From an uncultured Verrucomicrobiota bacterium (GTDB lineage Bacteria; Verrucomicrobiota; Verrucomicrobiia; Limisphaerales; UBA9464), in assembly GCA_903916195.1 (NCBI GenBank), contig CAIWVP010000118.1, positions 1 through 64,000 on the forward strand: a stretch of 64,000 nucleotides of DNA, in the 5' to 3' direction. Below are positions 1-64,000 of this stretch, piece after piece. Position 1 is the first letter of the stretch, and every line of letters starts with the position of its first letter. A program made the position numbers and the translations under genes. The notes beneath the pieces were generated by a model. That model had not been told where the DNA came from and made no database searches. It worked only from the letters and a program-made list of their open reading frames with translations.

Positions 1-393
1 CGGTCGATGCAACTGGACGCTGAGAAGGGGGGCGCCCAGTGGGCGAAGAAGAACGATGACCGCCGGCTCCGGATCGGTGCGTTCCTCCGCGGGTGGAACT
101 TGGACGAGGTTCCCCAGTTCTGGAACGTGCTCAAGGGCGAGATGAGCCTCGTCGGTCCGCGCCCCGAGCGGCCGGAGCTGATCGTCCAGTTCCAGAACAC
201 GATCCCGCACTACAACGCGCGCCTCAGCAGCAAGCCGGGCATCACCGGTTGGGCGCAGATCAACGGCCTCCGCGGCGACACGGACCTCACAGAACGCGTC
301 CGCTTCGACCTGCATTATCTGGAGAACTGGAGCCTCTGGCTCGACATCCAGATCATGGTCCAGACGTTCTTCCGCCGGGACAACGCCTACTGA
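1..393 (+). CDS. Sugar-phosphate transferase, C-terminal part (partial)
   Basis: The reading frame is open from the first base of the window, so the true start lies upstream; only about 130 C-terminal residues are present. They match the catalytic end of bacterial polyprenyl-phosphate hexose-1-phosphate transferases (WcaJ/WbaP type): LDEVPQFWNVLKGEMSLVGPRPE, split here as LDEVPQFWNV and SLVGPRPE, followed by KPGITGWAQINGLRG and a final FDLHYLENWSLWLDI segment. This family moves a sugar phosphate from a nucleotide sugar to undecaprenyl phosphate at the inner membrane, the first step in making an exopolysaccharide or O-antigen unit. The N-terminal membrane region is not visible, so the sugar specificity cannot be judged. 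The gene converges with the mlaD-like gene. Confidence 0.9.
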   Translation, partial: RSMQLDAEKGGAQWAKKNDDRRLRIGAFLRGWNLDEVPQFWNVLKGEMSLVGPRPERPELIVQFQNTIPHYNARLSSKPGITGWAQINGLRGDTDLTERVRFDLHYLENWSLWLDIQIMVQTFFRRDNAY

Positions 394-426
394 CCGGGCG
401 TCCGCGCCGGTCCGGCGGGCCCGCGA

Positions 427-1689
427 TCAGAACCGCGCGCGGCTCGGTGCCGCCGATACGCTGTTGGTACCGCGCGGGACCGGACGTTCTTCCGCCTTGG
501 GCGCCTTGAACGCGCCGCGGAACAGCCAGTGGCGCTTCATCCCTTCGACAAAGGAATCCAGCGTCCTCAACAACGCGGTCGCCTGCGGCACCGTGTTCGA
601 CCTCATGTCGTCCATGGTCAGGTCGAGGTTGGTGATCGCGTTGCCCAGCGGAGCGGTGCCCTTGACGAGGTTGGTGATCAGCGCGCCGAGCGAAGCGGTG
701 CGCTGGTCGAGGTTCGAGAGAGTTCCCGGCACCGCCGCCAAGGTCGCGATCAACTGCGCGTTCAGATGGGTCGGCAGGATCAGGTCGCCGAGACCACCGG
801 GCTGCCCGAAGCGCGCGACCAGATTGGTCGGCAGGATCAGGTCGCCGAGACCGCCTGCCTGCCCAAAGCGCGCGACCAGGTTGGTGGGCAGGACCATCGC
901 CCCCAAGGCACCGGGCGGCCCCACATTCGGACGGAGCTGCGCGGTGATCGCGTGGACGTTGGTGAGGGTCAGATAGAGCTCCGCCGTCAGACCGGGCAGC
1001 GCGGCGTCGACCTGGGTGCCGATGCCGCGGACCTTGGCGAGCACCTGCTGCACCTGCGCGAGCAGCGTCTCCGATTGGTCGATCGGCAGATAGTATCCGG
1101 TCTTGTTCTCCGACAACGGCACGTAACGTCGGTTGGGGCTGTCTTTCTTCCCGGACAGCTCATCGTAGGCGAACTTGTCCGAGAGCACACCGATCCGGCC
1201 TCCTTCGAGGTTGGTGGTGGTCAGCGTGCCGCTCATGGATCCCACCGAGATCTCCAGCACCACGCCGCCGGCGATCTCGACCGGGAAGCCCCCGAGTTTC
1301 ACGCGGGAATCGCTGCTGATGTAGCCCGGATAACGGCTCGGTTCTTTGTCGCGCACCTTGAACCCGACGAATGCCCGGAATTGGTTCGTCTGATAGTAAT
1401 CCCAACTGCGGAGCTGGTCGAGCGGCAGCGCGTCCACCTTGGTCACCTCGCCGACCTTGAAGCCCATCATGTGGACCGGCGTGCCCACCTTGATCCCCGT
1501 GGCATCGGCCACGTAGGTGTAGTACGGCACCTCGTCGACCCACCACCCGCGCGCCTCGCCGGTCCGGAAGATGAACCAGCCCAGGCTCGCGAGCATCAGC
1601 AGCGTCGTGCCGCCGAGGAAGAGCACCACCATCCACTCGACTTTGCGGAGACGGGTGCGGAGCTGCGGGGTGAGGTCTTGTAGCGCCAT
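427..1689 (-). CDS. MlaD-like MCE-domain lipid transport protein
   Basis: A 420-residue protein with one N-terminal membrane segment (about residues 19-41), then an MCE/MlaD domain (about 50-160) containing the typical GIKVGTPVHMMGFKVGEV stretch. MlaD-type proteins are anchored in the inner membrane and form the periplasmic ring that passes phospholipid between the MlaFE transporter and outer-membrane partners. The long C-terminal part is predicted helical and holds a 19-residue tandem repeat (LVARFGQxGGLGDLILPTx, about residues 265-307). The gene is the last of a mlaE-mlaF-mlaD run, 4 bp after the ATPase gene, which supports the assignment. It is longer than proteobacterial MlaD, as is common for MCE proteins outside Proteobacteria. 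Confidence 0.85.
   Translation of the reverse strand: MALQDLTPQLRTRLRKVEWMVVLFLGGTTLLMLASLGWFIFRTGEARGWWVDEVPYYTYVADATGIKVGTPVHMMGFKVGEVTKVDALPLDQLRSWDYYQTNQFRAFVGFKVRDKEPSRYPGYISSDSRVKLGGFPVEIAGGVVLEISVGSMSGTLTTTNLEGGRIGVLSDKFAYDELSGKKDSPNRRYVPLSENKTGYYLPIDQSETLLAQVQQVLAKVRGIGTQVDAALPGLTAELYLTLTNVHAITAQLRPNVGPPGALGAMVLPTNLVARFGQAGGLGDLILPTNLVARFGQPGGLGDLILPTHLNAQLIATLAAVPGTLSNLDQRTASLGALITNLVKGTAPLGNAITNLDLTMDDMRSNTVPQATALLRTLDSFVEGMKRHWLFRGAFKAPKAEERPVPRGTNSVSAAPSRARF
769..895 (-). repeat. 57-bp tandem repeat inside the mlaD-like gene
   Basis: Copies begin at 769 and 826 and a degenerate partial copy begins at 883, a strict 57-bp period (19 codons). Each full copy encodes LVARFGQxGGLGDLILPTx; the two full copies differ at only a few bases. 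The repeat keeps the reading frame, so copy number could change without destroying the protein. It lies in the C-terminal helical part of the MCE protein, beyond the MCE domain. Confidence 0.85.
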
Positions 1690-1693
1690 AGCT

Positions 1694-2464
1694 TCAGTTG
1701 CGTTCGTCCATCAGTTCCCGGACCGCCGGGTCGTCGCTGGCCGACACCGCCTCGCGGTCGCCGAGCACCTTCCAGCGCCCTCCGTCCACGGTCGCGAACC
1801 GCGTCCCGATCCCGAGCAGCGGACGCAGCTCGTCGGTCGCGATCACCACGGTCGCCGGCTTGCCGCCCAGCCAAGGATGCCCATGGACCAGCTCCGCGAG
1901 GAATCCGCGCCACCAGCGCAGATGGACCGGGTCGAGCCCTTCGAGCGGGTTGTCCAGCAGCACCAGCTCCGGCCGCGAAGCCATCGCCCGCGCCAGTCCC
2001 GCCCGCCGCGCCCAGGCACGCCCGATCCGGCCGGGAGCGAGGTTGGCGAAGCGCTCCAGCTGGAACGCCTCCATCAACGGCCGCAGCTCCGCGGACGATT
2101 CCGCGGCCGTCAGATGCCGGTGATACCGCAGAGGCAGCGCGATGTTCTCCGCGACGCCGAGGTCCGGGAAGAGCCGGCCCGCTCCTTCGAAGACGAAGCC
2201 GACCCGCTGGCGCAGCCGCGCCATCGCCTCGCCCGCCGGCGAAGGGAGCGGCTCGCCGAAGAGCCGGACCTCGCCTCGCGACGCCGGTCGCAATCCAGCC
2301 GCCGTCTCGATCACCGTCGTCTTGCCCGATCCTTGCTGCCCGGCCACGACCCAGCACTCGCCGCGGGCCACGCGCCAATCGACCGACGCGACCACCGGGA
2401 CGTCCGATCCATGCGGGTTGGCGACCGCGACGCCCGACATCTCGATGACCGCGTCGTCGCTCAC
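1694..2464 (-). CDS. Degenerate MlaF-like ABC ATPase subunit
   Basis: A 256-residue ABC ATPase between the MlaE-type permease and MlaD-type genes, so its expected role is to power lipid transport from the cytoplasmic face. A GTG start at 2464 overlaps the permease stop as GTGA, which argues for translational coupling and fixes the start. The Walker A loop is intact (GQQGSGKTT, about residues 42-50). Other motifs are altered: the Q-loop position reads FVFEGA (E93, not Q), the LSGGQ signature is replaced by IGRAW (147-151), the residue after the Walker B Asp is Asn (LLDNPLEGLD, D171-N172) rather than the catalytic Glu, and the H-loop reads IATDE without His. It probably binds ATP, but normal hydrolysis is doubtful from the sequence. 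Confidence 0.85.
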   Translation of the reverse strand: MSDDAVIEMSGVAVANPHGSDVPVVASVDWRVARGECWVVAGQQGSGKTTVIETAAGLRPASRGEVRLFGEPLPSPAGEAMARLRQRVGFVFEGAGRLFPDLGVAENIALPLRYHRHLTAAESSAELRPLMEAFQLERFANLAPGRIGRAWARRAGLARAMASRPELVLLDNPLEGLDPVHLRWWRGFLAELVHGHPWLGGKPATVVIATDELRPLLGIGTRFATVDGGRWKVLGDREAVSASDDPAVRELMDERN

Positions 2465-3282
2465 AGCAGGAGGTACACCGGGACGAACAAAGCATCGATG
2501 CAGAGGCAACCGACCACGCACTGCGCCACCGTGCGGGTCGTGGCAGCGCCGACCTCCTCGAGCCGCAACGCCTGCGACAGACCCTGGTAGCAGATGATCA
2601 TGCCGGTCACCGCGCCGAACAACGAGGTCTTCAGCGCCAGCAACGGGAAATCCGCCCAGCTCAGCGCGGTCGCGATGTCCCCGAAGTAACCGGTCAGCGT
2701 CAGCGGCAGCCCGCGCGCGAACGCGAACGCGTAGCCGCTCACCAGCGCCAGCAGGACGAAATGCGCCGTCAAGGTCGCCACCGCGACGGTGAACCCGACC
2801 ACCCGCGGCACGACGAGATAATGGATCGGGTCGATGCCCAGCGCCTCCAGCGCCTCGACCTCGCCGAGCGCCCGGGCCGTGGCCAGCTCGATGACCGAGG
2901 CGGTGCCCACGCGCGCCAGCACCACCAATCCGGCCACGAGCGGCGCGAGCTCGCGGATGACGACCGTGACCAGCAGCATGCCGGTGAACTTCACCGCGCC
3001 CACCGTCTGCAGCACGGTGACGGTCTGGCCGACGATGACGATCCCGAGCGTGATGCCGAGGAAACACACGATCGGGACCAGCTTCACGCCGACGCGAAAG
3101 ACCTGCTCGGTCATCAAGGGCCGCATGACCTGCGGCGACTTGCCGGCCTTCGTCACCAACGTGCCGATCGCGATCAGCGTGAACGCCACCAAGCGCCGGA
3201 GCGTCGCGCCCGCCGCACGCGCGCGGACGGCCGCCACAGCGACGATGGACACGGACCGGGACGGGAGATGGACGGAGTCCAT
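2461..3282 (-). CDS. MlaE-family ABC transporter permease
   Basis: A 273-residue polytopic membrane protein of the MlaE/YrbE family. Visible family features are the central stretch RELAPLVAGLVVLARVGTAS, the following EVEALEALGIDP segment and several hydrophobic helices to the C-terminus. MlaE permeases dimerise in the inner membrane and, with MlaF and MlaD, move phospholipids between membranes. It is the first gene of the mlaE-mlaF-mlaD run, and its stop codon overlaps the GTG start of the ATPase gene. The first 25 or so residues are basic and low in hydrophobicity, so a start slightly further in is possible. Confidence 0.9.
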   Translation of the reverse strand: MDSVHLPSRSVSIVAVAAVRARAAGATLRRLVAFTLIAIGTLVTKAGKSPQVMRPLMTEQVFRVGVKLVPIVCFLGITLGIVIVGQTVTVLQTVGAVKFTGMLLVTVVIRELAPLVAGLVVLARVGTASVIELATARALGEVEALEALGIDPIHYLVVPRVVGFTVAVATLTAHFVLLALVSGYAFAFARGLPLTLTGYFGDIATALSWADFPLLALKTSLFGAVTGMIICYQGLSQALRLEEVGAATTRTVAQCVVGCLCIDALFVPVYLLL

Positions 3283-3327
3283 GGATCCGATTCAAACCTC
3301 CTGGAGCGTCCGCCGCAATGGGCCTTC

Positions 3328-4458
3328 TCAGGTCCGCATCGCGGCGGGGTCCACGCCTTGGGCCCGGCACCAATCGCCGTAGGCGAACGGGCTGATCTCG
3401 CTCGGCTTGATCTCGCTGCGGCCGCCCCAGAAGACGTTCGTGTAGCCCACGGCGATCCCCGCCTCGGCCAGGTGGCGGTCGATCGCCGCCTTGTGCGCGA
3501 GCACCACGTCGCGGTCGGTCCCGTGCGCCACCCCCATGACGTTCACATCCCGGAACTCCGGCCCGCCCTCGCGCCAGTAGGCGTGGGTCATGATGTGGTG
3601 CCGTCCGACCTCGCGGCCCGCGTCCAGCTCGCGGCCCGGCGGCACGGCCCAGTGGAAGAGCGCGTTGAACTTCGTGACCTTCTCGCCCGTGCTCAGCGTC
3701 TTGACGTGCTCGAGGAAGGTGCTGAAGCGGCCGATGACCCGCCGGGCGTTGAGATCCTCGGCCACCCGGCAGAACTCGTCGAGCGGCACGCCGGCTTCGG
3801 CGGCGCGCCCGGCCCAGAGGTCGGGACCGATCTCCTCGGGCGCGAACTCGCGCTTCAACGCCGTGAGCACGCGCCATTCAGGTCCGGTGAGGTGCGCGAT
3901 CTGGACGTCGATGGTATCGGCCAGCTCGTCCGCCCGGCTGCCGGGTTCCATGCCGCGACGACGCACATGTCCCACGCCGAGCGCGAAAAGTTTCTTCGCC
4001 GGCATCAGCCGGAACTTCTCCGCGCCGACCTTGCGCAGCAGCAGGTCCGCGTGCTTGGCGAGGGAATAGCCTTGCGGGACCTTGAGCGTCGTCCAGAGCC
4101 GGTAGTTGGATCCCGGGGTCGCGGCGTCGGCCGACCGTATGACGACGTGCCCGCTGAACGGGTCCTGCTGCGACATGAAATCGAAGGCCGCGTCGGTCTT
4201 CTCGACCGGGATCTGCCACGCGCAGAGCGCACCTTCCGCGAGGTTGGTGGCCAGCAACGTCTGCCGCACGCGCCGGACGGTGCCCGCGGTGAGCAGGGCG
4301 CGGATGCGCTCGACCACCGTTTCGAGCGGGACTTCCGACAAGCGGCTGATCTCCGCCAAGGGATCCCGGAGGAAGCCTTGGATGCGGTCCTCGCTGACGG
4401 CGAGGATGCGCGCGTTGATGGGGTCGGTCGTGACGACCGGCGTGGCCTGGACTGTCAT
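3328..4458 (-). CDS. Tandem Lrp/AsnC-like protein, siroheme decarboxylase (AhbA/AhbB, NirDL/GH)-like fusion
   Basis: A 376-residue protein made of two homologous halves, each a winged-helix segment followed by an AsnC-like alpha/beta domain. The first HTH-like part (about 20-70) ends in AGTVRRVRQTLLA and the second (about 190-255) in RRVIGRFSTF, both like the GxIRRFGA turn of siroheme decarboxylases. Each alpha/beta half keeps a recognisable strand pair: SGHVVIR with YRLWTTLKV, and THAYWRE with VNVMGVAHG. Known AhbA/AhbB and NirD/L/G/H proteins are usually separate subunits that decarboxylate siroheme on the way to heme or heme d1. The sulfite reductase in this window uses siroheme, so siroheme should exist in the cell. 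A true two-domain transcriptional regulator remains possible. Confidence 0.6.
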   Translation of the reverse strand: MTVQATPVVTTDPINARILAVSEDRIQGFLRDPLAEISRLSEVPLETVVERIRALLTAGTVRRVRQTLLATNLAEGALCAWQIPVEKTDAAFDFMSQQDPFSGHVVIRSADAATPGSNYRLWTTLKVPQGYSLAKHADLLLRKVGAEKFRLMPAKKLFALGVGHVRRRGMEPGSRADELADTIDVQIAHLTGPEWRVLTALKREFAPEEIGPDLWAGRAAEAGVPLDEFCRVAEDLNARRVIGRFSTFLEHVKTLSTGEKVTKFNALFHWAVPPGRELDAGREVGRHHIMTHAYWREGGPEFRDVNVMGVAHGTDRDVVLAHKAAIDRHLAEAGIAVGYTNVFWGGRSEIKPSEISPFAYGDWCRAQGVDPAAMRT

Positions 4459-4600
4459 GCAGGCCGCGAACCTACCGGTGGCCGCACCGGTTGGCCATGG
4501 GCGAAACGGGCGGCGATGGATTCCGGACCGCCCTCCAAGGGTGGCGGGCCGAAGACCGACCAGGGGGCCCCTGCTCCGGACCGCATCCGGTCAGCGGGTC

Positions 4601-4667
4601 GTGTCCTGATCTGGAAAGCAGGCAAACAAGGCTGCGGCTCCTGCTTTCCAGATCCAAACCAGGACAC
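4601..4667. repeat. Long intergenic inverted repeat upstream of hisD
   Basis: Arm 4601-4622 pairs with 4640-4653 plus 4660-4667: an uninterrupted 14-bp match (ATCTGGAAAGCAGG with its complement) extended by a further 8 bp (GTGTCCTG/CAGGACAC) across a 6-nt bulge at 4654-4659; the loop is 17 nt. It sits in the 265-bp gap between the divergently transcribed siroheme-decarboxylase-like gene and hisD, so it is not a terminator between convergent genes. It may be a small repetitive element (REP or MITE-like) or a regulatory hairpin. I saw no second copy in this window. Confidence 0.7.
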
Positions 4668-4723
4668 AGCCGGACCGTGCGGCCTTTTGACTTCCCTGCG
4701 CGGCTCCGTAATCTGCCGTTCCG

Positions 4724-6019
4724 ATGCATATCGCCCGCCATACCGATGCAGGTTTCGCTGCGCAGATCGACCGCGCCGCCGCCGCGTCCAGTCTTTTCGA
4801 CCCCGTCATCGAGCAGCGCACGCGCGCGATCGTGGACGACGTCCGCGCCCGGGGGGACGCGGCGTTGGCCGAGCTGACCGAACGGTTCGACGGAGCGAAG
4901 CTGGCTCCGGCGCAGTTCGCGGTGACCACGGCCGAACTGCTCGGGGCTTCGCTCGCCGCGGACGAGCCGCTGCGCGCCGCCGTCGCCGAGGCGCACCAGA
5001 ACATCGCGAGCTTCGCCAAGAAATCCGCCCGCCGCGCCTGGGCGCAGAAGAATTCCCACGGCGCCGCGGTCGGCGAGAAGTTCGACCCGTTCACCCGCGT
5101 CGGCATCTACATCCCCGGCGGCACCGCGCCGCTGGTCTCGACGGCGCTGATGACCATCACGCTCGCGAAGGCCGTGGGCTGCCCCGAGATCGTGGTGTGC
5201 ACGCCTCCGGGAAAGGACGGCACGGTCAACCCCGCGCTGCTCTTCGCCGCGAAGACCGCCGGCGCGACAGAGATCAACAAGGTCGGCGGCGCCCAGGCCA
5301 TCGCGGCGATGGCCTTCGGGACCGCGAAGATCCAACGCGTGCAGAAGATCTTCGGCCCGGGCAACGCCTACGTCGTCGCCGCCAAGCGGCTGCTCTTCGG
5401 CCATGTGGCCATCGACCTCTTGCCCGGCCCGAGCGAGGTGCTGGTGCTGGCGGACGACTCGGCGAACCCGCGCTTCGTCGCGGCCGACCTGCTCGCGCAG
5501 GCCGAGCACGGATCCGGCCACGAACGTGTCTGGCTCGTGACCACCTCGGGCAAGCTGCTCAAGGCGGTCGAGAAAGAGATCGCCCGGCAGCTGCCCAAGC
5601 TGGAGCGCCGCGAGTACATCGCCAAGGCGCTCGAGGCCAACGGCTGGCTCATCCAGGCGCGCGACATGGATTCCGCCCTGGCGCTGGTCAACCGGCTCGC
5701 GCCCGAGCATTGCGAGATCATGGCCAGCAACGCGCGCGCGCTGAGCGCAGGCGTCGTCACCGCCGGCGCCATCTTCCTCGGCGACCATTCGCCGACGGTC
5801 CTGGGCGATTACGTCGCCGGACCGAGCCACACCCTGCCGACCGGCGGCGGCGGCGCGAGCTTCGCGGGGCTGACGGTGGACCAGTTCCAGCGCCGCACGA
5901 GCGTGGTCGAGTACAGCAAGGGCGCGCTCAAACAGGCGCTCGGCACGGTGCTGAAGTTCGCCGAACTCGAAGGTCTCGGCGCGCACGGACGCTCGGCGAG
6001 CATCCGCGTGGAACGTTGA
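4724..6019 (+). CDS. hisD: Histidinol dehydrogenase
   Basis: A 431-residue protein that fits HisD along its length; HisD oxidises L-histidinol to histidine in two NAD-dependent steps using a bound zinc. Family motifs seen in order are IYIPGGTAPL, NKVGGAQAIAAMAFGT, FGPGNAYV, LPGPSEVLVLAD, DLLAQAEHG, RLAPEHCEI and GPSHTLPTGG. The start has no clear Shine-Dalgarno sequence, but it gives the normal HisD N-terminus and length. hisC follows 19 bp downstream, so the two late histidine steps are probably one operon with the glycosidase gene behind it. Upstream lies the large inverted repeat at 4601-4667. Confidence 0.97.
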   Translation: MHIARHTDAGFAAQIDRAAAASSLFDPVIEQRTRAIVDDVRARGDAALAELTERFDGAKLAPAQFAVTTAELLGASLAADEPLRAAVAEAHQNIASFAKKSARRAWAQKNSHGAAVGEKFDPFTRVGIYIPGGTAPLVSTALMTITLAKAVGCPEIVVCTPPGKDGTVNPALLFAAKTAGATEINKVGGAQAIAAMAFGTAKIQRVQKIFGPGNAYVVAAKRLLFGHVAIDLLPGPSEVLVLADDSANPRFVAADLLAQAEHGSGHERVWLVTTSGKLLKAVEKEIARQLPKLERREYIAKALEANGWLIQARDMDSALALVNRLAPEHCEIMASNARALSAGVVTAGAIFLGDHSPTVLGDYVAGPSHTLPTGGGGASFAGLTVDQFQRRTSVVEYSKGALKQALGTVLKFAELEGLGAHGRSASIRVER

Positions 6020-6038
6020 TCTTTCCATCCCGCGCCCC

Positions 6039-7163
6039 ATGAGACCCGCCGCCCTCGTCCGCCCGCTCGTCCGCTCGCTGCACGCCTACGTTCCCGGTGA
6101 GCAACCGAAGGTCCGCGGGCTGATCAAGCTCAACACCAACGAGAACCCCTACCCTCCGTCGCCGAAGGTCCTCGCCGCCACCAAGGCCGCGGTGGACGGA
6201 CGCCTCCGGCTCTATCCGGATCCGTCGGCCCAAGCGTTGCGCGTGAAGCTCGCGCGCCTGCACGGCTGCGGACCGGAGAACATCATCGTCGGGAATGGAT
6301 CCGATGAATTGCTGGCGTTGGCGGTGCGGACATTCACGGAGCCTGATGTCCGCTCCGACCGCGAAGGCCCTGCTCCCTCCGTGGCGACGGTCCAATATTT
6401 CTCGCCCAGCTACTCGCTCTACCCGGTGCTCGCCGACACGCACGGTGCGGCGAAGAACGCCGTGCCGCTCCGACCGGATTTCACCTTGCCGGGCGTCGCC
6501 GAGCTGAAGCGGGGGAAACAGTGGGACTTCAAGGCCGCGCTCACCTTCATCACCACGCCCAACGCCCCCAGCGGGCGCGGCTACGCCACCACCGATCTGG
6601 ACGCCCTTTGCGCCGCGATGCGCGGGGTCGTGGTGTTGGATGAGGCCTACGCGGACTTCGCGGAGGAGCACGCGCTCGCGCGCGCGCAGAAGCATCCCCA
6701 CGTCCTGGTCGCGCGCACGTTCTCCAAGGCCTACTCGCTGTGCTTCCAGCGCATCGGTTACTTCGTCGGCCATCCCGAGCTGGTCGCCGCGCTCGACAAG
6801 ATGCGCGACAGCTACAACGTCAACGGCCTCGGCCAGGTCGCCGCGCTCGCGACGCTCGGCGACCTCGGCCATTATCGCCGGAACTTCCGCCGCATCATCG
6901 CCACGCGCGAGCGGCTGCGGCGGGAGCTGACCGGTCTGGGCTTCGAGGTGCTTCCGAGCCGGACGAACTTCCTGCTCATGCGCCCGCCGGGTCCACCGGC
7001 GCAGGAATGGCTGCGATGCCTGCGCGAGCAGAAGATCCTCGTGCGCTGGTTCAGCGCGCCGATGTTGAGCCCGTTCCTGCGCATCACGGTGGGCAGCGAC
7101 ATCGAGGCCGACGCGCTGCTGGAATCCGTGCGACTGTTCCGGGGCACCGGCCGCAAGCCCTGA
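6039..7163 (+). CDS. hisC: Histidinol-phosphate aminotransferase
   Basis: A 374-residue class I/II PLP aminotransferase. It has the HisC opening KLNTNENPYPPSPKV, the substrate-binding VGNGSDELLAL, the cofactor-binding VVLDEAYADF and the Schiff-base lysine in ARTFSKAYSLCFQRIGYFVG. It converts imidazole-acetol phosphate and glutamate to histidinol phosphate, the step before HisB/HisD. It begins 19 bp after hisD on the same strand, and the context makes histidine biosynthesis more likely than a general aromatic aminotransferase role. The other his genes are not in this window. Confidence 0.95.
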   Translation: MRPAALVRPLVRSLHAYVPGEQPKVRGLIKLNTNENPYPPSPKVLAATKAAVDGRLRLYPDPSAQALRVKLARLHGCGPENIIVGNGSDELLALAVRTFTEPDVRSDREGPAPSVATVQYFSPSYSLYPVLADTHGAAKNAVPLRPDFTLPGVAELKRGKQWDFKAALTFITTPNAPSGRGYATTDLDALCAAMRGVVVLDEAYADFAEEHALARAQKHPHVLVARTFSKAYSLCFQRIGYFVGHPELVAALDKMRDSYNVNGLGQVAALATLGDLGHYRRNFRRIIATRERLRRELTGLGFEVLPSRTNFLLMRPPGPPAQEWLRCLREQKILVRWFSAPMLSPFLRITVGSDIEADALLESVRLFRGTGRKP

Positions 7164-7176
7164 CCCTCTCGCATCC

Positions 7177-8094
7177 ATGCCCCTGATCCGCACCGTCCGG
7201 CGCCGGCGCGGGGCCCCGGCTTCCCTCCGTTGGCGATGGGTCGCGGTATCGGTGGCGGCATTGGTCGCGCTGGTCTGGTGGCTGCCGCCGTTGCCCGGAC
7301 CACGTTTCTTGGAGATGCCGCCCGCGCCCGGCTCCGGCTTCACGCCGTGGCGTCCGTTGGCCCGAGGCATCGACCATGCGAGCGCGAACTTCACAAAGCC
7401 ACGACCGATGCGCTGCGAGGTGTTGCGGCTGGATCTCGCGGACACGAACCTGAGCTTCGTCGTGAAACCGTCCAACGGCGGCCGACCGGGCGAGACCGAC
7501 AGCCAGTTTCCTAGCTCGTTCGTGCGCGCCAACGGGCTGCAGGCGGCCGTGAACACGACGCCGTTCAGCCCGGTGCGCCATCTGCCCGGCAGATCGCTCG
7601 ACCTGCAAGGCTTGGCCGTCTCGGAAGGCGACCGCTACTCCGAGGCCGAGCCCAACCTCGATTCGCTGGTCATCACGCGCGACAACCGCGCGCGGTTGGT
7701 GACGGCCGGCGACGACACCCGGGACGCGTGGACCGGCGCCGGCGGCTTTCTCATATCCTTGCGCGGGGGCACCAACGTGGCGGAGGAACTGCACCCCGGG
7801 CCGGCCACGGTGATCGGCCTGTCCGGCGACGCGCGCTGGATGTTCTGGCTGGTGGTGGACGGACGCGAACCGAGGCGCAGCGAGGGCGCGACCCCGCGGG
7901 AGACGGCCGAGATGCTGCGCCGATTGGGGGCATCGCACGCCATCAACATGGACGGCGGCGGCTCCAGCACGCTCGCGGTCGGCGGCGGCTGGAAGGGCGC
8001 GCGGCTGCTCAATCGCCCGAGCCACTGGTTGCTCGAAGGGCTGGAACGTCCGGTGGGGGGGCTGCTCGGCGTGCGCTCGAAGCCGTTGCCCTAG
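7177..8094 (+). CDS. Phosphodiester glycosidase (NAGPA/DUF2233) family protein
   Basis: A 305-residue protein with an arginine-rich N-terminus followed by one hydrophobic segment (about residues 22-38) that could be a signal anchor or signal peptide, then a phosphodiester glycosidase domain. The diagnostic C-terminal motif is INMDGGGSST followed by the conserved end segment. Family members cleave sugar-1-phosphodiester links, as in the human 'uncovering enzyme' or bacterial cell-wall proteins. Substrate and location here are inference; the N-terminus suggests the periplasm or outer face. It lies 13 bp after hisC and probably shares its transcript, but no histidine-related function is implied. 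It converges with secA, 12 bp apart. Confidence 0.85.
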   Translation: MPLIRTVRRRRGAPASLRWRWVAVSVAALVALVWWLPPLPGPRFLEMPPAPGSGFTPWRPLARGIDHASANFTKPRPMRCEVLRLDLADTNLSFVVKPSNGGRPGETDSQFPSSFVRANGLQAAVNTTPFSPVRHLPGRSLDLQGLAVSEGDRYSEAEPNLDSLVITRDNRARLVTAGDDTRDAWTGAGGFLISLRGGTNVAEELHPGPATVIGLSGDARWMFWLVVDGREPRRSEGATPRETAEMLRRLGASHAINMDGGGSSTLAVGGGWKGARLLNRPSHWLLEGLERPVGGLLGVRSKPLP

Positions 8095-8106
8095 CAAAGC
8101 CGGCCG

Positions 8107-11100
8107 TCACTTCCCGCAGCAGCTCTTGTACTTCTTGCCGCTGCCGCACGGGCAGTCGTCGTTGCGGCCGACGCGCGGCGTGGCCTTCACAGGACGCGCC
8201 TTGGCGACGGCCTCGTTGGCTTGGCTGACGACGTCGCTGGCGCCGGGCCCCGGCTCGACCTGGGCGAACGCGCTGGTCTCCTCGTGCCGCGTGACCTGCG
8301 GCAGGTTGTGCAGGAACTGCTCGAACGCCATCAGGCTCGAAGCGCTGCGGAAGATGTTGTGGCAGATCTCGGTCTTGATGTTGACCATCAATTCATCGAA
8401 CAGCTTGAAGGCCTCCGCCTTGTACTCGATGAGCGGATCGCGTTGGCCGTAGGCGCGCAGGCCGATGGAGCTGCGGAGCGAATCCATCCCGTACAGGTGC
8501 TCCTGCCAGAGCCGGTCGATGGCGCTGAGGATGGTGTAGCGCTCGAGGCTGGCGAGGGCCTCGGGCTTCTCGAAGCTGACCTTCAGCTCGTAGGCCTCGC
8601 GGATCGCCTTCCCGATGAAATTGACCACCGCGAACTGGGCCTCGTTGAGCCCGTCGAAGAGCGAATCCGCCACCGGCGCCTCGGTGCCGGAACGGGCCGC
8701 CTTGAGGATCTCCTCCTCGGGCATCCCGATCGGGAAGTTGAGGTTCACCCAGTCGGCCAGGCCGCGGTGGTTCCATTCGGCGGGGTCCGAGCTGTCGCTG
8801 GTGAACTCCTGCACCTTGAGCAGCACGACCTCTTCCATGACGTCCATCAGGCGGTCGCGGACGTCGGCGGATTCGATGATCTCGTTGCGGAAGCCGTAGA
8901 TGACCTCGCGCTGCTTGTTCATCACGTCGTCGTACTCGAGCGTGCGCTTGCGGATCTGGAAGTTGTGCTGCTCGACGCGCTTCTGGGCGGTCTCGATCGA
9001 GCGGTTGAGCAGCGGATGCTCCAGCTCCTGTCCCTCCTCGAGACCCATGCGCTCCATCACCTTGGTGATGCGGTCGGAACCGAAGAGGCGCATGAGGTCG
9101 TCCTCGAGCGAGATGAAGAAGTGGGAGGAACCCGGATCGCCCTGGCGCGAACAGCGGCCGCGGAGCTGGCGGTCGATGCGGCGGGATTCGTGGCGCTCGG
9201 TGCCGAGCACGTGCAGGCCGCCGACCTCGGTGACGCCGGCGCCCAGTTTGATGTCGGTGCCGCGGCCGGCCATGTTCGTCGCGATGGTGACGGAGCCTTT
9301 CTGGCCGGCGCGGGAGACGATCTCGGCCTCCTGCTGGTGGAACTTCGCGTTGAGCACCGCGTGCGGGATCTTCTCGCGGCTGAGCAGCTTGCCGAGCATC
9401 TCGCTGGTCTCGACCGAGACGGTGCCGACCAGGATCGGGCGGCCCTCGCCGTGCAGGCGCTTGATCTCGGCGACGACCGCGTTGAACTTCTCGCGCTTCG
9501 TCTTGTAGACGGTGTCGTGGGAGTCCTTGCGGATGTTCTGGCGGTTCGTCGGGATGGTCATCACCCCGAGCTTGTAGATATCGTGGAACTCGGCGGCCTC
9601 GGTCTCGGCGGTGCCGGTCATGCCGGCCAGCTTCTTGTAGAGGCGGAAATAGTTCTGGATCGTGATGGTCGCGAGCGTCTGCGTCTCGCGCTCGATGTCG
9701 ACGCCTTCCTTGGCCTCGACGGCCTGGTGCAGGCCCTCGCTCCAGCGGCGGCCGGTCATGAGACGGCCGGTGTTCTCGTCGACGATGATGACCTTGTTGT
9801 CCTGCACGACGTACTGCACGTCCTTCTCGTAGATGCAGTAGGCCTTGAGCAGCTGGGAGATCGCGTGGATGACCTGGGCACGCTCCTCGAACTCGCCCTG
9901 GAGCTTGGCCTTCTGTTCGAGCCGTTTGCGCGGATCGCTCTCGGCGCCGGAATCGATCTGGCTGAAGGCGGTGGGGAGATCGGGCAGCACGAAGGCGTCG
10001 GGATCATCGGGCGAGATGAACGCGCGGCCCTTCTCGGTGAGATCGGCCTCGTGGGATTTCTCCTCGATGGCGAAGAGCAGCTGCTCCTTCTCCTCGTAGA
10101 GCTGCTTCTTGGATTGGTCCGCGTGCAGCTCGGTCTCGTAGACCTGCACCCGCTTGAGGTTCTCGGGCTCCTCGAAGAAGCGCATGAGGCCCTCGGAGCG
10201 CGGCTGGCCGAGCTTCACGCGATACAGCAGCGCCGCGAGCTGGAGCTCGAGCGCCGCGGGATCCTTGGGGTTCGAGCCGTCGGCGGGCTTGATCTGCTTG
10301 AGCACGCCGTCGGCCTCGCGGAGGAAGCGGTTGCACAGCTCGCGCTGGGCGTTCACCAAGCGCTCCACCACCGGTTTGAAGTCGTTGTATTTGTGCTCGA
10401 CGGTGATCACCGCCGGACCGGAGATGATCAGCGGCGTGCGCGCCTCGTCGATGAGGATGGAATCCACCTCGTCCACGATGGCGAAGTAATGCCCGCGCTG
10501 GACCTGCTCCTCTTTGCGCGTGGCCATGCCGTTGTCGCGCAGATAATCAAAGCCGAACTCGGCGTTCGTGCCGTAGGTGATGTCGCACCCGTACATCTCG
10601 CGGCGGACCTGGGGCGACTGGTCGTGCAGGATGCATCCGACCGAGAGTCCGAGGTAGCGATACACGGCGCCCATCCACTCGGAATCGCGGGCGGCAAGGT
10701 AATCGTTGACGGTGACGACGTGGACGCCGCGACCGGTCAGGGCGTTGAGGTAGACCGGCAGGGTGCCGACGAGCGTCTTGCCCTCGCCGGTGGCCATCTC
10801 GGCGATGAAACCGCGGTGGAGCGCCGTGCCGCCGATGAGCTGCACGTCGAAAGGCACCATGTTCCACGGCAAGAGATGCCCGCGGACCTCGATCTGCGCC
10901 TTGCCTTCGGTGAGCCGGCGGCACGCGTTCTTCACCACGGCGAACGCCTCCGGGAGGATGGCCTCCAGCTCGCGCTTGAGCTCGTCGTCGTCACGGATGG
11001 CGGCCAAGCGCTCCTTCCATGCGGTGGTCTTCTGGCGCAGCACCTCTTCGGGCTGGGATTGGAGCTCCTGCTCCAGCGCGCTGATCCTCGCCACGAGAGG

Positions 11101-11166
11101 ACGGATCTTCTTCACCTCGCGGTCGTTCCGGGAGCCGAGGATTTTCTTGAGGATATAGCCGATCAT
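8107..11166 (-). CDS. secA: Preprotein translocase ATPase SecA
   Basis: A 1019-residue SecA, longer than the E. coli protein (901). It drives proteins through SecYEG with ATP. Features in order: DEAD motor with Walker A MATGEGKTLV and Walker B IVDEVDSILIDEAR, the preprotein cross-linking region with a roughly 100-residue expansion (about residues 280-400), the second nucleotide domain with GRGTDIKLGAG and RQLRGRCSRQGDPGSS, the helical scaffold and wing, and a C-terminal zinc-binding SEC-C tail CPCGSGKKYKSCCGK that fits SecB or ribosome contacts. It appears to be transcribed alone; the 139 bp behind its start hold no other gene. Confidence 0.98.
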   Translation of the reverse strand: MIGYILKKILGSRNDREVKKIRPLVARISALEQELQSQPEEVLRQKTTAWKERLAAIRDDDELKRELEAILPEAFAVVKNACRRLTEGKAQIEVRGHLLPWNMVPFDVQLIGGTALHRGFIAEMATGEGKTLVGTLPVYLNALTGRGVHVVTVNDYLAARDSEWMGAVYRYLGLSVGCILHDQSPQVRREMYGCDITYGTNAEFGFDYLRDNGMATRKEEQVQRGHYFAIVDEVDSILIDEARTPLIISGPAVITVEHKYNDFKPVVERLVNAQRELCNRFLREADGVLKQIKPADGSNPKDPAALELQLAALLYRVKLGQPRSEGLMRFFEEPENLKRVQVYETELHADQSKKQLYEEKEQLLFAIEEKSHEADLTEKGRAFISPDDPDAFVLPDLPTAFSQIDSGAESDPRKRLEQKAKLQGEFEERAQVIHAISQLLKAYCIYEKDVQYVVQDNKVIIVDENTGRLMTGRRWSEGLHQAVEAKEGVDIERETQTLATITIQNYFRLYKKLAGMTGTAETEAAEFHDIYKLGVMTIPTNRQNIRKDSHDTVYKTKREKFNAVVAEIKRLHGEGRPILVGTVSVETSEMLGKLLSREKIPHAVLNAKFHQQEAEIVSRAGQKGSVTIATNMAGRGTDIKLGAGVTEVGGLHVLGTERHESRRIDRQLRGRCSRQGDPGSSHFFISLEDDLMRLFGSDRITKVMERMGLEEGQELEHPLLNRSIETAQKRVEQHNFQIRKRTLEYDDVMNKQREVIYGFRNEIIESADVRDRLMDVMEEVVLLKVQEFTSDSSDPAEWNHRGLADWVNLNFPIGMPEEEILKAARSGTEAPVADSLFDGLNEAQFAVVNFIGKAIREAYELKVSFEKPEALASLERYTILSAIDRLWQEHLYGMDSLRSSIGLRAYGQRDPLIEYKAEAFKLFDELMVNIKTEICHNIFRSASSLMAFEQFLHNLPQVTRHEETSAFAQVEPGPGASDVVSQANEAVAKARPVKATPRVGRNDDCPCGSGKKYKSCCGK

Positions 11167-11305
11167 GACGGGCGAGATTTCAAAACGGAGGCCGGAAGCT
11201 AGGGGCCGGTTCCGGGGCCGTCAAAGGCTTTGCCCGAGGGCCGCGGACAGCCCGCCCCGGCCCGCGACGAAGGCCGCCGCCGGCACGACGGTCACCTCGG
11301 CACGA

Positions 11306-12259
11306 TCAGGCCCCGAAGGCCTTGCGCAGCTGCGCGATGCTCTTCGGGACGGCCGTTCCGGCCGCTTCCTTGCCTTCCATCTCCAGCGAGATCCAGCCCG
11401 AATACCCGACGTCCGCGAGGATCCGGGCGATGCGCGGGTAATCGAGGTCGAGCGTGTACCACTCGCCGCCTCCGGGATAGGTCTTGGCCTGGACGAAGAC
11501 GGTCTTGGGCGCGATGGCGACCAGCTTGTCGTAGGGGTTCTCCAAGAAGTTGCCGGTGTCCATCAGCGCGCCGACCCACGGCGACGGCACCGCGTCCACG
11601 ATCCGGAGCTGTCCCGCGGGCGTGCGGGAGAGGCCCCAGTGGTTCTCGACCGCCAGCACGACGCCGAGCTCGGCCGCGCGGGCGACGCAGCGGCGGAGCG
11701 AATCGATGCACCACTTGAAGCCTTCGTCCTCGGTATGACCGGGCAGGACGGGTTCATTCCCCCGGGCCTTCATCAGGTCGTCGAAATCCGGGATGGTGTT
11801 CCACCGGCCGGAGTTGATGCGCAGCACGCCGGCCCCCAGCGAAGCGGCGATCTCAAGGCACTTCAGCGTGTGATCGACCTGCTGGGTCAAGAACGTCGGA
11901 TCTGGATCGACGAAATCTTGGTGGATGCTCAGGCAGCAGTAGCTCACGCCATGGCGGAGGGCGTGCCGTTTGAGCCTCGAGAGATAGGCGCGGTGGTCGG
12001 CGGTGAGCGGCTCCTTCTCCGGGATGTCCATCTGGCGATGGAGGACGTCCACGCCGGCGACGCCGAGGGCGGAGGCGCGTTCGACGACCTGCTCGATCGA
12101 CACCTTGGGCTCGCGGAAGTGCCAATAAGAATAGCTGGAGATGGCGAGCTGGACCTTGGGACGCGGACCCGCAGGCGCAGCGGCGGTCGCGACCGGCATC
12201 GCAAGGGCGCCGGCACCCATCGCCGCGGTGGTGAGGAACGAACGACGCGAAGTCTTCAT
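11306..12259 (-). CDS. Tat-exported sugar phosphate isomerase/epimerase-like TIM-barrel protein
   Basis: A 317-residue protein of the xylose-isomerase-like TIM barrel (AP endonuclease 2) superfamily. The N-terminus is a twin-arginine signal, TSRRSFLTTAAMGAGALAMP, so export as a folded protein is likely. Barrel motifs include GVAGVDVLHRQMDIPEKE, GAGVLRINSGRWN, LAVENHWGLS, GALMDTGNFLENPY and GWISLEMEGKE, placing acidic and His metal ligands as in the family. Members rearrange sugars or inositols; the substrate here cannot be told from sequence. Exported paralogues of this kind are common in Planctomycetes and Verrucomicrobia and are thought to serve carbohydrate breakdown. It follows uvrC on the same strand after 56 bp. 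Confidence 0.85.
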   Translation of the reverse strand: MKTSRRSFLTTAAMGAGALAMPVATAAAPAGPRPKVQLAISSYSYWHFREPKVSIEQVVERASALGVAGVDVLHRQMDIPEKEPLTADHRAYLSRLKRHALRHGVSYCCLSIHQDFVDPDPTFLTQQVDHTLKCLEIAASLGAGVLRINSGRWNTIPDFDDLMKARGNEPVLPGHTEDEGFKWCIDSLRRCVARAAELGVVLAVENHWGLSRTPAGQLRIVDAVPSPWVGALMDTGNFLENPYDKLVAIAPKTVFVQAKTYPGGGEWYTLDLDYPRIARILADVGYSGWISLEMEGKEAAGTAVPKSIAQLRKAFGA

Positions 12260-12315
12260 GGGAATGGTCCGGAAAGGTTACGCGGTCCCGGGCTCCGTTT
12301 GGAAGCGTCGATCCG

Positions 12316-14016
12316 CTACGGCCGCCCGCCGGACCTCGGGGGCGGGACGCGGCCCCGGGCATCCGCGCGCGGCGCCATGGGGGACGCCGGCTCCGAGCGG
12401 GCGTCGAGGAAGCGTTTCAGTTCCGAAGCCATCGTGCCGCCGAAGCCGGACACCTGCTCGATCTGCTCGATGGACGCCAGCCGCAAACGCTGCACCGAAC
12501 CGAACTTCCGCAGGAGCGCCTGCTTCCTTGCGTCGCCGATGCCGGGGAACTCGTCGAGCAGGCTCTCGCTGATCTTCTTGAGGCGGAGCTGCGCGTTGTA
12601 GGTGTTGGCGAAGCGGTGCGATTCGTCGCGCACGCGCTGGAGCAGCTTCACCGCGTTGTGGTCCAGACCCAGCACCAACGGCTCGGACGCGCCCGGCCGA
12701 TAGATCTCCTCGTTCTCCTTCGCCAGCCCGATGACCGGCACATGTCCGAGCCCCAGCGCCGCGAGCTCCTCGCATGCGGCGTTCAGCTGCCCCTTGCCAC
12801 CGTCGATCAGGATGAGGTCGGGGAGCTTCGGCGCGACCGGGGGCGCGGGGATCCAAGGGACGGTCGGTTCCTTTGCAGGGGCAGGCAGGTTAGCCAGTGA
12901 GCCAGCGGGCAAGATCGGACCAGGCGCGCCACCCTTCTCACTCACTGGCTCACTGGCTGACTGGCTTTCTTCACCACCCTCCACCTCCCGCTTCAACCGA
13001 GCATAACGCCGCCGGATCGTCTCTGCCATGCACGCGAAGTCGTTCTGCTCCGTCACGGTTTTCATGCGGAACCGCCGGTAGTTCGCGCGGTCCGGACGCC
13101 CGTGCCAGAAGCTCACCATCGAGGCCACCATGAACGTCCCGCTGATGTTGGAGATATCGAAGCCCTCGATGCGTTCCGGCGGCTTCGGCAGGCCGAGCAC
13201 GCGACCCAGTTCGCGCATGTCGGATTCCGTGTTGAGCGCGACCGGCAGCTTGTACGGGATGCGCTCGAACTTCTCGGTGTCCTGGGTCGTGCGACGCATG
13301 TCCTCCAGCGCGTCGCGGAGCTGCGCGGCCTTCTCGAACTCCAGGTTGAGCGACGCCTTGCGCATCTCCGCCTCCAGCTCGGCCTTGAGCTCTTCGGTGC
13401 TCCCCTGCAGGAACTCGATCCCCGCCCGAACCTGGGCCAGGTATTCGTCGTGCGTGACGTTCCCGATGCAAGGCGCGGTGCAATGCTGGAGGTTGCCGTA
13501 CAGACAATGCTTGTGGTCCGCGGCGCCCGGCGTGAGCGGACGGCATCCGCGCAGATGGAACCGCCGGCGCATCAACGTGAGCGCACGCCGCACCGACCCG
13601 CTGTGGGCGAACGGCCCGAAGTAGACGCATCCGTCGTCCTTGCGCAGCCGGGTGAGCACGAAGCGCGGGATCGGGTCGTTGAGGTTCACCTTGAGCAGGA
13701 GGAACTGCTTGTCGTCCCGCAGGTCGATGTTGAAGCGCGGCTTGAAGTCCTTGATCAGCCTGCTCTCGAGCAGCAAAGATTCGGGCTCGCTCTTCACCAC
13801 GTGCCAGTCGAAGTCGTGGATGGCATCGACCAGCGCGTTGAACTTCAGGTCCCATCCCATGCGCCGCGATGCGTGGAAGTACTGCGAGACGCGGTTGCGC
13901 AGGTCGCGGGCCTTGCCGACGTAGATGACCGTGCCGAAGCGGTCCTTGTGCAGGTACACGCCCGGCTTGTGCGGGACTTGCGACAGCTTGTCGCGGATAT
14001 GGGCGGTGGCGGGCAT
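12316..14016 (-). CDS. uvrC: UvrABC nucleotide excision repair nuclease subunit UvrC
   Basis: A 566-residue UvrC that makes the two incisions around DNA lesions after UvrAB loading. Domains in order: GIY-YIG nuclease (about 15-95, KPGVYLHKDRFGTVIYVGKA), Cys-rich segment, UVR motif for UvrB contact (about 205-240), RNase-H-like nuclease with LILIDGGKGQL, and tandem helix-hairpin-helix near the C-terminus (FPGIGDARKQALL). The start at 14016 gives MPATAHIRDKL; an in-frame ATG at 14064 would add 16 arginine-rich residues without family support. A low-complexity insert of about 60 residues rich in Pro, Ala, Ser and Gly (about 345-402) interrupts the RNase-H-like region just before the catalytic strand, and part of it is encoded by a DNA palindrome. 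Confidence 0.95.
   Translation of the reverse strand: MPATAHIRDKLSQVPHKPGVYLHKDRFGTVIYVGKARDLRNRVSQYFHASRRMGWDLKFNALVDAIHDFDWHVVKSEPESLLLESRLIKDFKPRFNIDLRDDKQFLLLKVNLNDPIPRFVLTRLRKDDGCVYFGPFAHSGSVRRALTLMRRRFHLRGCRPLTPGAADHKHCLYGNLQHCTAPCIGNVTHDEYLAQVRAGIEFLQGSTEELKAELEAEMRKASLNLEFEKAAQLRDALEDMRRTTQDTEKFERIPYKLPVALNTESDMRELGRVLGLPKPPERIEGFDISNISGTFMVASMVSFWHGRPDRANYRRFRMKTVTEQNDFACMAETIRRRYARLKREVEGGEESQSASEPVSEKGGAPGPILPAGSLANLPAPAKEPTVPWIPAPPVAPKLPDLILIDGGKGQLNAACEELAALGLGHVPVIGLAKENEEIYRPGASEPLVLGLDHNAVKLLQRVRDESHRFANTYNAQLRLKKISESLLDEFPGIGDARKQALLRKFGSVQRLRLASIEQIEQVSGFGGTMASELKRFLDARSEPASPMAPRADARGRVPPPRSGGRP
12892..12966. repeat. Palindromic element with 8-bp tandem repeats inside uvrC
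   Basis: A perfect 14-bp inverted repeat (AGCCAGTGAGCCAG at 12892-12905 and its complement at 12945-12958) is separated by 39 bp. The right arm belongs to three consecutive 8-bp units, CACTGGCT, CACTGGCT and GACTGGCT (12943-12966). The element lies within the uvrC reading frame and encodes part of a low-complexity linker (about residues 351-375) absent from typical UvrC. It looks like a small inserted palindrome that kept the frame, comparable in kind to Rickettsia palindromic elements, though no sequence relationship is claimed. Confidence 0.75.
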
Positions 14017-14083
14017 GGACGACCGGAGCGCGCGCAACCTAAGCTGTATCGGGCAGCGGGACAATCCGCGGTCGTCCCGCCGA

Positions 14084-14431
14084 CTACACCGTGACGAGCT
14101 TGCGCGTCACCAAGGCGTTCAGGCTCTCGCCGCCGGCCTTGGCCTGGAGCGCGAGGCGCTGATGCACCGCCGGGGCGAGCCGCAGCAGCACCTTGCCGCT
14201 GAACTTCCGCTCCGCGGTCGCCGGCGGCAGGCGATGACCTCCTCGCACCATCAGGTCGATGACTTCCTCGACGGCCCGGCACAGCTCGGCATAGACCTTG
14301 GCCTCGTCGTCGCCGTGGACGCCGCCGAACATGAGTCCGGGACAAGTGCCGACGAAGCAGACGTCCTCGTCGCTCCACTCGACGATCTTCACGTAACGGC
14401 CCGCTTTGGCCTTCAGCTCAGTCTTGTTCAT
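14084..14431 (-). CDS. hicB: HicB-family antitoxin
   Basis: A 115-residue HicB-type antitoxin. The N-terminal part has the partial RNase-H-like fold seen in HicB (YVKIVEWSDEDVCFVGTCPGL, shortened here to its core VCFVGTCPGL, then GVHGDDEAKVYAEL), and the C-terminus has a ribbon-helix-helix-like segment (VLLRLAPAVHQRLALQAKA, SLNALVTRKL) for DNA binding. HicB binds and neutralises the HicA RNase and represses the operon. The gene overlaps hicA by 14 bp, the usual order being toxin then antitoxin. It lies directly upstream of uvrC but separated by 67 bp. Confidence 0.9.
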   Translation of the reverse strand: MNKTELKAKAGRYVKIVEWSDEDVCFVGTCPGLMFGGVHGDDEAKVYAELCRAVEEVIDLMVRGGHRLPPATAERKFSGKVLLRLAPAVHQRLALQAKAGGESLNALVTRKLVTV

Positions 14432-14621
14432 GGCGGATGGTCTCCAAGGCCCGACGGGCCTGCTTTTCTAGGTAGTGCGGAACGTCGTCGCCCGGTTTGC
14501 CGCAGACCGTGATCACCTTACCGATGGCGTGGACGAAATTGCGGTGGCTGCCTTTGCCACCGCGGTCGACGAACCCCGCCCGTTCCAGTTCGGCGATCAA
14601 CTGTCGGACTTTGCGCGGCAC
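14418..14621 (-). CDS. hicA: HicA-family mRNA interferase toxin
   Basis: A 67-residue HicA toxin of normal size with a double-stranded RNA-binding-like fold. The conserved glycine-serine-histidine motif is present (GGKGSHRNF, His26), as is the C-terminal VPHYLEKQARRAL helix. HicA cleaves mRNA when free of HicB. The start codon lies 31 bp downstream of the end of a truncated gene fragment (14653-14799), and hicB follows with a 14-bp overlap. Toxin-antitoxin pairs of this type move often by horizontal transfer, which fits the decayed neighbouring copy. Confidence 0.92.
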   Translation of the reverse strand: MPRKVRQLIAELERAGFVDRGGKGSHRNFVHAIGKVITVCGKPGDDVPHYLEKQARRALETIRHEQD

Positions 14622-14652
14622 AGCCGGACGGTGCTAGCACGCGATAGCAGGG

Positions 14653-14799
14653 TCAAGCAGGGGCGGCGGTGGGGACCAGTTGCTTGTGAGGAAGCAACCC
14701 GGCTTGGAGCGGGGCGACCGCCATCGACCCGACGATCAGGGCGACGGCCGCCATCATCCGGAGCCATCCAGATGCCCAAAAATCTCGCCGGAGGGTCAT
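14653..14799 (-). pseudogene. Truncated tandem copy of the SGNH hydrolase gene (5' end only)
   Basis: A 48-codon frame starting with ATG at 14799, which overlaps the stop of the preceding SGNH gene as ATGA. It encodes a hydrophobic signal-like segment followed by LQAGLLPHKQLVPTA, the same residues found after the signal peptide of the upstream intact protein. At DNA level 14666-14720 matches 16393-16447 at 50 of 55 positions by my count. The frame then stops 3 residues after the match, and hicA begins 31 bp beyond. It is best read as the surviving 5' end of a second SGNH gene whose body was lost. A functional short secreted peptide is possible but unsupported. Confidence 0.65.
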
Positions 14800-16538
14800 C
14801 GCGGCCGCCCGGGATTCACCGGTTTGGGCGACGGCGCCAGCCGATAGTAGCCGAACGGAGGCGGGTCTTCGACGGGCGCGACCCGGATATCTGGAGATTT
14901 CTGGACGATCCGTGTCGGGATCGGTCGCCACGACGCGTTCCGTCCGAACTGTTGGCTATGTTCCAGCCGCCATCCGGAACGTCCGTCCTCGTCCGCCAGG
15001 ATCCACACGACGCTCACGCCGGCCGATCCTTTTCTGACCAAGAGGGTCCCGGCCGGAGGCGGGTCGTCGGCGACCGATCGCGCCACCGCCGAGCCCTTCG
15101 GGCTGAAGGCCCGGACGGCCCGTATACCTCCCCCGCGACCGTCCCGGGCCACCAATCTCAAGCGATGAGGTTCGTCCGAAAGGCCGAGGGCGAGCGTCAC
15201 CATGCCGCCGGATCCGTAAGGAGCGCCGGTGCCTTCATCGAGCCGTTCCACGAACCGTCGTTCGACATCCCAGTAGGTCGTGTACCCGGGAGGGACCGGC
15301 AGGTGTCCGAACGCCACGGCGCGTCCGATCCAGTGGTCGCCGGGTTCGATGACGACCCGACCCGACTTCGACACGAACCGGTCGGTGCTGGTCCCTTCGC
15401 CGTCGGGCCCGGTCACGGAGCCCCAGACCTTGAAATTGAACCGGAGGCCGTCCGCGCTCACGTCCGACGGGGCCATGAACCAGCGCTCGACCACCAACGG
15501 TGCCTCGGACCCGACACGGCTCAGCGCGGGCCATCCGTTGAAGTGCGACGCGCTCGTGCGGCTGAAACCGTAGAGCTCCGGCCGGTCGGCGGGCCGCTGG
15601 CCGTCGACGAGCACGTCGATATCGGACGGGAGCACGCCCTGGAGGACCACCGCGACGACCGAGCCGACGAAGGAGCACTCCAGTTCTCCATCGCGCCATC
15701 GGACATCCTTCCCGACGACGGCCGTCCGCACCCGGGGAACGTTCCACGGATCGATCGGTTCGGCCCACCCGCCCGGCTCGAGGTAGGAGAGGACGAACTC
15801 GGCGAGAAGATAGTTGCCATCGTCGTTCAGATGGACGCTGGCGTCCGAAAGCATCGCTTCGGCAGGCAGGTCGTTGGTGCGCAGATAGGCCTTCCAGAGG
15901 TCCCTGATCCGGGCCAGGCAAGCGTCGTTGCGCCTCGCGGCGGCGGGCAACGCCACATAGTTGCGGTACGGCAGCAGGTCCTCGTAGACGATCTTCGCCG
16001 GATCGGTCTCCTCGTCCATCCGGTCGAAACCGTGGACATGGTCCGTCTGCAACAGGACATCCGTGACGGTCTTGGCCCGCAGCTCACCGAGCATCAGATC
16101 GGTGCCGGTCCCGTTGCCGTAGGCGTGCAAGATCACCAGATCCGGCTGGATCGGCACCAGGTCGGCATCCACCGTCCGGAACAGCGCCCAGTCCTGGAAA
16201 CCGGCGATCGCCTTGTTCTCGATCGTCAACAAAGCATCCGGATACATCCGCCGCAGCTCCGACGCGACCTTCGTCCACCAAGGTTCCAAGGTGATCGACT
16301 GCCCGTAGAAGACGATGTGCACCGGGTTCGGGTTCTCCTTGGTGCTCGTCGCGAGCAGCGACCGGACCCGGGCCAACTGGCCGAGTTCGCCCGCGGTGGG
16401 GACCAGTTGCTTGTGGGGGAGCAACCCGGCTTGGAGCGCCGTGACCGTTGTGGTCCAAGCCAGCATCCCGGCCAGGCAGATGGCCGACGCGCCAAGGCCG
16501 GTCGTTCGCATCACTCGACGGTGGGGATCGGAAGGCAT
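14796..16538 (-). CDS. Secreted SGNH/GDSL-type hydrolase-like protein
   Basis: A 580-residue protein with an N-terminal signal-like hydrophobic segment and an SGNH hydrolase domain (about residues 70-260). The block I nucleophile elbow reads VFYGQSITLEPWW, with GQS in place of the usual GDS; later blocks are VILHAYGNGTGTD and DASVHLNDDGNYLLAEF, the latter supplying the Asp and His of the catalytic set. The remaining 320 residues look like extra beta-rich domains of unknown role. Family members remove ester groups from polysaccharides or lipids; the substrate here is unknown. ATG at 16538 is preferred; ATG at 16511 would shorten it by 9 residues and leave the signal intact. A truncated copy follows directly downstream. 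Confidence 0.75.
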   Translation of the reverse strand: MPSDPHRRVMRTTGLGASAICLAGMLAWTTTVTALQAGLLPHKQLVPTAGELGQLARVRSLLATSTKENPNPVHIVFYGQSITLEPWWTKVASELRRMYPDALLTIENKAIAGFQDWALFRTVDADLVPIQPDLVILHAYGNGTGTDLMLGELRAKTVTDVLLQTDHVHGFDRMDEETDPAKIVYEDLLPYRNYVALPAAARRNDACLARIRDLWKAYLRTNDLPAEAMLSDASVHLNDDGNYLLAEFVLSYLEPGGWAEPIDPWNVPRVRTAVVGKDVRWRDGELECSFVGSVVAVVLQGVLPSDIDVLVDGQRPADRPELYGFSRTSASHFNGWPALSRVGSEAPLVVERWFMAPSDVSADGLRFNFKVWGSVTGPDGEGTSTDRFVSKSGRVVIEPGDHWIGRAVAFGHLPVPPGYTTYWDVERRFVERLDEGTGAPYGSGGMVTLALGLSDEPHRLRLVARDGRGGGIRAVRAFSPKGSAVARSVADDPPPAGTLLVRKGSAGVSVVWILADEDGRSGWRLEHSQQFGRNASWRPIPTRIVQKSPDIRVAPVEDPPPFGYYRLAPSPKPVNPGRPR

Positions 16539-16603
16539 GGAGGATCCGCGGCAGTCAACGCCTCGCCGATGGCCCGTGCAAGGGACAGTTCCGCCTTGCC
16601 CGA

Positions 16604-17473
16604 TCAACCTTCGCCCAAGATCTCTTCGACGCTCACATCCACGTCCATCGTCCGCTGGGTGACGCCTTTGTAGTGCCCTCGCGTCGGAGGCACATCGGCG
16701 TAGTCGCGGCCCACGGCGATCTTCACGTAGCGTTCGTCCGGTTGCCGGGCATGGGTCGGGTCGAGAGCGCGCCAGCCGATGTCGGGAAGGAACACCTCCG
16801 CCCAAGCGTGGCTCGCCTGCGCGCCCGGCGTGCAGAGATACCCGCTCACGTAGAGCGCCGGGATCTGCAACGACCGGCACATGCCGATGAGCACGTGGGC
16901 GAAGTCCTGGCAGACGCCGACGCGCGCGGCCAAGGCATCACGCATGTGCGTCGTGGCATGCGTGGACCGCGGTGTGTAGGTGAGATGGGAATGGACGAAC
17001 CGGTTCAACGCCTGCGCCGCCTGCCATAGATCGGTCTGGCCAGCCGTGGCGTCCACGGCGAGCCGCCAGACCGCGGGGTCCGATCCGATCTGGTCGCTCG
17101 ACTGGAGATAGTCGAAGCACCGTTCCATCCTTGCCAGCTCGGGCAGCCGGGTGAGCGGCATGGGCGTGGCGTCCGGGTCGAGCCAGTTGGCCCGGTTGGT
17201 CGTCACCCGCGTCCGCGATTCGACGACCAGCGCGGTGTGCGGCGCGGCGAGATCGAAGTGGTGGACCCAGTTGCGGTAGAAATCGAGATAACGCCGGACC
17301 GCCACCTGCGGCTCGATGCACAACTGGAAATCCTCGCAGGTCTGGTGCTCGTTCGAGACCGGCTGGAGGCGCAGCTCGTTGAAGCTCTCCTTCACCGGAG
17401 CAGAATATCGGTAGCGGGTGCGATGGCGGATGAGCAGCTTCACGGCGCTCCCCGAGCCTGCGGGAGCGGACAC
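16604..17473 (-). CDS. Transglutaminase-like cysteine protease family protein
   Basis: A 289-residue cytoplasmic-looking protein with a bacterial transglutaminase N-terminal domain (about 10-95, IRHRTRYRYSAPVKES) and a transglutaminase-like core. The catalytic triad is visible: Cys in RVGVCQDFAHV (about residue 186), His in ASHAWAEVFLP (about 219) and Asp in ALDPTHARQP (about 239). Proteins of this architecture are thought to act as proteases or amidases rather than cross-linkers, and in some bacteria sit beside an alpha-E protein and a circularly permuted ATP-grasp protein; neither is present here. No signal peptide is seen. The next gene downstream on this strand, the SGNH hydrolase, begins 65 bp after the stop. 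Confidence 0.9.
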   Translation of the reverse strand: MSAPAGSGSAVKLLIRHRTRYRYSAPVKESFNELRLQPVSNEHQTCEDFQLCIEPQVAVRRYLDFYRNWVHHFDLAAPHTALVVESRTRVTTNRANWLDPDATPMPLTRLPELARMERCFDYLQSSDQIGSDPAVWRLAVDATAGQTDLWQAAQALNRFVHSHLTYTPRSTHATTHMRDALAARVGVCQDFAHVLIGMCRSLQIPALYVSGYLCTPGAQASHAWAEVFLPDIGWRALDPTHARQPDERYVKIAVGRDYADVPPTRGHYKGVTQRTMDVDVSVEEILGEG

Positions 17474-17510
17474 GGCCGGTGCAAGCGATGGAGTCGCCGG
17501 ATGCGGGCGA

Positions 17511-17807
17511 TCAATCGCCCAAGAGCGCCTTCAACGCCGCACGGGCGGAGTCCTCGCGCGGATCTTTGGCGCCGATGCCCGCCCAGGTCCGTGTGGCGAA
17601 CTCGAACCACTCACAGAAGTTCCCGCGATCCTTGTCCTCGACCGGTTCGGCCCGGCGTTCGCGGCATCCGTGGGCCGCATGGCGGTCGTGGTGCCGGCAG
17701 TTGAGGCAGGCGCGCAGGTCGGCACGGCAGTTCTCGCAGCTCTCGCCCCGGCCGGGCTGCGCGCTGAGGGGCCAAGCGGTGCCGCATCGATGACAATGAC
17801 GGGTCAT
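17511..17807 (-). CDS. Small cysteine-rich (zinc-ribbon-like) hypothetical protein
   Basis: A 98-residue protein whose N-terminal half carries paired cysteines and histidines: CHRCG at 5-9, then CENCRADLRACLNCRHHDRHAAHGC broken here into CENCRADL, ACLNC and HHDRHAAHGC. This spacing suggests one or two structural zinc sites. The C-terminal half (FCEWFEFATRTW, then ARAALKALLGD) is more acidic and resembles a short conserved protein family of unknown function that I have seen in Verrucomicrobia and Planctomycetes; that recollection is not verified here. It lies 37 bp upstream of the transglutaminase gene on the same strand and may be co-transcribed with it. Confidence 0.7.
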   Translation of the reverse strand: MTRHCHRCGTAWPLSAQPGRGESCENCRADLRACLNCRHHDRHAAHGCRERRAEPVEDKDRGNFCEWFEFATRTWAGIGAKDPREDSARAALKALLGD

Positions 17808-17884
17808 GGACCGAGCCTAAGAAACCGGACCGGCGCCTGAGAACCCAAAACGGCGGCCGATGGCGCATGCTGCCGGAGGATCCG

Positions 17885-17923
17885 CCGGAAAAACGCAAAG
17901 GGGCCGGCCTTGCGGCCGGCCCC
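17885..17923 (-). terminator. Rho-independent terminator after the pgl-containing operon
   Basis: A perfect 10-bp GC stem (GGGGCCGGCC, 17900-17909, with 17914-17923) and a 4-nt loop. On the minus strand the stem is followed by TTTGCGTTTTTCC, a U-rich tail, so it should end transcripts arriving from 18151 and beyond. Confidence 0.8.
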
Positions 17924-18150
17924 TGGTGATGAGGTCTTATACGCGCTCACCCGCGCGCTCAGATCGGCGGCGGAGCCAACTATCGCGATGCCCGCACCCC
18001 GCCGCCAGCCAGTCCCCTCAGCCAACCCTTGGCGGACACCGTTCCAACCAACGCCCTGTGGGACCCGACAACCCGCGGGTCGTTCAAAGAATTCTCACCG
18101 CCCGGAAGAAAGATCGGCGGAGGCCTCCCGGACCGCACCTTCGCGATCGT
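17924..18150. other. Non-coding spacer
   Basis: Together with the terminator and 17808-17884 this makes a 343-bp stretch without a gene between the small Cys-rich gene and pgl. I see no supportable reading frame, RNA gene or further repeat. Part of it should serve as the 3' untranslated region of the pgl transcript, and the part next to 17807 as the promoter of the Cys-rich gene. Confidence 0.5.
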
Positions 18151-18873
18151 TCACAGCAACCGGAGGTCGGCGCAGAAGAGAGTCACGGGCCGCTCCGCCA
18201 AGACCCGGCCCAACGGCGTGGACGCTCCCGGTGCCAGCGAGCGGTGCAGGGCCTCTTCCTTGGCTTGGCCGGTCACCAGCACCCAGACGGCCTTGGCGGC
18301 CCGGATGGCCGGGAACGTCAGGGTGATGCGCTGGGGCGGCGGCTTCGGGCCGATGACAGGGATGCAGGTGGCGGTGCCGGCGGTGACCGAAGCCGGGGCG
18401 CCCGGGAACAGCGACGCCACATGGGCATCCTCACCCATGCCGAGGATCACCAGGTCCAACCGGGGCTGCCCGTCCGGGGCGCTCGGGCAGACCGACCGGA
18501 GTTCGGCCTCGGCGATCTCGGCGGCCTTCGCCGGGTCGAGTTCGCCGCGCATGCGATGGATGCGGGACCCGGCGATCCCGAGCGGCCGCAGCAACGCGTC
18601 GGACGCCAGGAGAAAATTGCTGTCCGCATGGTCCGGCGGCACGCAGCGCTCGTCGCCCCAGAAGAACTCGACATGACCGAGCGGCAGCCGCGCTTCCCGC
18701 GCGGTCTTCGCCGCGCATTCCATGAACGTCTTGGCGATCCGGCCGCCCGGCAACGCCACCCGGTACAGTTCGCCGGCGCGCGCCGCCGCGGCGACGCCAT
18801 CCAACCATCGCGATGCGACTCCTTCGCAGAGAGCGGTTGCATCAGGGAACAGGACAAGTTCAGGCGGCGTCAT
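18151..18873 (-). CDS. pgl: 6-phosphogluconolactonase
   Basis: A 240-residue protein of the DevB/SOL family that hydrolyses 6-phosphoglucono-lactone in the oxidative pentose phosphate pathway. Diagnostic stretches are VALPGGRIAKTF (in place of the usual SGGxTP loop), VEFFWGDERCVPPDHADSNF, LDLVILGMGEDAHVASLFPG and ITLTFPAIRAAKAVWVLVTG. ATG at 18873 gives MTPPELVLFPD, the normal family start; an upstream ATG at 18924 would add 17 residues without similarity. It is the last gene of a minus-strand run beginning with the Gld-type transporter and is followed by a strong terminator. Confidence 0.9.
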   Translation of the reverse strand: MTPPELVLFPDATALCEGVASRWLDGVAAAARAGELYRVALPGGRIAKTFMECAAKTAREARLPLGHVEFFWGDERCVPPDHADSNFLLASDALLRPLGIAGSRIHRMRGELDPAKAAEIAEAELRSVCPSAPDGQPRLDLVILGMGEDAHVASLFPGAPASVTAGTATCIPVIGPKPPPQRITLTFPAIRAAKAVWVLVTGQAKEEALHRSLAPGASTPLGRVLAERPVTLFCADLRLL

Positions 18874-18981
18874 CTCAGGCACGCAAGGATCTGGGAAGCC
18901 GCGGTCGGAGGCAAGCCGATGCATCGGGACCTCCAGGGCTTCTTGCGAAGGCCCCCGACGACGACCCGCCCCGCCCGTCGG

Positions 18982-21900
18982 TCACGGCGCCGTGGGGCGT
19001 TTCCCTTCAGGCGGCCTTTCCGCCGGAGGCCTGACCGGATCCGGGGTGAACAAGCCCTTGATCGTCTGTATCGGGCGCAAGGGGATCAACAAGAAATCCG
19101 GCACGTACCGAAGCTCGGTCACCGGTCTGCCCAAGGTCCCGCGGACGTCGTATTCCATGAGCTTGGTGAAGGGCGAGATCGCCAAGTTGAACACCGCCCC
19201 GAGCAAGGGCAGGTCGCGCAACGGTTCGGCATGCAGCACCGCGGCGAGCCGCGTCTCGAAGTCGACCGTGCCGCCCATGCCCAAGCGCATCGACGGCGAA
19301 CGGAACTCCAGGTCGCTCGTCCGCACGAGGCGGTCCGCGATGGTGAACGTTCCGGAACCGGAGCTGAACCGCGTCTGCCCGAGGCCCGGCGACAACGTGT
19401 CGAGCGCGCCGGAGACGCCGCCGAACAACGGCAGGTCCCACAGGAACCCGTCGCGCATCCGGGCCGCGGCGGTCCCGGTCCACGCGCCGTTCGTCCGCGT
19501 GTGGGCCTCGGTCACGGTGATCCGGCCCGTCACCAGACCTTCGATCCGGTTGGTCCTCGACACGATGTCCGACAGAAGGCTCCGGAGCTGGACATCCGAG
19601 AACGCCGCGTCGAAGCGCAGGACGGCGTCCCCGACCGGCGCGCAGTCCGCTAAAAGATTCCCGGTCAACCGGCCGCCATGGAACCCGGAATCCAAGTTCG
19701 TGAGGATGACCGACTGCCCCTTCCACCAGACCGTCGCCGAGAGGTTCGTGGCCACGAGACGCCACCAGCGGACGCTCTCCGCGAGCGTCTCGAAGCGGAC
19801 GTCCGCCTCCTGCGGGTTGTCGCGGACCGGGATGGTCCCGTTCAGCACCACGTGCGGCGGCACCGCGAAGATGTACGGCTCCAGCGCACGGGCCGTCTTC
19901 GGGCCGATCGCGCGCGTCACGCGGCGCGGATCGAGCGTGGTGACCGTGTTGGTGAAGCGCAGCAGGCCCGCCGCGAGGTCGAGCGTCATCTCGCCGACAT
20001 CGCCGCGACCGGCGCCTTGGCGCAGCTCGGCGCCCGAGACCCGGAGCCATCCGTTGGTGAAGACCACCTCGCGGGCCCGCAGCTCGTCGACCGCTTCTCC
20101 GCGGACGACGAAGTTGGTCAACGCCACCGAGGCGCGGACGACCGTCCGCTCCGGTTCCCGCCAACGCCCGGTGACTTCTCCGTCGATGAAAGGCGGCAAC
20201 GTCAGCTGCAGGTTCGTCATCGCGCGGGCGGCGTTCGTCCCGAGCAGCGGCAACGCCGCGCGCGGATCGATGCTGCTGCGGATGCGGAACCGGTAGTCCT
20301 TGGTCGCCGACCGCTCGGTGAGATCGAAATCGAGCCGTCCCTCCGGCCTCGCCGCGGTGGCGCCGACGACGTGCCAGACGCCGTTCGTGTGCGCGAACGG
20401 CGCGACGGCCATCGTCCCGGTCACGCCCCGATAGCTGAAGTTCGTGGCGCGCGCGATGCCGGCGATGCGGAGCGTCGGCAACACGTCGCCTTTCCAGTCG
20501 GGCATCTGCCCGGTCCACACCGGCAATGCCACGCTCGCCTCGGCCTCGAGCTCGACCGGCCGCTCCGGCTGCCAACCGTAGTTCGCCAGCCACTTGTCCG
20601 TCGCGGGACCGAGCAGCGGTCCGATGCGGTGCAGGTCGAAGTCCGACCGCACCTTGGCGCGCGCGACGAGGTCGGCCGCGCCGACAGAGGCATCGACGGC
20701 CAACCGCCCGCCGTAGAGCCGCGCGCGCAGGCCGGATATACTCAGGCCCTCTTCGCTCCAGGTGATCGCGGCTCCGGCTTCGGCCAACTCCAGCTTCGGC
20801 GACACGACGTTGGTCACGGCGAGCCCGAGCCCGACGGACCAGTCTTTCAGCAAGGCCAGCTGCGCCGGCAGCACGACCGCGACCGGACGCCCGAGCCGCC
20901 GGGCCGTCCCGGACACCGTCGCCGCCGACGCCCGGGCCCATCGCGACGCGGCCTGGTCGGCGCGCAAGCTCCAGGAGAACGCGGACGGGACCCAGTGGGT
21001 GGCCGGCCCGGCGAACGCATGGTCCGCGGTCACGTCCGCCACAAGCTCGCCGACGGTGCCCCACTCGCTGTCGACGCGACGGACGACCATCGTCAGGTCG
21101 CTGTGGAAGGTCCCCGGCGCGGCGGCACCCACCGCCAACGTCTTGCCATCCAGGCGCGCGGATTCCGCGCGACCCCAGCGGGTGACCGGGCCGGCCAAGG
21201 CGAGGCCCCACGCCACGCGGGACGGCAATGCGTTGGTCGCCGATCCATCGAGGTCGACGTCCAGCCGGAGCGCACCGACCTCGGCCCAAGGCGTCTGCGC
21301 ACCGGTCGCGTCCAAGCGCAGCGTGACCCGCATCGGTCCGTTCGTGCCGGGCGGCGGGTTCAGTTCCGCCGAGAGTTCCACGCCCTCGAACTTCCCGAAC
21401 TCCGACTTGGCGCCGGCGGCGGTGAACAGGAGCCCAGCCGTCGACCGCGCCGGGTCGCGCAGATCCGCATAGAAGGCCAGGTCGAGCGCCGGCGGCCGCG
21501 TGAAGGTCGTCCTCTCCAGCGTGCGGCCGATGCGCAGCAGGTTCTGTTTCCACAGGTCCGACTGGGTCTTGGGGTCGGATCTTCGCCGCAGCAGCGAGGC
21601 GTTGGTCACCGAGCCCGCGGCGCGGAAGGTGCCGCCGTGGCAGTCCCCTTCGAACTTCTCCAGCTCCCACAGCTCCTGCGACACGAAGCGGATCCGCGCC
21701 TCGACGGCGTCAGCGGTGAAAACGAACGGCGCAGCCCCGGCACCGACGACCGGGATGGCGAGCCTGCCACCGCGGAGGGTCACCGCGGTGATCGCGGGCA
21801 CTTGGAACCCCAGCAGATCCGACCATCGCAGCTGGAGCTGGAGCTGGTCGGCGAAGACCTGTTCGCCGGCGGATCCGCGCGCGCGGCCGAGGTTCACGTG

Positions 21901-22248
21901 CTCGACGACGATGCCGCGCCCGAGACGCAGGCGCATGCGGCTGAACTCCAGCTCGGCGCCCCGCTCGCGCAACTGTTCGAGCAACGGACCCTTCACCAGG
22001 TCGGGCAGACCGATCTGGTTCACATACAGGAACGCGCAGAGGAACGCGCCGATCGCCAACGCCGTCCCGCGTCCGCACCAACGGAAGGTGCGCCGGTAGA
22101 ACCCGCGCCGGAGAAGGAAGAACCGGCGCGGATGCGGGACGTGGCTGGTGGCGGGCGCGGACAAGCGGTCAGGTCGTGCCGGGGTGCGTCGAGAGCGGAG
22201 CGATCCCGGACCCGCGACGGCGGACGGGGCGTCCGATGCCGGGATCAC
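18982..22248 (-). CDS. AsmA-like (YhdP/TamB superfamily) C-terminal domain protein
   Basis: A 1088-residue protein with a basic N-terminus, one membrane segment (about residues 60-78, LAIGAFLCAFLYVNQIG) and a very long beta-strand-rich periplasmic part. The AsmA-like C-terminal region is recognisable near the end by the run through SGSGTFTIADRLVRTSDLEF, RLGMGGTVDFETRLAAVLHA and YDVRGTLGRPVTELRYVPD. AsmA-clan proteins are proposed bridges that carry phospholipid between inner and outer membranes. A second lipid-transfer system (the Mla-like operon) lies 16 kb away. The first 40 residues are unusually Arg/Pro-rich, so a start nearer the membrane segment is possible. It follows the DUF4340 gene by 59 bp. 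Confidence 0.8.
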   Translation of the reverse strand: MIPASDAPSAVAGPGSLRSRRTPARPDRLSAPATSHVPHPRRFFLLRRGFYRRTFRWCGRGTALAIGAFLCAFLYVNQIGLPDLVKGPLLEQLRERGAELEFSRMRLRLGRGIVVEHVNLGRARGSAGEQVFADQLQLQLRWSDLLGFQVPAITAVTLRGGRLAIPVVGAGAAPFVFTADAVEARIRFVSQELWELEKFEGDCHGGTFRAAGSVTNASLLRRRSDPKTQSDLWKQNLLRIGRTLERTTFTRPPALDLAFYADLRDPARSTAGLLFTAAGAKSEFGKFEGVELSAELNPPPGTNGPMRVTLRLDATGAQTPWAEVGALRLDVDLDGSATNALPSRVAWGLALAGPVTRWGRAESARLDGKTLAVGAAAPGTFHSDLTMVVRRVDSEWGTVGELVADVTADHAFAGPATHWVPSAFSWSLRADQAASRWARASAATVSGTARRLGRPVAVVLPAQLALLKDWSVGLGLAVTNVVSPKLELAEAGAAITWSEEGLSISGLRARLYGGRLAVDASVGAADLVARAKVRSDFDLHRIGPLLGPATDKWLANYGWQPERPVELEAEASVALPVWTGQMPDWKGDVLPTLRIAGIARATNFSYRGVTGTMAVAPFAHTNGVWHVVGATAARPEGRLDFDLTERSATKDYRFRIRSSIDPRAALPLLGTNAARAMTNLQLTLPPFIDGEVTGRWREPERTVVRASVALTNFVVRGEAVDELRAREVVFTNGWLRVSGAELRQGAGRGDVGEMTLDLAAGLLRFTNTVTTLDPRRVTRAIGPKTARALEPYIFAVPPHVVLNGTIPVRDNPQEADVRFETLAESVRWWRLVATNLSATVWWKGQSVILTNLDSGFHGGRLTGNLLADCAPVGDAVLRFDAAFSDVQLRSLLSDIVSRTNRIEGLVTGRITVTEAHTRTNGAWTGTAAARMRDGFLWDLPLFGGVSGALDTLSPGLGQTRFSSGSGTFTIADRLVRTSDLEFRSPSMRLGMGGTVDFETRLAAVLHAEPLRDLPLLGAVFNLAISPFTKLMEYDVRGTLGRPVTELRYVPDFLLIPLRPIQTIKGLFTPDPVRPPAERPPEGKRPTAP

Positions 22249-22307
22249 GCGTCACGATCCACGATCCAGGTCTCCTCGTCATCATGGCTTCGATGTCTTG
22301 GTCGTCC

Positions 22308-24086
22308 TCACCACGCGCTGAGGTCCCGCCGGATGTCGCGGAAAAGCGGTCCCGGCACCTCGACGCGCAGCGGGGCGGTCTCCCCGTCGATATCCGCGAG
22401 AGCGATGGCGGCCGCGCCGAGATCGGACACGAAACGGAGCCGGAGCGTCTTCACGGCTCCTCCCGGGGCGAGCGTCAACATGACCTCGTGCGCGAGCTCC
22501 GCGAAACTGGGCAATCGGGTGAACATCTGCTCGTCGCGGACCGCGAAACGGGTGGTCTGCATCTGGCCGAGACGGTGCAACGTCTCCTCGACGGCGGGAC
22601 TGAACGGGTTGCCCGCGGACCCGGCCGTCACCGCCCATTGCCCGTCGGCACCGCGTTCCAGCGTCCGCGAGTTGCCCTTCTGCGAGACGACGACCTTCAC
22701 CACGTTGGACGAAGCGAAGCGCAGGTCGCGCAACTGCGCCGCCGTCTCCGGCAGTTGCAGCATGTCGGTCAGCCGCACCGTGTAGACGCCCGGCTCGTCG
22801 AGACGGCGGACGAAGATGTGCTCTTCTCCGGACCGGGCGCCGAACTGGAACTGGAACGGCGCGTTGGTGCCGCGCGAGAAACCGTAGCTCCGGAACGGTT
22901 TCTCCAGCCCGTAGCGCCCGTAATCGGCCACGACATCGTTGGGGAAATCCGTGATCACCGACGCCGCGAGCAGCGAGAAGAGGAAACCCATCAGTTCCGG
23001 ATCAGCCGGGGTCTTGATCGGGGCGACGATGTTCCAGTGGGTGCCGGTGCGCTCGAGCACGGCCTTCTCCGCGCTGGTGGTGAACTCGATCCGGGTGGAA
23101 TCGGCGAGCGGCGGGAGCAACCGCCGGTCGCGGAAATCCGCCAACGGCCCGCGCAGCACGAACGCCGCCGCGGCCGGGACGAGCACGACGTTCGTCCGGG
23201 ACATCCGGCGCACGTAGACGCCGCCGGGCATGTTCGTCGGGGACCTGCCGAATTGGAGGTGCGCGACCGTGTCCGACCCGCGTCCCGCCACCAGCTCGGC
23301 CTCCGGCGGCTGCAAGCCGTAGAGCTCCGGGTCGGCGGCCGGCGCGTCGTCCACGAACTGCGCGACCCGCACGGTCCGGAGCGTGTGGAGCAGTGCGTCC
23401 AATCGTTCACCATCGGCTCGGGCAGCGAGCGGCTTCACGAGACGCCAGGCGCCCGTCGCCGCATCCTTCACCGCCTCGAAGGCGGTCTTGCCGCGCAGCT
23501 CCAGACGGTCGGGAGCCGCGTCGCCCAGGTCGAACAGCCCGCGGTCGCGCCACGCGGCGGCCGTCTCCGGCAACGCGCCGAGGAACTTCGCGTCCGCGGT
23601 GAACACGCCGTCGTCGCCGACGCGCTGGAAATAGAACTGCCCGCCCAACGGCGCCAAGCCGCCAAGCTTGAGGATCACCGGGCCGGCGGAGGTCTCGAGC
23701 TTCAACGTGGTCGCCGAGGAATCGAGCCCGAAGGCCTTCGGCGCGTCGGGACCGTTCGCCGCCACCTGCGCCGCGGTCAGCCAACCGGACGGCTGGAGCT
23801 TGCCGACCGCGACCGTGAACGCGTCGACCGCGGTGCCCTGCGCCACGTAGGGCACCGGCAGCCGCATCGTCCAGCGGCTCCCCGCCCGCTCCACGCGCAC
23901 GACCACGTTGCTGCGGATCAGCTCGATCGCGGAGACCTGGTCGGGCAAGACCGGCGTGAACGACGTCGCCTGGCCGCCGTCGGCGGTGCGGACCGCGACG
24001 CCGCGACCGCGCGGACCGGACAGCAGGAGATAGCCGCCGAGACCGAGCGCGGCGAGCACGAGCACCAAGGTGACGCGCGGGTTCAT
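22308..24086 (-). CDS. DUF4340 domain-containing membrane-anchored protein
   Basis: A 592-residue protein beginning with a short hydrophobic anchor (MNPRVTLVLVLAALGLGGYL), followed by repeated DUF4340-type units such as DQVSAIELIRSN, GRSPTNMPGGVYVRR, VYTVRLTDMLQLPETAAQLRD (shown here as parts of longer units) and DLRFASSNVVKVVVSQ. DUF4340 proteins are normally found beside GldG-type and ABC-2 genes, as here, and are thought to be periplasmic partners of that transporter. The biochemical role is unknown. It lies 97 bp after the GldG-like gene on the same strand. Confidence 0.88.
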   Translation of the reverse strand: MNPRVTLVLVLAALGLGGYLLLSGPRGRGVAVRTADGGQATSFTPVLPDQVSAIELIRSNVVVRVERAGSRWTMRLPVPYVAQGTAVDAFTVAVGKLQPSGWLTAAQVAANGPDAPKAFGLDSSATTLKLETSAGPVILKLGGLAPLGGQFYFQRVGDDGVFTADAKFLGALPETAAAWRDRGLFDLGDAAPDRLELRGKTAFEAVKDAATGAWRLVKPLAARADGERLDALLHTLRTVRVAQFVDDAPAADPELYGLQPPEAELVAGRGSDTVAHLQFGRSPTNMPGGVYVRRMSRTNVVLVPAAAAFVLRGPLADFRDRRLLPPLADSTRIEFTTSAEKAVLERTGTHWNIVAPIKTPADPELMGFLFSLLAASVITDFPNDVVADYGRYGLEKPFRSYGFSRGTNAPFQFQFGARSGEEHIFVRRLDEPGVYTVRLTDMLQLPETAAQLRDLRFASSNVVKVVVSQKGNSRTLERGADGQWAVTAGSAGNPFSPAVEETLHRLGQMQTTRFAVRDEQMFTRLPSFAELAHEVMLTLAPGGAVKTLRLRFVSDLGAAAIALADIDGETAPLRVEVPGPLFRDIRRDLSAW

Positions 24087-24183
24087 GCTTTATGGGACGA
24101 CGGCGCGCCGGACCGGGCCGGCCTCCGATGGCAGGTTCTCAGCGCGTGCTTTGCTTCCGGGTCCATCGGTCTGGGGTCGAGGT

Positions 24184-25698
24184 TCACGAACGGCGGCGGG
24201 CCCACACGATGACGCCGAGCAGCAGCACCGACCCGGGCAGGCCGGCGAGCAGGATCCACCGCAGCCGGGACAGCGTGCTCTCCGACAGGTTGAGCCGCCA
24301 CTCGCGGAGCGGTTTCGGGCCGATCGCCAACGACTGGGGGCGATCCAGCAGCCAGGCCACGCACAGCGAGGCGAAGTCGCGGTTGCTGCCCTGGGCAAGT
24401 GTCTGGTTGCCGAAGAGGACCGAGTCGCCGACGACGATCAGGCGGGTCGCGCCGCGCCCGGCGGCGACGCCGGACACGCCGCCGCGCTCGGCAGCGACCA
24501 CGATCGGCACGGGGAAGTCCTTCCGGTCGCGTCCCAGCTCGAAGGCGGCGTTGCCGTTCCGGAAGCTCGAACGCGTGAGACCACGTTCGCTGGTGTACAC
24601 CAGCACGTCGGCCTTCGGGGCTTCCGCCGGCAACGATCCGGGCGGCATCGGGCTGACGACGCGCGGCATCGGGAAATACAGGAACCCTTCGTCGCGGCGG
24701 ATCGGCGTCATCAGCGGATGCGACCCGAAGCTCTGCGCGAGCGAGATCACGTCGAGCCCGGTGCGAACCAGGTCGCGGTCGCCCTCGCCGGCGAACATCG
24801 GAGGGCACGCGATGGACCAGCGGGCCAGCAGGTCTTCCAGCCCGGTCTTGGTCCCGACCGCATAGGGATTCAGCGTGACCAGGAGGCGGCCGCCACGCCG
24901 GAGGTACACCTCGATGCGCGACAGCTCCGCCGGCAGGAACGGCGCCATCGGGCCGGCGATGACCAGCAGACGCGTCTCGGCGGGCAGGTCGTTGGTCGCG
25001 AGGTTCAGCTTCTCGAGCCGCAGGTTCTTCTCGCCGGTGAGCAGCCGCCCGAACTCCGCGTGCCCCATCTGGGCGTCCTCGCTGTCGAGCGCGTGCTCGC
25101 CGTGCCCGGTGAGGTACGCGGCGCGGACCTCCGTGGCGTCCATCAAGGCCGCGACCGCCGAGGTGAAACGCTGCTCGCCGGTGAAAGCCGAACGGCGGAT
25201 CTCGGTGTCCTGGCCCTCCATCCGCGCGCGCACATCGCCGTCGTTGTAGATCGACAGCTCGCCGTCGGTGACGACCTGCGTGCGGCCGTTCGCCTCGAAG
25301 ACGACGAGCTCGCCGGCCTTCGCGCCGAGCTTGTATTCGAGCTTCTTCAGCGTGGCGAGGCCGGGGTTGGCCTCGGGATCGATGGTCTGGACGGAGATGC
25401 GCGGCGAGCGGGACCGGTATTCCCGCAGCAACGCGTCGACGTGCGGGAACAACCCCGGCCGGGCCCGGAACAGGACCGTGACCTTCACGTCGTTGGTGAG
25501 CGCGGACAGCATCTGGACCGTGAGCGGCGAGAGCGGCGGCCGGTCCCCTGCTGCGAGGTCCACGCGCCAGACCTTGCGGGTGGCGGCGAGGTGGTTGGCC
25601 ATGACCACGATGGCGAGCAGCGCAAGGGAAGCGATGGCGACGCTCGCCGCGGTGCGGGACCGGCGACCCGGGACGAAGCTGGGATGGTCGGCGTTCAT
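24184..25698 (-). CDS. GldG-family ABC transporter auxiliary protein
   Basis: A 504-residue protein with one N-terminal membrane segment (about 17-37), a large extracytoplasmic domain of the ABC_transp_aux/GldG type and a C-terminal membrane segment (about 480-500, LLAGLPGSVLLLGVIVW). Family signs are the opening repeat of short strands after the anchor (LAAGDRPPLSPLTVQMLSAL), the DALLREYRSRSPRISVQTIDPE segment in two parts, AAYLTGHGEHAL and LLVIAGPMAPFLPAEL. In Bacteroidetes GldG works with GldF and GldA in gliding; in Verrucomicrobia such sets are common in non-gliders, so the substrate is unknown. One base separates it from the permease gene. Confidence 0.9.
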   Translation of the reverse strand: MNADHPSFVPGRRSRTAASVAIASLALLAIVVMANHLAATRKVWRVDLAAGDRPPLSPLTVQMLSALTNDVKVTVLFRARPGLFPHVDALLREYRSRSPRISVQTIDPEANPGLATLKKLEYKLGAKAGELVVFEANGRTQVVTDGELSIYNDGDVRARMEGQDTEIRRSAFTGEQRFTSAVAALMDATEVRAAYLTGHGEHALDSEDAQMGHAEFGRLLTGEKNLRLEKLNLATNDLPAETRLLVIAGPMAPFLPAELSRIEVYLRRGGRLLVTLNPYAVGTKTGLEDLLARWSIACPPMFAGEGDRDLVRTGLDVISLAQSFGSHPLMTPIRRDEGFLYFPMPRVVSPMPPGSLPAEAPKADVLVYTSERGLTRSSFRNGNAAFELGRDRKDFPVPIVVAAERGGVSGVAAGRGATRLIVVGDSVLFGNQTLAQGSNRDFASLCVAWLLDRPQSLAIGPKPLREWRLNLSESTLSRLRWILLAGLPGSVLLLGVIVWARRRS

Positions 25699-25699
25699 C

Positions 25700-26452
25700 T
25701 CACTTCCACTTCCGGGACTCGACCACGCGGGTCGTGAGGAACAGGAACAGCACGGTGCCGCTCACGTAGAAGACCACGTGCCGCGAATCCACCACGCCGC
25801 GCGCGAAATCGCCCATGTGCCTCATCATCGAGACATGGTCGGCCACGCGGCCGAAGACATCGCCGTCGGCAGCCGCCGCTTCCGGTCGCAGGCTGACGAC
25901 CCACAGCCCGACGCCCATCAGGAAGCTGAGCATCGCCGCGATGATCTGGCTGCGCGTGAGCGCCGAAGCGAGGCATCCCATCGACAACAGGAGCGAACCC
26001 ATCAGCGTCAAACCGAGGAAGGCGCCGAAGGTCGCCCGCGGTTCCAGGAAAGCAGGCTCCTTCGTGACCTGGCGCAGCACCGCCAGCACCGCCAGCAACG
26101 GCAACCACGTGAGCAGGAAGAACAGCAGCGCGCCGGTGAACTTCGCGAGCACGACCTGGAGGTCCCCGACGGGCGTCGTCATGAGCGCCTCGTACGTCCC
26201 CGTCGCCTTCTCGGCCGCGAAGCTGCGCATGGTGATCACCGGCGTGACCGGCAGCAGGATCAGCCAAAAATAGGCGCTCTGGTAGAACATCTCCACCACC
26301 GGCCGGTCGTCGGCCCCTCCATTCAGCTTGCCGATGATATCGGTCAGCGAATAGCCGGTGAGCAGCAGCACGACGGCCACGACGACGAAACCCGTCAGCG
26401 AGTTGAACGCGCCGCCCAGTTCGCGGCGGACCAGAGCAAGATAGACGTTCAA
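25700..26452 (-). CDS. ABC-2 type permease, GldF-like
   Basis: A 250-residue membrane protein with about six hydrophobic helices and the family segment TMRSFAAEKATGTYEALMTTP that follows the second helix in GldF/NosY-type permeases. It supplies the membrane channel for the ATPase encoded upstream. It is preceded by 106 bp after the ATPase gene and followed by the GldG-like gene after 1 bp, and the order ATPase-permease-GldG-DUF4340 is typical for this transporter type. A purine-rich GGTCTCC-type segment upstream on the opposite strand reads as AGGAGACC on this one's complement, so no clear ribosome site is claimed. Confidence 0.9.
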   Translation of the reverse strand: MNVYLALVRRELGGAFNSLTGFVVVAVVLLLTGYSLTDIIGKLNGGADDRPVVEMFYQSAYFWLILLPVTPVITMRSFAAEKATGTYEALMTTPVGDLQVVLAKFTGALLFFLLTWLPLLAVLAVLRQVTKEPAFLEPRATFGAFLGLTLMGSLLLSMGCLASALTRSQIIAAMLSFLMGVGLWVVSLRPEAAAADGDVFGRVADHVSMMRHMGDFARGVVDSRHVVFYVSGTVLFLFLTTRVVESRKWK

Positions 26453-26558
26453 AGGAGACCTCCTCGGCGCAGGACGCGCCCACCAAGCACCATGGACGAC
26501 GCATCACGAGGCCCCCGTGGGGCGCGGGACGTCGGACGTGACCCAGAATTGCCCGGCT

Positions 26559-27518
26559 TCATGCGTCCTCCTTCCGGGCCTTGGTCAGGTGGACGAAGAT
26601 ATCCTCCAGCGAATGCTTGCTCCGGGTGAGCTCGCGCAGCGTCCAGCCGTTGGCCCGCACCAACTCGGACACCACGACGCGCAGGTCCTGGCCGTCCTTC
26701 GAGGTGAGCGCGAGCCGCGTGTACTCGCCTTCCGCTGCCGAGAGGTCCATCCGCTCGATCTCCGGCACGTCGCAGAACGCCTCGCGCACCGCCGCCGGCG
26801 TCGCCGCGATCTCGGCCACGACCTGGCCGTCCAGGCTCAGGTGGCGCTCCAGGTTCTGCGGCGTGTCGGCCGCGAGGATCCTCCCGCGGTTCATGATCAG
26901 CACCCGGGAGCAGGTCATCTCGACCTCGCTCAGGATGTGCGTGGAGAGCAGGACGGTGTGCCGCTCGCCCAGCTGCTTGATCAAGGTGCGGACCGCGCGG
27001 ATCTGGTGCGGATCGAGGCCGATGGTGGGCTCGTCCAAGATGATGAGGTCCGGCTCGTGCACCAACGCATCCGCGAGTCCGACGCGCTGGCGGAAGCCTT
27101 TCGAGAGCTGGCCGATGATGCGTCTCTGGACGTCCATCAAACCGCACTGCTGGAGCACGGTGTCCACCCGTTCCCGGCTGCGCCGCCAGCCGAGGCCCTT
27201 GAGCCTCGCGCGGAACTTCAGGAACTCCCGCACCCGCATGTCGAGATGGATGGGGTTGTTCTCCGGCATGTAGCCGATCCGGCGCCGCACCTCGTCCGCC
27301 TGGTGGAAGACATCGAAACCCGCCACCCGCGCCGTGCCGCTCGTCGCCGGCATGAAGCTGGCGAGGATGCGCATCGTGGTCGATTTGCCCGCGCCGTTCG
27401 GCCCGAGGAACCCGACGACCTCTCCGCGACCGACCGAGAACGAAAGGCCGTCCACGGCCGTGCGGCCAGGATAGCGTTTCGTGAGGTCGCGGACCTCGAT
27501 CATCGGGACATCGTCCAT
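26559..27518 (-). CDS. ABC transporter ATP-binding protein, GldA-like
   Basis: A 319-residue ABC ATPase with all motifs intact: Walker A FLGPNGAGKSTTM, Q-loop YMPENNPIH (ABC-2 subtype with E-N), signature LSKGFRQRVGLA, Walker B LIILDEPTIGLD and H-loop LLSTHILSEVE. The C-terminal 90 residues form the extra alpha/beta domain usual in GldA/CcmA-like subunits. ATG at 27518 (MDDVPMIEV) is chosen; ATG at 27503 (MIEVRDL) is equally good, while a start at 27665 would add unsupported residues and run into the argJ promoter region. It is divergent from argJ and heads the run down to pgl. Confidence 0.93.
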   Translation of the reverse strand: MDDVPMIEVRDLTKRYPGRTAVDGLSFSVGRGEVVGFLGPNGAGKSTTMRILASFMPATSGTARVAGFDVFHQADEVRRRIGYMPENNPIHLDMRVREFLKFRARLKGLGWRRSRERVDTVLQQCGLMDVQRRIIGQLSKGFRQRVGLADALVHEPDLIILDEPTIGLDPHQIRAVRTLIKQLGERHTVLLSTHILSEVEMTCSRVLIMNRGRILAADTPQNLERHLSLDGQVVAEIAATPAAVREAFCDVPEIERMDLSAAEGEYTRLALTSKDGQDLRVVVSELVRANGWTLRELTRSKHSLEDIFVHLTKARKEDA

Positions 27519-27655
27519 CGGAACTCGGTCGGCAATGTTGCGGCCGATCGCGGAAGATGTCGAACCGGGAAACCATGGGAAAGTTGCGGGGCAGGGAGCG
27601 CGGACCAGGGAGCGGATGCCCCGACCGCATTTCGGCATTGCGTCGCGCGTCGCCT

Positions 27656-29008
27656 GTGAGTTCATCCGCGGCCGTGAAAGCGAAGCTCAAAACCATCGAA
27701 GGTTCCGTCGTCGCGCCGCTGGGTTTCCGGGCGTCCGGCGTCTTCTGCGACATCAAGCGCCTCGGTACCGGCAAGGGGTCCGACAAAGGCCAGAAGCGCG
27801 ACCTCACGCTCATCGTGTCCGACGTCCCGTGCTCGGTCGCGGGCATGTTCACCACGAACCAGATCTGCGCCGCACCGGTGAAGGTCTGCGTCTCCCGCGT
27901 CGCCAAGGGCATCGCCCAGGCCGTCGTCGTGAACTCCGGCAACGCCAACGCCTGCACCGGCAAGCAGGGCATGAAGGACGCCCTCGCGATGGTCCGCCTC
28001 ACCGAGAAGGCGCTCGGCCTGAAGGACGGCTACGCGCTGGTCGGGTCCACCGGCCGCATCGGCGTGGCCATGCCCTTCGACAACGTGAAGGCGGGCATCG
28101 CGGCCGCCGCGCCGCTGCTCGGTCGATCGGAGGCGCACGCCGCGCATTCCGTCGAGGCCATCATGACCAGCGACACCCGGCCGAAGCAGGTCGCGGTCGA
28201 GCTCAAGCTCGGCGGCAAGACGGTCCGCATCGGCGGCATGTGCAAGGGCGCGGGCATGATCCAGCCGGGCATGAGCGCGACCGGCGCGCGGCCCGCCGCG
28301 CTGCCGGCGGGACTGCACGCGACGATGCTGGGCTTCGTCACCACCGACGCGGCGATATCGGCGAAGGCGCTGCAGGCCGCGCTACGCGAGACGGTGGCGC
28401 ACAGCTTCAACCGCATCACCGTCGACGGCGACATGAGCACCAACGACACCGTGCTCGTCCTCGCGAACGGCCTCGCCGGCAACGCGAAGATCACCTCGGC
28501 CAAGCACGAGGATTTCGCGGCCTTCGCCGCGGCGCTCCAGCACGTCTGCCTCGAGCTCGCCAAGATGATCGTCCGCGACGGCGAGGGCGTCCACCGCGTG
28601 GTGACCGTCCGTGTGACCGGTGCGAGATCGGTCGCCGACGCCGACGCCGCGGCCCGGGCCGTGGCGAACAGCGCGCTGGTGAAGACGAGCTGGCACGGCG
28701 GCGACCCCAACTGGGGCCGCATCATCGACGCCATCGGCTACAGCGCGGCGACGGTCGTGGAGAGCAAGGTGGACATCGGCTACAGCGCTCCCGGCTCCCG
28801 CAAGATCCTCTGGAGCCTCCAACGGGGCCAACCGACGAAGGCGACCTTCAAGCAGCTCTGCGCCGCGGCCGCGCCGAAGGAGTTCGACCTCCACATCCGG
28901 CTCAACCTCGGCAAAGGCGAGGCGCTCATGTACGCCGCCGACCTCACCGAGCACTACGTCGAGTTCAACAAGGGCGACGTGACCGACCCGACGACGCTGG
29001 GAGGTTGA
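27656..29008 (+). CDS. argJ: Bifunctional glutamate N-acetyltransferase/amino-acid acetyltransferase
   Basis: A 450-residue ArgJ, which transfers acetyl between N-acetylornithine and glutamate and can also use acetyl-CoA in many bacteria. The self-cleavage site is visible as HATMLGFVTTDA, the Thr becoming the N-terminal nucleophile of the beta chain. Other markers are VNSGNANACTG, KGAGMIQPGM, NRITVDGDMSTNDT and HGGDPNWGRIIDAIGYS. The start is uncertain: GTG at 27656 or GTG at 27674 give a normal N-terminus, whereas the first in-frame ATG at 27557 would add low-quality sequence lying in the divergent promoter region. It heads the arginine run argJ-mutH-like-argB-rnhA-argD. Confidence 0.95.
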   Translation: MSSSAAVKAKLKTIEGSVVAPLGFRASGVFCDIKRLGTGKGSDKGQKRDLTLIVSDVPCSVAGMFTTNQICAAPVKVCVSRVAKGIAQAVVVNSGNANACTGKQGMKDALAMVRLTEKALGLKDGYALVGSTGRIGVAMPFDNVKAGIAAAAPLLGRSEAHAAHSVEAIMTSDTRPKQVAVELKLGGKTVRIGGMCKGAGMIQPGMSATGARPAALPAGLHATMLGFVTTDAAISAKALQAALRETVAHSFNRITVDGDMSTNDTVLVLANGLAGNAKITSAKHEDFAAFAAALQHVCLELAKMIVRDGEGVHRVVTVRVTGARSVADADAAARAVANSALVKTSWHGGDPNWGRIIDAIGYSAATVVESKVDIGYSAPGSRKILWSLQRGQPTKATFKQLCAAAAPKEFDLHIRLNLGKGEALMYAADLTEHYVEFNKGDVTDPTTLGG

Positions 29009-29044
29009 GTTCCACCGGCGGCAGGCAGCATCCTTCGTCATCCC

Positions 29045-29653
29045 ATGACCCGCGACGAAGCCATCGCGAAGCTGGCCGGATTGGTCGGCCAAGACCTCCG
29101 TCCGCTGGCGGACACCTATCGGGTCACCGTCTGGAAGAACGGGAAAAAGAACAAAGGCTGGGCAGGCGACGTCGTCGAACGGTTCCTCGGGCTGCCGGCG
29201 AACCCGGTCCAAGGGCCGGACTTCGGCGATTGGGAACTGAAAGTCGTCCCGCTGCGGAAGGTCGGTGGACGGTGGCAACCGAAGGAGACGATGGCCGTCA
29301 CGATGATCGCCGCGGACAACGTCGCGGCGACGCCGTTCGAGCACAGCCATCTGCTCGACAAGTTGCGCAGCCTCGTGATCTGCGGCCGCGAGTCCGTGAG
29401 CGAGAAGGATGACCATGCCAGGTTCGTGAAGGCCGCGGCATTCGACCTCGGTGACGGCGCGCTCTACCGCCAGGTGCAGGACGACTACGAGAGCCTCCGC
29501 GCCCTGATCCGCCATGGCGGCTTGGCGTCGGTGACCGGTCGGATCGGTCTGCTCGTGCAGGCGCGCACGAAAGGTCCCGGCCACGGGAGCACGACCAGGG
29601 CGTTCTACGCGAGGACCTCGCTGGTGGCTCGACTGTTGAGGCTCGAAAGCTGA
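29045..29653 (+). CDS. MutH/Sau3AI-type restriction endonuclease-fold nuclease
   Basis: A 202-residue protein collinear with MutH. After a short helical N-terminus it reads NKGWAGDVVERFLGL (compare MutH KGWVG...LLE.WLG), then GPDFGDWELKVVPL, matching the MutH catalytic D-x6-E-x-K. The corresponding residues here are Glu45, Asp59, Glu64 and Lys66; the spacing Glu45-Asp59 equals MutH, while Asp59-Glu64 is two residues shorter. Downstream, ETMAVTMIAAD, FEHSHLLDKLRSLVI and QDDYESLRALI follow the MutH order. MutH nicks hemimethylated GATC with MutSL in gamma-proteobacteria; relatives are restriction enzymes. It lies 36 bp after argJ and 12 bp before argB, and no methyltransferase is adjacent, so its biological role is unclear. 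Confidence 0.8.
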   Translation: MTRDEAIAKLAGLVGQDLRPLADTYRVTVWKNGKKNKGWAGDVVERFLGLPANPVQGPDFGDWELKVVPLRKVGGRWQPKETMAVTMIAADNVAATPFEHSHLLDKLRSLVICGRESVSEKDDHARFVKAAAFDLGDGALYRQVQDDYESLRALIRHGGLASVTGRIGLLVQARTKGPGHGSTTRAFYARTSLVARLLRLES

Positions 29654-29665
29654 ACACTTTCCTCC

Positions 29666-30541
29666 GTGCAAGACCTCATCGCCAAGGCCGCCACGTTGTT
29701 GGAGGCGTTGCCCTACATCCAGAAGTTCGCCGGCACCACGTTCGTCGTGAAGTACGGCGGTTCGTTCATGGATTCGCCCGACCCCTCGGTCCGCGACGGC
29801 GTCGCCCGCGACGTCGTCTTCCTCGAAGCCGTCGAGGTGAACCCGGTGGTCGTCCACGGCGGCGGCAAAGCCATCACCCGGGCGATGGAGGCGGCCGGAT
29901 TGAAGGCGAGCTTCATCCAGGGCCAGCGCGTGACCGACGAGGCGACGGTCGCCGTCGTCGAGCAGGTGCTGTCGCGCGAGATCAACCCCGAGGTCGTGGC
30001 GACGATCAACGGGCTCGGCGGCGTGGCACAGGGTTTCGCCGGCTCGGACATCTTCACCTGCCGCAAGCTGTGGCTCACCGGTCCGGATGGCGCGAAGCTC
30101 GACATCGGGTTCGTCGGAGAGGTCACCGCGGTCGACACCGCACCGCTGCTGGATTGCATCGCGCGCGGGTTCACGCCGGTGATCAGCCCCACGGCGCGGG
30201 GCGAGGACGGCAAGATCTACAACTGCAACGCCGACGTCGCGGCCGCGATGGCCGCCATCGCGCTGAAGGCGAAGCGGCTGGTCTTCATGAGCGACGTGCC
30301 CGGCCTGATGCGCGACCCCAAGGACCCGTCGACCGTGATCGCCCACCTCCAGACCAGCGAGGTGCCCGCGCTGAGGGCCGCGGGCATCGTGGACAAAGGC
30401 ATGATCCCGAAGGTGGACAGCGCGGTCGCCGCGTTGAGGGCGGGCGTGGACAAGGTCTCGTTCGTCGACGGCCGGACACCGCACTCGGTCCTGCTCGAGA
30501 TCTTCACCGATGCCGGCGTGGGAACGGAAGTCGTGCTGTGA
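29666..30541 (+). CDS. argB: Acetylglutamate kinase
   Basis: A 291-residue amino-acid kinase that phosphorylates N-acetylglutamate, the second committed arginine step. The start is GTG at 29666, giving MQDLIAKAATLLEALPYI and then VVKYGGSFMD, the phosphate-binding loop (GGS/GGN region). Other markers are VVVHGGGKAIT, the substrate loop FIQGQRVTDEATV, NGLGGVAQGF, YNCNADVAAAMAA and MIPKVDSAVAAL. The C-terminus includes a DGRTPHSVLLEIFTDAGVGTEV tail (written here in parts: DGRTPHSVLL, TDAGVGTEV). It overlaps the rnhA GTG start as GTGA. Confidence 0.96.
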   Translation: MQDLIAKAATLLEALPYIQKFAGTTFVVKYGGSFMDSPDPSVRDGVARDVVFLEAVEVNPVVVHGGGKAITRAMEAAGLKASFIQGQRVTDEATVAVVEQVLSREINPEVVATINGLGGVAQGFAGSDIFTCRKLWLTGPDGAKLDIGFVGEVTAVDTAPLLDCIARGFTPVISPTARGEDGKIYNCNADVAAAMAAIALKAKRLVFMSDVPGLMRDPKDPSTVIAHLQTSEVPALRAAGIVDKGMIPKVDSAVAALRAGVDKVSFVDGRTPHSVLLEIFTDAGVGTEVVL

Positions 30542-31047
30542 TCACGTCATCGGAAAAGGTCGTCATCCACACCGACGGCGGCTGCCAGGGGAATCCCGGG
30601 GTCGGCGCGTGGGCGTGGGTCATCGAGCACGGCGAGCAGATGTGGGAGCTGTCCGGCGGCGTGCCGGCGACGACCAACAACCGCATGGAGCTCCAAGCAG
30701 CCATCCAGGCGCTCAAGGCGCTGAACCAACCTTGCAGCATCGAGTTCCACACCGATTCCAACTACCTCCGGCAAGGCATCACCACCTGGGTGGCCGGATG
30801 GAAGCGCAACGGCTGGCGGACGGCCGACAAGAAGCCGGTCAAGAACCAGGACCAATGGCAGGAGCTGGATGTGTTGGCGGCAAAGCACCGCATCACCTGG
30901 AAGTGGCTGAAAGGCCATGCGGGCCACGCGTTGAACGAGCGGTGCGACCGTCTCGCCGGCGACGCGATGGCGGACATCCGGAAAAAGTTCTCGCCCGCCC
31001 AGCTCCGCGCGGCGCTCGCCGACTTCACGGCGGCCGACGGCAAATGA
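30538..31047 (+). CDS. rnhA: Ribonuclease HI
   Basis: A 169-residue RNase HI that cuts RNA in RNA-DNA hybrids. The GTG start at 30538 overlaps the argB stop as GTGA, so the two are likely translationally coupled. The four metal-binding acids are present: Asp13 (HTDGGCQGNPG), Glu51 (NNRMELQAA), Asp73 (HTDSNYLRQG) and Asp137 (NERCDRLAGDAM), plus the flexible catalytic-loop His (KGHAGH) and the basic handle region (WVAGWKRNGW). A C-terminal tail of about 20 residues (FSPAQLRAALADFTAADGK) goes beyond the E. coli length of 155. There is nothing to link it to arginine synthesis apart from position. Confidence 0.95.
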   Translation: MITSSEKVVIHTDGGCQGNPGVGAWAWVIEHGEQMWELSGGVPATTNNRMELQAAIQALKALNQPCSIEFHTDSNYLRQGITTWVAGWKRNGWRTADKKPVKNQDQWQELDVLAAKHRITWKWLKGHAGHALNERCDRLAGDAMADIRKKFSPAQLRAALADFTAADGK

Positions 31048-31129
31048 GGAAAGGGCGTCCTCCAGCACGCCCCGCCGCAAAAACGCTTTGCATGCCGCGC
31101 CGCTTTTTGCGGCGATGCGTCCGCATCTG

Positions 31130-32434
31130 ATGAGAGAACTGGTCCCTGCCCCGCCGCCCATCGTCCACAACCAGTTCGCGGAGGTCCGCGAGCTGTTCAA
31201 CCGTTTCGTCGTGCCCAGCTACGGGCGCTTCGAGCTCGCGCTCAGCCACGGCGCGGGCAGCTATGTCTGGGATGTCGCCGGGAAGCGGTACCTCGACCTC
31301 GGCGGCGGTATCGCCGTCTGCGCGCTCGGGCACTCCGATCCCGAGATCACCGAGGCGCTCGTCGAACAGTCGCGCAAGCTCGTCCACGTCTCGAACCTCT
31401 ACTTCCAGGAACCGCAGGGACGCCTCGCCCAACGGCTCGTCGGCCATCTCGCGCCCGGCAAGGTCTTTTTCTGCAACTCCGGCGCCGAGGCCAACGAAGG
31501 ATTGTACAAGCTCGCCCGGAAGTTCGGCCACGACGAGGGGCGCTTCGAGGTGATCACCGCGGTGGATTCGTTCCACGGCCGGACGCTCGCCGGCATCGCC
31601 GCCACCGGCCAAGAGAAGGTGAAGAAGGGCTTCGAGCCGATCATCCCGGGCTTCCGCCACGTGCCCTTCAACGATCTCGAGGCGATGCGCGAAGCGGTGT
31701 CGCCGTCGACCGCGGCGATCCTCGTGGAAGGCATCCAGGGCGAAGGCGGTGTCACGCCCGCGACCGCCGGATACCTGCTCGGCCTCCGCAAGCTCTGCGA
31801 CGAGAAGCGGATCCTGCTGCTGGTCGACGCCGTGCAGTGCGGGCATTTCCGCACCGGCCGTTTCCAGAGCTTCCAGCGCGTCCTCGAAGGCATCCCGGGC
31901 GCGGAGCAGTTTCTTCCGGACGGGATCTCGATGGCGAAATCGCTCGGCGGCGGGTTCCCGATCGCGGCGTTCTGGGTGCGCGAGGAAGCCCACGGCGTGA
32001 AGCTGTGCGACGCTCTCGGCGCGGGCACGCACGGGACCACGTTCGGCGGCACGCCGCTCGGCTGCGCGGTCGCGCTGAAGGTCCTCGACGTGATCGAGCG
32101 GGACCGGTTGGCCGACCACGTCCGGACCACCGGCGACCTCCTGAAGGCGCGCATCACGAAGCTCTCGGAGGATCATCCCGGCGTCGTGAAGAGCGCGCGG
32201 GGTCTCGGCTTCATGCTCGGGATCGAGCTCCAGGACCGCTCCCGGATCCGTGCTTTCTCGGCCAGCGACAAACCGGCCAGCATCCAGTTCGTCAACCGGC
32301 TCCATGAGGCCGGCGTCCTCACCATCCCGAGCGGCAACCAGATCGCTCGGCTGCTGCCGGCCCTCAACCTGCCCCGCTCCCAGGCCGAAGAGGGCATGGA
32401 CGTCATCGAGGGACTCGTGAAGTCGCTCGCATGA
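31130..32434 (+). CDS. argD: Acetylornithine aminotransferase-like class III aminotransferase
   Basis: A 434-residue PLP class III aminotransferase. It has GSYVWDVAGKRYLDLGGGIA, FFCNSGAEANEG, SFHGRTLAGIAATGQ, the PLP lysine in SMAKSLGGGFP and HGTTFGGTPLGCAVAL. Position after argJ and argB supports the ArgD role (N-acetylglutamate semialdehyde to N-acetylornithine), though ornithine, GABA or succinylornithine substrates cannot be excluded by sequence alone. The usual DEVQTGxGRTG element reads DAVQCGHFRTG, so the Asp that holds the PLP ring is kept but the Glu is Ala and the loop differs. Start choice between 31088, 31115 and 31130 is uncertain; 31130 (MRELVPAPP) gives the closest family length. 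Confidence 0.88.
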   Translation: MRELVPAPPPIVHNQFAEVRELFNRFVVPSYGRFELALSHGAGSYVWDVAGKRYLDLGGGIAVCALGHSDPEITEALVEQSRKLVHVSNLYFQEPQGRLAQRLVGHLAPGKVFFCNSGAEANEGLYKLARKFGHDEGRFEVITAVDSFHGRTLAGIAATGQEKVKKGFEPIIPGFRHVPFNDLEAMREAVSPSTAAILVEGIQGEGGVTPATAGYLLGLRKLCDEKRILLLVDAVQCGHFRTGRFQSFQRVLEGIPGAEQFLPDGISMAKSLGGGFPIAAFWVREEAHGVKLCDALGAGTHGTTFGGTPLGCAVALKVLDVIERDRLADHVRTTGDLLKARITKLSEDHPGVVKSARGLGFMLGIELQDRSRIRAFSASDKPASIQFVNRLHEAGVLTIPSGNQIARLLPALNLPRSQAEEGMDVIEGLVKSLA

Positions 32435-32570
32435 GGAGCGAAACCCGACCGGGTAAAGGCAACCACCCCGCCGGACAGCACTCCACATCGACCCCGCATC
32501 AGTCAGCCCACGACCGCCGACCGCGGCGCTCGGCTTCACGATCGGCGACCCCAACAGGGCGAATTTGCGT

Positions 32571-32598
32571 TTGACCCAACCCAGCGTAACGTTAACCT
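32571..32598 (+). promoter_or_regulatory. Candidate sigma-70-type promoter for cysI
   Basis: TTGACC at 32571-32576 is followed after 16 bp by TAACCT at 32593-32598, about 28 bp before the cysI ATG. The local sequence is clearly richer in A and T than its surroundings. This is a pattern match only; no regulator site or riboswitch is recognised. Confidence 0.35.
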
Positions 32599-32626
32599 CT
32601 CCATCTTCTGTAACACGCTTAAGATT

Positions 32627-34318
32627 ATGTCCGAAACCGCTCCCGCCGCCGTCAAGAAGCCCAGCCGCAACGAAGAGCTGAAGACCGCCATCCCGACGCT
32701 CGCGGGCAATCTCGCCGCGACGTTGAACGATCCCGCGGCGCTCTGCTTCTCGGCCGACGACGAGCAGTTCATGAAGTTCCACGGCATCTACCAGCAGGAC
32801 GACCGCGACCTGCGGAAGGCCGGCAAGCACTACATCTGGATGATCCGCGGGCGCATACCCGGCGGTGTGCTCAGCTCCAAGCAGTACCTGGTCTACGACC
32901 GTCTCGCGACGACCTTTGGCAACCAGACGCTGCGCATCACCTCGCGCCAGAGCTTCCAGTTCCACGGCGTGGTGAAGTCGGGGCTCGGACCGCTGATGAA
33001 GCAGCTGAACGAGGCGATGATGGACACGCTGGCCGCGTGCGGCGACGTGAACCGCAATGTCATGGCCCCGCCCGCGCCGGCCCGGAACGGGCTCCAGGCC
33101 GATGTGCTAGCCGACGCCCACCGTATCTCGCTGGCGCTGATGCCGAAGACCAAGGCGTACCACTCGATCTGGGTCGAAGGCGTCCAGCTCGACCTCGACG
33201 CACCGGAGAACAAGGATTTCGTCGACCCGCTCTACGGCCAGACCTACCTGCCGCGGAAATTCAAGGCCGCGCTCGCCATCCAGCCGGTGAACGACGTCGA
33301 CATCTTCACCAACTGCCTCGGCTACATCGCGATCGAGGAAGACGGCAAACTGACCGGCTACAACCTCACCGTCGGCGGTGGTCTCGGCCGCAGCCACGGC
33401 AACGAGGAGACCTATCCCCGCATCGCGGACGTCATCGGTTTCCTCACGCCGGACCAGCTCATCGAGATCTCGCAGAACGTCCTGAAGATCCATCGCGACT
33501 TCGGCGACCGCACGAACCGCAAGCATGCGCGCCTGAAGTACGTGCTCGAGGAGAAGGGGGCCGCGTGGTTCCGCCAAGAACTCGAGACCCGCCTCGGCTA
33601 CCGGCTCGCGGACGCCAAGCCCTATCGCTTCGAGAAGCAGGGCGACCATTTCGGATGGGACACCGCCGCGGACGGCACCCGGTTCCTCGGCCTCTACGTC
33701 GAAGCGGGCCGCGTGAAGGACAAGGACGGCTACCGCCTGAAGGCCGCGCTCGTGGCCATCGCTCAGCGTTTCGGTCCCGAGTTCCGCCTCACGCCGTCGC
33801 AGAACATCATCATCGCCCACATCGCCGCGGCCGACCAGGCCGCCGTCACGCAGGTCCTCGCCGACCACGGCATCCCGGTCGCCGGCCAGGCCACGGCGAT
33901 CCGGCGCGCCTCCATGGCGTGCCCTTCGATGCCCACCTGCGGTCTCGGCCTCGCCGAGAGCGAGCGCTATCTGCCGACCTTGATGACCCATATCGAGGGC
34001 CTTTTGGCCGAAGTCGGTCTCGCCGACGAGGAGATCATCATCCGCATGACCGGTTGCCCGAACGGCTGCGCCCGGCCGTACATGGCGGAGATCGGCTTGG
34101 TCGGGAAAGGACCCGGCCGCTACCAGCTCTACCTCGGCGGCAACGAGGCCTGCACCCGCCTCAACCGGCTCTACAAGGATGTCGTCAAGGATCCCGAGCT
34201 CGTGGACGAACTGCGGCCGCTGCTGACCCGCTACGCGAAGGAACGCGTCGGCGGCGAACGTTTCGGCGATTGGGTGGCCCGCGCCGTCTGGACCACGACG
34301 ACGGCCGCCACCAACTGA
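32627..34318 (+). CDS. cysI: Assimilatory sulfite reductase hemoprotein (siroheme/4Fe-4S)
   Basis: A 563-residue sulfite/nitrite reductase of the CysI type. Two half-domains of ferredoxin-like and siroheme-binding type are visible, with the iron-sulfur/siroheme ligands Cys432 and Cys438 (ACPSMPTCG) and Cys477 and Cys481 (TGCPNGCARP). Other signs are LRITSRQSFQFHGV and NRKHARLKYVLEEKG. It reduces sulfite to sulfide with six electrons; the electron donor (CysJ flavoprotein or ferredoxin) is not encoded in the window. Nearby cysH, cysD and cysN argue for sulfite rather than nitrite as substrate. It ends at a bidirectional terminator before the peroxiredoxin gene, so the cluster is split into separate units. 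Confidence 0.95.
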   Translation: MSETAPAAVKKPSRNEELKTAIPTLAGNLAATLNDPAALCFSADDEQFMKFHGIYQQDDRDLRKAGKHYIWMIRGRIPGGVLSSKQYLVYDRLATTFGNQTLRITSRQSFQFHGVVKSGLGPLMKQLNEAMMDTLAACGDVNRNVMAPPAPARNGLQADVLADAHRISLALMPKTKAYHSIWVEGVQLDLDAPENKDFVDPLYGQTYLPRKFKAALAIQPVNDVDIFTNCLGYIAIEEDGKLTGYNLTVGGGLGRSHGNEETYPRIADVIGFLTPDQLIEISQNVLKIHRDFGDRTNRKHARLKYVLEEKGAAWFRQELETRLGYRLADAKPYRFEKQGDHFGWDTAADGTRFLGLYVEAGRVKDKDGYRLKAALVAIAQRFGPEFRLTPSQNIIIAHIAAADQAAVTQVLADHGIPVAGQATAIRRASMACPSMPTCGLGLAESERYLPTLMTHIEGLLAEVGLADEEIIIRMTGCPNGCARPYMAEIGLVGKGPGRYQLYLGGNEACTRLNRLYKDVVKDPELVDELRPLLTRYAKERVGGERFGDWVARAVWTTTTAATN

Positions 34319-34332
34319 TCCGGACCAAGCAA

Positions 34333-34359
34333 GAGGACCGGCCGATGCGGCCGGTCCTC
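34333..34359. terminator. Bidirectional terminator between cysI and the peroxiredoxin gene
   Basis: Perfect 11-bp stem (GAGGACCGGCC, 34333-34343, with 34349-34359) and a 5-nt loop, placed 15 bp after the cysI stop and 24 bp from the convergent peroxiredoxin stop. The plus-strand tail is GTCCTGTTCTTCC, moderately U-rich; the minus-strand tail reads TTGCTTGG. Confidence 0.7.
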
Positions 34360-34382
34360 GTCCTGTTCTTCCGATGCCGGGA

Positions 34383-34991
34383 TCAACCGTTCAACGCCTC
34401 GTAGACCTTGCCGACCATCTTCGCGTCGGGCGAGAGGGTCTTGCTGCCCGGACGCCAGTTGGCCGGGCACGCCTCGGCAGGATGGTCGATGAGATAGGTG
34501 TTCGCCTCGACCTTCCGGAGCAGCTCCGCGGCGTTGCGGCCCACGTTGTAGAAGTTGACCTCCGACGACACGAGCACGCCGGACGGGTTGATGATGAAGG
34601 TGCCGCGCAAGGCGAGCCCGCTCTTCTCGTCGAGCACGCCGAGCGTCCGCGACAACGCGCCCGTCGGGTCCGCCGCCAGCGTGTACCGGACGGCGGCGAG
34701 CAAGCGCTCGGAGTTGCGCCACGCGAGGTGGGCGTACTTCGTGTCGGTGGAGACGCCGGCGACGGTCGCGCCGAGCTTCGCGAGCGCGGCGTGCTGATCG
34801 GCCAGGTCGGCCAGCTCGGTCGGGCAGACGAAGGTGAAGTCGGCCGGATAGAAGACGAGCACGGTCCACTTCCCGGCGGCCTTCTGCTCGGCGAGCGAAA
34901 GCTTGCCGAACTCGCCGGAAGCCGGCTCGTACGTCTCGAGGTCGAAGTCGGGCACCGCTTGGCCCACACGGATGATGTTGGTTTCGTTCAT
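34383..34991 (-). CDS. Typical 2-Cys peroxiredoxin, AhpC type
   Basis: A 202-residue peroxiredoxin with the peroxidatic Cys56 in FYPADFTFVCPTEL and a resolving Cys near residue 176 (HPAEACPANW). It reduces hydrogen peroxide and organic hydroperoxides, with electrons from thioredoxin or an AhpF-like reductase, neither of which is in this window. Length and motifs fit AhpC closely, apart from the shorter C-terminal tail (SPDAKMVGKVYEALNG). It is convergent with cysI and divergent from cysH. Being set inside a sulfur-assimilation cluster, it may answer the same redox or sulfur signals, but that is inference. Confidence 0.93.
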   Translation of the reverse strand: MNETNIIRVGQAVPDFDLETYEPASGEFGKLSLAEQKAAGKWTVLVFYPADFTFVCPTELADLADQHAALAKLGATVAGVSTDTKYAHLAWRNSERLLAAVRYTLAADPTGALSRTLGVLDEKSGLALRGTFIINPSGVLVSSEVNFYNVGRNAAELLRKVEANTYLIDHPAEACPANWRPGSKTLSPDAKMVGKVYEALNG

Positions 34992-35046
34992 GGTCTTGTT
35001 CGTGAGATCAGTTCGCCGGGCCCCCGGGATACGGGCACCCCTCGCA

Positions 35047-35107
35047 GCTTAACGCCACGGAGAGGGGAGTTAAGCGCATTTCCGGCCGACGGCAAATCGT
35101 CCGTCGG
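35047..35107. promoter_or_regulatory. Two inverted repeats in the peroxiredoxin-cysH divergent region
   Basis: GCTTAAC at 35047-35053 and GTTAAGC at 35069-35075 form a 7-bp inverted repeat 15 bp apart, a plausible operator. A second pair, CCGACGG (35086-35092) and CCGTCGG (35101-35107), encloses an 8-nt loop and could form a hairpin in the cysH leader. Both lie in the 194-bp gap between the two divergent genes. No known regulator consensus is recognised. Confidence 0.35.
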
Positions 35108-35185
35108 GCCGCATCGGCGCACGTCCGTCCGCCCGCGCCGCGATTCTTGCCTCGACCTCCGGACCTCGGCTCTCCTCCCTTTCCC

Positions 35186-35857
35186 ATGACCCACGATCAG
35201 ATCCTCCAAGCCAACGCCGAGCTGACGTCCCAGTCCGCGCTCGATGTCGTCCGCTGGGCCATCGCCCGGGCCGGCGGCCGGGCCGTCATCTCCACCAACT
35301 TCCGCCCGTACGAAGCGGTCCTCCTGCACCTCGTCACGCAGGTCCAGCCGGACATCCCGGTGCTCTGGGTGGACCACGGCTACAACCGCCCGGCGACCTA
35401 CCGGCACGCCGGACAGTTGCGCTCCCGGCTCAAGCTGGACATCCGGCCCTACCTGCCCCGCCTGACCGCGGCCCACTACGACGCGGTCCACGGCGGGATG
35501 CCCGAGCCGACGCCCGAGAACGAGGATCGCATCAAGGCCTTCAGCACCGTGATGAAGCTGGAGCCGTTCCAGCGCGGGATGAAGGAACTCGCGCCGACCG
35601 TCTGGCTCACCGCGCTCCGGAAGGTGCAGAACCCGAACCGCGCCGGCCTCGACATCGTGTCGCCCGACGGGAACTTCAACTCGCTCAAGGTCAGCCCCGT
35701 CTTCCACTGGTCCGACGCCCAGATGGATACCTACCTCAAGGAACACGACCTCCCGAACGAGTGGGATTACTTCGACCCCGCCAAAGCCGACGAGAAGCGC
35801 GAATGCGGCCTCCACGCGGCGTGGGGCGGCAAGGCTGTCGCGGACAAGAACAGCTAG
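35186..35857 (+). CDS. cysH: Phosphoadenylyl-/adenylyl-sulfate reductase
   Basis: A 223-residue CysH that reduces activated sulfate to sulfite. Family features: ISTNFRPYEAVLLHLVTQ, VLWVDHGYNRPATYRHA, the WLTALRKVQNPNR segment, KVSPVFHWSDAQMDTYL, and the catalytic cysteine in KRECGLHAAWGG at the C-terminus. It has no CC...CxxC motif for a 4Fe-4S cluster, which is the mark of PAPS-using enzymes, yet no APS kinase (CysC) is found in this cluster or fused to CysN. ATG at 35186 gives MTHDQILQ; an upstream ATG at 35147 would add 13 unsupported residues. cysD follows 43 bp later. Confidence 0.92.
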   Translation: MTHDQILQANAELTSQSALDVVRWAIARAGGRAVISTNFRPYEAVLLHLVTQVQPDIPVLWVDHGYNRPATYRHAGQLRSRLKLDIRPYLPRLTAAHYDAVHGGMPEPTPENEDRIKAFSTVMKLEPFQRGMKELAPTVWLTALRKVQNPNRAGLDIVSPDGNFNSLKVSPVFHWSDAQMDTYLKEHDLPNEWDYFDPAKADEKRECGLHAAWGGKAVADKNS

Positions 35858-35900
35858 CAGCCGGGGCTGTTCCCACCTGCCATCCTCCATCCCATTTTCC

Positions 35901-36839
35901 ATGTCTTCCTACCACCTCGACCATCTCCAGTATCTCGAGACCGAAGCCATCCACATCATGCGCGAGGTGGCGGCCGAGTTCGAAAGGCCCGTCCTGCTGT
36001 TCTCCGGCGGCAAGGATTCCATCTGCCTGCTCCGGCTCGCCGAGAAGGCCTTCCGCCCGTCGGACCTGCCCATGCCGTTCCTCAACGTCGAGACCGGCCA
36101 TGAGTTCCCCGAGCTCATCGAGTTCCGTGACCGCCGCGCCAAGGAGCTCGGAGCGAAGCTCATCGTCCGGACCGTCGACCAGGCCATCGCCGACGGCACC
36201 GCGATGCCCGCCCCGGGCGAGATCAGCCGCAACAAACTGCAGATCCCCGTGCTGCTCGGCGCCATCGAGGAGTTCCGGTTCGACTGCGCCATCGGCGGGG
36301 CTCGGCGCGACGAGGAGAAGGCCCGCGCCAAGGAGCGCTTCTTCAGCTTCCGCGACGGCTTCGGCCAGTGGGACCCGAAGAACCAGCGCCCCGAGATCTG
36401 GAACCTCTACAACGCCCGCGTGAACCCCGGCGAGAACATGCGCGTGTTCCCGCTCTCCAACTGGACCGAGATGGACGTCTGGGAATACATCAAGCAGGAG
36501 AAGCTCGAGGTCCCCAACATCTACTTCAGCCATACCCGCGAATGCTTCCGCCGCGGCGGACAATGGCTGCCTGTGCCGACCCCGCACGCCGACGCCTCCC
36601 GGCCCGACCCGTACGAAGGCGCCCGGCCGCGACCGAACGAGAAACGCGCCACGATGGTCGTCCGCGTCCGCACCATCGCCGACATGATCAGCACCGGGAT
36701 GATCGAGTCCCCCGCGACCAGCGTGGACGACATCATCGGCGAGGTCTCCGCCGCGCGCGTCACCGAACGCGGCACCCGCGCCGACGACAAGGCCAGCGAG
36801 GCCGCCATGGAGGACCGGAAGAAGGCCGGATATTTCTGA
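35901..36839 (+). CDS. cysD: Sulfate adenylyltransferase subunit 2 (ATP sulfurylase)
   Basis: A 312-residue CysD of the PP-loop ATP pyrophosphatase superfamily: LLFSGGKDSICLLRLAEKAF, TGHEFPELIEFRD, GGARRDEEKARAKERFFSFRD in two blocks, FPLSNWTEMDVWEYI and IYFSHTRECFRRGGQW. With the CysN GTPase it forms APS from sulfate and ATP. The C-terminus (ADDKASEAAMEDRKKAGYF) is the normal family end. Between it and cysN lies a 216-bp gap with a decayed gene remnant, whereas cysD and cysN are usually closely spaced. Confidence 0.97.
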   Translation: MSSYHLDHLQYLETEAIHIMREVAAEFERPVLLFSGGKDSICLLRLAEKAFRPSDLPMPFLNVETGHEFPELIEFRDRRAKELGAKLIVRTVDQAIADGTAMPAPGEISRNKLQIPVLLGAIEEFRFDCAIGGARRDEEKARAKERFFSFRDGFGQWDPKNQRPEIWNLYNARVNPGENMRVFPLSNWTEMDVWEYIKQEKLEVPNIYFSHTRECFRRGGQWLPVPTPHADASRPDPYEGARPRPNEKRATMVVRVRTIADMISTGMIESPATSVDDIIGEVSAARVTERGTRADDKASEAAMEDRKKAGYF

Positions 36840-36854
36840 ACGCATCATGGATCC

Positions 36855-37025
36855 TGTGTGGACGATCGCGCCAGGTCCCGCGCCAAAGACTTCGAAGACG
36901 TGAAGGACGTCCTCGCGGTACAAAGGGAGGCGCTTGACCGGGCCCACATCCACCGCGGGACCGCGCTCCACGGAGCCCGCGGCGAACTCGACGCGATCCG
37001 CGCCAGCATACCGCCGTTGGATTGA
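36855..37025 (+). pseudogene. C-terminal remnant resembling a nucleotidyltransferase (AbiEii/toxin-type) protein
   Basis: In the frame directly after the cysD stop, codons 36858-37025 encode about 55 residues: VDDRARSRAKDFEDVKDVL, then AVQREALDRAHIHRG, TALHGARGELDAI and RASIPPLD before a stop. The RAKDFEDVKDVLAVQ...LD pattern matches, from my memory of the family, the C-terminal end of bacterial nucleotidyltransferase-like proteins used in toxin-antitoxin and abortive infection systems. No start codon with family N-terminal sequence, and no NTase active-site part, are present. I therefore read it as a degraded fragment left by an insertion between cysD and cysN. A short functional protein from GTG 36858 cannot be ruled out. 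Confidence 0.45.
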
Positions 37026-37055
37026 TCCTTTGACCCCCGAATTCCACAGCCACCC

Positions 37056-38369
37056 ATGCCCGCAAACCATCCCATAGAACTCCTCCGCTTCAACACCTGC
37101 GGCAGCGTGGACGACGGCAAGTCCACGCTCATCGGCCGGCTGCTGTACGACTCCAAGAACCTGATGGAGGACCAGCTCGAGGCGCTCGAACGCTCCGCCG
37201 ACATCACCGGCGGTGGCCAGATCAACCTCGCGAACCTCACCGACGGCCTGCGCGCCGAGCGCGAGCAGGGCATCACCATCGACGTCGCCTACCGGTACTT
37301 CGCCACTCCGCGGCGCAAGTTCATCGTCGCCGACACCCCGGGGCACGTGCAGTACACGCGCAACATGGTGACCGGCGCCTCGACCGCGAACCTCTCGATC
37401 GTCCTCGTCGACGCCCGCCAAGGCGTCATCGAGCAATCGCGCCGCCACACCTATATCGCGTCGCTGCTGCGTATCCCGCATCTCGTCATCGCGGTGAACA
37501 AGATGGACCTCGTGGACTGGAGCCACGAACGCTTCCTCGAGATCCGGGACGACTTCGGATCGTTCCTCCCGCGGCTCGACATGAAGGACGTGAAGTTCAT
37601 CCCCATGAGCGCGCTCAACGGCGACAACGTGGTGGACCCTTCCAAGCACACGCCCTGGTACGTCGGCCCCACGCTGCTCGGACATCTGGAGGACGTCCAT
37701 ATCGCCAGCGACTGGAACCTCTCCGGCTTCCGGCTGCCCGTGCAGTGGGTCAACCGCCCGAACACCCCGCGCGATCCCGCCCTGCATGATTTCCGCGGCC
37801 TGAGCGGCCAGATCGCCGGCGGCATCGTGAAGGTCGGCCAGAAGGTCATGGTCCTTCCCAGCGGCCTGAAGAGCACCGTGAAGGAGATCTGGACCTACTC
37901 CGGCAAGCTCCAGGAAGCATTCTGTCCGCAATCGGTCACCCTCGTGCTCGCCGATGACCTCGACATCAGCCGCGGCGACATGGTCGTGGGCCTTGATTCG
38001 ATGCCCGGTGTCGGCACGGACCTCCATGCGCGCGTCGCCTGGATGCACCCGCGTCCGCTCCAGCGCGGCAAGAAGTACCTGCTCAAGCACACCACGCAGA
38101 CCGTGCAATCCGTCGTCACCGCGCTCGAGAACCGCATCGACATCCACACCTACGAACCGCAGCCGGAACCGGCGGAACTGGCGATGAACGACATCGGCGA
38201 GATCCGACTGAAGGTGGCCAAGCCGCTGGTGTTCGACGGCTACGCGACGAACCGGCTGACCGGTTCCTTCGTCCTCATCGAGCCCGGCACCAACGCGACC
38301 GTCGCCGCCGGCATGCTCCAACCGCCGCTCGAAGCGGTGAAACCCGAGTACAACGACTTCGCGATCTGA
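37056..38369 (+). CDS. cysN: Sulfate adenylyltransferase subunit 1 (GTPase)
   Basis: A 437-residue CysN, a translation-factor-like GTPase that drives APS formation by CysD. G motifs: G1 GSVDDGKSTLIGRL, G2 EREQGITIDVAYRYF, G3 DTPGHVQYTRNM, G4 NKMDLVDW and G5 MSALNGDNV. Two beta-barrel domains follow. The protein ends without a CysC (APS kinase) domain, so PAPS synthesis is not provided here. The start follows CCACAGCCACCC and has no Shine-Dalgarno match, but the N-terminus fits the family. The TRIC-channel gene follows 32 bp later. Confidence 0.97.
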   Translation: MPANHPIELLRFNTCGSVDDGKSTLIGRLLYDSKNLMEDQLEALERSADITGGGQINLANLTDGLRAEREQGITIDVAYRYFATPRRKFIVADTPGHVQYTRNMVTGASTANLSIVLVDARQGVIEQSRRHTYIASLLRIPHLVIAVNKMDLVDWSHERFLEIRDDFGSFLPRLDMKDVKFIPMSALNGDNVVDPSKHTPWYVGPTLLGHLEDVHIASDWNLSGFRLPVQWVNRPNTPRDPALHDFRGLSGQIAGGIVKVGQKVMVLPSGLKSTVKEIWTYSGKLQEAFCPQSVTLVLADDLDISRGDMVVGLDSMPGVGTDLHARVAWMHPRPLQRGKKYLLKHTTQTVQSVVTALENRIDIHTYEPQPEPAELAMNDIGEIRLKVAKPLVFDGYATNRLTGSFVLIEPGTNATVAAGMLQPPLEAVKPEYNDFAI

Positions 38370-38401
38370 GGCGGGAGCGCCGCCCGGGATCCGCCCGCCC
38401 C

Positions 38402-39037
38402 ATGGGCACGCCCGCCTTCGAGCTGCCGCTCTGGTTCCACTTCGCCGCGACCTTCGTGTTCGCGGTGACCGGGGCCATCGCCGCCTTGCGCCGGAACTAC
38501 GACGTCGTCGGCGTCTTCTGCCTCGCGCTCGTCACCGGGCTCGGCGGCGGTCTGTTGCGCGACGGCCTGTTCCTGCAGACCGGTCCGCCGTTGCTGCTGA
38601 TGGATTGGCGGTACGTCCCGACGGTCGCGGCCGCCTGCGCGTTCGGTCGGTGGTCCGGCCGGTTGCACGACCGCCTCGGGCTCGTCTTCGACGTGCTGGA
38701 CGCGCTCGGGCTCGCGGCCTACGGGGTCATCGGCTCGCAACTCTCCTTGCAGGCCGGGCTCAGCGCCCCGGCCGCCGTGCTGGTCGGCGTGGTCAACGCC
38801 GCGGGCGGCGGGCTGCTGCGCGACATCATCGTGCGCGAGGAGCCGTTGATCTTCCGGGCCGGTCAGTTCTACGCGCTGGCGGCCGCCGCGGGCTGCACGG
38901 TGTTCGTCACCTTGGTGGCGAGGCTCGGCGTGTCGGCGCCGGTGGCCGGGATCTTGTCGGTCGCAGGCACCTTCCTGTTCCGCATGGCCGCGATCCAGTA
39001 CGACTGGCGGACCTCGCCGCTCCGGCGCGGGCGTTAG
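38402..39037 (+). CDS. Trimeric intracellular cation channel (TRIC) family membrane protein
   Basis: A 211-residue membrane protein with two UPF0126/TRIC repeats. Each repeat holds a glycine-rich element: ALVTGLGGGLLRDGL (about 39-53) and NAAGGGLLRDIIVRE (about 135-149). Seven hydrophobic helices fit prokaryotic TRIC channels (YadS-like), which form trimers and conduct potassium or sodium. It lies 32 bp after cysN on the same strand and may be read through from it, although no link with sulfur metabolism is known. Its stop lies within a hairpin that ends the transcript before convergent purL. Confidence 0.88.
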   Translation: MGTPAFELPLWFHFAATFVFAVTGAIAALRRNYDVVGVFCLALVTGLGGGLLRDGLFLQTGPPLLLMDWRYVPTVAAACAFGRWSGRLHDRLGLVFDVLDALGLAAYGVIGSQLSLQAGLSAPAAVLVGVVNAAGGGLLRDIIVREEPLIFRAGQFYALAAAAGCTVFVTLVARLGVSAPVAGILSVAGTFLFRMAAIQYDWRTSPLRRGR

Positions 39038-39049
39038 CAACGCCCGCGC
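39025..39049. terminator. Hairpin terminator overlapping the TRIC gene stop
   Basis: A perfect 11-bp stem, GCGCGGGCGTT at 39025-39035 with 39039-39049, with a 3-nt loop. It includes the stop codon of the TRIC gene and stands 38 bp before the end of the convergent purL. There is no U-run, so termination may be weak or factor-dependent. Confidence 0.5.
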
Positions 39050-39086
39050 GGCGGAGCAGATCATCGGCGCCGAGGCCGGAAGCGGG

Positions 39087-41423
<2,337 letters not shown>

Positions 41424-41563
41424 AAAATGGACCCGGCGCGCGGCCGGGACGTGTGGGCCGACATTACGGGATCAGACCGCACCGACAAGCGTTTCGCTCA
41501 GGCACGTCGAGCACCCTGCGGAAGACGTGACGCGGACGGACGGCCCGCTATCGTCCGGGCACG

Positions 41564-42937
<1,374 letters not shown>

Positions 42938-43036
42938 ACGCTCCGGACACTCCTTGTGTCCCATGGCACGGACGCCCTCTGAAACACCCGCTTCCCATCG
43001 GGGCGTTTTCCTGCGCAACTTTTACCCCGATTTTCG

Positions 43037-44884
43037 ATGACGAGCGACACACCCAGAGGAATCCAGACCTGGATCCATTACTTCGAGGAAGGTGCCGGGA
43101 TCCTATGGATCAAGGCCTTCTTGCTGACCGTCTGCGCGGCGGCGGCGATCGTGGCCTACCATTTCATGGAGGCGCGCAACTTCATGGCCCCGGAGGCCAT
43201 GGACCAGGCCCAGCTCGGGCGGAACATCGCCGAGGGCCGGGGGTTCACGACCTGGTACATCCGGCCGCTGAGCATCCATCTGCTGCAGGACAAGGCCCGC
43301 GCCAAAGGCACCGACGTGAACGCCGTGCTGCGGACCGCGCATCCGGACCTGGAGAACCCTCCGCTCTATCCGGTCCTGCTGGCGGGCCTGTTCAAGGCGC
43401 TGCCGATGAAGATCCGTCACGGCGTCGCCGCTGAGCCGGTCGGCCTGCATCGGTTGCCGCCGGAAATGGCGATCGGCTGGTTGAACGTCGGGCTGTTCAT
43501 CCTCGTCGTCGTGCAGGTCTATCGTCTGGGACGGCTCGTCTTCGACCCGGCCGTCGCGTTCCTGGCTGCCGCGGTCACCGCCGGCACCGAACAGCTGTGG
43601 AGGTTCGCCTACTCCGGCCTTTCGACGATGCTGCTGATGGTGCTGGTCCTGGCCGTCGCGCATCTGCTCGTGGTGATCGAGCGCGGGGAGCGTGCCGAGG
43701 CACGGGCCGGTGGCCTGCGACAGGTCCTGCTCGCCCTGCTCGCCGGGCTGGTGCTCGGCGCGGCATGCCTCACGCGCTATCAGGCCGGACTGCTCCTGGT
43801 GCCGGCCATCCTGTTCCTTCTGCTTTTCACCGGCGGACGCCGTGGGTCCACGTCCCTCGCCGCCGTGCTGGCCTTCACCCTCGTGGTGAGCCCGTGGCTC
43901 GTGCGCAACTGGAGCCTCTCCGGCCAACCGTTCGGGACCGCCGGCTACGCGTTGTTCGCGGGCACGGAGAGCTTCCCGGCCGACCGGCTGGAGCGCTCGT
44001 TCGACCCGAAGCTGGCCGCGATGCCCATGACCGAACCGGTGCGGAAGGGGGTCGGCAACGTGTTGTCCCAGCTGCAGGACGACCTGCCGCGGCTGGGCGG
44101 TGGATGGCTCTCGGCGTTCTTCCTCGTCGGGCTGCTGGTGCCGTTCCGCGACCCTTCGCTCGGGCGCCTCCGGTGGTTCGTGCTCGGGTCCTTGGCGATG
44201 CTGTTCTTGGCCCAAGCGGCGTGGACGACCTCGCTGTCCGAGATGGTGCCGGTGGTGAACTCGGAGAACCTGCTCGTGCTGGCGGTGCCGTTGGTCTTCC
44301 TCTTCGGCTCGGCGATGTTCATGATGTTGCTGGACCACATCGAGTTCCCCTTCCCGTTGCTGCGTTCGATGACCCATGCCGCGGCGATGGGCGTGTTCAG
44401 CCTTCCGCTGTTGATCGCCTTGGCGGCTTCGGTGATCGCGCTCCCCGGCTGGTTCCCCCGCCGGCAATACCCCTTGGCCGAGCCGTACCGGCCTTCGGTG
44501 ATCCGGGAACTCAGCAACTACACGCCGACCGGATCGCTGATGGTCAGCGACATCCCGTGGGCGGTGGCATGGTACGGATACCGCGAATGCGTGCGCATCC
44601 CGCTGCGGGTGCAGGAGAGCTACAAGGAGGATTTCTTCGTGGTGCACGACTACCTCCGGCCGGTGCAGGCGGTGTACATCTCGCCGTTCACCGCGAACTC
44701 CCGCTGGCACTCCAGCTTCTGGGACGCAGACCACGCGTGGTTCAACTTCTTCCTCGACGTCTCGCTGCGGCAACGCCTCCCGGACGGTTTCCCTCTTCTG
44801 GCGGTGCATGGGCCCAGCTATGTGAGCGCCGGACATCTCTTCTGCGCCGAGAAGCCCTGGTGGGTCCGCCCGGCCAACAGATGA
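43037..44884 (+). CDS. Polytopic membrane glycosyltransferase, GT39/ArnT-like
   Basis: A 615-residue protein with many membrane helices and an early acidic stretch after the first helix, MDQAQLGRNIAEGRGF, typical of lipid-linked-sugar glycosyltransferases of the PMT/ArnT type (C-type GT fold), followed by a large C-terminal soluble part. Such enzymes take a sugar from a polyprenyl-phosphate donor and add it to protein or lipid on the outer face of the inner membrane. The specific donor and acceptor cannot be seen. It follows the regulator after 99 bp containing two weak hairpins, and an unrelated function for the two is likely. Confidence 0.7.
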   Translation: MTSDTPRGIQTWIHYFEEGAGILWIKAFLLTVCAAAAIVAYHFMEARNFMAPEAMDQAQLGRNIAEGRGFTTWYIRPLSIHLLQDKARAKGTDVNAVLRTAHPDLENPPLYPVLLAGLFKALPMKIRHGVAAEPVGLHRLPPEMAIGWLNVGLFILVVVQVYRLGRLVFDPAVAFLAAAVTAGTEQLWRFAYSGLSTMLLMVLVLAVAHLLVVIERGERAEARAGGLRQVLLALLAGLVLGAACLTRYQAGLLLVPAILFLLLFTGGRRGSTSLAAVLAFTLVVSPWLVRNWSLSGQPFGTAGYALFAGTESFPADRLERSFDPKLAAMPMTEPVRKGVGNVLSQLQDDLPRLGGGWLSAFFLVGLLVPFRDPSLGRLRWFVLGSLAMLFLAQAAWTTSLSEMVPVVNSENLLVLAVPLVFLFGSAMFMMLLDHIEFPFPLLRSMTHAAAMGVFSLPLLIALAASVIALPGWFPRRQYPLAEPYRPSVIRELSNYTPTGSLMVSDIPWAVAWYGYRECVRIPLRVQESYKEDFFVVHDYLRPVQAVYISPFTANSRWHSSFWDADHAWFNFFLDVSLRQRLPDGFPLLAVHGPSYVSAGHLFCAEKPWWVRPANR

Positions 44885-45320
44885 CCTGAGGAAGAACCGG
44901 GTTGCCGTGAGATACCGGCGTCGCTGCCGATGGTCGCTCCGGGGTGCAGAAACACAGCCCGCACCGGATCCAGGCCGCCACATCCTCGGCCGTCGCCGAA
45001 GAGGCCCCAAGAAATGGGTGTCCTCCGCAGGCCTGGACTTCACCTTTACCTCCCCTCCCGGGTCGGTGGCCCCCCCTCACCGCCACCCAATGGGACAAAA
45101 ACGGGTTCTTCGCCGGGGCGGACCTCGCCTACGGCCAGAAAAGGAGCCCATCGGTCGTCGTTGAGCGCCTCATCTCGACCCCGTCGACCACCGGTCCACG
45201 GCCAGCCCCGGCATCGGTTATCATCTCGTCCGCCCGAAGAACCTTGAGACCAAGGGCGAGGCCGGTCCGGGCCACGTCATCGAGAAACTCCATGGCACGC
45301 CCACCACGTCCGCGAGGCCC
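44885..45320. other. Non-coding spacer
   Basis: A stretch of about 500 bp (to the prepilin gene end at 45384) without a convincing gene. It holds one minus-strand frame of 54 codons (45129-45293) without family resemblance and with weaker third-position GC than the neighbours. No RNA gene was recognised. A hairpin follows at 45321-45354. The segment separates two convergent transcripts. Confidence 0.5.
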
Positions 45321-45354
45321 ATGGAAAAGGGCCGCCCGAGGGCGACCCTTTCCA
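45321..45354 (-). terminator. Probable terminator after the prepilin-like gene
   Basis: Imperfect hairpin with arms ATGGAAAAGGGCCGCC (45321-45336) and GGCGACCCTTTCCAT (45340-45354), one base bulged and one mismatched. It stands 30 bp downstream of the minus-strand gene stop at 45384. The U-rich part is inside the stem, so its strength is uncertain. Confidence 0.5.
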
Positions 45355-45383
45355 TCGATCAGACAGGCGCGCCTGCTCCGGGG

Positions 45384-46313
45384 TCAACGCTCCGAGGTGC
45401 GGTACAGCACCCAGCGGATGTCCTGCTTGTCCGGCCCTCCGTTCAACGTCGGCCAAGCAGGGCTGGAATCGAGGTTCGGCGCCACCGCGCGGGTCTTTCC
45501 CAGCCACTTGTGGATCTCCGAATGGCCGTCCACGAACGAGAAACCGCCCGCGCCGTTATGATAGGATGCCGGCAGATCGCCCCAACCGGCGGGCACCGCG
45601 CCGAGGTTGTCGCTGGTCGGGTTGTAGCTGCCCGGGTTGTTCAGATAATAGCCGTCGTTGATCGAGTTCGGATGCTCGTCGAGCATCACGAAGAGATCCG
45701 AAGGCCGCGTCACCGCGCTCTCCTTGAGATACTGGCGGAAGTCGACATAGCGGTTCCGACCCTTGGATTCGGATGAACCGGGGTCGGCCGGCTGGTCGTA
45801 TTGGCCGAAGCAGGCGTTCATCGCAAGGCTCCGGGTGCGCTTCGTGAAGCCCCGGCTCCGCTGCGCCTTGCTGAGGAAACGGTCCGCAGGGCAGAGGTAG
45901 GCGCCGACCGAGTTGCCGACATAGGGAGCGTAAGGGCCCTTCGAGAGGTAGATCGTGTTGGTGACGTACTCCTCGGTGCCGGCGGTCATCACGTTGTTCA
46001 CCCAGTTGCGGTAGCCGCGGGCCTCATCGGTCTTGCCACGGGTGATCGTCGCGGTGGTGGTGTCGATGCCGAAGTTGTTGACGACGTTGTCGTTGTTGTC
46101 GCCGTTGTAGGACTTCCACGCGAGCATGAGCTGCCGCGTGTTGTTCATGCACTGGATGCCCTGGGCCTTGGACTTCGCCTTGCCCAAGGCCGGCAAGAGC
46201 ATGCCGGCCAGGATGGCGATGATGGCGATCACGACCAAAAGCTCGATCAGCGTGAAACCGGACAGGCGGCCGGACCGCGGCGGCCGTGTCGACGAAGACG
46301 GGGATGGGTTCAT
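45384..46313 (-). CDS. Prepilin-type N-terminal cleavage/methylation domain protein
   Basis: A 309-residue protein starting at ATG 46313 with a Ser/Pro/Arg-rich leader, a prepilin peptidase site [17 protein letters not shown] and a hydrophobic helix (about 20-42). The cleaved product would begin with methylated Phe. The rest is a globular domain with the end motif [13 protein letters not shown], the DG-type signature of the large family of type II secretion pseudopilin-like proteins found in many copies in Verrucomicrobia and Planctomycetes. Role of individual members is unknown; they are assembled or anchored by type IV pilus/type II secretion machinery. Alternative starts lie at 46352 and 46388. 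It is divergent from mnmA. Confidence 0.9.
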
Positions 46314-46578
46314 GGATGTGACTGGACGAGGGTGGATTTCAGGACGACGCATGGACGTGCAAGGCGGAAAATGCAAGCACGGCGTCATGGCCGATCGGAC
46401 CCTTCTCCGGATCGGATGACAACGACGCTCCCTGGCCTTTCATTTCCCCCAGGTCGGCTGGACATCGGGCCTTGGACCGGACTTCTGCCACGGCGGATTC
46501 CCGGCCCGCCGGCTCCGACCGCCGACGGATCCGGCGCCGCATTCGACATTTCCCGCGGCGTCCCCATAGTCGCGGGCT

Positions 46579-47673
46579 GTGACCGGTTCCCAAAAACGAC
46601 GCGTCCTTGTCGGCATGAGCGGCGGGGTGGATTCCTCCGCCACCGCGGCCCTGCTGCAGGCGGAGGGCTTCGACGTCGTGGGCGTCACGCTCAAGCTCTG
46701 GCCGCAGGACTGCGTCGACCGCGCCGAGGACAAGTGCTGCGGCCCGCAGGCGGTGATGGACGCGCGGAGCGTCTGCGCGAAACTCGGCGTGCCCTACTAC
46801 CTCGTGGACGAAGCGGCGCTTTTCCAGCAGAAGGTGATCGGCTACTTCGCCGAGGAGTACAAGGCCGGACGGACGCCGAACCCGTGCGTGATGTGCAACC
46901 AGCACCTCAAGTTCGGCGTCCTGCTCGACCGCGCGCGCCAACTCGGTTGCGACCTCATCGCCACCGGCCATTTCGCCCGGTCGCAGCGCGACGAGGCCAC
47001 CGGCCGCACCTTGCTGCTCAAGGGCCGCGACCCGCGGAAGGACCAGAGCTACTTCCTTTTCAGCCTGCGCCAGGACCAGTTGGCCCGGTCGCTCTTCCCG
47101 CTCGGCGAGAAGACCAAGGCCGACACCCGCGAGGTCGCCCGCGCCTGCTCGCTCCGCACGGCGGACAAGGAGGAGAGCATGGAGATCTGCTTCGTCCCGG
47201 ACAACGACTACGGGAAGTTCCTCGAGCAGGCGAAGCTCGCCGAACGCCACCGCGGGGACATCGTCGACACCGCCGGGAACAAGCTCGGTGAACATGACGG
47301 CATCGAGTTCTACACCATCGGCCAACGCCGCGGCCTCGGCGTCTCCGCGAAGGAACCGCTCTACGTGATCGAGCTCGACCCCGTCTCCAACCGGGTCGTG
47401 GTGGGTGACGAGTCGAAGCTCGAGCGCGCCTCGTTCAAGGTCGCGAACTGCAACTGGATCCCGTGGGAGATGCCGCCGGCGTCGTTCGCGTGCTCCGCAA
47501 AGATCCGCTACAACCATCTGGGCGCCGCCGCGACCGTCACACCGGGCCCCGACGGCACGGCCCAGGTGGAGCTCCAAGCGCCGGCCCGCGCCGTCACGCC
47601 GGGCCAGGCCTGCGTCTTCTACGGCGGACCGGAAGGCGACGTCGTGTTCGGCGGCGGATGGATCACCCGCTGA
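46579..47673 (+). CDS. mnmA: tRNA-specific 2-thiouridylase MnmA
   Basis: A 364-residue MnmA that thiolates U34 of the Lys, Glu and Gln tRNAs. The start is GTG at 46579 (VTGSQKRRVLVGMSGG). PP-loop VGMSGGVDSS, catalytic Cys in PNPCVMCNQHLKFG, the GHFARSQRD segment, KDQSYFLFSL, ESMEICFVPDNDYG and the persulfide-forming Cys near the C-terminus in PGQACVFYGG are all present. Length matches the family. It is divergent from the prepilin-like gene and converges with rsmB across a hairpin. Confidence 0.96.
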   Translation: MTGSQKRRVLVGMSGGVDSSATAALLQAEGFDVVGVTLKLWPQDCVDRAEDKCCGPQAVMDARSVCAKLGVPYYLVDEAALFQQKVIGYFAEEYKAGRTPNPCVMCNQHLKFGVLLDRARQLGCDLIATGHFARSQRDEATGRTLLLKGRDPRKDQSYFLFSLRQDQLARSLFPLGEKTKADTREVARACSLRTADKEESMEICFVPDNDYGKFLEQAKLAERHRGDIVDTAGNKLGEHDGIEFYTIGQRRGLGVSAKEPLYVIELDPVSNRVVVGDESKLERASFKVANCNWIPWEMPPASFACSAKIRYNHLGAAATVTPGPDGTAQVELQAPARAVTPGQACVFYGGPEGDVVFGGGWITR

Positions 47674-47688
47674 CGCGGAGCCCTGCCC

Positions 47689-47716
47689 GGAGCACGGCCG
47701 TTGCCGGCCGTGTTCC
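47689..47716. terminator. Bidirectional terminator between mnmA and rsmB
   Basis: A 12-bp stem with one G-U pair, GGAGCACGGCCG (47689-47700) with CGGCCGTGTTCC (47705-47716), and a 4-nt TTGC loop, located between the stops of two convergent genes. No long U-run follows on either strand. Confidence 0.55.
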
Positions 47717-47734
47717 CGCAGTCCGCGGCCCGCG

Positions 47735-49027
47735 TCACTTCCGTCGCAACACCGCCACGTAGGCGCCGTCCACCTCCGCGGTGACCGGATGCAGCTGCAT
47801 CTCGCGGACCAGCTCGAAGGCCGGGGCCTCCTCGACGAAGCGCGCGACCACATCGTGGTTCTCCTCGGATTCGAGGCTGCAGGTGGAGTAGACCAACGTT
47901 CCACCCGGCTTCAGCGCTGGCGCGACCTGGCGGAGGATCGACGCCTGTTCCGCCGCCAGACGCGTGATCTCTTGTGGTGACAACCGCCAGCGCAGCTCGA
48001 CCCGTCGGCGCAGGACGCCGGTGTTCGAGCACGGTGCGTCCACAAGGATCCGGTCGTAGGTCCGGCCGGGCGGAAGCGCGGCATCGGCATCGGCGACAGG
48101 CTCGACGCAGCTGACGCAGAGGCGGGCGCAGTTCTCGCGGACCAAGGCCAGCCGTCCGGCCGAGAGATCGTGCGCGACGATCCGCCCTTGGTTGCCCATG
48201 AGCTGGGCGATGAAGGTCGTCTTGCCACCGGGCGCCGCGCAGAAGTCGAGGATGGTCTCGCCCGGTAACGGCCCGAGCTCATGCACCGCCAGCAACGTGC
48301 TGGGGTCCTGGATGTAGAAGCCGCCTTGGCGGAAGCTCGGCAGCTCGGCGAGCGGCGGGTGCGCCCGCAACGGGAAGACCAGGTCCGGTCCCGTCCAATC
48401 GTAGGCGCGCAGATCGTGCCCGACCTCCTCGACTCGCCAGCGTTCGCGCAGCTGCGCGGCGCTCATGCACAAGGTGTTGGCGCGGGCGAAGGTCCGCGGC
48501 GGCGTGTTGTCCCAGGCGAGCAGCTGCCGCAGCTCGTCTGCGTCCAGCACCGCCTTCCATCGCTCGACCAACCAAGCCGGATGCGACCAACCGGTGGCCG
48601 GATCGGTGGTCCGCAGGTCGTCGAGCGCCTTGGCGAGCGCCTCACCTTCCCGGAGGCAGCCGCGCAGGACGGCGTTGATGAACCCGCTCTGCGAGACCAT
48701 GCCGGCGTCGCGGGCGAGCTGGACCGTCTCGTTCACCGCGGCGAACTCCGGGATGCGGTCGAGCCAGAACAGCTGGTAGAGCCCGAGGCGAAGGAGCGTC
48801 TGGACGGACGCCTCCTGGGAACGGCCGTTGGTCTTGCGGGCCACGAGCCAGTCCAGAGCAGCCCGCCAGCGGGTCACCCCGAAGACGAGCTCCTGCGCCA
48901 AACGGCGGTCGTCCGGGTGCAGCGAGCCGAATCCGGGGTCGTGTTCGAGCCTGTTCTCGAGAAAATCGCCCGGTGCGTCGGCGGCCCACAACAGGCGGGC
49001 GGCAATTTGTCTTGGTGCGGAAACCAT
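47735..49027 (-). CDS. rsmB: 16S rRNA (cytosine(967)-C(5))-methyltransferase
   Basis: A 430-residue RsmB. The N-terminal NusB-like RNA-binding domain (about 1-130) is followed by a SAM-dependent methyltransferase: SAM loop ILDFCAAPGGKTTFI, motif IV Cys in VDAPCSNTGVLRRR and the catalytic Cys of motif VI in VYSTCSLESEEN. It methylates C967 of 16S rRNA. ATG at 49027 (MVSAPRQIAAR) is preferred; an ATG at 49054 would add 9 residues. Only 50 bp separate it from the divergent greA start. Confidence 0.93.
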   Translation of the reverse strand: MVSAPRQIAARLLWAADAPGDFLENRLEHDPGFGSLHPDDRRLAQELVFGVTRWRAALDWLVARKTNGRSQEASVQTLLRLGLYQLFWLDRIPEFAAVNETVQLARDAGMVSQSGFINAVLRGCLREGEALAKALDDLRTTDPATGWSHPAWLVERWKAVLDADELRQLLAWDNTPPRTFARANTLCMSAAQLRERWRVEEVGHDLRAYDWTGPDLVFPLRAHPPLAELPSFRQGGFYIQDPSTLLAVHELGPLPGETILDFCAAPGGKTTFIAQLMGNQGRIVAHDLSAGRLALVRENCARLCVSCVEPVADADAALPPGRTYDRILVDAPCSNTGVLRRRVELRWRLSPQEITRLAAEQASILRQVAPALKPGGTLVYSTCSLESEENHDVVARFVEEAPAFELVREMQLHPVTAEVDGAYVAVLRRK

Positions 49028-49077
49028 CGGGCAGGCATACTGACCGCCACTCACGAACGAGCCAGCATTTAGCAGAT

Positions 49078-50889
49078 ATGAAAGAGGAGATGGAGCAATT
49101 GGTGTCCGCCGGGAAAATCCAGCCGAAACACGTCACGCCGCTTGTGGCGCTCGTGGAGGCGGGATACTGCCAGCACAAGAGCTGGGGATTCGGGAAGATC
49201 AAGACGGTCGACGGCATCGCCGGCCGCTTGGTCGTCGATTTTCCTGGCAAGACCGGCCACACGCTGGACCTCGAGTTCGCGGCGGATTCGCTCAAGGCGA
49301 TCCCCAAGAACCACATCCTCGCGCGAAAGCACGCCGACCTGAAGGGCGTGCAGCAGATGGCCGCCCTCCACCACCTCGACGTGGTGAAGATGGTCGTCAT
49401 GAGCTTCGGCGGGCGGGCGACCGTGGACCAGATCCAGGGCGTGCTCGTGCCCGACGTCATCCAGTCCGACTGGAAGAAGTGGTGGGAAGCGGCCCGCACC
49501 GAGCTGAAGAAGGACGGGCACTTCCAGGTGCCGCTCAAAAAGGCCGACCCGGTGATCTACCAGGTGCTGGAGCAGCCGCTCGCGCAACGGTTGTCCGTCG
49601 AGTTCAAGGCCGCCAAGGGCCTGAAGGCCCGCGTCACCGTCGCTGGCGAGATGGTCAAGAGCATCGCCGACATGTCGGACGCCTCGGTGGCCGATGACGC
49701 CGTGACCACGTTGAACGCGGACATCGCGAGCCACGTGAACACGATGCAGCCGCTGGCGCTGGAAGGCATCTTCATGCGCGACGACCTGCGCACCGCCGCC
49801 GGCATCAAGCCCATCGAGGGCGAGATCCCCGCCACCTCCGTCTGGTCGCAGGGACCGCGACTCAAGGACCTCTTCGAGGAGATCCCCGCCGCCAAACACC
49901 GTCGCGTGCTGGAGTCCTTCAAGGCGTCCGTCCCCGACTGGGCCGTCCAGTTGGTGATGCTGTTCAACAACGTCCCGGCCAAGCTCGTCGGTGAATGCGC
50001 CAAGCTGCTCCTCCAGGAAGGCAAGGGCCAGCTGCTCAAGGACACGCTCACCCGGCTCATCAGCCAGCACGGCGCCAGCACCGAGCTGCTGCTCTGGTTC
50101 AGCAAGGAGCGCAACGACTACTTCGCCGAGCTGCTCACGCCGGAGGTCTTCCGCGCGATGCTCACGGCGATGGAGCGCGACCAGTTCAACGAGCGGAAGA
50201 CCAACCGTCTCCGCGACCATATCCTCGCCGACCAGCAGCTCATCCCCGACCTCATCAAGTCGGCCGACCTCGAGGTCATCAAGGACATGACGCGCGCGCT
50301 GCAGCTCTCGCCCAGCTTCGACGACATGGACAAGCGGTCCCTGCTCGCCCGCATCGTGAAGCAATATCCGGCGATCCAGACGATGATCACCGGCGACCAG
50401 AAGAAGGAGGACAACGTGATCCTCGTCTCTTGGAGCAGCCTTGAGCGCCGCAAGGCCGAGTACGACGAACTGGTCAGCAAGGCGATCCCCGCCAACGTCA
50501 AGGACATCGCCCTCGCCCGCAGCTACGGCGATCTCCGAGAGAACCACGAGTACAAGTCCGCGAAAGAGCAGCAGAAGGTCCTGCAGCGCCGCAAGGCCGA
50601 GCTCGAGCAGCAGATGGGCCGCGCCCGCGGCACGGATTTCTCCAGCCCGCGCACCGACGTCGTCGGCCCCGGCGTCGTGGTGACCATCACCGACATCGGC
50701 TCCGGCAAGCGCGAGATCTACGAGCTGCGCGGCGCCTGGGACGGCGAACCGGAGAAGAACATCCTCAGCTACCTCACCCCGCTGGCGCAGGCCCTGGTCA
50801 ACAAGGCCGTCGGCACCGAAGTCGAGTTCACGAACGAAGGCGCCATCCGGAAGCTCCGGATCGAGGCCATCTCAGTCCCTACGGCCTGA
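49078..50889 (+). CDS. greA: Long-form GreA-type transcript cleavage factor
   Basis: A 603-residue protein whose last 160 residues are a GreA/GreB factor. The coiled-coil tip reads SYGDLRENHEYKSAKEQQ (about 478-495), with the Asp-Leu-x-Glu-Asn pattern that reaches into the RNA polymerase secondary channel, followed by the C-terminal FKBP-like domain (GPGVVVTITDIGSGKREIYE). The preceding 440 residues are mostly helical and have no recognised domain. Chlamydia encode a similarly long GreA fused to an unknown N-terminal part, so this architecture points to the PVC superphylum. The ATG at 49078 gives MKEEMEQLVSAGK; no Shine-Dalgarno sequence is seen. Confidence 0.9.
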   Translation: MKEEMEQLVSAGKIQPKHVTPLVALVEAGYCQHKSWGFGKIKTVDGIAGRLVVDFPGKTGHTLDLEFAADSLKAIPKNHILARKHADLKGVQQMAALHHLDVVKMVVMSFGGRATVDQIQGVLVPDVIQSDWKKWWEAARTELKKDGHFQVPLKKADPVIYQVLEQPLAQRLSVEFKAAKGLKARVTVAGEMVKSIADMSDASVADDAVTTLNADIASHVNTMQPLALEGIFMRDDLRTAAGIKPIEGEIPATSVWSQGPRLKDLFEEIPAAKHRRVLESFKASVPDWAVQLVMLFNNVPAKLVGECAKLLLQEGKGQLLKDTLTRLISQHGASTELLLWFSKERNDYFAELLTPEVFRAMLTAMERDQFNERKTNRLRDHILADQQLIPDLIKSADLEVIKDMTRALQLSPSFDDMDKRSLLARIVKQYPAIQTMITGDQKKEDNVILVSWSSLERRKAEYDELVSKAIPANVKDIALARSYGDLRENHEYKSAKEQQKVLQRRKAELEQQMGRARGTDFSSPRTDVVGPGVVVTITDIGSGKREIYELRGAWDGEPEKNILSYLTPLAQALVNKAVGTEVEFTNEGAIRKLRIEAISVPTA

Positions 50890-50904
50890 CGCCTACCGGG
50901 TCCG

Positions 50905-51665
50905 TCATCGGACTCCGCCGGCGGCCTGCCGGCGGAGTCCTGTCGGGGTCATGCCCGTGACCGAACGGAACGCCCGCGTGAACGCGCTGTGGTCGTAGAA
51001 CCCGCAGGTCACCGCGACCTCGGCGACCGGTCGGTCCGTCTCGGTCAGCAGACGCGACGCCGCTGCGAGGCGCGTCTGCGAGATCAGCTGGCTCGGCGTG
51101 ATGCGGAAGATCCGCTTGATCAACCGCGCGAAGCGCACCGGCGACAACCCCGCCCGCCTCGCCAACACCGCCGTGATAGCGGTCCGCCGAACTCCGCTTC
51201 CAGATGCTCCAACGTCCCGGCCAGACCGGCCGGGATGACCTCGCTGTCGCCGGGGGCCCTCAGGTCCCGCGAGATCCCCACGATCCCCACGACCGCGCCC
51301 GCGTCGTCGAGCAACGGCAGCTTCGTGGTGAGACACCAACCTTGGCGACGGCGCGGATACCAGTGCAGTTCCAGCCGGTCGCGGATCGGCCGACCGGTGC
51401 GCAGCACCTCGGCATCCTGCGCGGCGTAGCGTTCCGCGAGCTCGGACGGGAACACCTCGCGCACATGGCGACCGAGGAGCTCGCTCTTCTCGCGCAAGCC
51501 GCAACGATCGACGAGGGAGCGGTTCACCGCGAGATAGCGCCCGGCGCGGTCCTTCACGAAGAACACCGCGTCCGGCACATGCTCGAACAGCTCGGCGAAC
51601 GCCTCGGCGGCGGCGGAGCCCAAGAGCGGCGAAGAGGACGTCGGGCGGCTGGGCTTGGCGGTCAC
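50905..51665 (-). pseudogene. Frameshifted PAS-AraC-type transcriptional regulator
   Basis: From a GTG at 51665, one frame encodes a PAS domain (ELFEHVPDAVFFVKDRAGRY, then LHWYPRRRQGWCLTTKLP, and VVGIVGISRDLRAPG) to about LEHLEAEFGGPL near 51185. A complete AraC-type double helix-turn-helix (ARRAGLSPVRFARLIKRIF, LLTETDRPVAEVAVTCGFY, SAFTRAFRSVTGMTP) continues in a different frame to a stop at 50905. Joining the two frames by restoring one base between CCGCT and ATCACG yields PLITAVLARRAG, matching the family. So a one-base deletion, a sequencing error or, least likely, a programmed shift splits the gene. Either half alone would lack sensing or DNA binding. Confidence 0.8.
50910..50940. terminator. 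Strong hairpin after greA, inside the end of the AraC-type pseudogene
   Basis: A perfect 13-bp stem, GGACTCCGCCGGC (50910-50922) with 50928-50940, and a 5-nt loop. It starts 20 bp after the greA stop. It also encodes the last residues of the convergent regulator. There is no U-run on the plus side. Confidence 0.5.
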
Positions 51666-51961
51666 GCGGCCACCGTACGCCGCCGCGGCCGGATCGGCGA
51701 CACGCCGTGCAGCCCGCGGACCACCGGTTTTCAGCCCGCGCCAGCGATGGGGCGCACGATGCCGGGGCCGGCTGTGGACGTCCCCATCGATGCGGCGCAA
51801 AGCGACCATCCCGGGCCGGCACATACCCTTCCAGGACTCCTCTTGCCATCGTTTCTCGTCGTGGGCGCGGCCCCTTGGAAGTACGCCCGCAAAGGCGGTT
51901 CCTGAATAAACCGGAGGGCGGCCAGTCCGATCAGGCGTTGGTCAGCAAAGGAGACCGAAAT

Positions 51962-52354
51962 ATGAAAACCGCCGTTTTGGCCGCAGCCGTCGTCAGCATC
52001 GCCGCCGCATCCATCATCCCTGTCCATGCCGGTGACCGGGAATGGTCCACCGCAGGGAAGGTCCTCACCGGAGTCTTTGCCGCCGGCGTCATCGCCGAGG
52101 CGTTCCGTCCGCATTGCCCGCCGCCCGTGGTCTACGCCCACGCTCCCGTCGTGTATGCTCCCGTTCCCGTCGTGTATGCCACTGCCCCGGTCGTCTACGC
52201 TCCGGCCACCGTGGTCTATGCCCCGGCACCGGTCGTCTACTACGCGGCGCCGGCGCCGCAGGTCGTGTACGTCGCTGCTCCGCCGGTCTGCTACGCGCCG
52301 GCCCCGTTCCATCGGCCGCGCCACATGCACGTCCACTTCGGCGGACGTTGGTGA
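51962..52354 (+). CDS. Small secreted Val-Tyr-Ala-Pro repeat protein
   Basis: A 130-residue protein with a clear signal peptide (MKTAVLAAAVVSIAAASII, cleavage after VHA). After about 25 ordinary residues (EWSTAGKVLTGVFAAGVIAE), residues 55-110 are built of 7 to 8 degenerate PVVYAPAP units; the end is basic and His-rich (RPRHMHVHFGGRW). It has the best ribosome-binding site in the window, AAAGGAGA at 51948-51955, about 7 bp from the ATG, and a strong terminator behind it, so a well expressed single-gene unit is likely. Function is unknown; the tyrosine-rich repeat suggests a surface or periplasmic structural protein. It is divergent from the AraC-type pseudogene. Confidence 0.8.
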   Translation: MKTAVLAAAVVSIAAASIIPVHAGDREWSTAGKVLTGVFAAGVIAEAFRPHCPPPVVYAHAPVVYAPVPVVYATAPVVYAPATVVYAPAPVVYYAAPAPQVVYVAAPPVCYAPAPFHRPRHMHVHFGGRW

Positions 52355-52384
52355 CCCCGGCGGTCCCGTCGCGACAGGACCCTG

Positions 52385-52425
52385 AAAAGACAAGGCCCGC
52401 TGGCATCGACGCCAGCGGGCCTTTT
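52385..52425. terminator. Strong bidirectional terminator
   Basis: A perfect 13-bp stem, AAGGCCCGCTGGC (52392-52404) with 52411-52423, and a 6-nt loop, followed by TT on the plus strand with AAAAGA before it (a U-rich tail on the minus strand). It lies between the repeat protein gene and the convergent asd. Confidence 0.85.
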
Positions 52426-52455
52426 CGCGGATGCGCCGGGGCGCATCGGTCTCCA

Positions 52456-53460
52456 TCACTTCAGGAGTTCTTCGGCGATCTGGACGGCGTTGAGCGCGGC
52501 ACCCTTCAGCAACTGGTCGCCGGCGACCCAGAAGCAGAGGCCGTTGTCCAAGGCGCAGTCGAGGCGGAGGCGTCCGACGGCGCAGTTGTAGCGGCCGGAG
52601 ACGTCGAGGGGCATCGGGTAGGACTTGTTCTCGGGATCGTCCACGACATCGAGGCCGGGCGCCTTGGCGAGCACGGCGCGGGCGGCCTCGAGCGTCACCG
52701 GGCGCTCGAACTCCGCGCTCACCGCGACGGAGTGCGCGCGGAACACCGGCACGCGGACGCAGGTGACGGAGGCGCGGAACGTCGGATGGTGCATGATCCG
52801 GCGGCCTTCGTTCTCCATCTTCATCTCCTCCTTCGTGTAGCCGGTCGCGAGGAACGAATCGACCTGCGGCAGCACGTTGAAGGCGATCTGGTGCGGATAG
52901 ACCTCCTTGGTCACCGGCCGGCCGGCGGCAAAATCCCGCACCTGGCGGTCCAGCTCCTCGACGGCCTTGGCGCCGGTGCCGGAGACCGCCTGGTAGCTCG
53001 ACGCGAAGACGCGCCTCACGCCGAACGCCTGGTGCAGCGGGTACAGCGCCATCAAGGTGATCGCGGTGGTGCAGTTCGGGTTCGCGAGGATGCCCTTGTG
53101 CCGCTTCACGTCGGCGCCGTTGATCTCCGGCACCACGAGAGGCACGTCGGGATCCATGCGGAACGCGCTCGAGTTGTCCACCACGACGCAGCCCGCCGCC
53201 GCGGCGATGGGACCGAACTCCTTCGAGATCGAGCCGCCGGCACTGAACAAGGCGATGTCGATCCCGCGGAAAGAATCCGGGGTCAGCTCGGCGACGACGT
53301 GGTCGACGCCCTTGAACTTCATCGTCTTGCCCGCGGAACGGGCGGAGGCGAGCAACGTGAGCTTCCCGACCGGGAAACCGCGCTTCTCGAGCGTTTCGAT
53401 CATCTCGACGCCGACGGCACCAGTGGCACCGACGACGGCCACGTGCGGAGTATGATTCAT
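52456..53460 (-). CDS. asd: Aspartate-semialdehyde dehydrogenase
   Basis: A 334-residue Asd that makes aspartate semialdehyde for lysine, diaminopimelate, methionine and threonine. Features: VAVVGATGAVGVEMIETLEK (NADP fold), active-site Cys in ILANPNCTTAITLMAL, SYQAVSGTGAKAVEEL, and the base-supplying His in VPVFRAHSVAVSAEF. ATG at 53460 (MNHTPHVAVVG) is chosen; an ATG at 53487 would add 9 residues. It is transcribed away from the CotH gene, from which it is separated by 136 bp of divergent promoter region. Confidence 0.95.
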   Translation of the reverse strand: MNHTPHVAVVGATGAVGVEMIETLEKRGFPVGKLTLLASARSAGKTMKFKGVDHVVAELTPDSFRGIDIALFSAGGSISKEFGPIAAAAGCVVVDNSSAFRMDPDVPLVVPEINGADVKRHKGILANPNCTTAITLMALYPLHQAFGVRRVFASSYQAVSGTGAKAVEELDRQVRDFAAGRPVTKEVYPHQIAFNVLPQVDSFLATGYTKEEMKMENEGRRIMHHPTFRASVTCVRVPVFRAHSVAVSAEFERPVTLEAARAVLAKAPGLDVVDDPENKSYPMPLDVSGRYNCAVGRLRLDCALDNGLCFWVAGDQLLKGAALNAVQIAEELLK

Positions 53461-53596
53461 AAAGGAGGCGGAGACTAGGAACCGCACCCCGACTGTCGAG
53501 GCGAAGTTTCCGGCCCGACAAGGACCCCGGGCCCGTCGGCCCGATCGGGCGCATGGCTATTTGCCGCGCGGCTGCCTAGTGTCTGCCCAAGCCGCC

Positions 53597-56500
53597 ATGG
53601 ACCTCCGCCCCATCTCTTTGTGCCTCCTCGCCGCGCTGTTCCTCACCGGGCCCGGCGCACGCGCCGAGGAGGTCCTCGGCCCGTCCGGCGATTGGCGCCT
53701 GCTCCCGGGACGCGCCGAGGCACCGTCGGAGTGGCGTTCGCCGGGCTTCGACGATTCCACCTGGAACGCCGGACCGGCGCCGTTCTTCTACGGGTTGCCG
53801 CTCGCGGGCACGGAGCTCAAGGACATGCGCGGCGTCTATCCGGGCGTGTACCTGCGCCGGACGTTCGTGGCCGGCTCGGTCGCCGATATCGGCAAGCTCA
53901 CGCTGCGCGCGCTGGCGGATGACGGTTTCGTGGCCTGGATCAACGGCCGCGAGGTCGCGCGCCACAACATGCCCGACGGCGAGCCCGGCCACGCCACCCT
54001 CGCGAGCAGCCCGCTCGACGAACCGCCGACCGCCGAGGATTTTCCGGTCGCGCACCCTTGGACCGTCCTGGTCGAAGGCACCAACGTGCTGGCGGTGCTG
54101 GCGTCCAACGCATCGCTGGCCGGCAGCGACGACTTCGCCTTCGCCGCGACGCTCATCGCCGAGCGCGACCTGGATCCACCGGTCGTCGTGTCCCGCTTGC
54201 CGGTGGCCCGGGCGACGGTCGACGTCATCGACACCGCCGAGGTCGTCTTCAGCGAGCCCGTCGAGGGGATGGAGGCCGCGGACCTCTTGGTCAACGGCGT
54301 CCCGGCCACCGCGATGGAGACCGTGGCGCCGGACCACTTCGTGTTCCGCTTCACGCAACCGGCCCCGGGCCCGGTGACCTTCACCTGGCGGGACGGCCAC
54401 GGCATCACCGACGACACGGGCCGGGCCAACGCCTTCGCCGGGGACGCGTGGCGCATCACGCTCGATCCGAAGGCATCGCGCGCGGTGGTGACCCTCTCCG
54501 AGTTCATGGCCGACGACGACCGGACGCTGGTCGACGAGGACAACGACAGCTCGGATTGGATCGAGGTCCACAACGGCGGCGGTTCGACCGTGAAGCTGCT
54601 CGGATGGTCCCTGACCGACGACGCGGCGGCGCCCGGGAAATGGCGCTTCCCTGACATCGCGCTGACACCGGCCGCGCGCCTGGTCGTCTTCGCTTCGCAG
54701 AAGGACAAGACCAACATCACCGGCAGGCTGCACACCAACTTCAAGCTGTCCGCCAAAGGAGGCTATCTCGCCCTCGTGGCGCCGGACGGCCAGGTCGTCT
54801 CCGACTTCGGTCCCAGCTATCCGCCGCAGACGCGCGATGTGAGCTACGGCCGGGTGCCCGGTGCGGCGGACCGCACCGGATACTTCACCACGCCGACGCC
54901 GGGCGCGCCGAACAGCGTCTCCGGCCAGGGCTTCGCGTCCGCTGTCGTCTTCTCGCGGGCGAGCGGTCCTTACACCACGTCGGCGACGGTGCGGCTCTCC
55001 GCGGAGGGCGCCGGGGCATCGGTCCGCTACACGCTCGACGGCACCCTGCCGGACGCTTCGTCGCCGTTGTACGATGGACCTCTCCATCTGGAGACCACGG
55101 TGCAGCTCCGCGCCCGGGCCTTCGCGCCGGGGCTGCTGCCCGGGCCGCCCCGCAGCGAGACCTATCTGAGGCTGAGCGAGAGCCCGTTCCAGACGCCGAC
55201 GTTCACCTCGGCGTTGCCGGTCCTGGTGATCTCGACCTTCGGCAAGCAGATCTCGCAGTCCGTCAACACCCCGGTGACCTTCGAGCTTTTCGAGCCGGTG
55301 GACGGTCTCACCTCGCTCGCCCGGGCGCCCACGTTCGCCACGCGCGGGGGCGCGAAGGTGCGCGGTTCGAGCACGGCGGGGATCACCAAGGCCAGCTGGG
55401 CGATCGAGTGGTGGGACGAGTTCAACCAGGACGTGGAGAAGAGCGTGCTCGGCATGCCGGCGGAATCCGAGTGGGTGCTCTACGCCCCGAACAACTTCGA
55501 CCTCGTGCAGATCCACAACCCCTTCATGTACGAGCTGAGCCGCCAGATCGGCCGCTACGCGCCGCGGACGCGGTTCGTCGAGGTGTACCTGAACCGCGGC
55601 GGCACCCTCACCGCGGCGCAATGGTTCGGCACCTACGTGCTCGAGGAGAAGATCGGCATCGGCAAGCACCGCGTCGACATCGACCGGCTCCAGCCGGAGG
55701 ACCGCGCCGCGCCGGAGGTCACCGGCGGATATTTGTTGAAAGTGGACCGCCTCGATCCCGGCGACAGCGGCTTCAGCACCGGCGGCGAAACGCTCGGCTA
55801 CGTGGACCCCAAGGAGCCGGTGGTCGAGACCGCTCAGCGTGATCCGCAGGAGCAGTACATCCGGAACTATTTCCTCGCCTTCAACCGCGCGCTCACCGGC
55901 GTGAACTGGCGGAGCCCGCAGGCCGGCTATGCCGCGTACATCGACACCGGTTCATGGGTCGACCACCACCTGCTCAACGTCCTCTCCGCCAACCCGGATT
56001 GCCTCCGGCTCAGCACCTATCTGCACAAACCGCGCGGCGGCAAGATCACCTTCGGGCCGATCTGGGATTTCGACCGGACGCTCGGATCCACCGATGGTCG
56101 CGATGCGAATCCCCGCGCCTGGGGCGGCGGTGGTTCGGATTACTTCTTCACCTACTCGTGGTGGGGTCGCCTCTTCCAGGACCCCGACTTCTACCAGCTC
56201 TACCTCGACCGCTACCAGGAGCTGCGCGATGGCGGGCCGTTCTCGACCGCCGACCTGCTCGCGCTCGTGGACCGGTTCGCCGACGAGGTCCGGCCCGCCG
56301 AGGTCCGCGAAGGGAAACGTTGGCCTGAGAACCGTCCCCGCGGCGGGACCTACCAGGCCGAGGTCGTCCGGATGAAGAGCTGGCTCTCGAACCGCGTGGA
56401 CTTCATCGACCGCCAGTTGGCCCAGCCGCCCGGGATCATCCCGGCGGGCGGCGTGGTCGTGGCCGGTTCGGCCGTCACGCTCACCGGACCTGCCGGTGCG

Positions 56501-58546
56501 CAGCTCTACTACACGCTCGACGGCAGCGATCCGCGCCGCGCGGGGTCCACGAACGTCCCGAGCGCATCCGCCAAGCTCTACTCCGGCCCGGTCGCGATCG
56601 GCGCCGACACGAGGCTGACGGTCCGGTCCTTCGACGCGACCAAGCGCCAGGTCACGAGCGGCGGGCCGCGCATGAATTCGCCGTGGTCACGGGCCGTCAC
56701 CGCGAGTTGCACGCTCCGGCCTTCGCCCATCGTGGTGAGCGAGCTGATGTACCATCCTGCCCCGCCTCCCGCCGGCAGCCCGTATCCCCCGGGAAGCTTC
56801 GAGTTCATCGAGCTCGAGAACATCTCCGACCGTGTCGTCGACCTCGTCGGGAGCCGGTTCGTCCGCGGCGTGCAGTTCGTCTTCGCAGAAGGAGGCGCGA
56901 TCACCCAGGTCGCGCCCGGCGGACACGTGCTGCTGGTGCGGGATCCCGCGGCGTTCGCCAGCCGCTATCCCGGCGTCACCGGGATCGCGGGCATGTACGA
57001 CGGGGACCTCGCCGGCGACGGCGAACGCCTCACGATGCTCGGCCCGGTGGGCGAGACGTGGGCGGACTTCACCTACCATCCCTCGCGCGATCCGCTCGCG
57101 GACGGGGCGGGCTTTTCAATCGTCGCGTCGTCCGGGACGCCGGGAGCGACGTGGCGTCTCAGCGCGGCCCCGGGCGGATCTCCCGGCCGCGCCGATCCCG
57201 TGCCCGTGGTCGTGCCCGCGGTCCGCATCGACGAAGTCCTCGCCCATCCGCGCGCCGGCGACAGCGATTTCGTCGAGCTCTCGAATCCTTCCGGGGCTCC
57301 AGCGGACATCGGCGGTTGGTGGTTGAGCGACGACCTCCGCCTGCCCAAGCGCTGGCGCGTGCCCTCCGGCACGAAGATCCCGGCCGGCGGCGCCATCGCG
57401 CTGCGCAAGGACCAGCTCGGCGCGTCGTTCGCGTTGCCCCGCACCGGAGGCGCGATCTGGATCTTCTCGGCGAGCGCGGAAGGCGACCTCACCGGCTGGC
57501 ACCACGGCACGGAGTTCGGTGCCTCGGACAACGGTGTGAGCTTCGGCCGCGAGGTGCTCGGGACGGATGACGAACGCTTCCTCGCTCGCGTCTCGGCGAC
57601 GCCCGGACACCCGGACTCCGCGCCGCTCGTCGGACCGTTGGTGTTCGACGAGATCCATTTCCGGCCGCCACCGACCGCCGCGGGCGCGGACGACACCACC
57701 GGCGAGTTCATCGACCTGCGCAACATCGGGCCGGCCCCGTTGTCGCTCGGCGATCCGGCGCGCCCCCAGGACACCTGGCACGTGCGCGGCGGGATCGACC
57801 TGGATCTCCCGGCGAAGATCGTGGTGCCGATCGGCGGGCACGTGGTGCTGGTGGCTTTCGATCCGCGCGACGATATCGCGGCGCTCGGCCGCTTCCGCGC
57901 CCGCTACGGGCTCCCAGCGGATGCCGTCGTGGTCGGTCCATGGCACGGCGCCCTCAAAGATGCCGGCGAGAGCATCCGCCTGCTCAAACCCGGCGTGCCC
58001 GATCTCGGGACCACGCCGTACGTCCTCGTGGAAGAGGTCGGCTACTCCGCCTCCGCACCTTGGCCGGCCGACACTTCCGGGACCGGTCGTTCTCTGGTCC
58101 GCAGCGCGCGCGACCGGCTCGGCGCCCTGCCTGGAGCATGGACCAGCGCGTGGCCGACACCAGGTTCCGACGACTCCGACTTCGACGGATTGCCCGATGC
58201 CTGGGAATCCGCCAACGGCCTCGACCCGCTGCGCGCGACCGGGGCCGATGGCGGCGATGCCGATGCGGATGGCGACGGTCTGAGCAACCGGCAGGAGTTC
58301 CTGAACCGCACCGACCCCCGTGACCCGGGCGAAGCCCTGCGGATCGGGGTCCAGCTCGGCGACCTGGACGGGCCGCGGACGCGCTTCGCCGCGCCGGCCG
58401 GCAGCACGTTCGTGCTCCAGTCCAGCACGACGTTGGCCGACGGCTGGCAGACCGTGCAGACGATCACCGTCGGGCCCGAAGGGTTCGTCGACGTCGCGTT
58501 GCCCGTCGTGGGCGAGGGCTACTACCGCGTCGTGCCGGCGCCCTGA
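53597..58546 (+). CDS. Giant secreted CotH-kinase and lamin-tail-domain protein
   Basis: A 1649-residue exported protein. From the N-terminus: signal peptide (LRPISLCLLAALFLTGPGARA), a beta-sandwich-like part with WINGREVARHNMP, a lamin-tail domain (about 298-440), a chitobiase-C-type beta domain (about 454-524, VRYTLDGTLPDASSPLYDG), a CotH kinase domain (about 540-940, KVRGSSTAGITKASWAIEWW, GYLLKVDRLDPGD, GPIWDFDRTLGS), a second chitobiase-C-type domain (YYTLDGSDPR), three further lamin-tail domains (about 1040-1490), a calcium-binding type-3-like repeat (DADADGDGLSNRQEFLNRTD) and a short C-terminal domain. CotH of Bacillus phosphorylates spore-coat proteins; in secreted bacterial versions the target is unknown. 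ATG at 53597 is chosen because it gives the signal peptide. Its end overlaps convergent waaF by 25 bp. Confidence 0.88.
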   Translation: MDLRPISLCLLAALFLTGPGARAEEVLGPSGDWRLLPGRAEAPSEWRSPGFDDSTWNAGPAPFFYGLPLAGTELKDMRGVYPGVYLRRTFVAGSVADIGKLTLRALADDGFVAWINGREVARHNMPDGEPGHATLASSPLDEPPTAEDFPVAHPWTVLVEGTNVLAVLASNASLAGSDDFAFAATLIAERDLDPPVVVSRLPVARATVDVIDTAEVVFSEPVEGMEAADLLVNGVPATAMETVAPDHFVFRFTQPAPGPVTFTWRDGHGITDDTGRANAFAGDAWRITLDPKASRAVVTLSEFMADDDRTLVDEDNDSSDWIEVHNGGGSTVKLLGWSLTDDAAAPGKWRFPDIALTPAARLVVFASQKDKTNITGRLHTNFKLSAKGGYLALVAPDGQVVSDFGPSYPPQTRDVSYGRVPGAADRTGYFTTPTPGAPNSVSGQGFASAVVFSRASGPYTTSATVRLSAEGAGASVRYTLDGTLPDASSPLYDGPLHLETTVQLRARAFAPGLLPGPPRSETYLRLSESPFQTPTFTSALPVLVISTFGKQISQSVNTPVTFELFEPVDGLTSLARAPTFATRGGAKVRGSSTAGITKASWAIEWWDEFNQDVEKSVLGMPAESEWVLYAPNNFDLVQIHNPFMYELSRQIGRYAPRTRFVEVYLNRGGTLTAAQWFGTYVLEEKIGIGKHRVDIDRLQPEDRAAPEVTGGYLLKVDRLDPGDSGFSTGGETLGYVDPKEPVVETAQRDPQEQYIRNYFLAFNRALTGVNWRSPQAGYAAYIDTGSWVDHHLLNVLSANPDCLRLSTYLHKPRGGKITFGPIWDFDRTLGSTDGRDANPRAWGGGGSDYFFTYSWWGRLFQDPDFYQLYLDRYQELRDGGPFSTADLLALVDRFADEVRPAEVREGKRWPENRPRGGTYQAEVVRMKSWLSNRVDFIDRQLAQPPGIIPAGGVVVAGSAVTLTGPAGAQLYYTLDGSDPRRAGSTNVPSASAKLYSGPVAIGADTRLTVRSFDATKRQVTSGGPRMNSPWSRAVTASCTLRPSPIVVSELMYHPAPPPAGSPYPPGSFEFIELENISDRVVDLVGSRFVRGVQFVFAEGGAITQVAPGGHVLLVRDPAAFASRYPGVTGIAGMYDGDLAGDGERLTMLGPVGETWADFTYHPSRDPLADGAGFSIVASSGTPGATWRLSAAPGGSPGRADPVPVVVPAVRIDEVLAHPRAGDSDFVELSNPSGAPADIGGWWLSDDLRLPKRWRVPSGTKIPAGGAIALRKDQLGASFALPRTGGAIWIFSASAEGDLTGWHHGTEFGASDNGVSFGREVLGTDDERFLARVSATPGHPDSAPLVGPLVFDEIHFRPPPTAAGADDTTGEFIDLRNIGPAPLSLGDPARPQDTWHVRGGIDLDLPAKIVVPIGGHVVLVAFDPRDDIAALGRFRARYGLPADAVVVGPWHGALKDAGESIRLLKPGVPDLGTTPYVLVEEVGYSASAPWPADTSGTGRSLVRSARDRLGALPGAWTSAWPTPGSDDSDFDGLPDAWESANGLDPLRATGADGGDADADGDGLSNRQEFLNRTDPRDPGEALRIGVQLGDLDGPRTRFAAPAGSTFVLQSSTTLADGWQTVQTITVGPEGFVDVALPVVGEGYYRVVPAP

Positions 58547-59679
58547 ACGGCGCGCACGACGGCGTCGACCACGAGATCCGTCGTGATCGCCGCCATACAA
58601 CGGAGATCGATCGGGCACTCGCGCAGGAAGCACGGCGCACACGGCGCCGCGGCCCGCAACAATAGGTGCCGCGGATCGCCGGGGAGGCCGGGGCCGGTGA
58701 GCTCGGGCGACGTGCTGCCGAACGGCACGACCACCGGCGTCCCCACCGCGGCGGCGACATGCATCGGACCGGTGTCGTTGGTGATCACGACGCGGCACGC
58801 GGCGAGCGCGGCGCACAACTCGCGGAGAGAAGTCCGGCCGGCGAGGACGCGGACCGGCGCCCGGCGCCCCGGACCCGGCACCTGGAGCGCGGCCGCGATC
58901 TCTTCGGCCAGCGGCACGTCGGCCTTGCCACCGAAGAGGGCGAAACCGCAGCCGAGGCGAAGGTGCAATCCGCGCGCGGCCTCGACGAAGCGTTCCTTCG
59001 GCCAGCGTTTCGCCGGGCCGTACTCGGCGCCCGCGTTGAGGCCGATCCACGTCGTGTCCGGGACCAGACCGGAGCGTTCCCGCTCCGCGACCTGCTCCGC
59101 CGGCGTCACCTGGAGATGCGGCGCGACCGGTGCGACGTCGCCGCCGAGATGGCCCACGAGGCGGAGATAATGGTGGATCTGGTGTGAAGACCGGGGAGCG
59201 ACCAGGGACGATCCGTCGAGGCCGGCGACGAGCCGGGAGATCTCGGGGGCGCTGCGCTTCCGCATCGTGACCACTCCGGGCGCGGGCGGGACCCCGTCGG
59301 TCAACATCCAGTCGCGCCACGGCCACGCGCCGCCGACACGGCGCGGGATGCGCGCGAGCCAGGCCTCCAGCCCGGACCGGGGCGAATTCGGCAACAACAG
59401 CGCGAGGCCGGCCCGTTCGGCACGCAGCCGGCGCGCGACCGACCAAACGCTCTCTTTGGCGGCGAAGGCCAGCACGCGATCGACCGACGGATGACCGGGC
59501 CAGAGCCCGGCGAGCTTCTCGTGGGTGAGCAGCACGATCTCGGCATCCGGGAACCGTTCGCGCAACCTGCGCAGCGCAGGCGTCGACATCACCGCGTCAC
59601 CGAGCCAGTTCACGCCGCGGACGACGATGCGGCGAGGGTCGCCTCCCGATGGATGCGGTCGCGGCGTCGGCACGGTCAT
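58522..59679 (-). CDS. waaF: ADP-heptose--LPS heptosyltransferase family glycosyltransferase (GT9)
   Basis: A 385-residue GT9 enzyme. N-terminal part: RRIVVRGVNWLGDAVMSTPALRRL, typical of WaaF-like enzymes. C-terminal sugar-nucleotide part: GLNAGAEYGPAKRWPKERF and ITNDTGPMHVAAAVGTPVV with SPELTGP. WaaF adds the second heptose to the LPS core; GT9 members share this fold, so the heptose-II role is the best guess rather than proved. It starts with ATG at 59679 overlapping the lpxL stop as ATGA, preceded by GAGGAGG, one of the few good ribosome sites. The 3' end overlaps the convergent CotH gene by 25 bp. Confidence 0.87.
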   Translation of the reverse strand: MTVPTPRPHPSGGDPRRIVVRGVNWLGDAVMSTPALRRLRERFPDAEIVLLTHEKLAGLWPGHPSVDRVLAFAAKESVWSVARRLRAERAGLALLLPNSPRSGLEAWLARIPRRVGGAWPWRDWMLTDGVPPAPGVVTMRKRSAPEISRLVAGLDGSSLVAPRSSHQIHHYLRLVGHLGGDVAPVAPHLQVTPAEQVAERERSGLVPDTTWIGLNAGAEYGPAKRWPKERFVEAARGLHLRLGCGFALFGGKADVPLAEEIAAALQVPGPGRRAPVRVLAGRTSLRELCAALAACRVVITNDTGPMHVAAAVGTPVVVPFGSTSPELTGPGLPGDPRHLLLRAAAPCAPCFLRECPIDLRCMAAITTDLVVDAVVRAVQGAGTTR

Positions 59680-60599
59680 CCCTCCTCGTCGGACCCGGCC
59701 TGGGCCTTGGCGCCGGGGCGTTGCCAGCGGCTCGCGGGTTTCCAGCGGCGGTGGACCCAGAACCAGTTGGCCGGATCCCGCCGGACGCCGGCCTCGAGAG
59801 CCGCGTTGATGTCGCGCATCAACGCCTCGACGGTCCTCGGCGCGCCGGCGGCGTCGCGGACCGGGATCACCGGACCCGCCTCGACCCGCCAGCGGGCGAG
59901 CCCGGTCCGGTAGCAGACCGCGGTGAAGATCGGGGCATCGTAGCGAAGCGCGAAGACGGCGCAGGCCGGGTTGCAGGAGCAATCTTGGCCGAGGAAGGGC
60001 AACCACAGGCCCCGGTCGCCGCCGTGCTGGTCGCACAGCAGGGCGAGCACGGTCTTGCCGGCGTTCATCGCCTTGCGGATCTGGTAGGCCTCGGTCCGCC
60101 GCTCGAAGAAACGGGTGCCGCTCCGTTCGCGCAGCCCGAGGAAGATCTGGTTCAACGCCGGTTGGCGCAGCGCGCGGTAGGTGGTCGCGATGGTCCAGCC
60201 GGGCAGCTGTTCCTTCGACCGGGCGTAGAGCTCGAAGTTGCCGAAGTGCCCGACCGCGGCGACGACGCTCGGGCTGTCGGCCGGGACGGCCTCGTGCAGC
60301 CCGACCCATTCGAGCCGCTCGGCGATGGCGGCAGCGGACATCGACGCGGTCTTGAGAGCGCAAAGGTAGTTCTCGCCGAGCCGCCGGAAGTTCTCCTTCG
60401 CGATGGCGTGCCGTTCTCCGGCGGGCTTCTCGGCGCCGAACACGAGGTCGAGGTTCGCAAGCGCGACCTTCCGGTGCCGGGCGTCGAGGAGGAAGGCGAG
60501 CGCCCCGCCCGCCCGCCCGATGCGCGCCACGAGATCTAGCGGCAAGGCCTGGACCAGCGCGATGAACGCGCGGGCGAAGAGGACGAGGATCACGTTCAC
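59676..60599 (-). CDS. lpxL: Lipid A late acyltransferase (LpxL/HtrB family)
   Basis: A 307-residue membrane-associated acyltransferase with an N-terminal membrane segment (ILVLFARAFIALVQALPLDL). The catalytic HX4E-type motif is visible as VGHFGNFEL, followed by FFERRTEAYQIRKAMNAGKT, LLCDQHGGDRGLWLPFLGQ and HRRWK at the C-terminal end. It adds a secondary acyl chain to lipid A from acyl-ACP. A GTG start at 60599 overlaps the lpxK stop as GTGA, which fixes the start and implies coupling; the waaF start overlaps its own stop. Assignment to LpxL rather than LpxM is by general likeness. Confidence 0.9.
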   Translation of the reverse strand: MNVILVLFARAFIALVQALPLDLVARIGRAGGALAFLLDARHRKVALANLDLVFGAEKPAGERHAIAKENFRRLGENYLCALKTASMSAAAIAERLEWVGLHEAVPADSPSVVAAVGHFGNFELYARSKEQLPGWTIATTYRALRQPALNQIFLGLRERSGTRFFERRTEAYQIRKAMNAGKTVLALLCDQHGGDRGLWLPFLGQDCSCNPACAVFALRYDAPIFTAVCYRTGLARWRVEAGPVIPVRDAAGAPRTVEALMRDINAALEAGVRRDPANWFWVHRRWKPASRWQRPGAKAQAGSDEEG

Positions 60600-61789
60600 T
60601 TGAAGCAGATGCGGCGGACGGCCTCGTCGAAGCCACCGGCGCCGGCAGTGATCTTGATCTCGACGCGCATGAACCAGATGGGCACGTCGCGGCGGTCGAG
60701 CTTCGGGAAGCGGACGGCGTCCTTCTGCGTGGTCACCACCATGTCGGCGCGGCGTTTCTTGGCGCGGTTGATGGCGTCGAGCACCTCTTGCTGGCTGAAG
60801 CGGTGGTGATCGGCGAAGCGCCGCGCGAGCACGACCTCGGCGCCGAGCTCCACGAGCTTCTGCTCGAAGCTCTCCGGCTGCGCGATGCCGCTGAAGCTGG
60901 CGACGCGCTTGCCCCGGAGCAGGTCGAGCCCGGCCCGCTCGCCGGTGAAGACATCCTCGAAATAGAGCGGATGGTGGACGCACTCCACGATCTCGGCGCG
61001 CGGGTTGAGCCGCGCGAGACGGACGCGGAGGTCGTCGGTCCGACGGCTGCGCTCGGGCGTGCCGCGGTCGACCTTGGTGAGGAAGACGACGCTGGCGCGG
61101 GAGAGATGCGAGGGCGGTTCGCGGAGCGTGCCGCGCGGGAGCAGATGCTCGTTGCCGAACGGCTGCTGGGCATCCACCAGCACGACGTCGGTGCGGCGGC
61201 CGCGGAGCTTCCAGTACTGGAAGCCGTCGTCGAGCAGCAGCGTGTCGCAGCCGAAGCGCTCGACCGCATAGCGGCCGGCCTTCACGCGGTCCTTGTCCAC
61301 GAGGACGACGACGTCGCGGAGGTTCGACGCGAGCATGTAGGGCTCGTCCCCGGAGGTCTCGGAATCGAGCAGCAGCGAGCAGCCGTCGCTCACGACGCGG
61401 GGCGGCGTGGTGTCCTCGCGGAGCAGGATCTTGTCGAGCAGTCGCTCGCGGAGCGGCTTGGGACGGGAGCGGTATCCGCGGGAGAGGATGGCGACCTTGC
61501 GTCCGGCGTCCTGCAGCGCGCGGGCGAACTTCTCCACGACGGGCGTCTTGCCGGTGCCGCCGACGGTGAGGTTGCCGATGGCGATGACCTGCACGCCGAG
61601 CGTGGAATCGCGGAGGATGCGCGCGTTGTAGAGCACGCGCCGGAGCTTCACCGCGACACCGAACACGCGGCTGAGCATGAGCAGCACGAAGCGGACGGCC
61701 GCGGCCTTCTTGCCGGGCCGTTGCTGGAAGATGACATCGAGCAGCCACGTCTCGGCCTGCTCTGAGAATTCTCGCCACGACTCGCGCAC
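60596..61789 (-). CDS. lpxK: Tetraacyldisaccharide 4'-kinase
   Basis: A 397-residue LpxK, which phosphorylates the 4' position of the lipid A disaccharide at the inner-membrane face. It has an N-terminal hydrophobic segment, the P-loop IAIGNLTVGGTGKTPVVEK, then AILSRGYRSRPKP (RGY motif), VVLVDKDRVKAGRYA and LLLDDGFQYWKLRG with the DDGFQ acidic element, all standard for LpxK. It is longer than the E. coli enzyme (328) by a C-terminal region. It follows moeA after 85 bp, and lpxL overlaps its stop. Confidence 0.95.
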   Translation of the reverse strand: MRESWREFSEQAETWLLDVIFQQRPGKKAAAVRFVLLMLSRVFGVAVKLRRVLYNARILRDSTLGVQVIAIGNLTVGGTGKTPVVEKFARALQDAGRKVAILSRGYRSRPKPLRERLLDKILLREDTTPPRVVSDGCSLLLDSETSGDEPYMLASNLRDVVVLVDKDRVKAGRYAVERFGCDTLLLDDGFQYWKLRGRRTDVVLVDAQQPFGNEHLLPRGTLREPPSHLSRASVVFLTKVDRGTPERSRRTDDLRVRLARLNPRAEIVECVHHPLYFEDVFTGERAGLDLLRGKRVASFSGIAQPESFEQKLVELGAEVVLARRFADHHRFSQQEVLDAINRAKKRRADMVVTTQKDAVRFPKLDRRDVPIWFMRVEIKITAGAGGFDEAVRRICFK

Positions 61790-61874
61790 GGTCCGGCCAC
61801 CTTGCCAAGCGGCGCCTCCCGGGCGGAAGACGGAACTGCGGCGGATCCTGGTGACGCCGGGGCCCGCGGTCGTC

Positions 61875-63065
61875 TCACCAGCGGATCACGCGGACCGCCG
61901 TCCCCGCCGCCAACGTCGTGCGAGGCGGCACGTCGACCAACCCGTCGGCCGCCGCCAGCGATCCGAGCAGATGCGACGCCTGCGCTCCGCTGGCGCGGAC
62001 CGTGCCATCCGCATCGGTCGCGACGCGGACGAAATGCCGGCGTCCATCGGGATTCGAGAGCGGCCCTTCCAACCTGCCCGGGGTCGAGGGCGGACCGTGG
62101 TCGGCGATGCCTTGCAACCGGCGCAACGCCGGCAGCACGAGCAGCACCGAGGTGACGAACGCCGACACCGGGTTGCCCGGCAGCCCGAAAAGGAACTTGC
62201 CCTCATGGAGGCCGAAGAAAAACGGCTTCCCGGGCCTGAGCGCCAGTCTCCAGAACTCGAGCTCGCCGCCGAGCGCGGTGAACTCCGCCTTCACGAGGTC
62301 GTGCTCGCCCACCGACGCGCCGCCCACGGTGACCACCACGTCCGCCACCGCGAAGGCCCCGGCCAAAGCCGACCGGAGCACCTCCGCGTCATCCGGCACG
62401 CACCGCGCCGCCACCGGGACACCGCCGGCGCGGCGGACCAGCGCGGCGAGCATGGCGGTGTTGCTCTCGTGGATCTCGCCGGGTCCGAGCGGTGCGCCGG
62501 GCGGGCGGAGCTCGGACCCGTTCGCAAGGATCACGACACGCGGCGCGCGATGGACCGTCACCTCGGCAAACCCTGCTGCTCCGAGCAGAGCGATCTGCTG
62601 CGGCCCGAGCACCGTGCCGGCGGCGACGATCCGCGCGCCTCTCCGCACGTCCTCGCCCCGGAACCGGACGTCCTCCCACGGCTTCACGCCTTCGCGGACG
62701 ACCACGCGCGTCGGGTCGGCAGGGTCGACGTCGACGTCTTCTTGCATCACCACGGCATCGGTTCCCGCGGGCATGGGCGCGCCGGTGAAGACGCGGACGC
62801 ATCCACCCGGGCCGACGATGCCCGCGAATCCGACGCCCGCAGCCGCCCGACCGACCACCCGGAGCGACGCGGGGACGGTCGCGGTGTCTGCGGCGCGCAA
62901 GGCGTAGCCGTCCATCGCCGAGTTGTCGAAGGGCGGCAGGTCCCGCGGGCTGGCGACGTCGGCTGCAGCGACGCGGCCATCGGCAGCGGCGACGGGCACG
63001 GGCTCGGCGGGGAGGGCGACGAGGGCGGCAAGCAGGCGCTCGCGGGCGGTCTCGAGGGCGAGCAT
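61875..63065 (-). CDS. moeA: Molybdopterin molybdotransferase
   Basis: A 396-residue MoeA that inserts molybdate into adenylated molybdopterin. Domain signs: FDNSAMDGYALRAADT (first domain), NGSELRPPGAPLGPGEIHESN (in two parts: NGSELRPP, GPGEIHESN), TVGGASVGEHDLVK in the central MoCF domain and LPGNPVSAFVTSV. Length matches the family. It lies between the wecA-like gene (10 bp upstream) and lpxK (85 bp downstream) on one strand, an unusual place for a cofactor gene; no other moa/mob genes appear. Confidence 0.95.
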   Translation of the reverse strand: MLALETARERLLAALVALPAEPVPVAAADGRVAAADVASPRDLPPFDNSAMDGYALRAADTATVPASLRVVGRAAAGVGFAGIVGPGGCVRVFTGAPMPAGTDAVVMQEDVDVDPADPTRVVVREGVKPWEDVRFRGEDVRRGARIVAAGTVLGPQQIALLGAAGFAEVTVHRAPRVVILANGSELRPPGAPLGPGEIHESNTAMLAALVRRAGGVPVAARCVPDDAEVLRSALAGAFAVADVVVTVGGASVGEHDLVKAEFTALGGELEFWRLALRPGKPFFFGLHEGKFLFGLPGNPVSAFVTSVLLVLPALRRLQGIADHGPPSTPGRLEGPLSNPDGRRHFVRVATDADGTVRASGAQASHLLGSLAAADGLVDVPPRTTLAAGTAVRVIRW

Positions 63066-63075
63066 CCCGGATCCT

Positions 63076-64000
63076 TCAGTCGACGTGCTTTTCCGTCTTG
63101 GCGGAGGAGGCGCGGGACCAGAGCTTCCAGAGCGTGGCGACGCCGGCCCCGAGCAACGCGAAAAGCACGCTGAGCTGGAACTGGAGGCCGATCCCCACCG
63201 CGGTCAGCAGCACCGCGAACGTCCCGGTCACGCAGGCCACCCCGTAGAGCAGCCAGGATGCCTGCCCATGGTTGAGACCGAGCGAGAGCAGACGGTGGTG
63301 CACATGGCTCTTGTCCGCGTGGAAGACCGATGCGCCGCGGCGCCAGCGCTTGAACATCACGCGCAAGGTGTCGAAGAGCGGCAACCCGAAGAGGATCAGC
63401 GGCACCGAGACCAGCGGGCTGGCCGCCTGCCCGTTGTCCCGGAAGAGCGAGATGATACCGACGCAGGCGAGCACGACCCCGATCGTCAGGCTGCCCGAAT
63501 CGCCGAGGAAGATCCGCGCCGGGGAATGGTTGTGCGGCAGGAACCCGAGGCAGGCCCCGGCCAGCGACACCGTCAGCAGCGCCACGACGACGTTGCCGGT
63601 GAGGGCGTTGATGACGGCCAAGGCGATCGCCATGCAGACGGTGACGCCGGAGACGAGGCCGTCGATGCCGTCGAGCAGGTTGATGGCGTTGGTGACGCCG
63701 ACGATCCAGATCAGCGTGACCGGCAGGCCGAACCAGCCGAGATGGATGAGGCCGCCGAGAGGGTTCTGGAATGTCTCGATCCGGTACCCCCCGATCCAGA
63801 GGCCGATGGCGATCGTGGACTGGGCCAAGAACTTCTTCGTCGCATCGGCGCCCTTGATGTCGTCGTAGACCCCCAGCGATAACATCGCCGTCGCCCCGAG
63901 GATGAGCGTGAAGAACAGCTTCTCGTAGTTCTTGAACTCCTCGGTGATCGGGTTGTGGAGCAGATAGAGGCCGGCCCACGGCAACAGGAAGCCGAGGTAC
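63076..64000 (-). CDS. WecA/TagO-type undecaprenyl-phosphate GlcNAc-1-phosphate transferase (partial, N-terminus missing)
   Basis: A membrane protein whose frame stays open to the end of the window, so about the first 50-100 residues are outside. The 308 residues seen include the cytoplasmic substrate loops LGVYDDIKGADATKKF, TNAINLLDGIDGLVSG, FLGDSGSLTIG and HADKSHVHHRLLSLG (the HADxxHxHH motif of GlcNAc-type enzymes), with several hydrophobic helices between. It transfers GlcNAc-1-phosphate or a related sugar to undecaprenyl phosphate, starting O-antigen, teichuronic or exopolysaccharide chains. It heads the wecA-moeA-lpxK-lpxL-waaF run, and a sugar-phosphate transferase also lies at the other end of this window. 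Confidence 0.92.
   Translation of the reverse strand, partial: YLGFLLPWAGLYLLHNPITEEFKNYEKLFFTLILGATAMLSLGVYDDIKGADATKKFLAQSTIAIGLWIGGYRIETFQNPLGGLIHLGWFGLPVTLIWIVGVTNAINLLDGIDGLVSGVTVCMAIALAVINALTGNVVVALLTVSLAGACLGFLPHNHSPARIFLGDSGSLTIGVVLACVGIISLFRDNGQAASPLVSVPLILFGLPLFDTLRVMFKRWRRGASVFHADKSHVHHRLLSLGLNHGQASWLLYGVACVTGTFAVLLTAVGIGLQFQLSVLFALLGAGVATLWKLWSRASSAKTEKHVD

Follow-up and report, generated by a model that had tools for sequence, protein, structure and literature searches.

What is a MutH-like DNA nuclease doing in an arginine operon? The question is raised by a stretch of 64,000 nucleotides from an uncultured Verrucomicrobiota bacterium (UBA9464; GCA_903916195.1, contig CAIWVP010000118.1, positions 1-64,000; hereafter the window), in which an intact open reading frame with an ATG start, encoding a single-domain protein of 202 amino acids, lies 36 bp behind the stop codon of argJ and 12 bp ahead of the GTG start of argB (Table 1). 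Both distances agree with the original prediction, as does the absence of a methyltransferase gene adjacent to the nuclease gene, which probably shares a transcript with the arginine genes and, as a passenger, probably has no role in arginine synthesis. As argued below, we consider it somewhat probable that the gene encodes an orphaned GATC-type Type II restriction endonuclease of the MutH/Sau3AI fold, carried as cargo in the arginine operon.

Table 1. Coordinates of the nuclease gene, its neighbours and selected codons in the window
Feature	Position	Strand	Basis
argJ, upstream neighbour	27557..29008	+	PF01960, 2e-128
MutH/Sau3AI-family nuclease, 202 aa	29045..29653	+	Pfam, NCBIfam and PDB matches; AF2 and Foldseek; 27-member alignment
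Glu45 codon (E. coli MutH E56)	29177..29179	+	alignment; invariant in 27 homologues
Asp59 codon (MutH D70); Asn in most of the methyltransferase-linked branch	29219..29221	+	alignment
Glu64-Leu65-Lys66 codons (MutH E77-L-K79)	29234..29242	+	alignment
Arg174-Thr-Lys176 codons (MutH R184-P-K186)	29564..29572	+	alignment
Tyr188 codon (MutH Tyr212)	29606..29608	+	alignment
argB, downstream neighbour	29666..30541	+	PF00696, 5.5e-39
RNase H, 4 bp overlap with argB end	30538..31047	+	PF00075, 2e-46
argD-like class III aminotransferase	31088..32434	+	PF00202, 3.4e-95

Family, fold and active site

The window protein matches the Pfam MutH family (PF02976) with an E-value of 8.9e-10 and 38.8 bits at a cut-off of 23, and the MutH model of NCBIfam with 4.4e-19, but with 68.5 bits against an equivalog cut-off of 243; a second NCBIfam equivalog score is also under its cut-off (56 versus 229.9), and the Sau3AI family model of NCBIfam gives 4.5e-13, far under its equivalog cut-off. 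MutH structures are the best sequence matches in the PDB (2aoq, 5.4e-14). An AF2 model built from the 27-member alignment (pLDDT 89.6, pTM 0.86) retrieved MutH 2aoq first in a Foldseek search (E 1.8e-13, TM 0.83) and Sau3AI next, and no other nuclease fold was significant in this search. By fold, by the D...E-X-K motif and by the glutamate upstream of it, the protein is a member of the MutH/Sau3AI nuclease superfamily, which bears out the MutH fold that had been predicted; in profile as well as structure searches MutH is the best fit. PADLOC reports a REase_II match (8.8e-8). The MvaI/BcnI family was considered and rejected, as its Pfam match (3e-4) is under the cut-off and covers the active-site part only, with no whole-length or fold match, and MutH fits far better.

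How far does the resemblance to MutH extend into the active site? Collinearity had been claimed for Glu45, Asp59, Glu64 and Lys66, and all four align with the catalytic residues of the E. coli enzyme, Glu45, Glu64 and Lys66 being invariant across the 27 homologues; the placement of Asp59 rests on the sequence alignment, since the model loop that holds it (residues 51-60) has a low mean pLDDT of 56. The alignment also reproduces the claimed shortening of the Asp-Glu spacing by two residues relative to E. coli MutH (D-X4-E-X-K), which is common to the whole branch of relatives described below. This spacing was rejected as a sign of Sau3AI ancestry because Sau3AI in the PDB has a longer, MutH-like spacing. 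Arg174, Lys176 and Tyr188 align with Arg184, Lys186 and Tyr212 of MutH, the last being its methylation-sensing residue (PMC3848065). In several methyltransferase-linked relatives (L017:8943-10597, L124:7763-8380, L306:8001-8600, L307:2482-3126 and L125:9207-9821) the position of Asp59 is taken by Asn, within the motif PNFGSWELK or PNAGSWELK; the motif reads PNGLGWELK in the verrucomicrobial genome G132.

The protein thus shares with MutH of E. coli and Haemophilus the whole fold, the catalytic residues, the single domain and the residues aligned with Arg184, Lys186 and Tyr212, but it is only about 27% identical, and its Asp-Glu spacing and C-terminal loop are shorter. Sau3AI, which cuts at GATC, belongs to the same superfamily and its family profile matches with 1.8e-15, best to the Sau3AI N-terminal domain; however, it is about twice as long, with an additional MutH-like domain and a longer Asp-Glu spacing, whereas the window protein consists of one domain and comes from a branch that pairs with adenine methyltransferases.

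Relatives and their methyltransferases

A scan of 84,980 genomes yielded 22 relatives of 36-63% identity, the matches spanning most or all of each relative, from Verrucomicrobiota, Acidobacteriota, Myxococcota, Poribacteria, Gastranaerophilales and Bathyarchaeota; a verrucomicrobial sample added two further homologues, and viral contigs another two. The window nuclease belongs to a coherent branch of single-domain proteins of about 200 amino acids that occurs in several bacterial phyla, one archaeon and phages. In the tree it groups with the homologues of L003, L004 and G132 (support 93/84), most methyltransferase-linked and phage members fall together (86/75), and the Myxococcota members are separate, accompanied by one row from Acidobacteria (97/87). 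As the nuclease is 63% identical to that of L004 although the ArgJ proteins are only 51% identical, and as it is still 53% identical to the archaeal protein of Bathyarchaeota, the sequence comparisons point to horizontal spread of the branch. The gene was not found in 56 of the 57 relatives searched, the single other match being weak and partial. A 595-kb uncultured phage also encodes a MutH-like protein of 37% identity (LR756511.1:475775-476362).

What accompanies the nuclease elsewhere? In Gastranaerophilales it adjoins a Dam-family D12 methyltransferase (TIGR00571) and a DpnA-like one; in Poribacteria a DpnA-like methyltransferase is followed by three tandem nuclease copies, which have diverged from one another (L017:8943-11354); and a DpnA-like methyltransferase adjoins the nuclease in the verrucomicrobial genomes G132 and G206 and in two phage contigs, in one of which (L306) the genes are 3 bp apart. 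Among Verrucomicrobiota the homologues closest to the window nuclease are those of L003 and L004, where orthologous DpnA-like methyltransferases are encoded elsewhere in the genome, unlinked to the nuclease (57-69% identity within the methyltransferase group). Of the 22 genomes reached through L003-L024, 21 contain PF02086 (D12), as do G132, G206, G682 and G539, so that only the window genome and G446 lack it among the 27 nuclease carriers; among 12 relatives from the same genus or family as the window genome, D12 was matched in two, in one of these only weakly.

With DpnM-like and/or DpnA-like methyltransferases beside the nuclease, these arrangements resemble the GATC systems of the DpnII/MboI type (DpnM, DpnA and R). 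R, however, is of the DpnII family (PF04556) there and MutH-fold here, and in the window genome the methyltransferase partner was not found. Orthologues of the branch's DpnA-like methyltransferase also adjoin DpnII genes (PF04556, 1.1e-36), which makes GATC the probable site, and by this analogy the branch nuclease most probably is a restriction endonuclease of the GATC type. In the Gastranaerophilales loci no other palindromic tetramer is as depleted as GATC (observed/expected 0.31); in the Myxococcota loci the GATC ratio is 1.07. At two other loci (L177:2701-3468 and L179:391-1158) a DpnI-family gene, recognised as PF06044 in the former and by similar sequence in the latter, lies directly beside a DpnA-like methyltransferase, a pair that appears self-contradictory if both target GATC.

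The gap between argJ and argB

In four near relatives (G007, G010, G011, G013) the gap between argJ and argB is empty and measures 36-70 bp. It holds a PIN gene in G005 and coaE-like and Phd/PIN-like genes in G002, all named from sequence only, and in L003 a glucuronyl-esterase-like gene, the nuclease gene, a PIN gene and a fragment of the argJ 3'-end. This fragment follows the PIN gene (L003:11328-11465), and a similar one follows a MazF-like gene in L121:2474-2939. In G003, the ArgJ of which is 98% identical to that of the window, the argB contig (L299:1-1024) carries upstream of argB a gene for a 340-residue, AT-rich membrane protein with no Pfam or PADLOC match. This genome was not used as a plain witness of presence or absence, since the contig with argJ ends 33 bp behind that gene; the argB contig does, however, show other cargo. 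The gap is an insertion hotspot with turnover of cargo in near relatives. With a GC3 of 0.85, compared to 0.89-0.94 in the neighbouring genes, the nuclease gene has a near-host composition, and since the site is also shared with L003 it may be an old resident.

Methyltransferases, MutL and GATC in the window genome

Is there a partner elsewhere in the genome? No D12 (PF02086) or DpnA-like methyltransferase was found in the assembly, which is 96% complete and lacks about 4%. Matches to PF01555 are confined to one gene in a phage context and to type III-like pieces, and the one solitary C5 methyltransferase, on contig C62, was considered as a possible Sau3AI-type partner; it has a counterpart in G003, in which no full-length MutH-like gene is assembled. 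The D12 methyltransferase of G003 was not taken as a partner, because its neighbours look phage-like. MutL of the window genome is of the endonuclease type, with its motif intact (DQHAAHERILFE and CPHGRP both kept). The observed/expected ratio of GATC is 0.85, compared to 0.86-0.93 in four relatives for which the search turned up no full-length MutH-like gene; with no special avoidance, GATC counts were set aside as proof of restriction in this host.

The absence of a detected Dam/DpnA-like methyltransferase, the intact MutL motif and the GATC ratio argue against a MutH repair role in this genome, and the same points do not demonstrate active restriction either. Of the features of MutH in the strict sense, a score above the NCBIfam equivalog cut-off and a MutL without the endonuclease motif are lacking, and a Dam-type methyltransferase was not found in the 96%-complete genome, although one may lie in the missing 4%. 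A methyltransferase beside the nuclease, the mark of a restriction-modification system, is also lacking in the window but is found in Gastranaerophilales, Poribacteria, G132, G206 and phages.

Weighing the explanations

The original prediction had left three options, a solitary restriction enzyme, a methyl-directed nick enzyme of an unrecognised repair pathway and an operon passenger. The methyltransferase-paired homologues and the turnover of cargo between argJ and argB lend support to the first and the last, and the state of methyltransferases and MutL in the window genome counts against the second. As an orphaned restriction endonuclease, the protein would derive from one half of a mobile restriction-modification cassette, the other half of which would be a DpnA-like (beta-class) N6-adenine methyltransferase, sometimes joined by a Dam/DpnM-like D12 methyltransferase. 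In the verrucomicrobial lineage the nuclease would have been separated from its methyltransferase and would now sit as cargo in the argJ-argB hotspot. It would be expected to recognise GATC and to cleave rather than nick, and it may be active in its host; if it is active, a protecting methyltransferase must exist, either in the unassembled part of the genome or of an unrecognised type. The E. coli enzyme cuts efficiently only with the help of MutL, so that the isolated window protein would not be certain to cleave. Against this reading stand the failure to find a D12 or DpnA-like partner, the lack of special GATC avoidance, the synteny with L003 (argJ ... nuclease ... argB), which could mean old vertical retention, and the composition close to that of the host.

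Could the protein instead serve mismatch repair, nicking the unmethylated strand at hemimethylated sites upon activation by MutS and MutL as E. coli MutH does? MutH is its best match in family and fold, the counterparts of Arg184, Lys186 and Tyr212 are present, and the Myxococcota sister clade, with its unlinked Dam and motif-less MutL, suggests that the branch may be able to serve repair. Yet with the MutL of the window genome as it is, with no Dam/DpnA-like methyltransferase found there and with a distribution among its relatives that would be odd for a core repair gene, we hold this to be very unlikely. The missing methyltransferase would be accounted for if the substrate were a different one, as for a solitary enzyme that depends on methylation (Type IV-like) or acts at a site other than GATC and so needs no host methyltransferase, and the D-X4-E-X-K spacing and the short C-terminal loop, both unlike MutH, could be read in this way; but the nearest relatives keep N6A methyltransferases in their genomes and the counterpart of the MutH recognition residues is retained, and a different substrate appears quite unlikely. 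It might also be imagined that the gene is a non-functional or decaying relic of a restriction-modification insertion, tolerated since its product no longer cuts, which would fit the undetected partner, the patchy distribution and the cargo turnover at the site. An intact reading frame, the retention of the invariant family positions including the catalytic residues, and a composition that suggests a stay of some time in the genome without breaking make this reading unlikely.

A candidate repair system in Myxococcota

MutH has been described as confined to some gammaproteobacteria (PMC4390886, PMC8744996), and no report of MutH-type repair for Myxococcota was found in the open-access literature. 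Nine Myxococcota genomes with a nuclease of the window-type clade could be assessed (G452, G454, G455, G456, G460, G462, G464, G465 and G682; MutL loci L081-L088 and L284). In all of them MutL lacks the endonuclease motif and a D12 methyltransferase is present, this Dam-family enzyme being unlinked to the MutH-like gene. Ten D12 proteins were tested, one from G674 and the others from nine genomes that belong to this set or to other carriers, and all score above the TIGR00571 dam cut-off. Across the Myxococcota sample the MutL motif is lost in 12 of the 14 genomes where a MutH-family gene and D12 occur together, but in 3 of the 19 that lack one or both (Fisher p 9e-5, not corrected for phylogeny). 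MutL of the verrucomicrobial G132 and G206 is also without the motif, a comparison that covers MutH carriers only. Two Myxococcota genomes, G607 (L254) and G490 (L247), encode a MutH 50-51% identical to that of E. coli; D12/Dam was not found in them and their MutL has the endonuclease motif.

This combination is the one that marks methyl-directed mismatch repair, and the Myxococcota clade is a plausible candidate for such repair beyond the gammaproteobacteria. The premise that it is not to be expected outside that group looks shaky for this clade. It is a serious possibility, if short of probable, that the short MutH-like branch was recruited in Myxococcota, and perhaps in some Verrucomicrobiota, into a restriction-derived Dam/MutH/MutL repair that is independent of the gammaproteobacterial one, the window gene being an orphaned member of the branch. 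The window gene itself would be the more ordinary case, an orphan restriction-type nuclease. If the recruitment is true, the branch would offer a natural gradation between restriction and repair enzymes, leading from phage and bacterial cassettes to Dam-bearing Myxococcota with a motif-less MutL, and the origin of methyl-directed repair would become testable outside E. coli.
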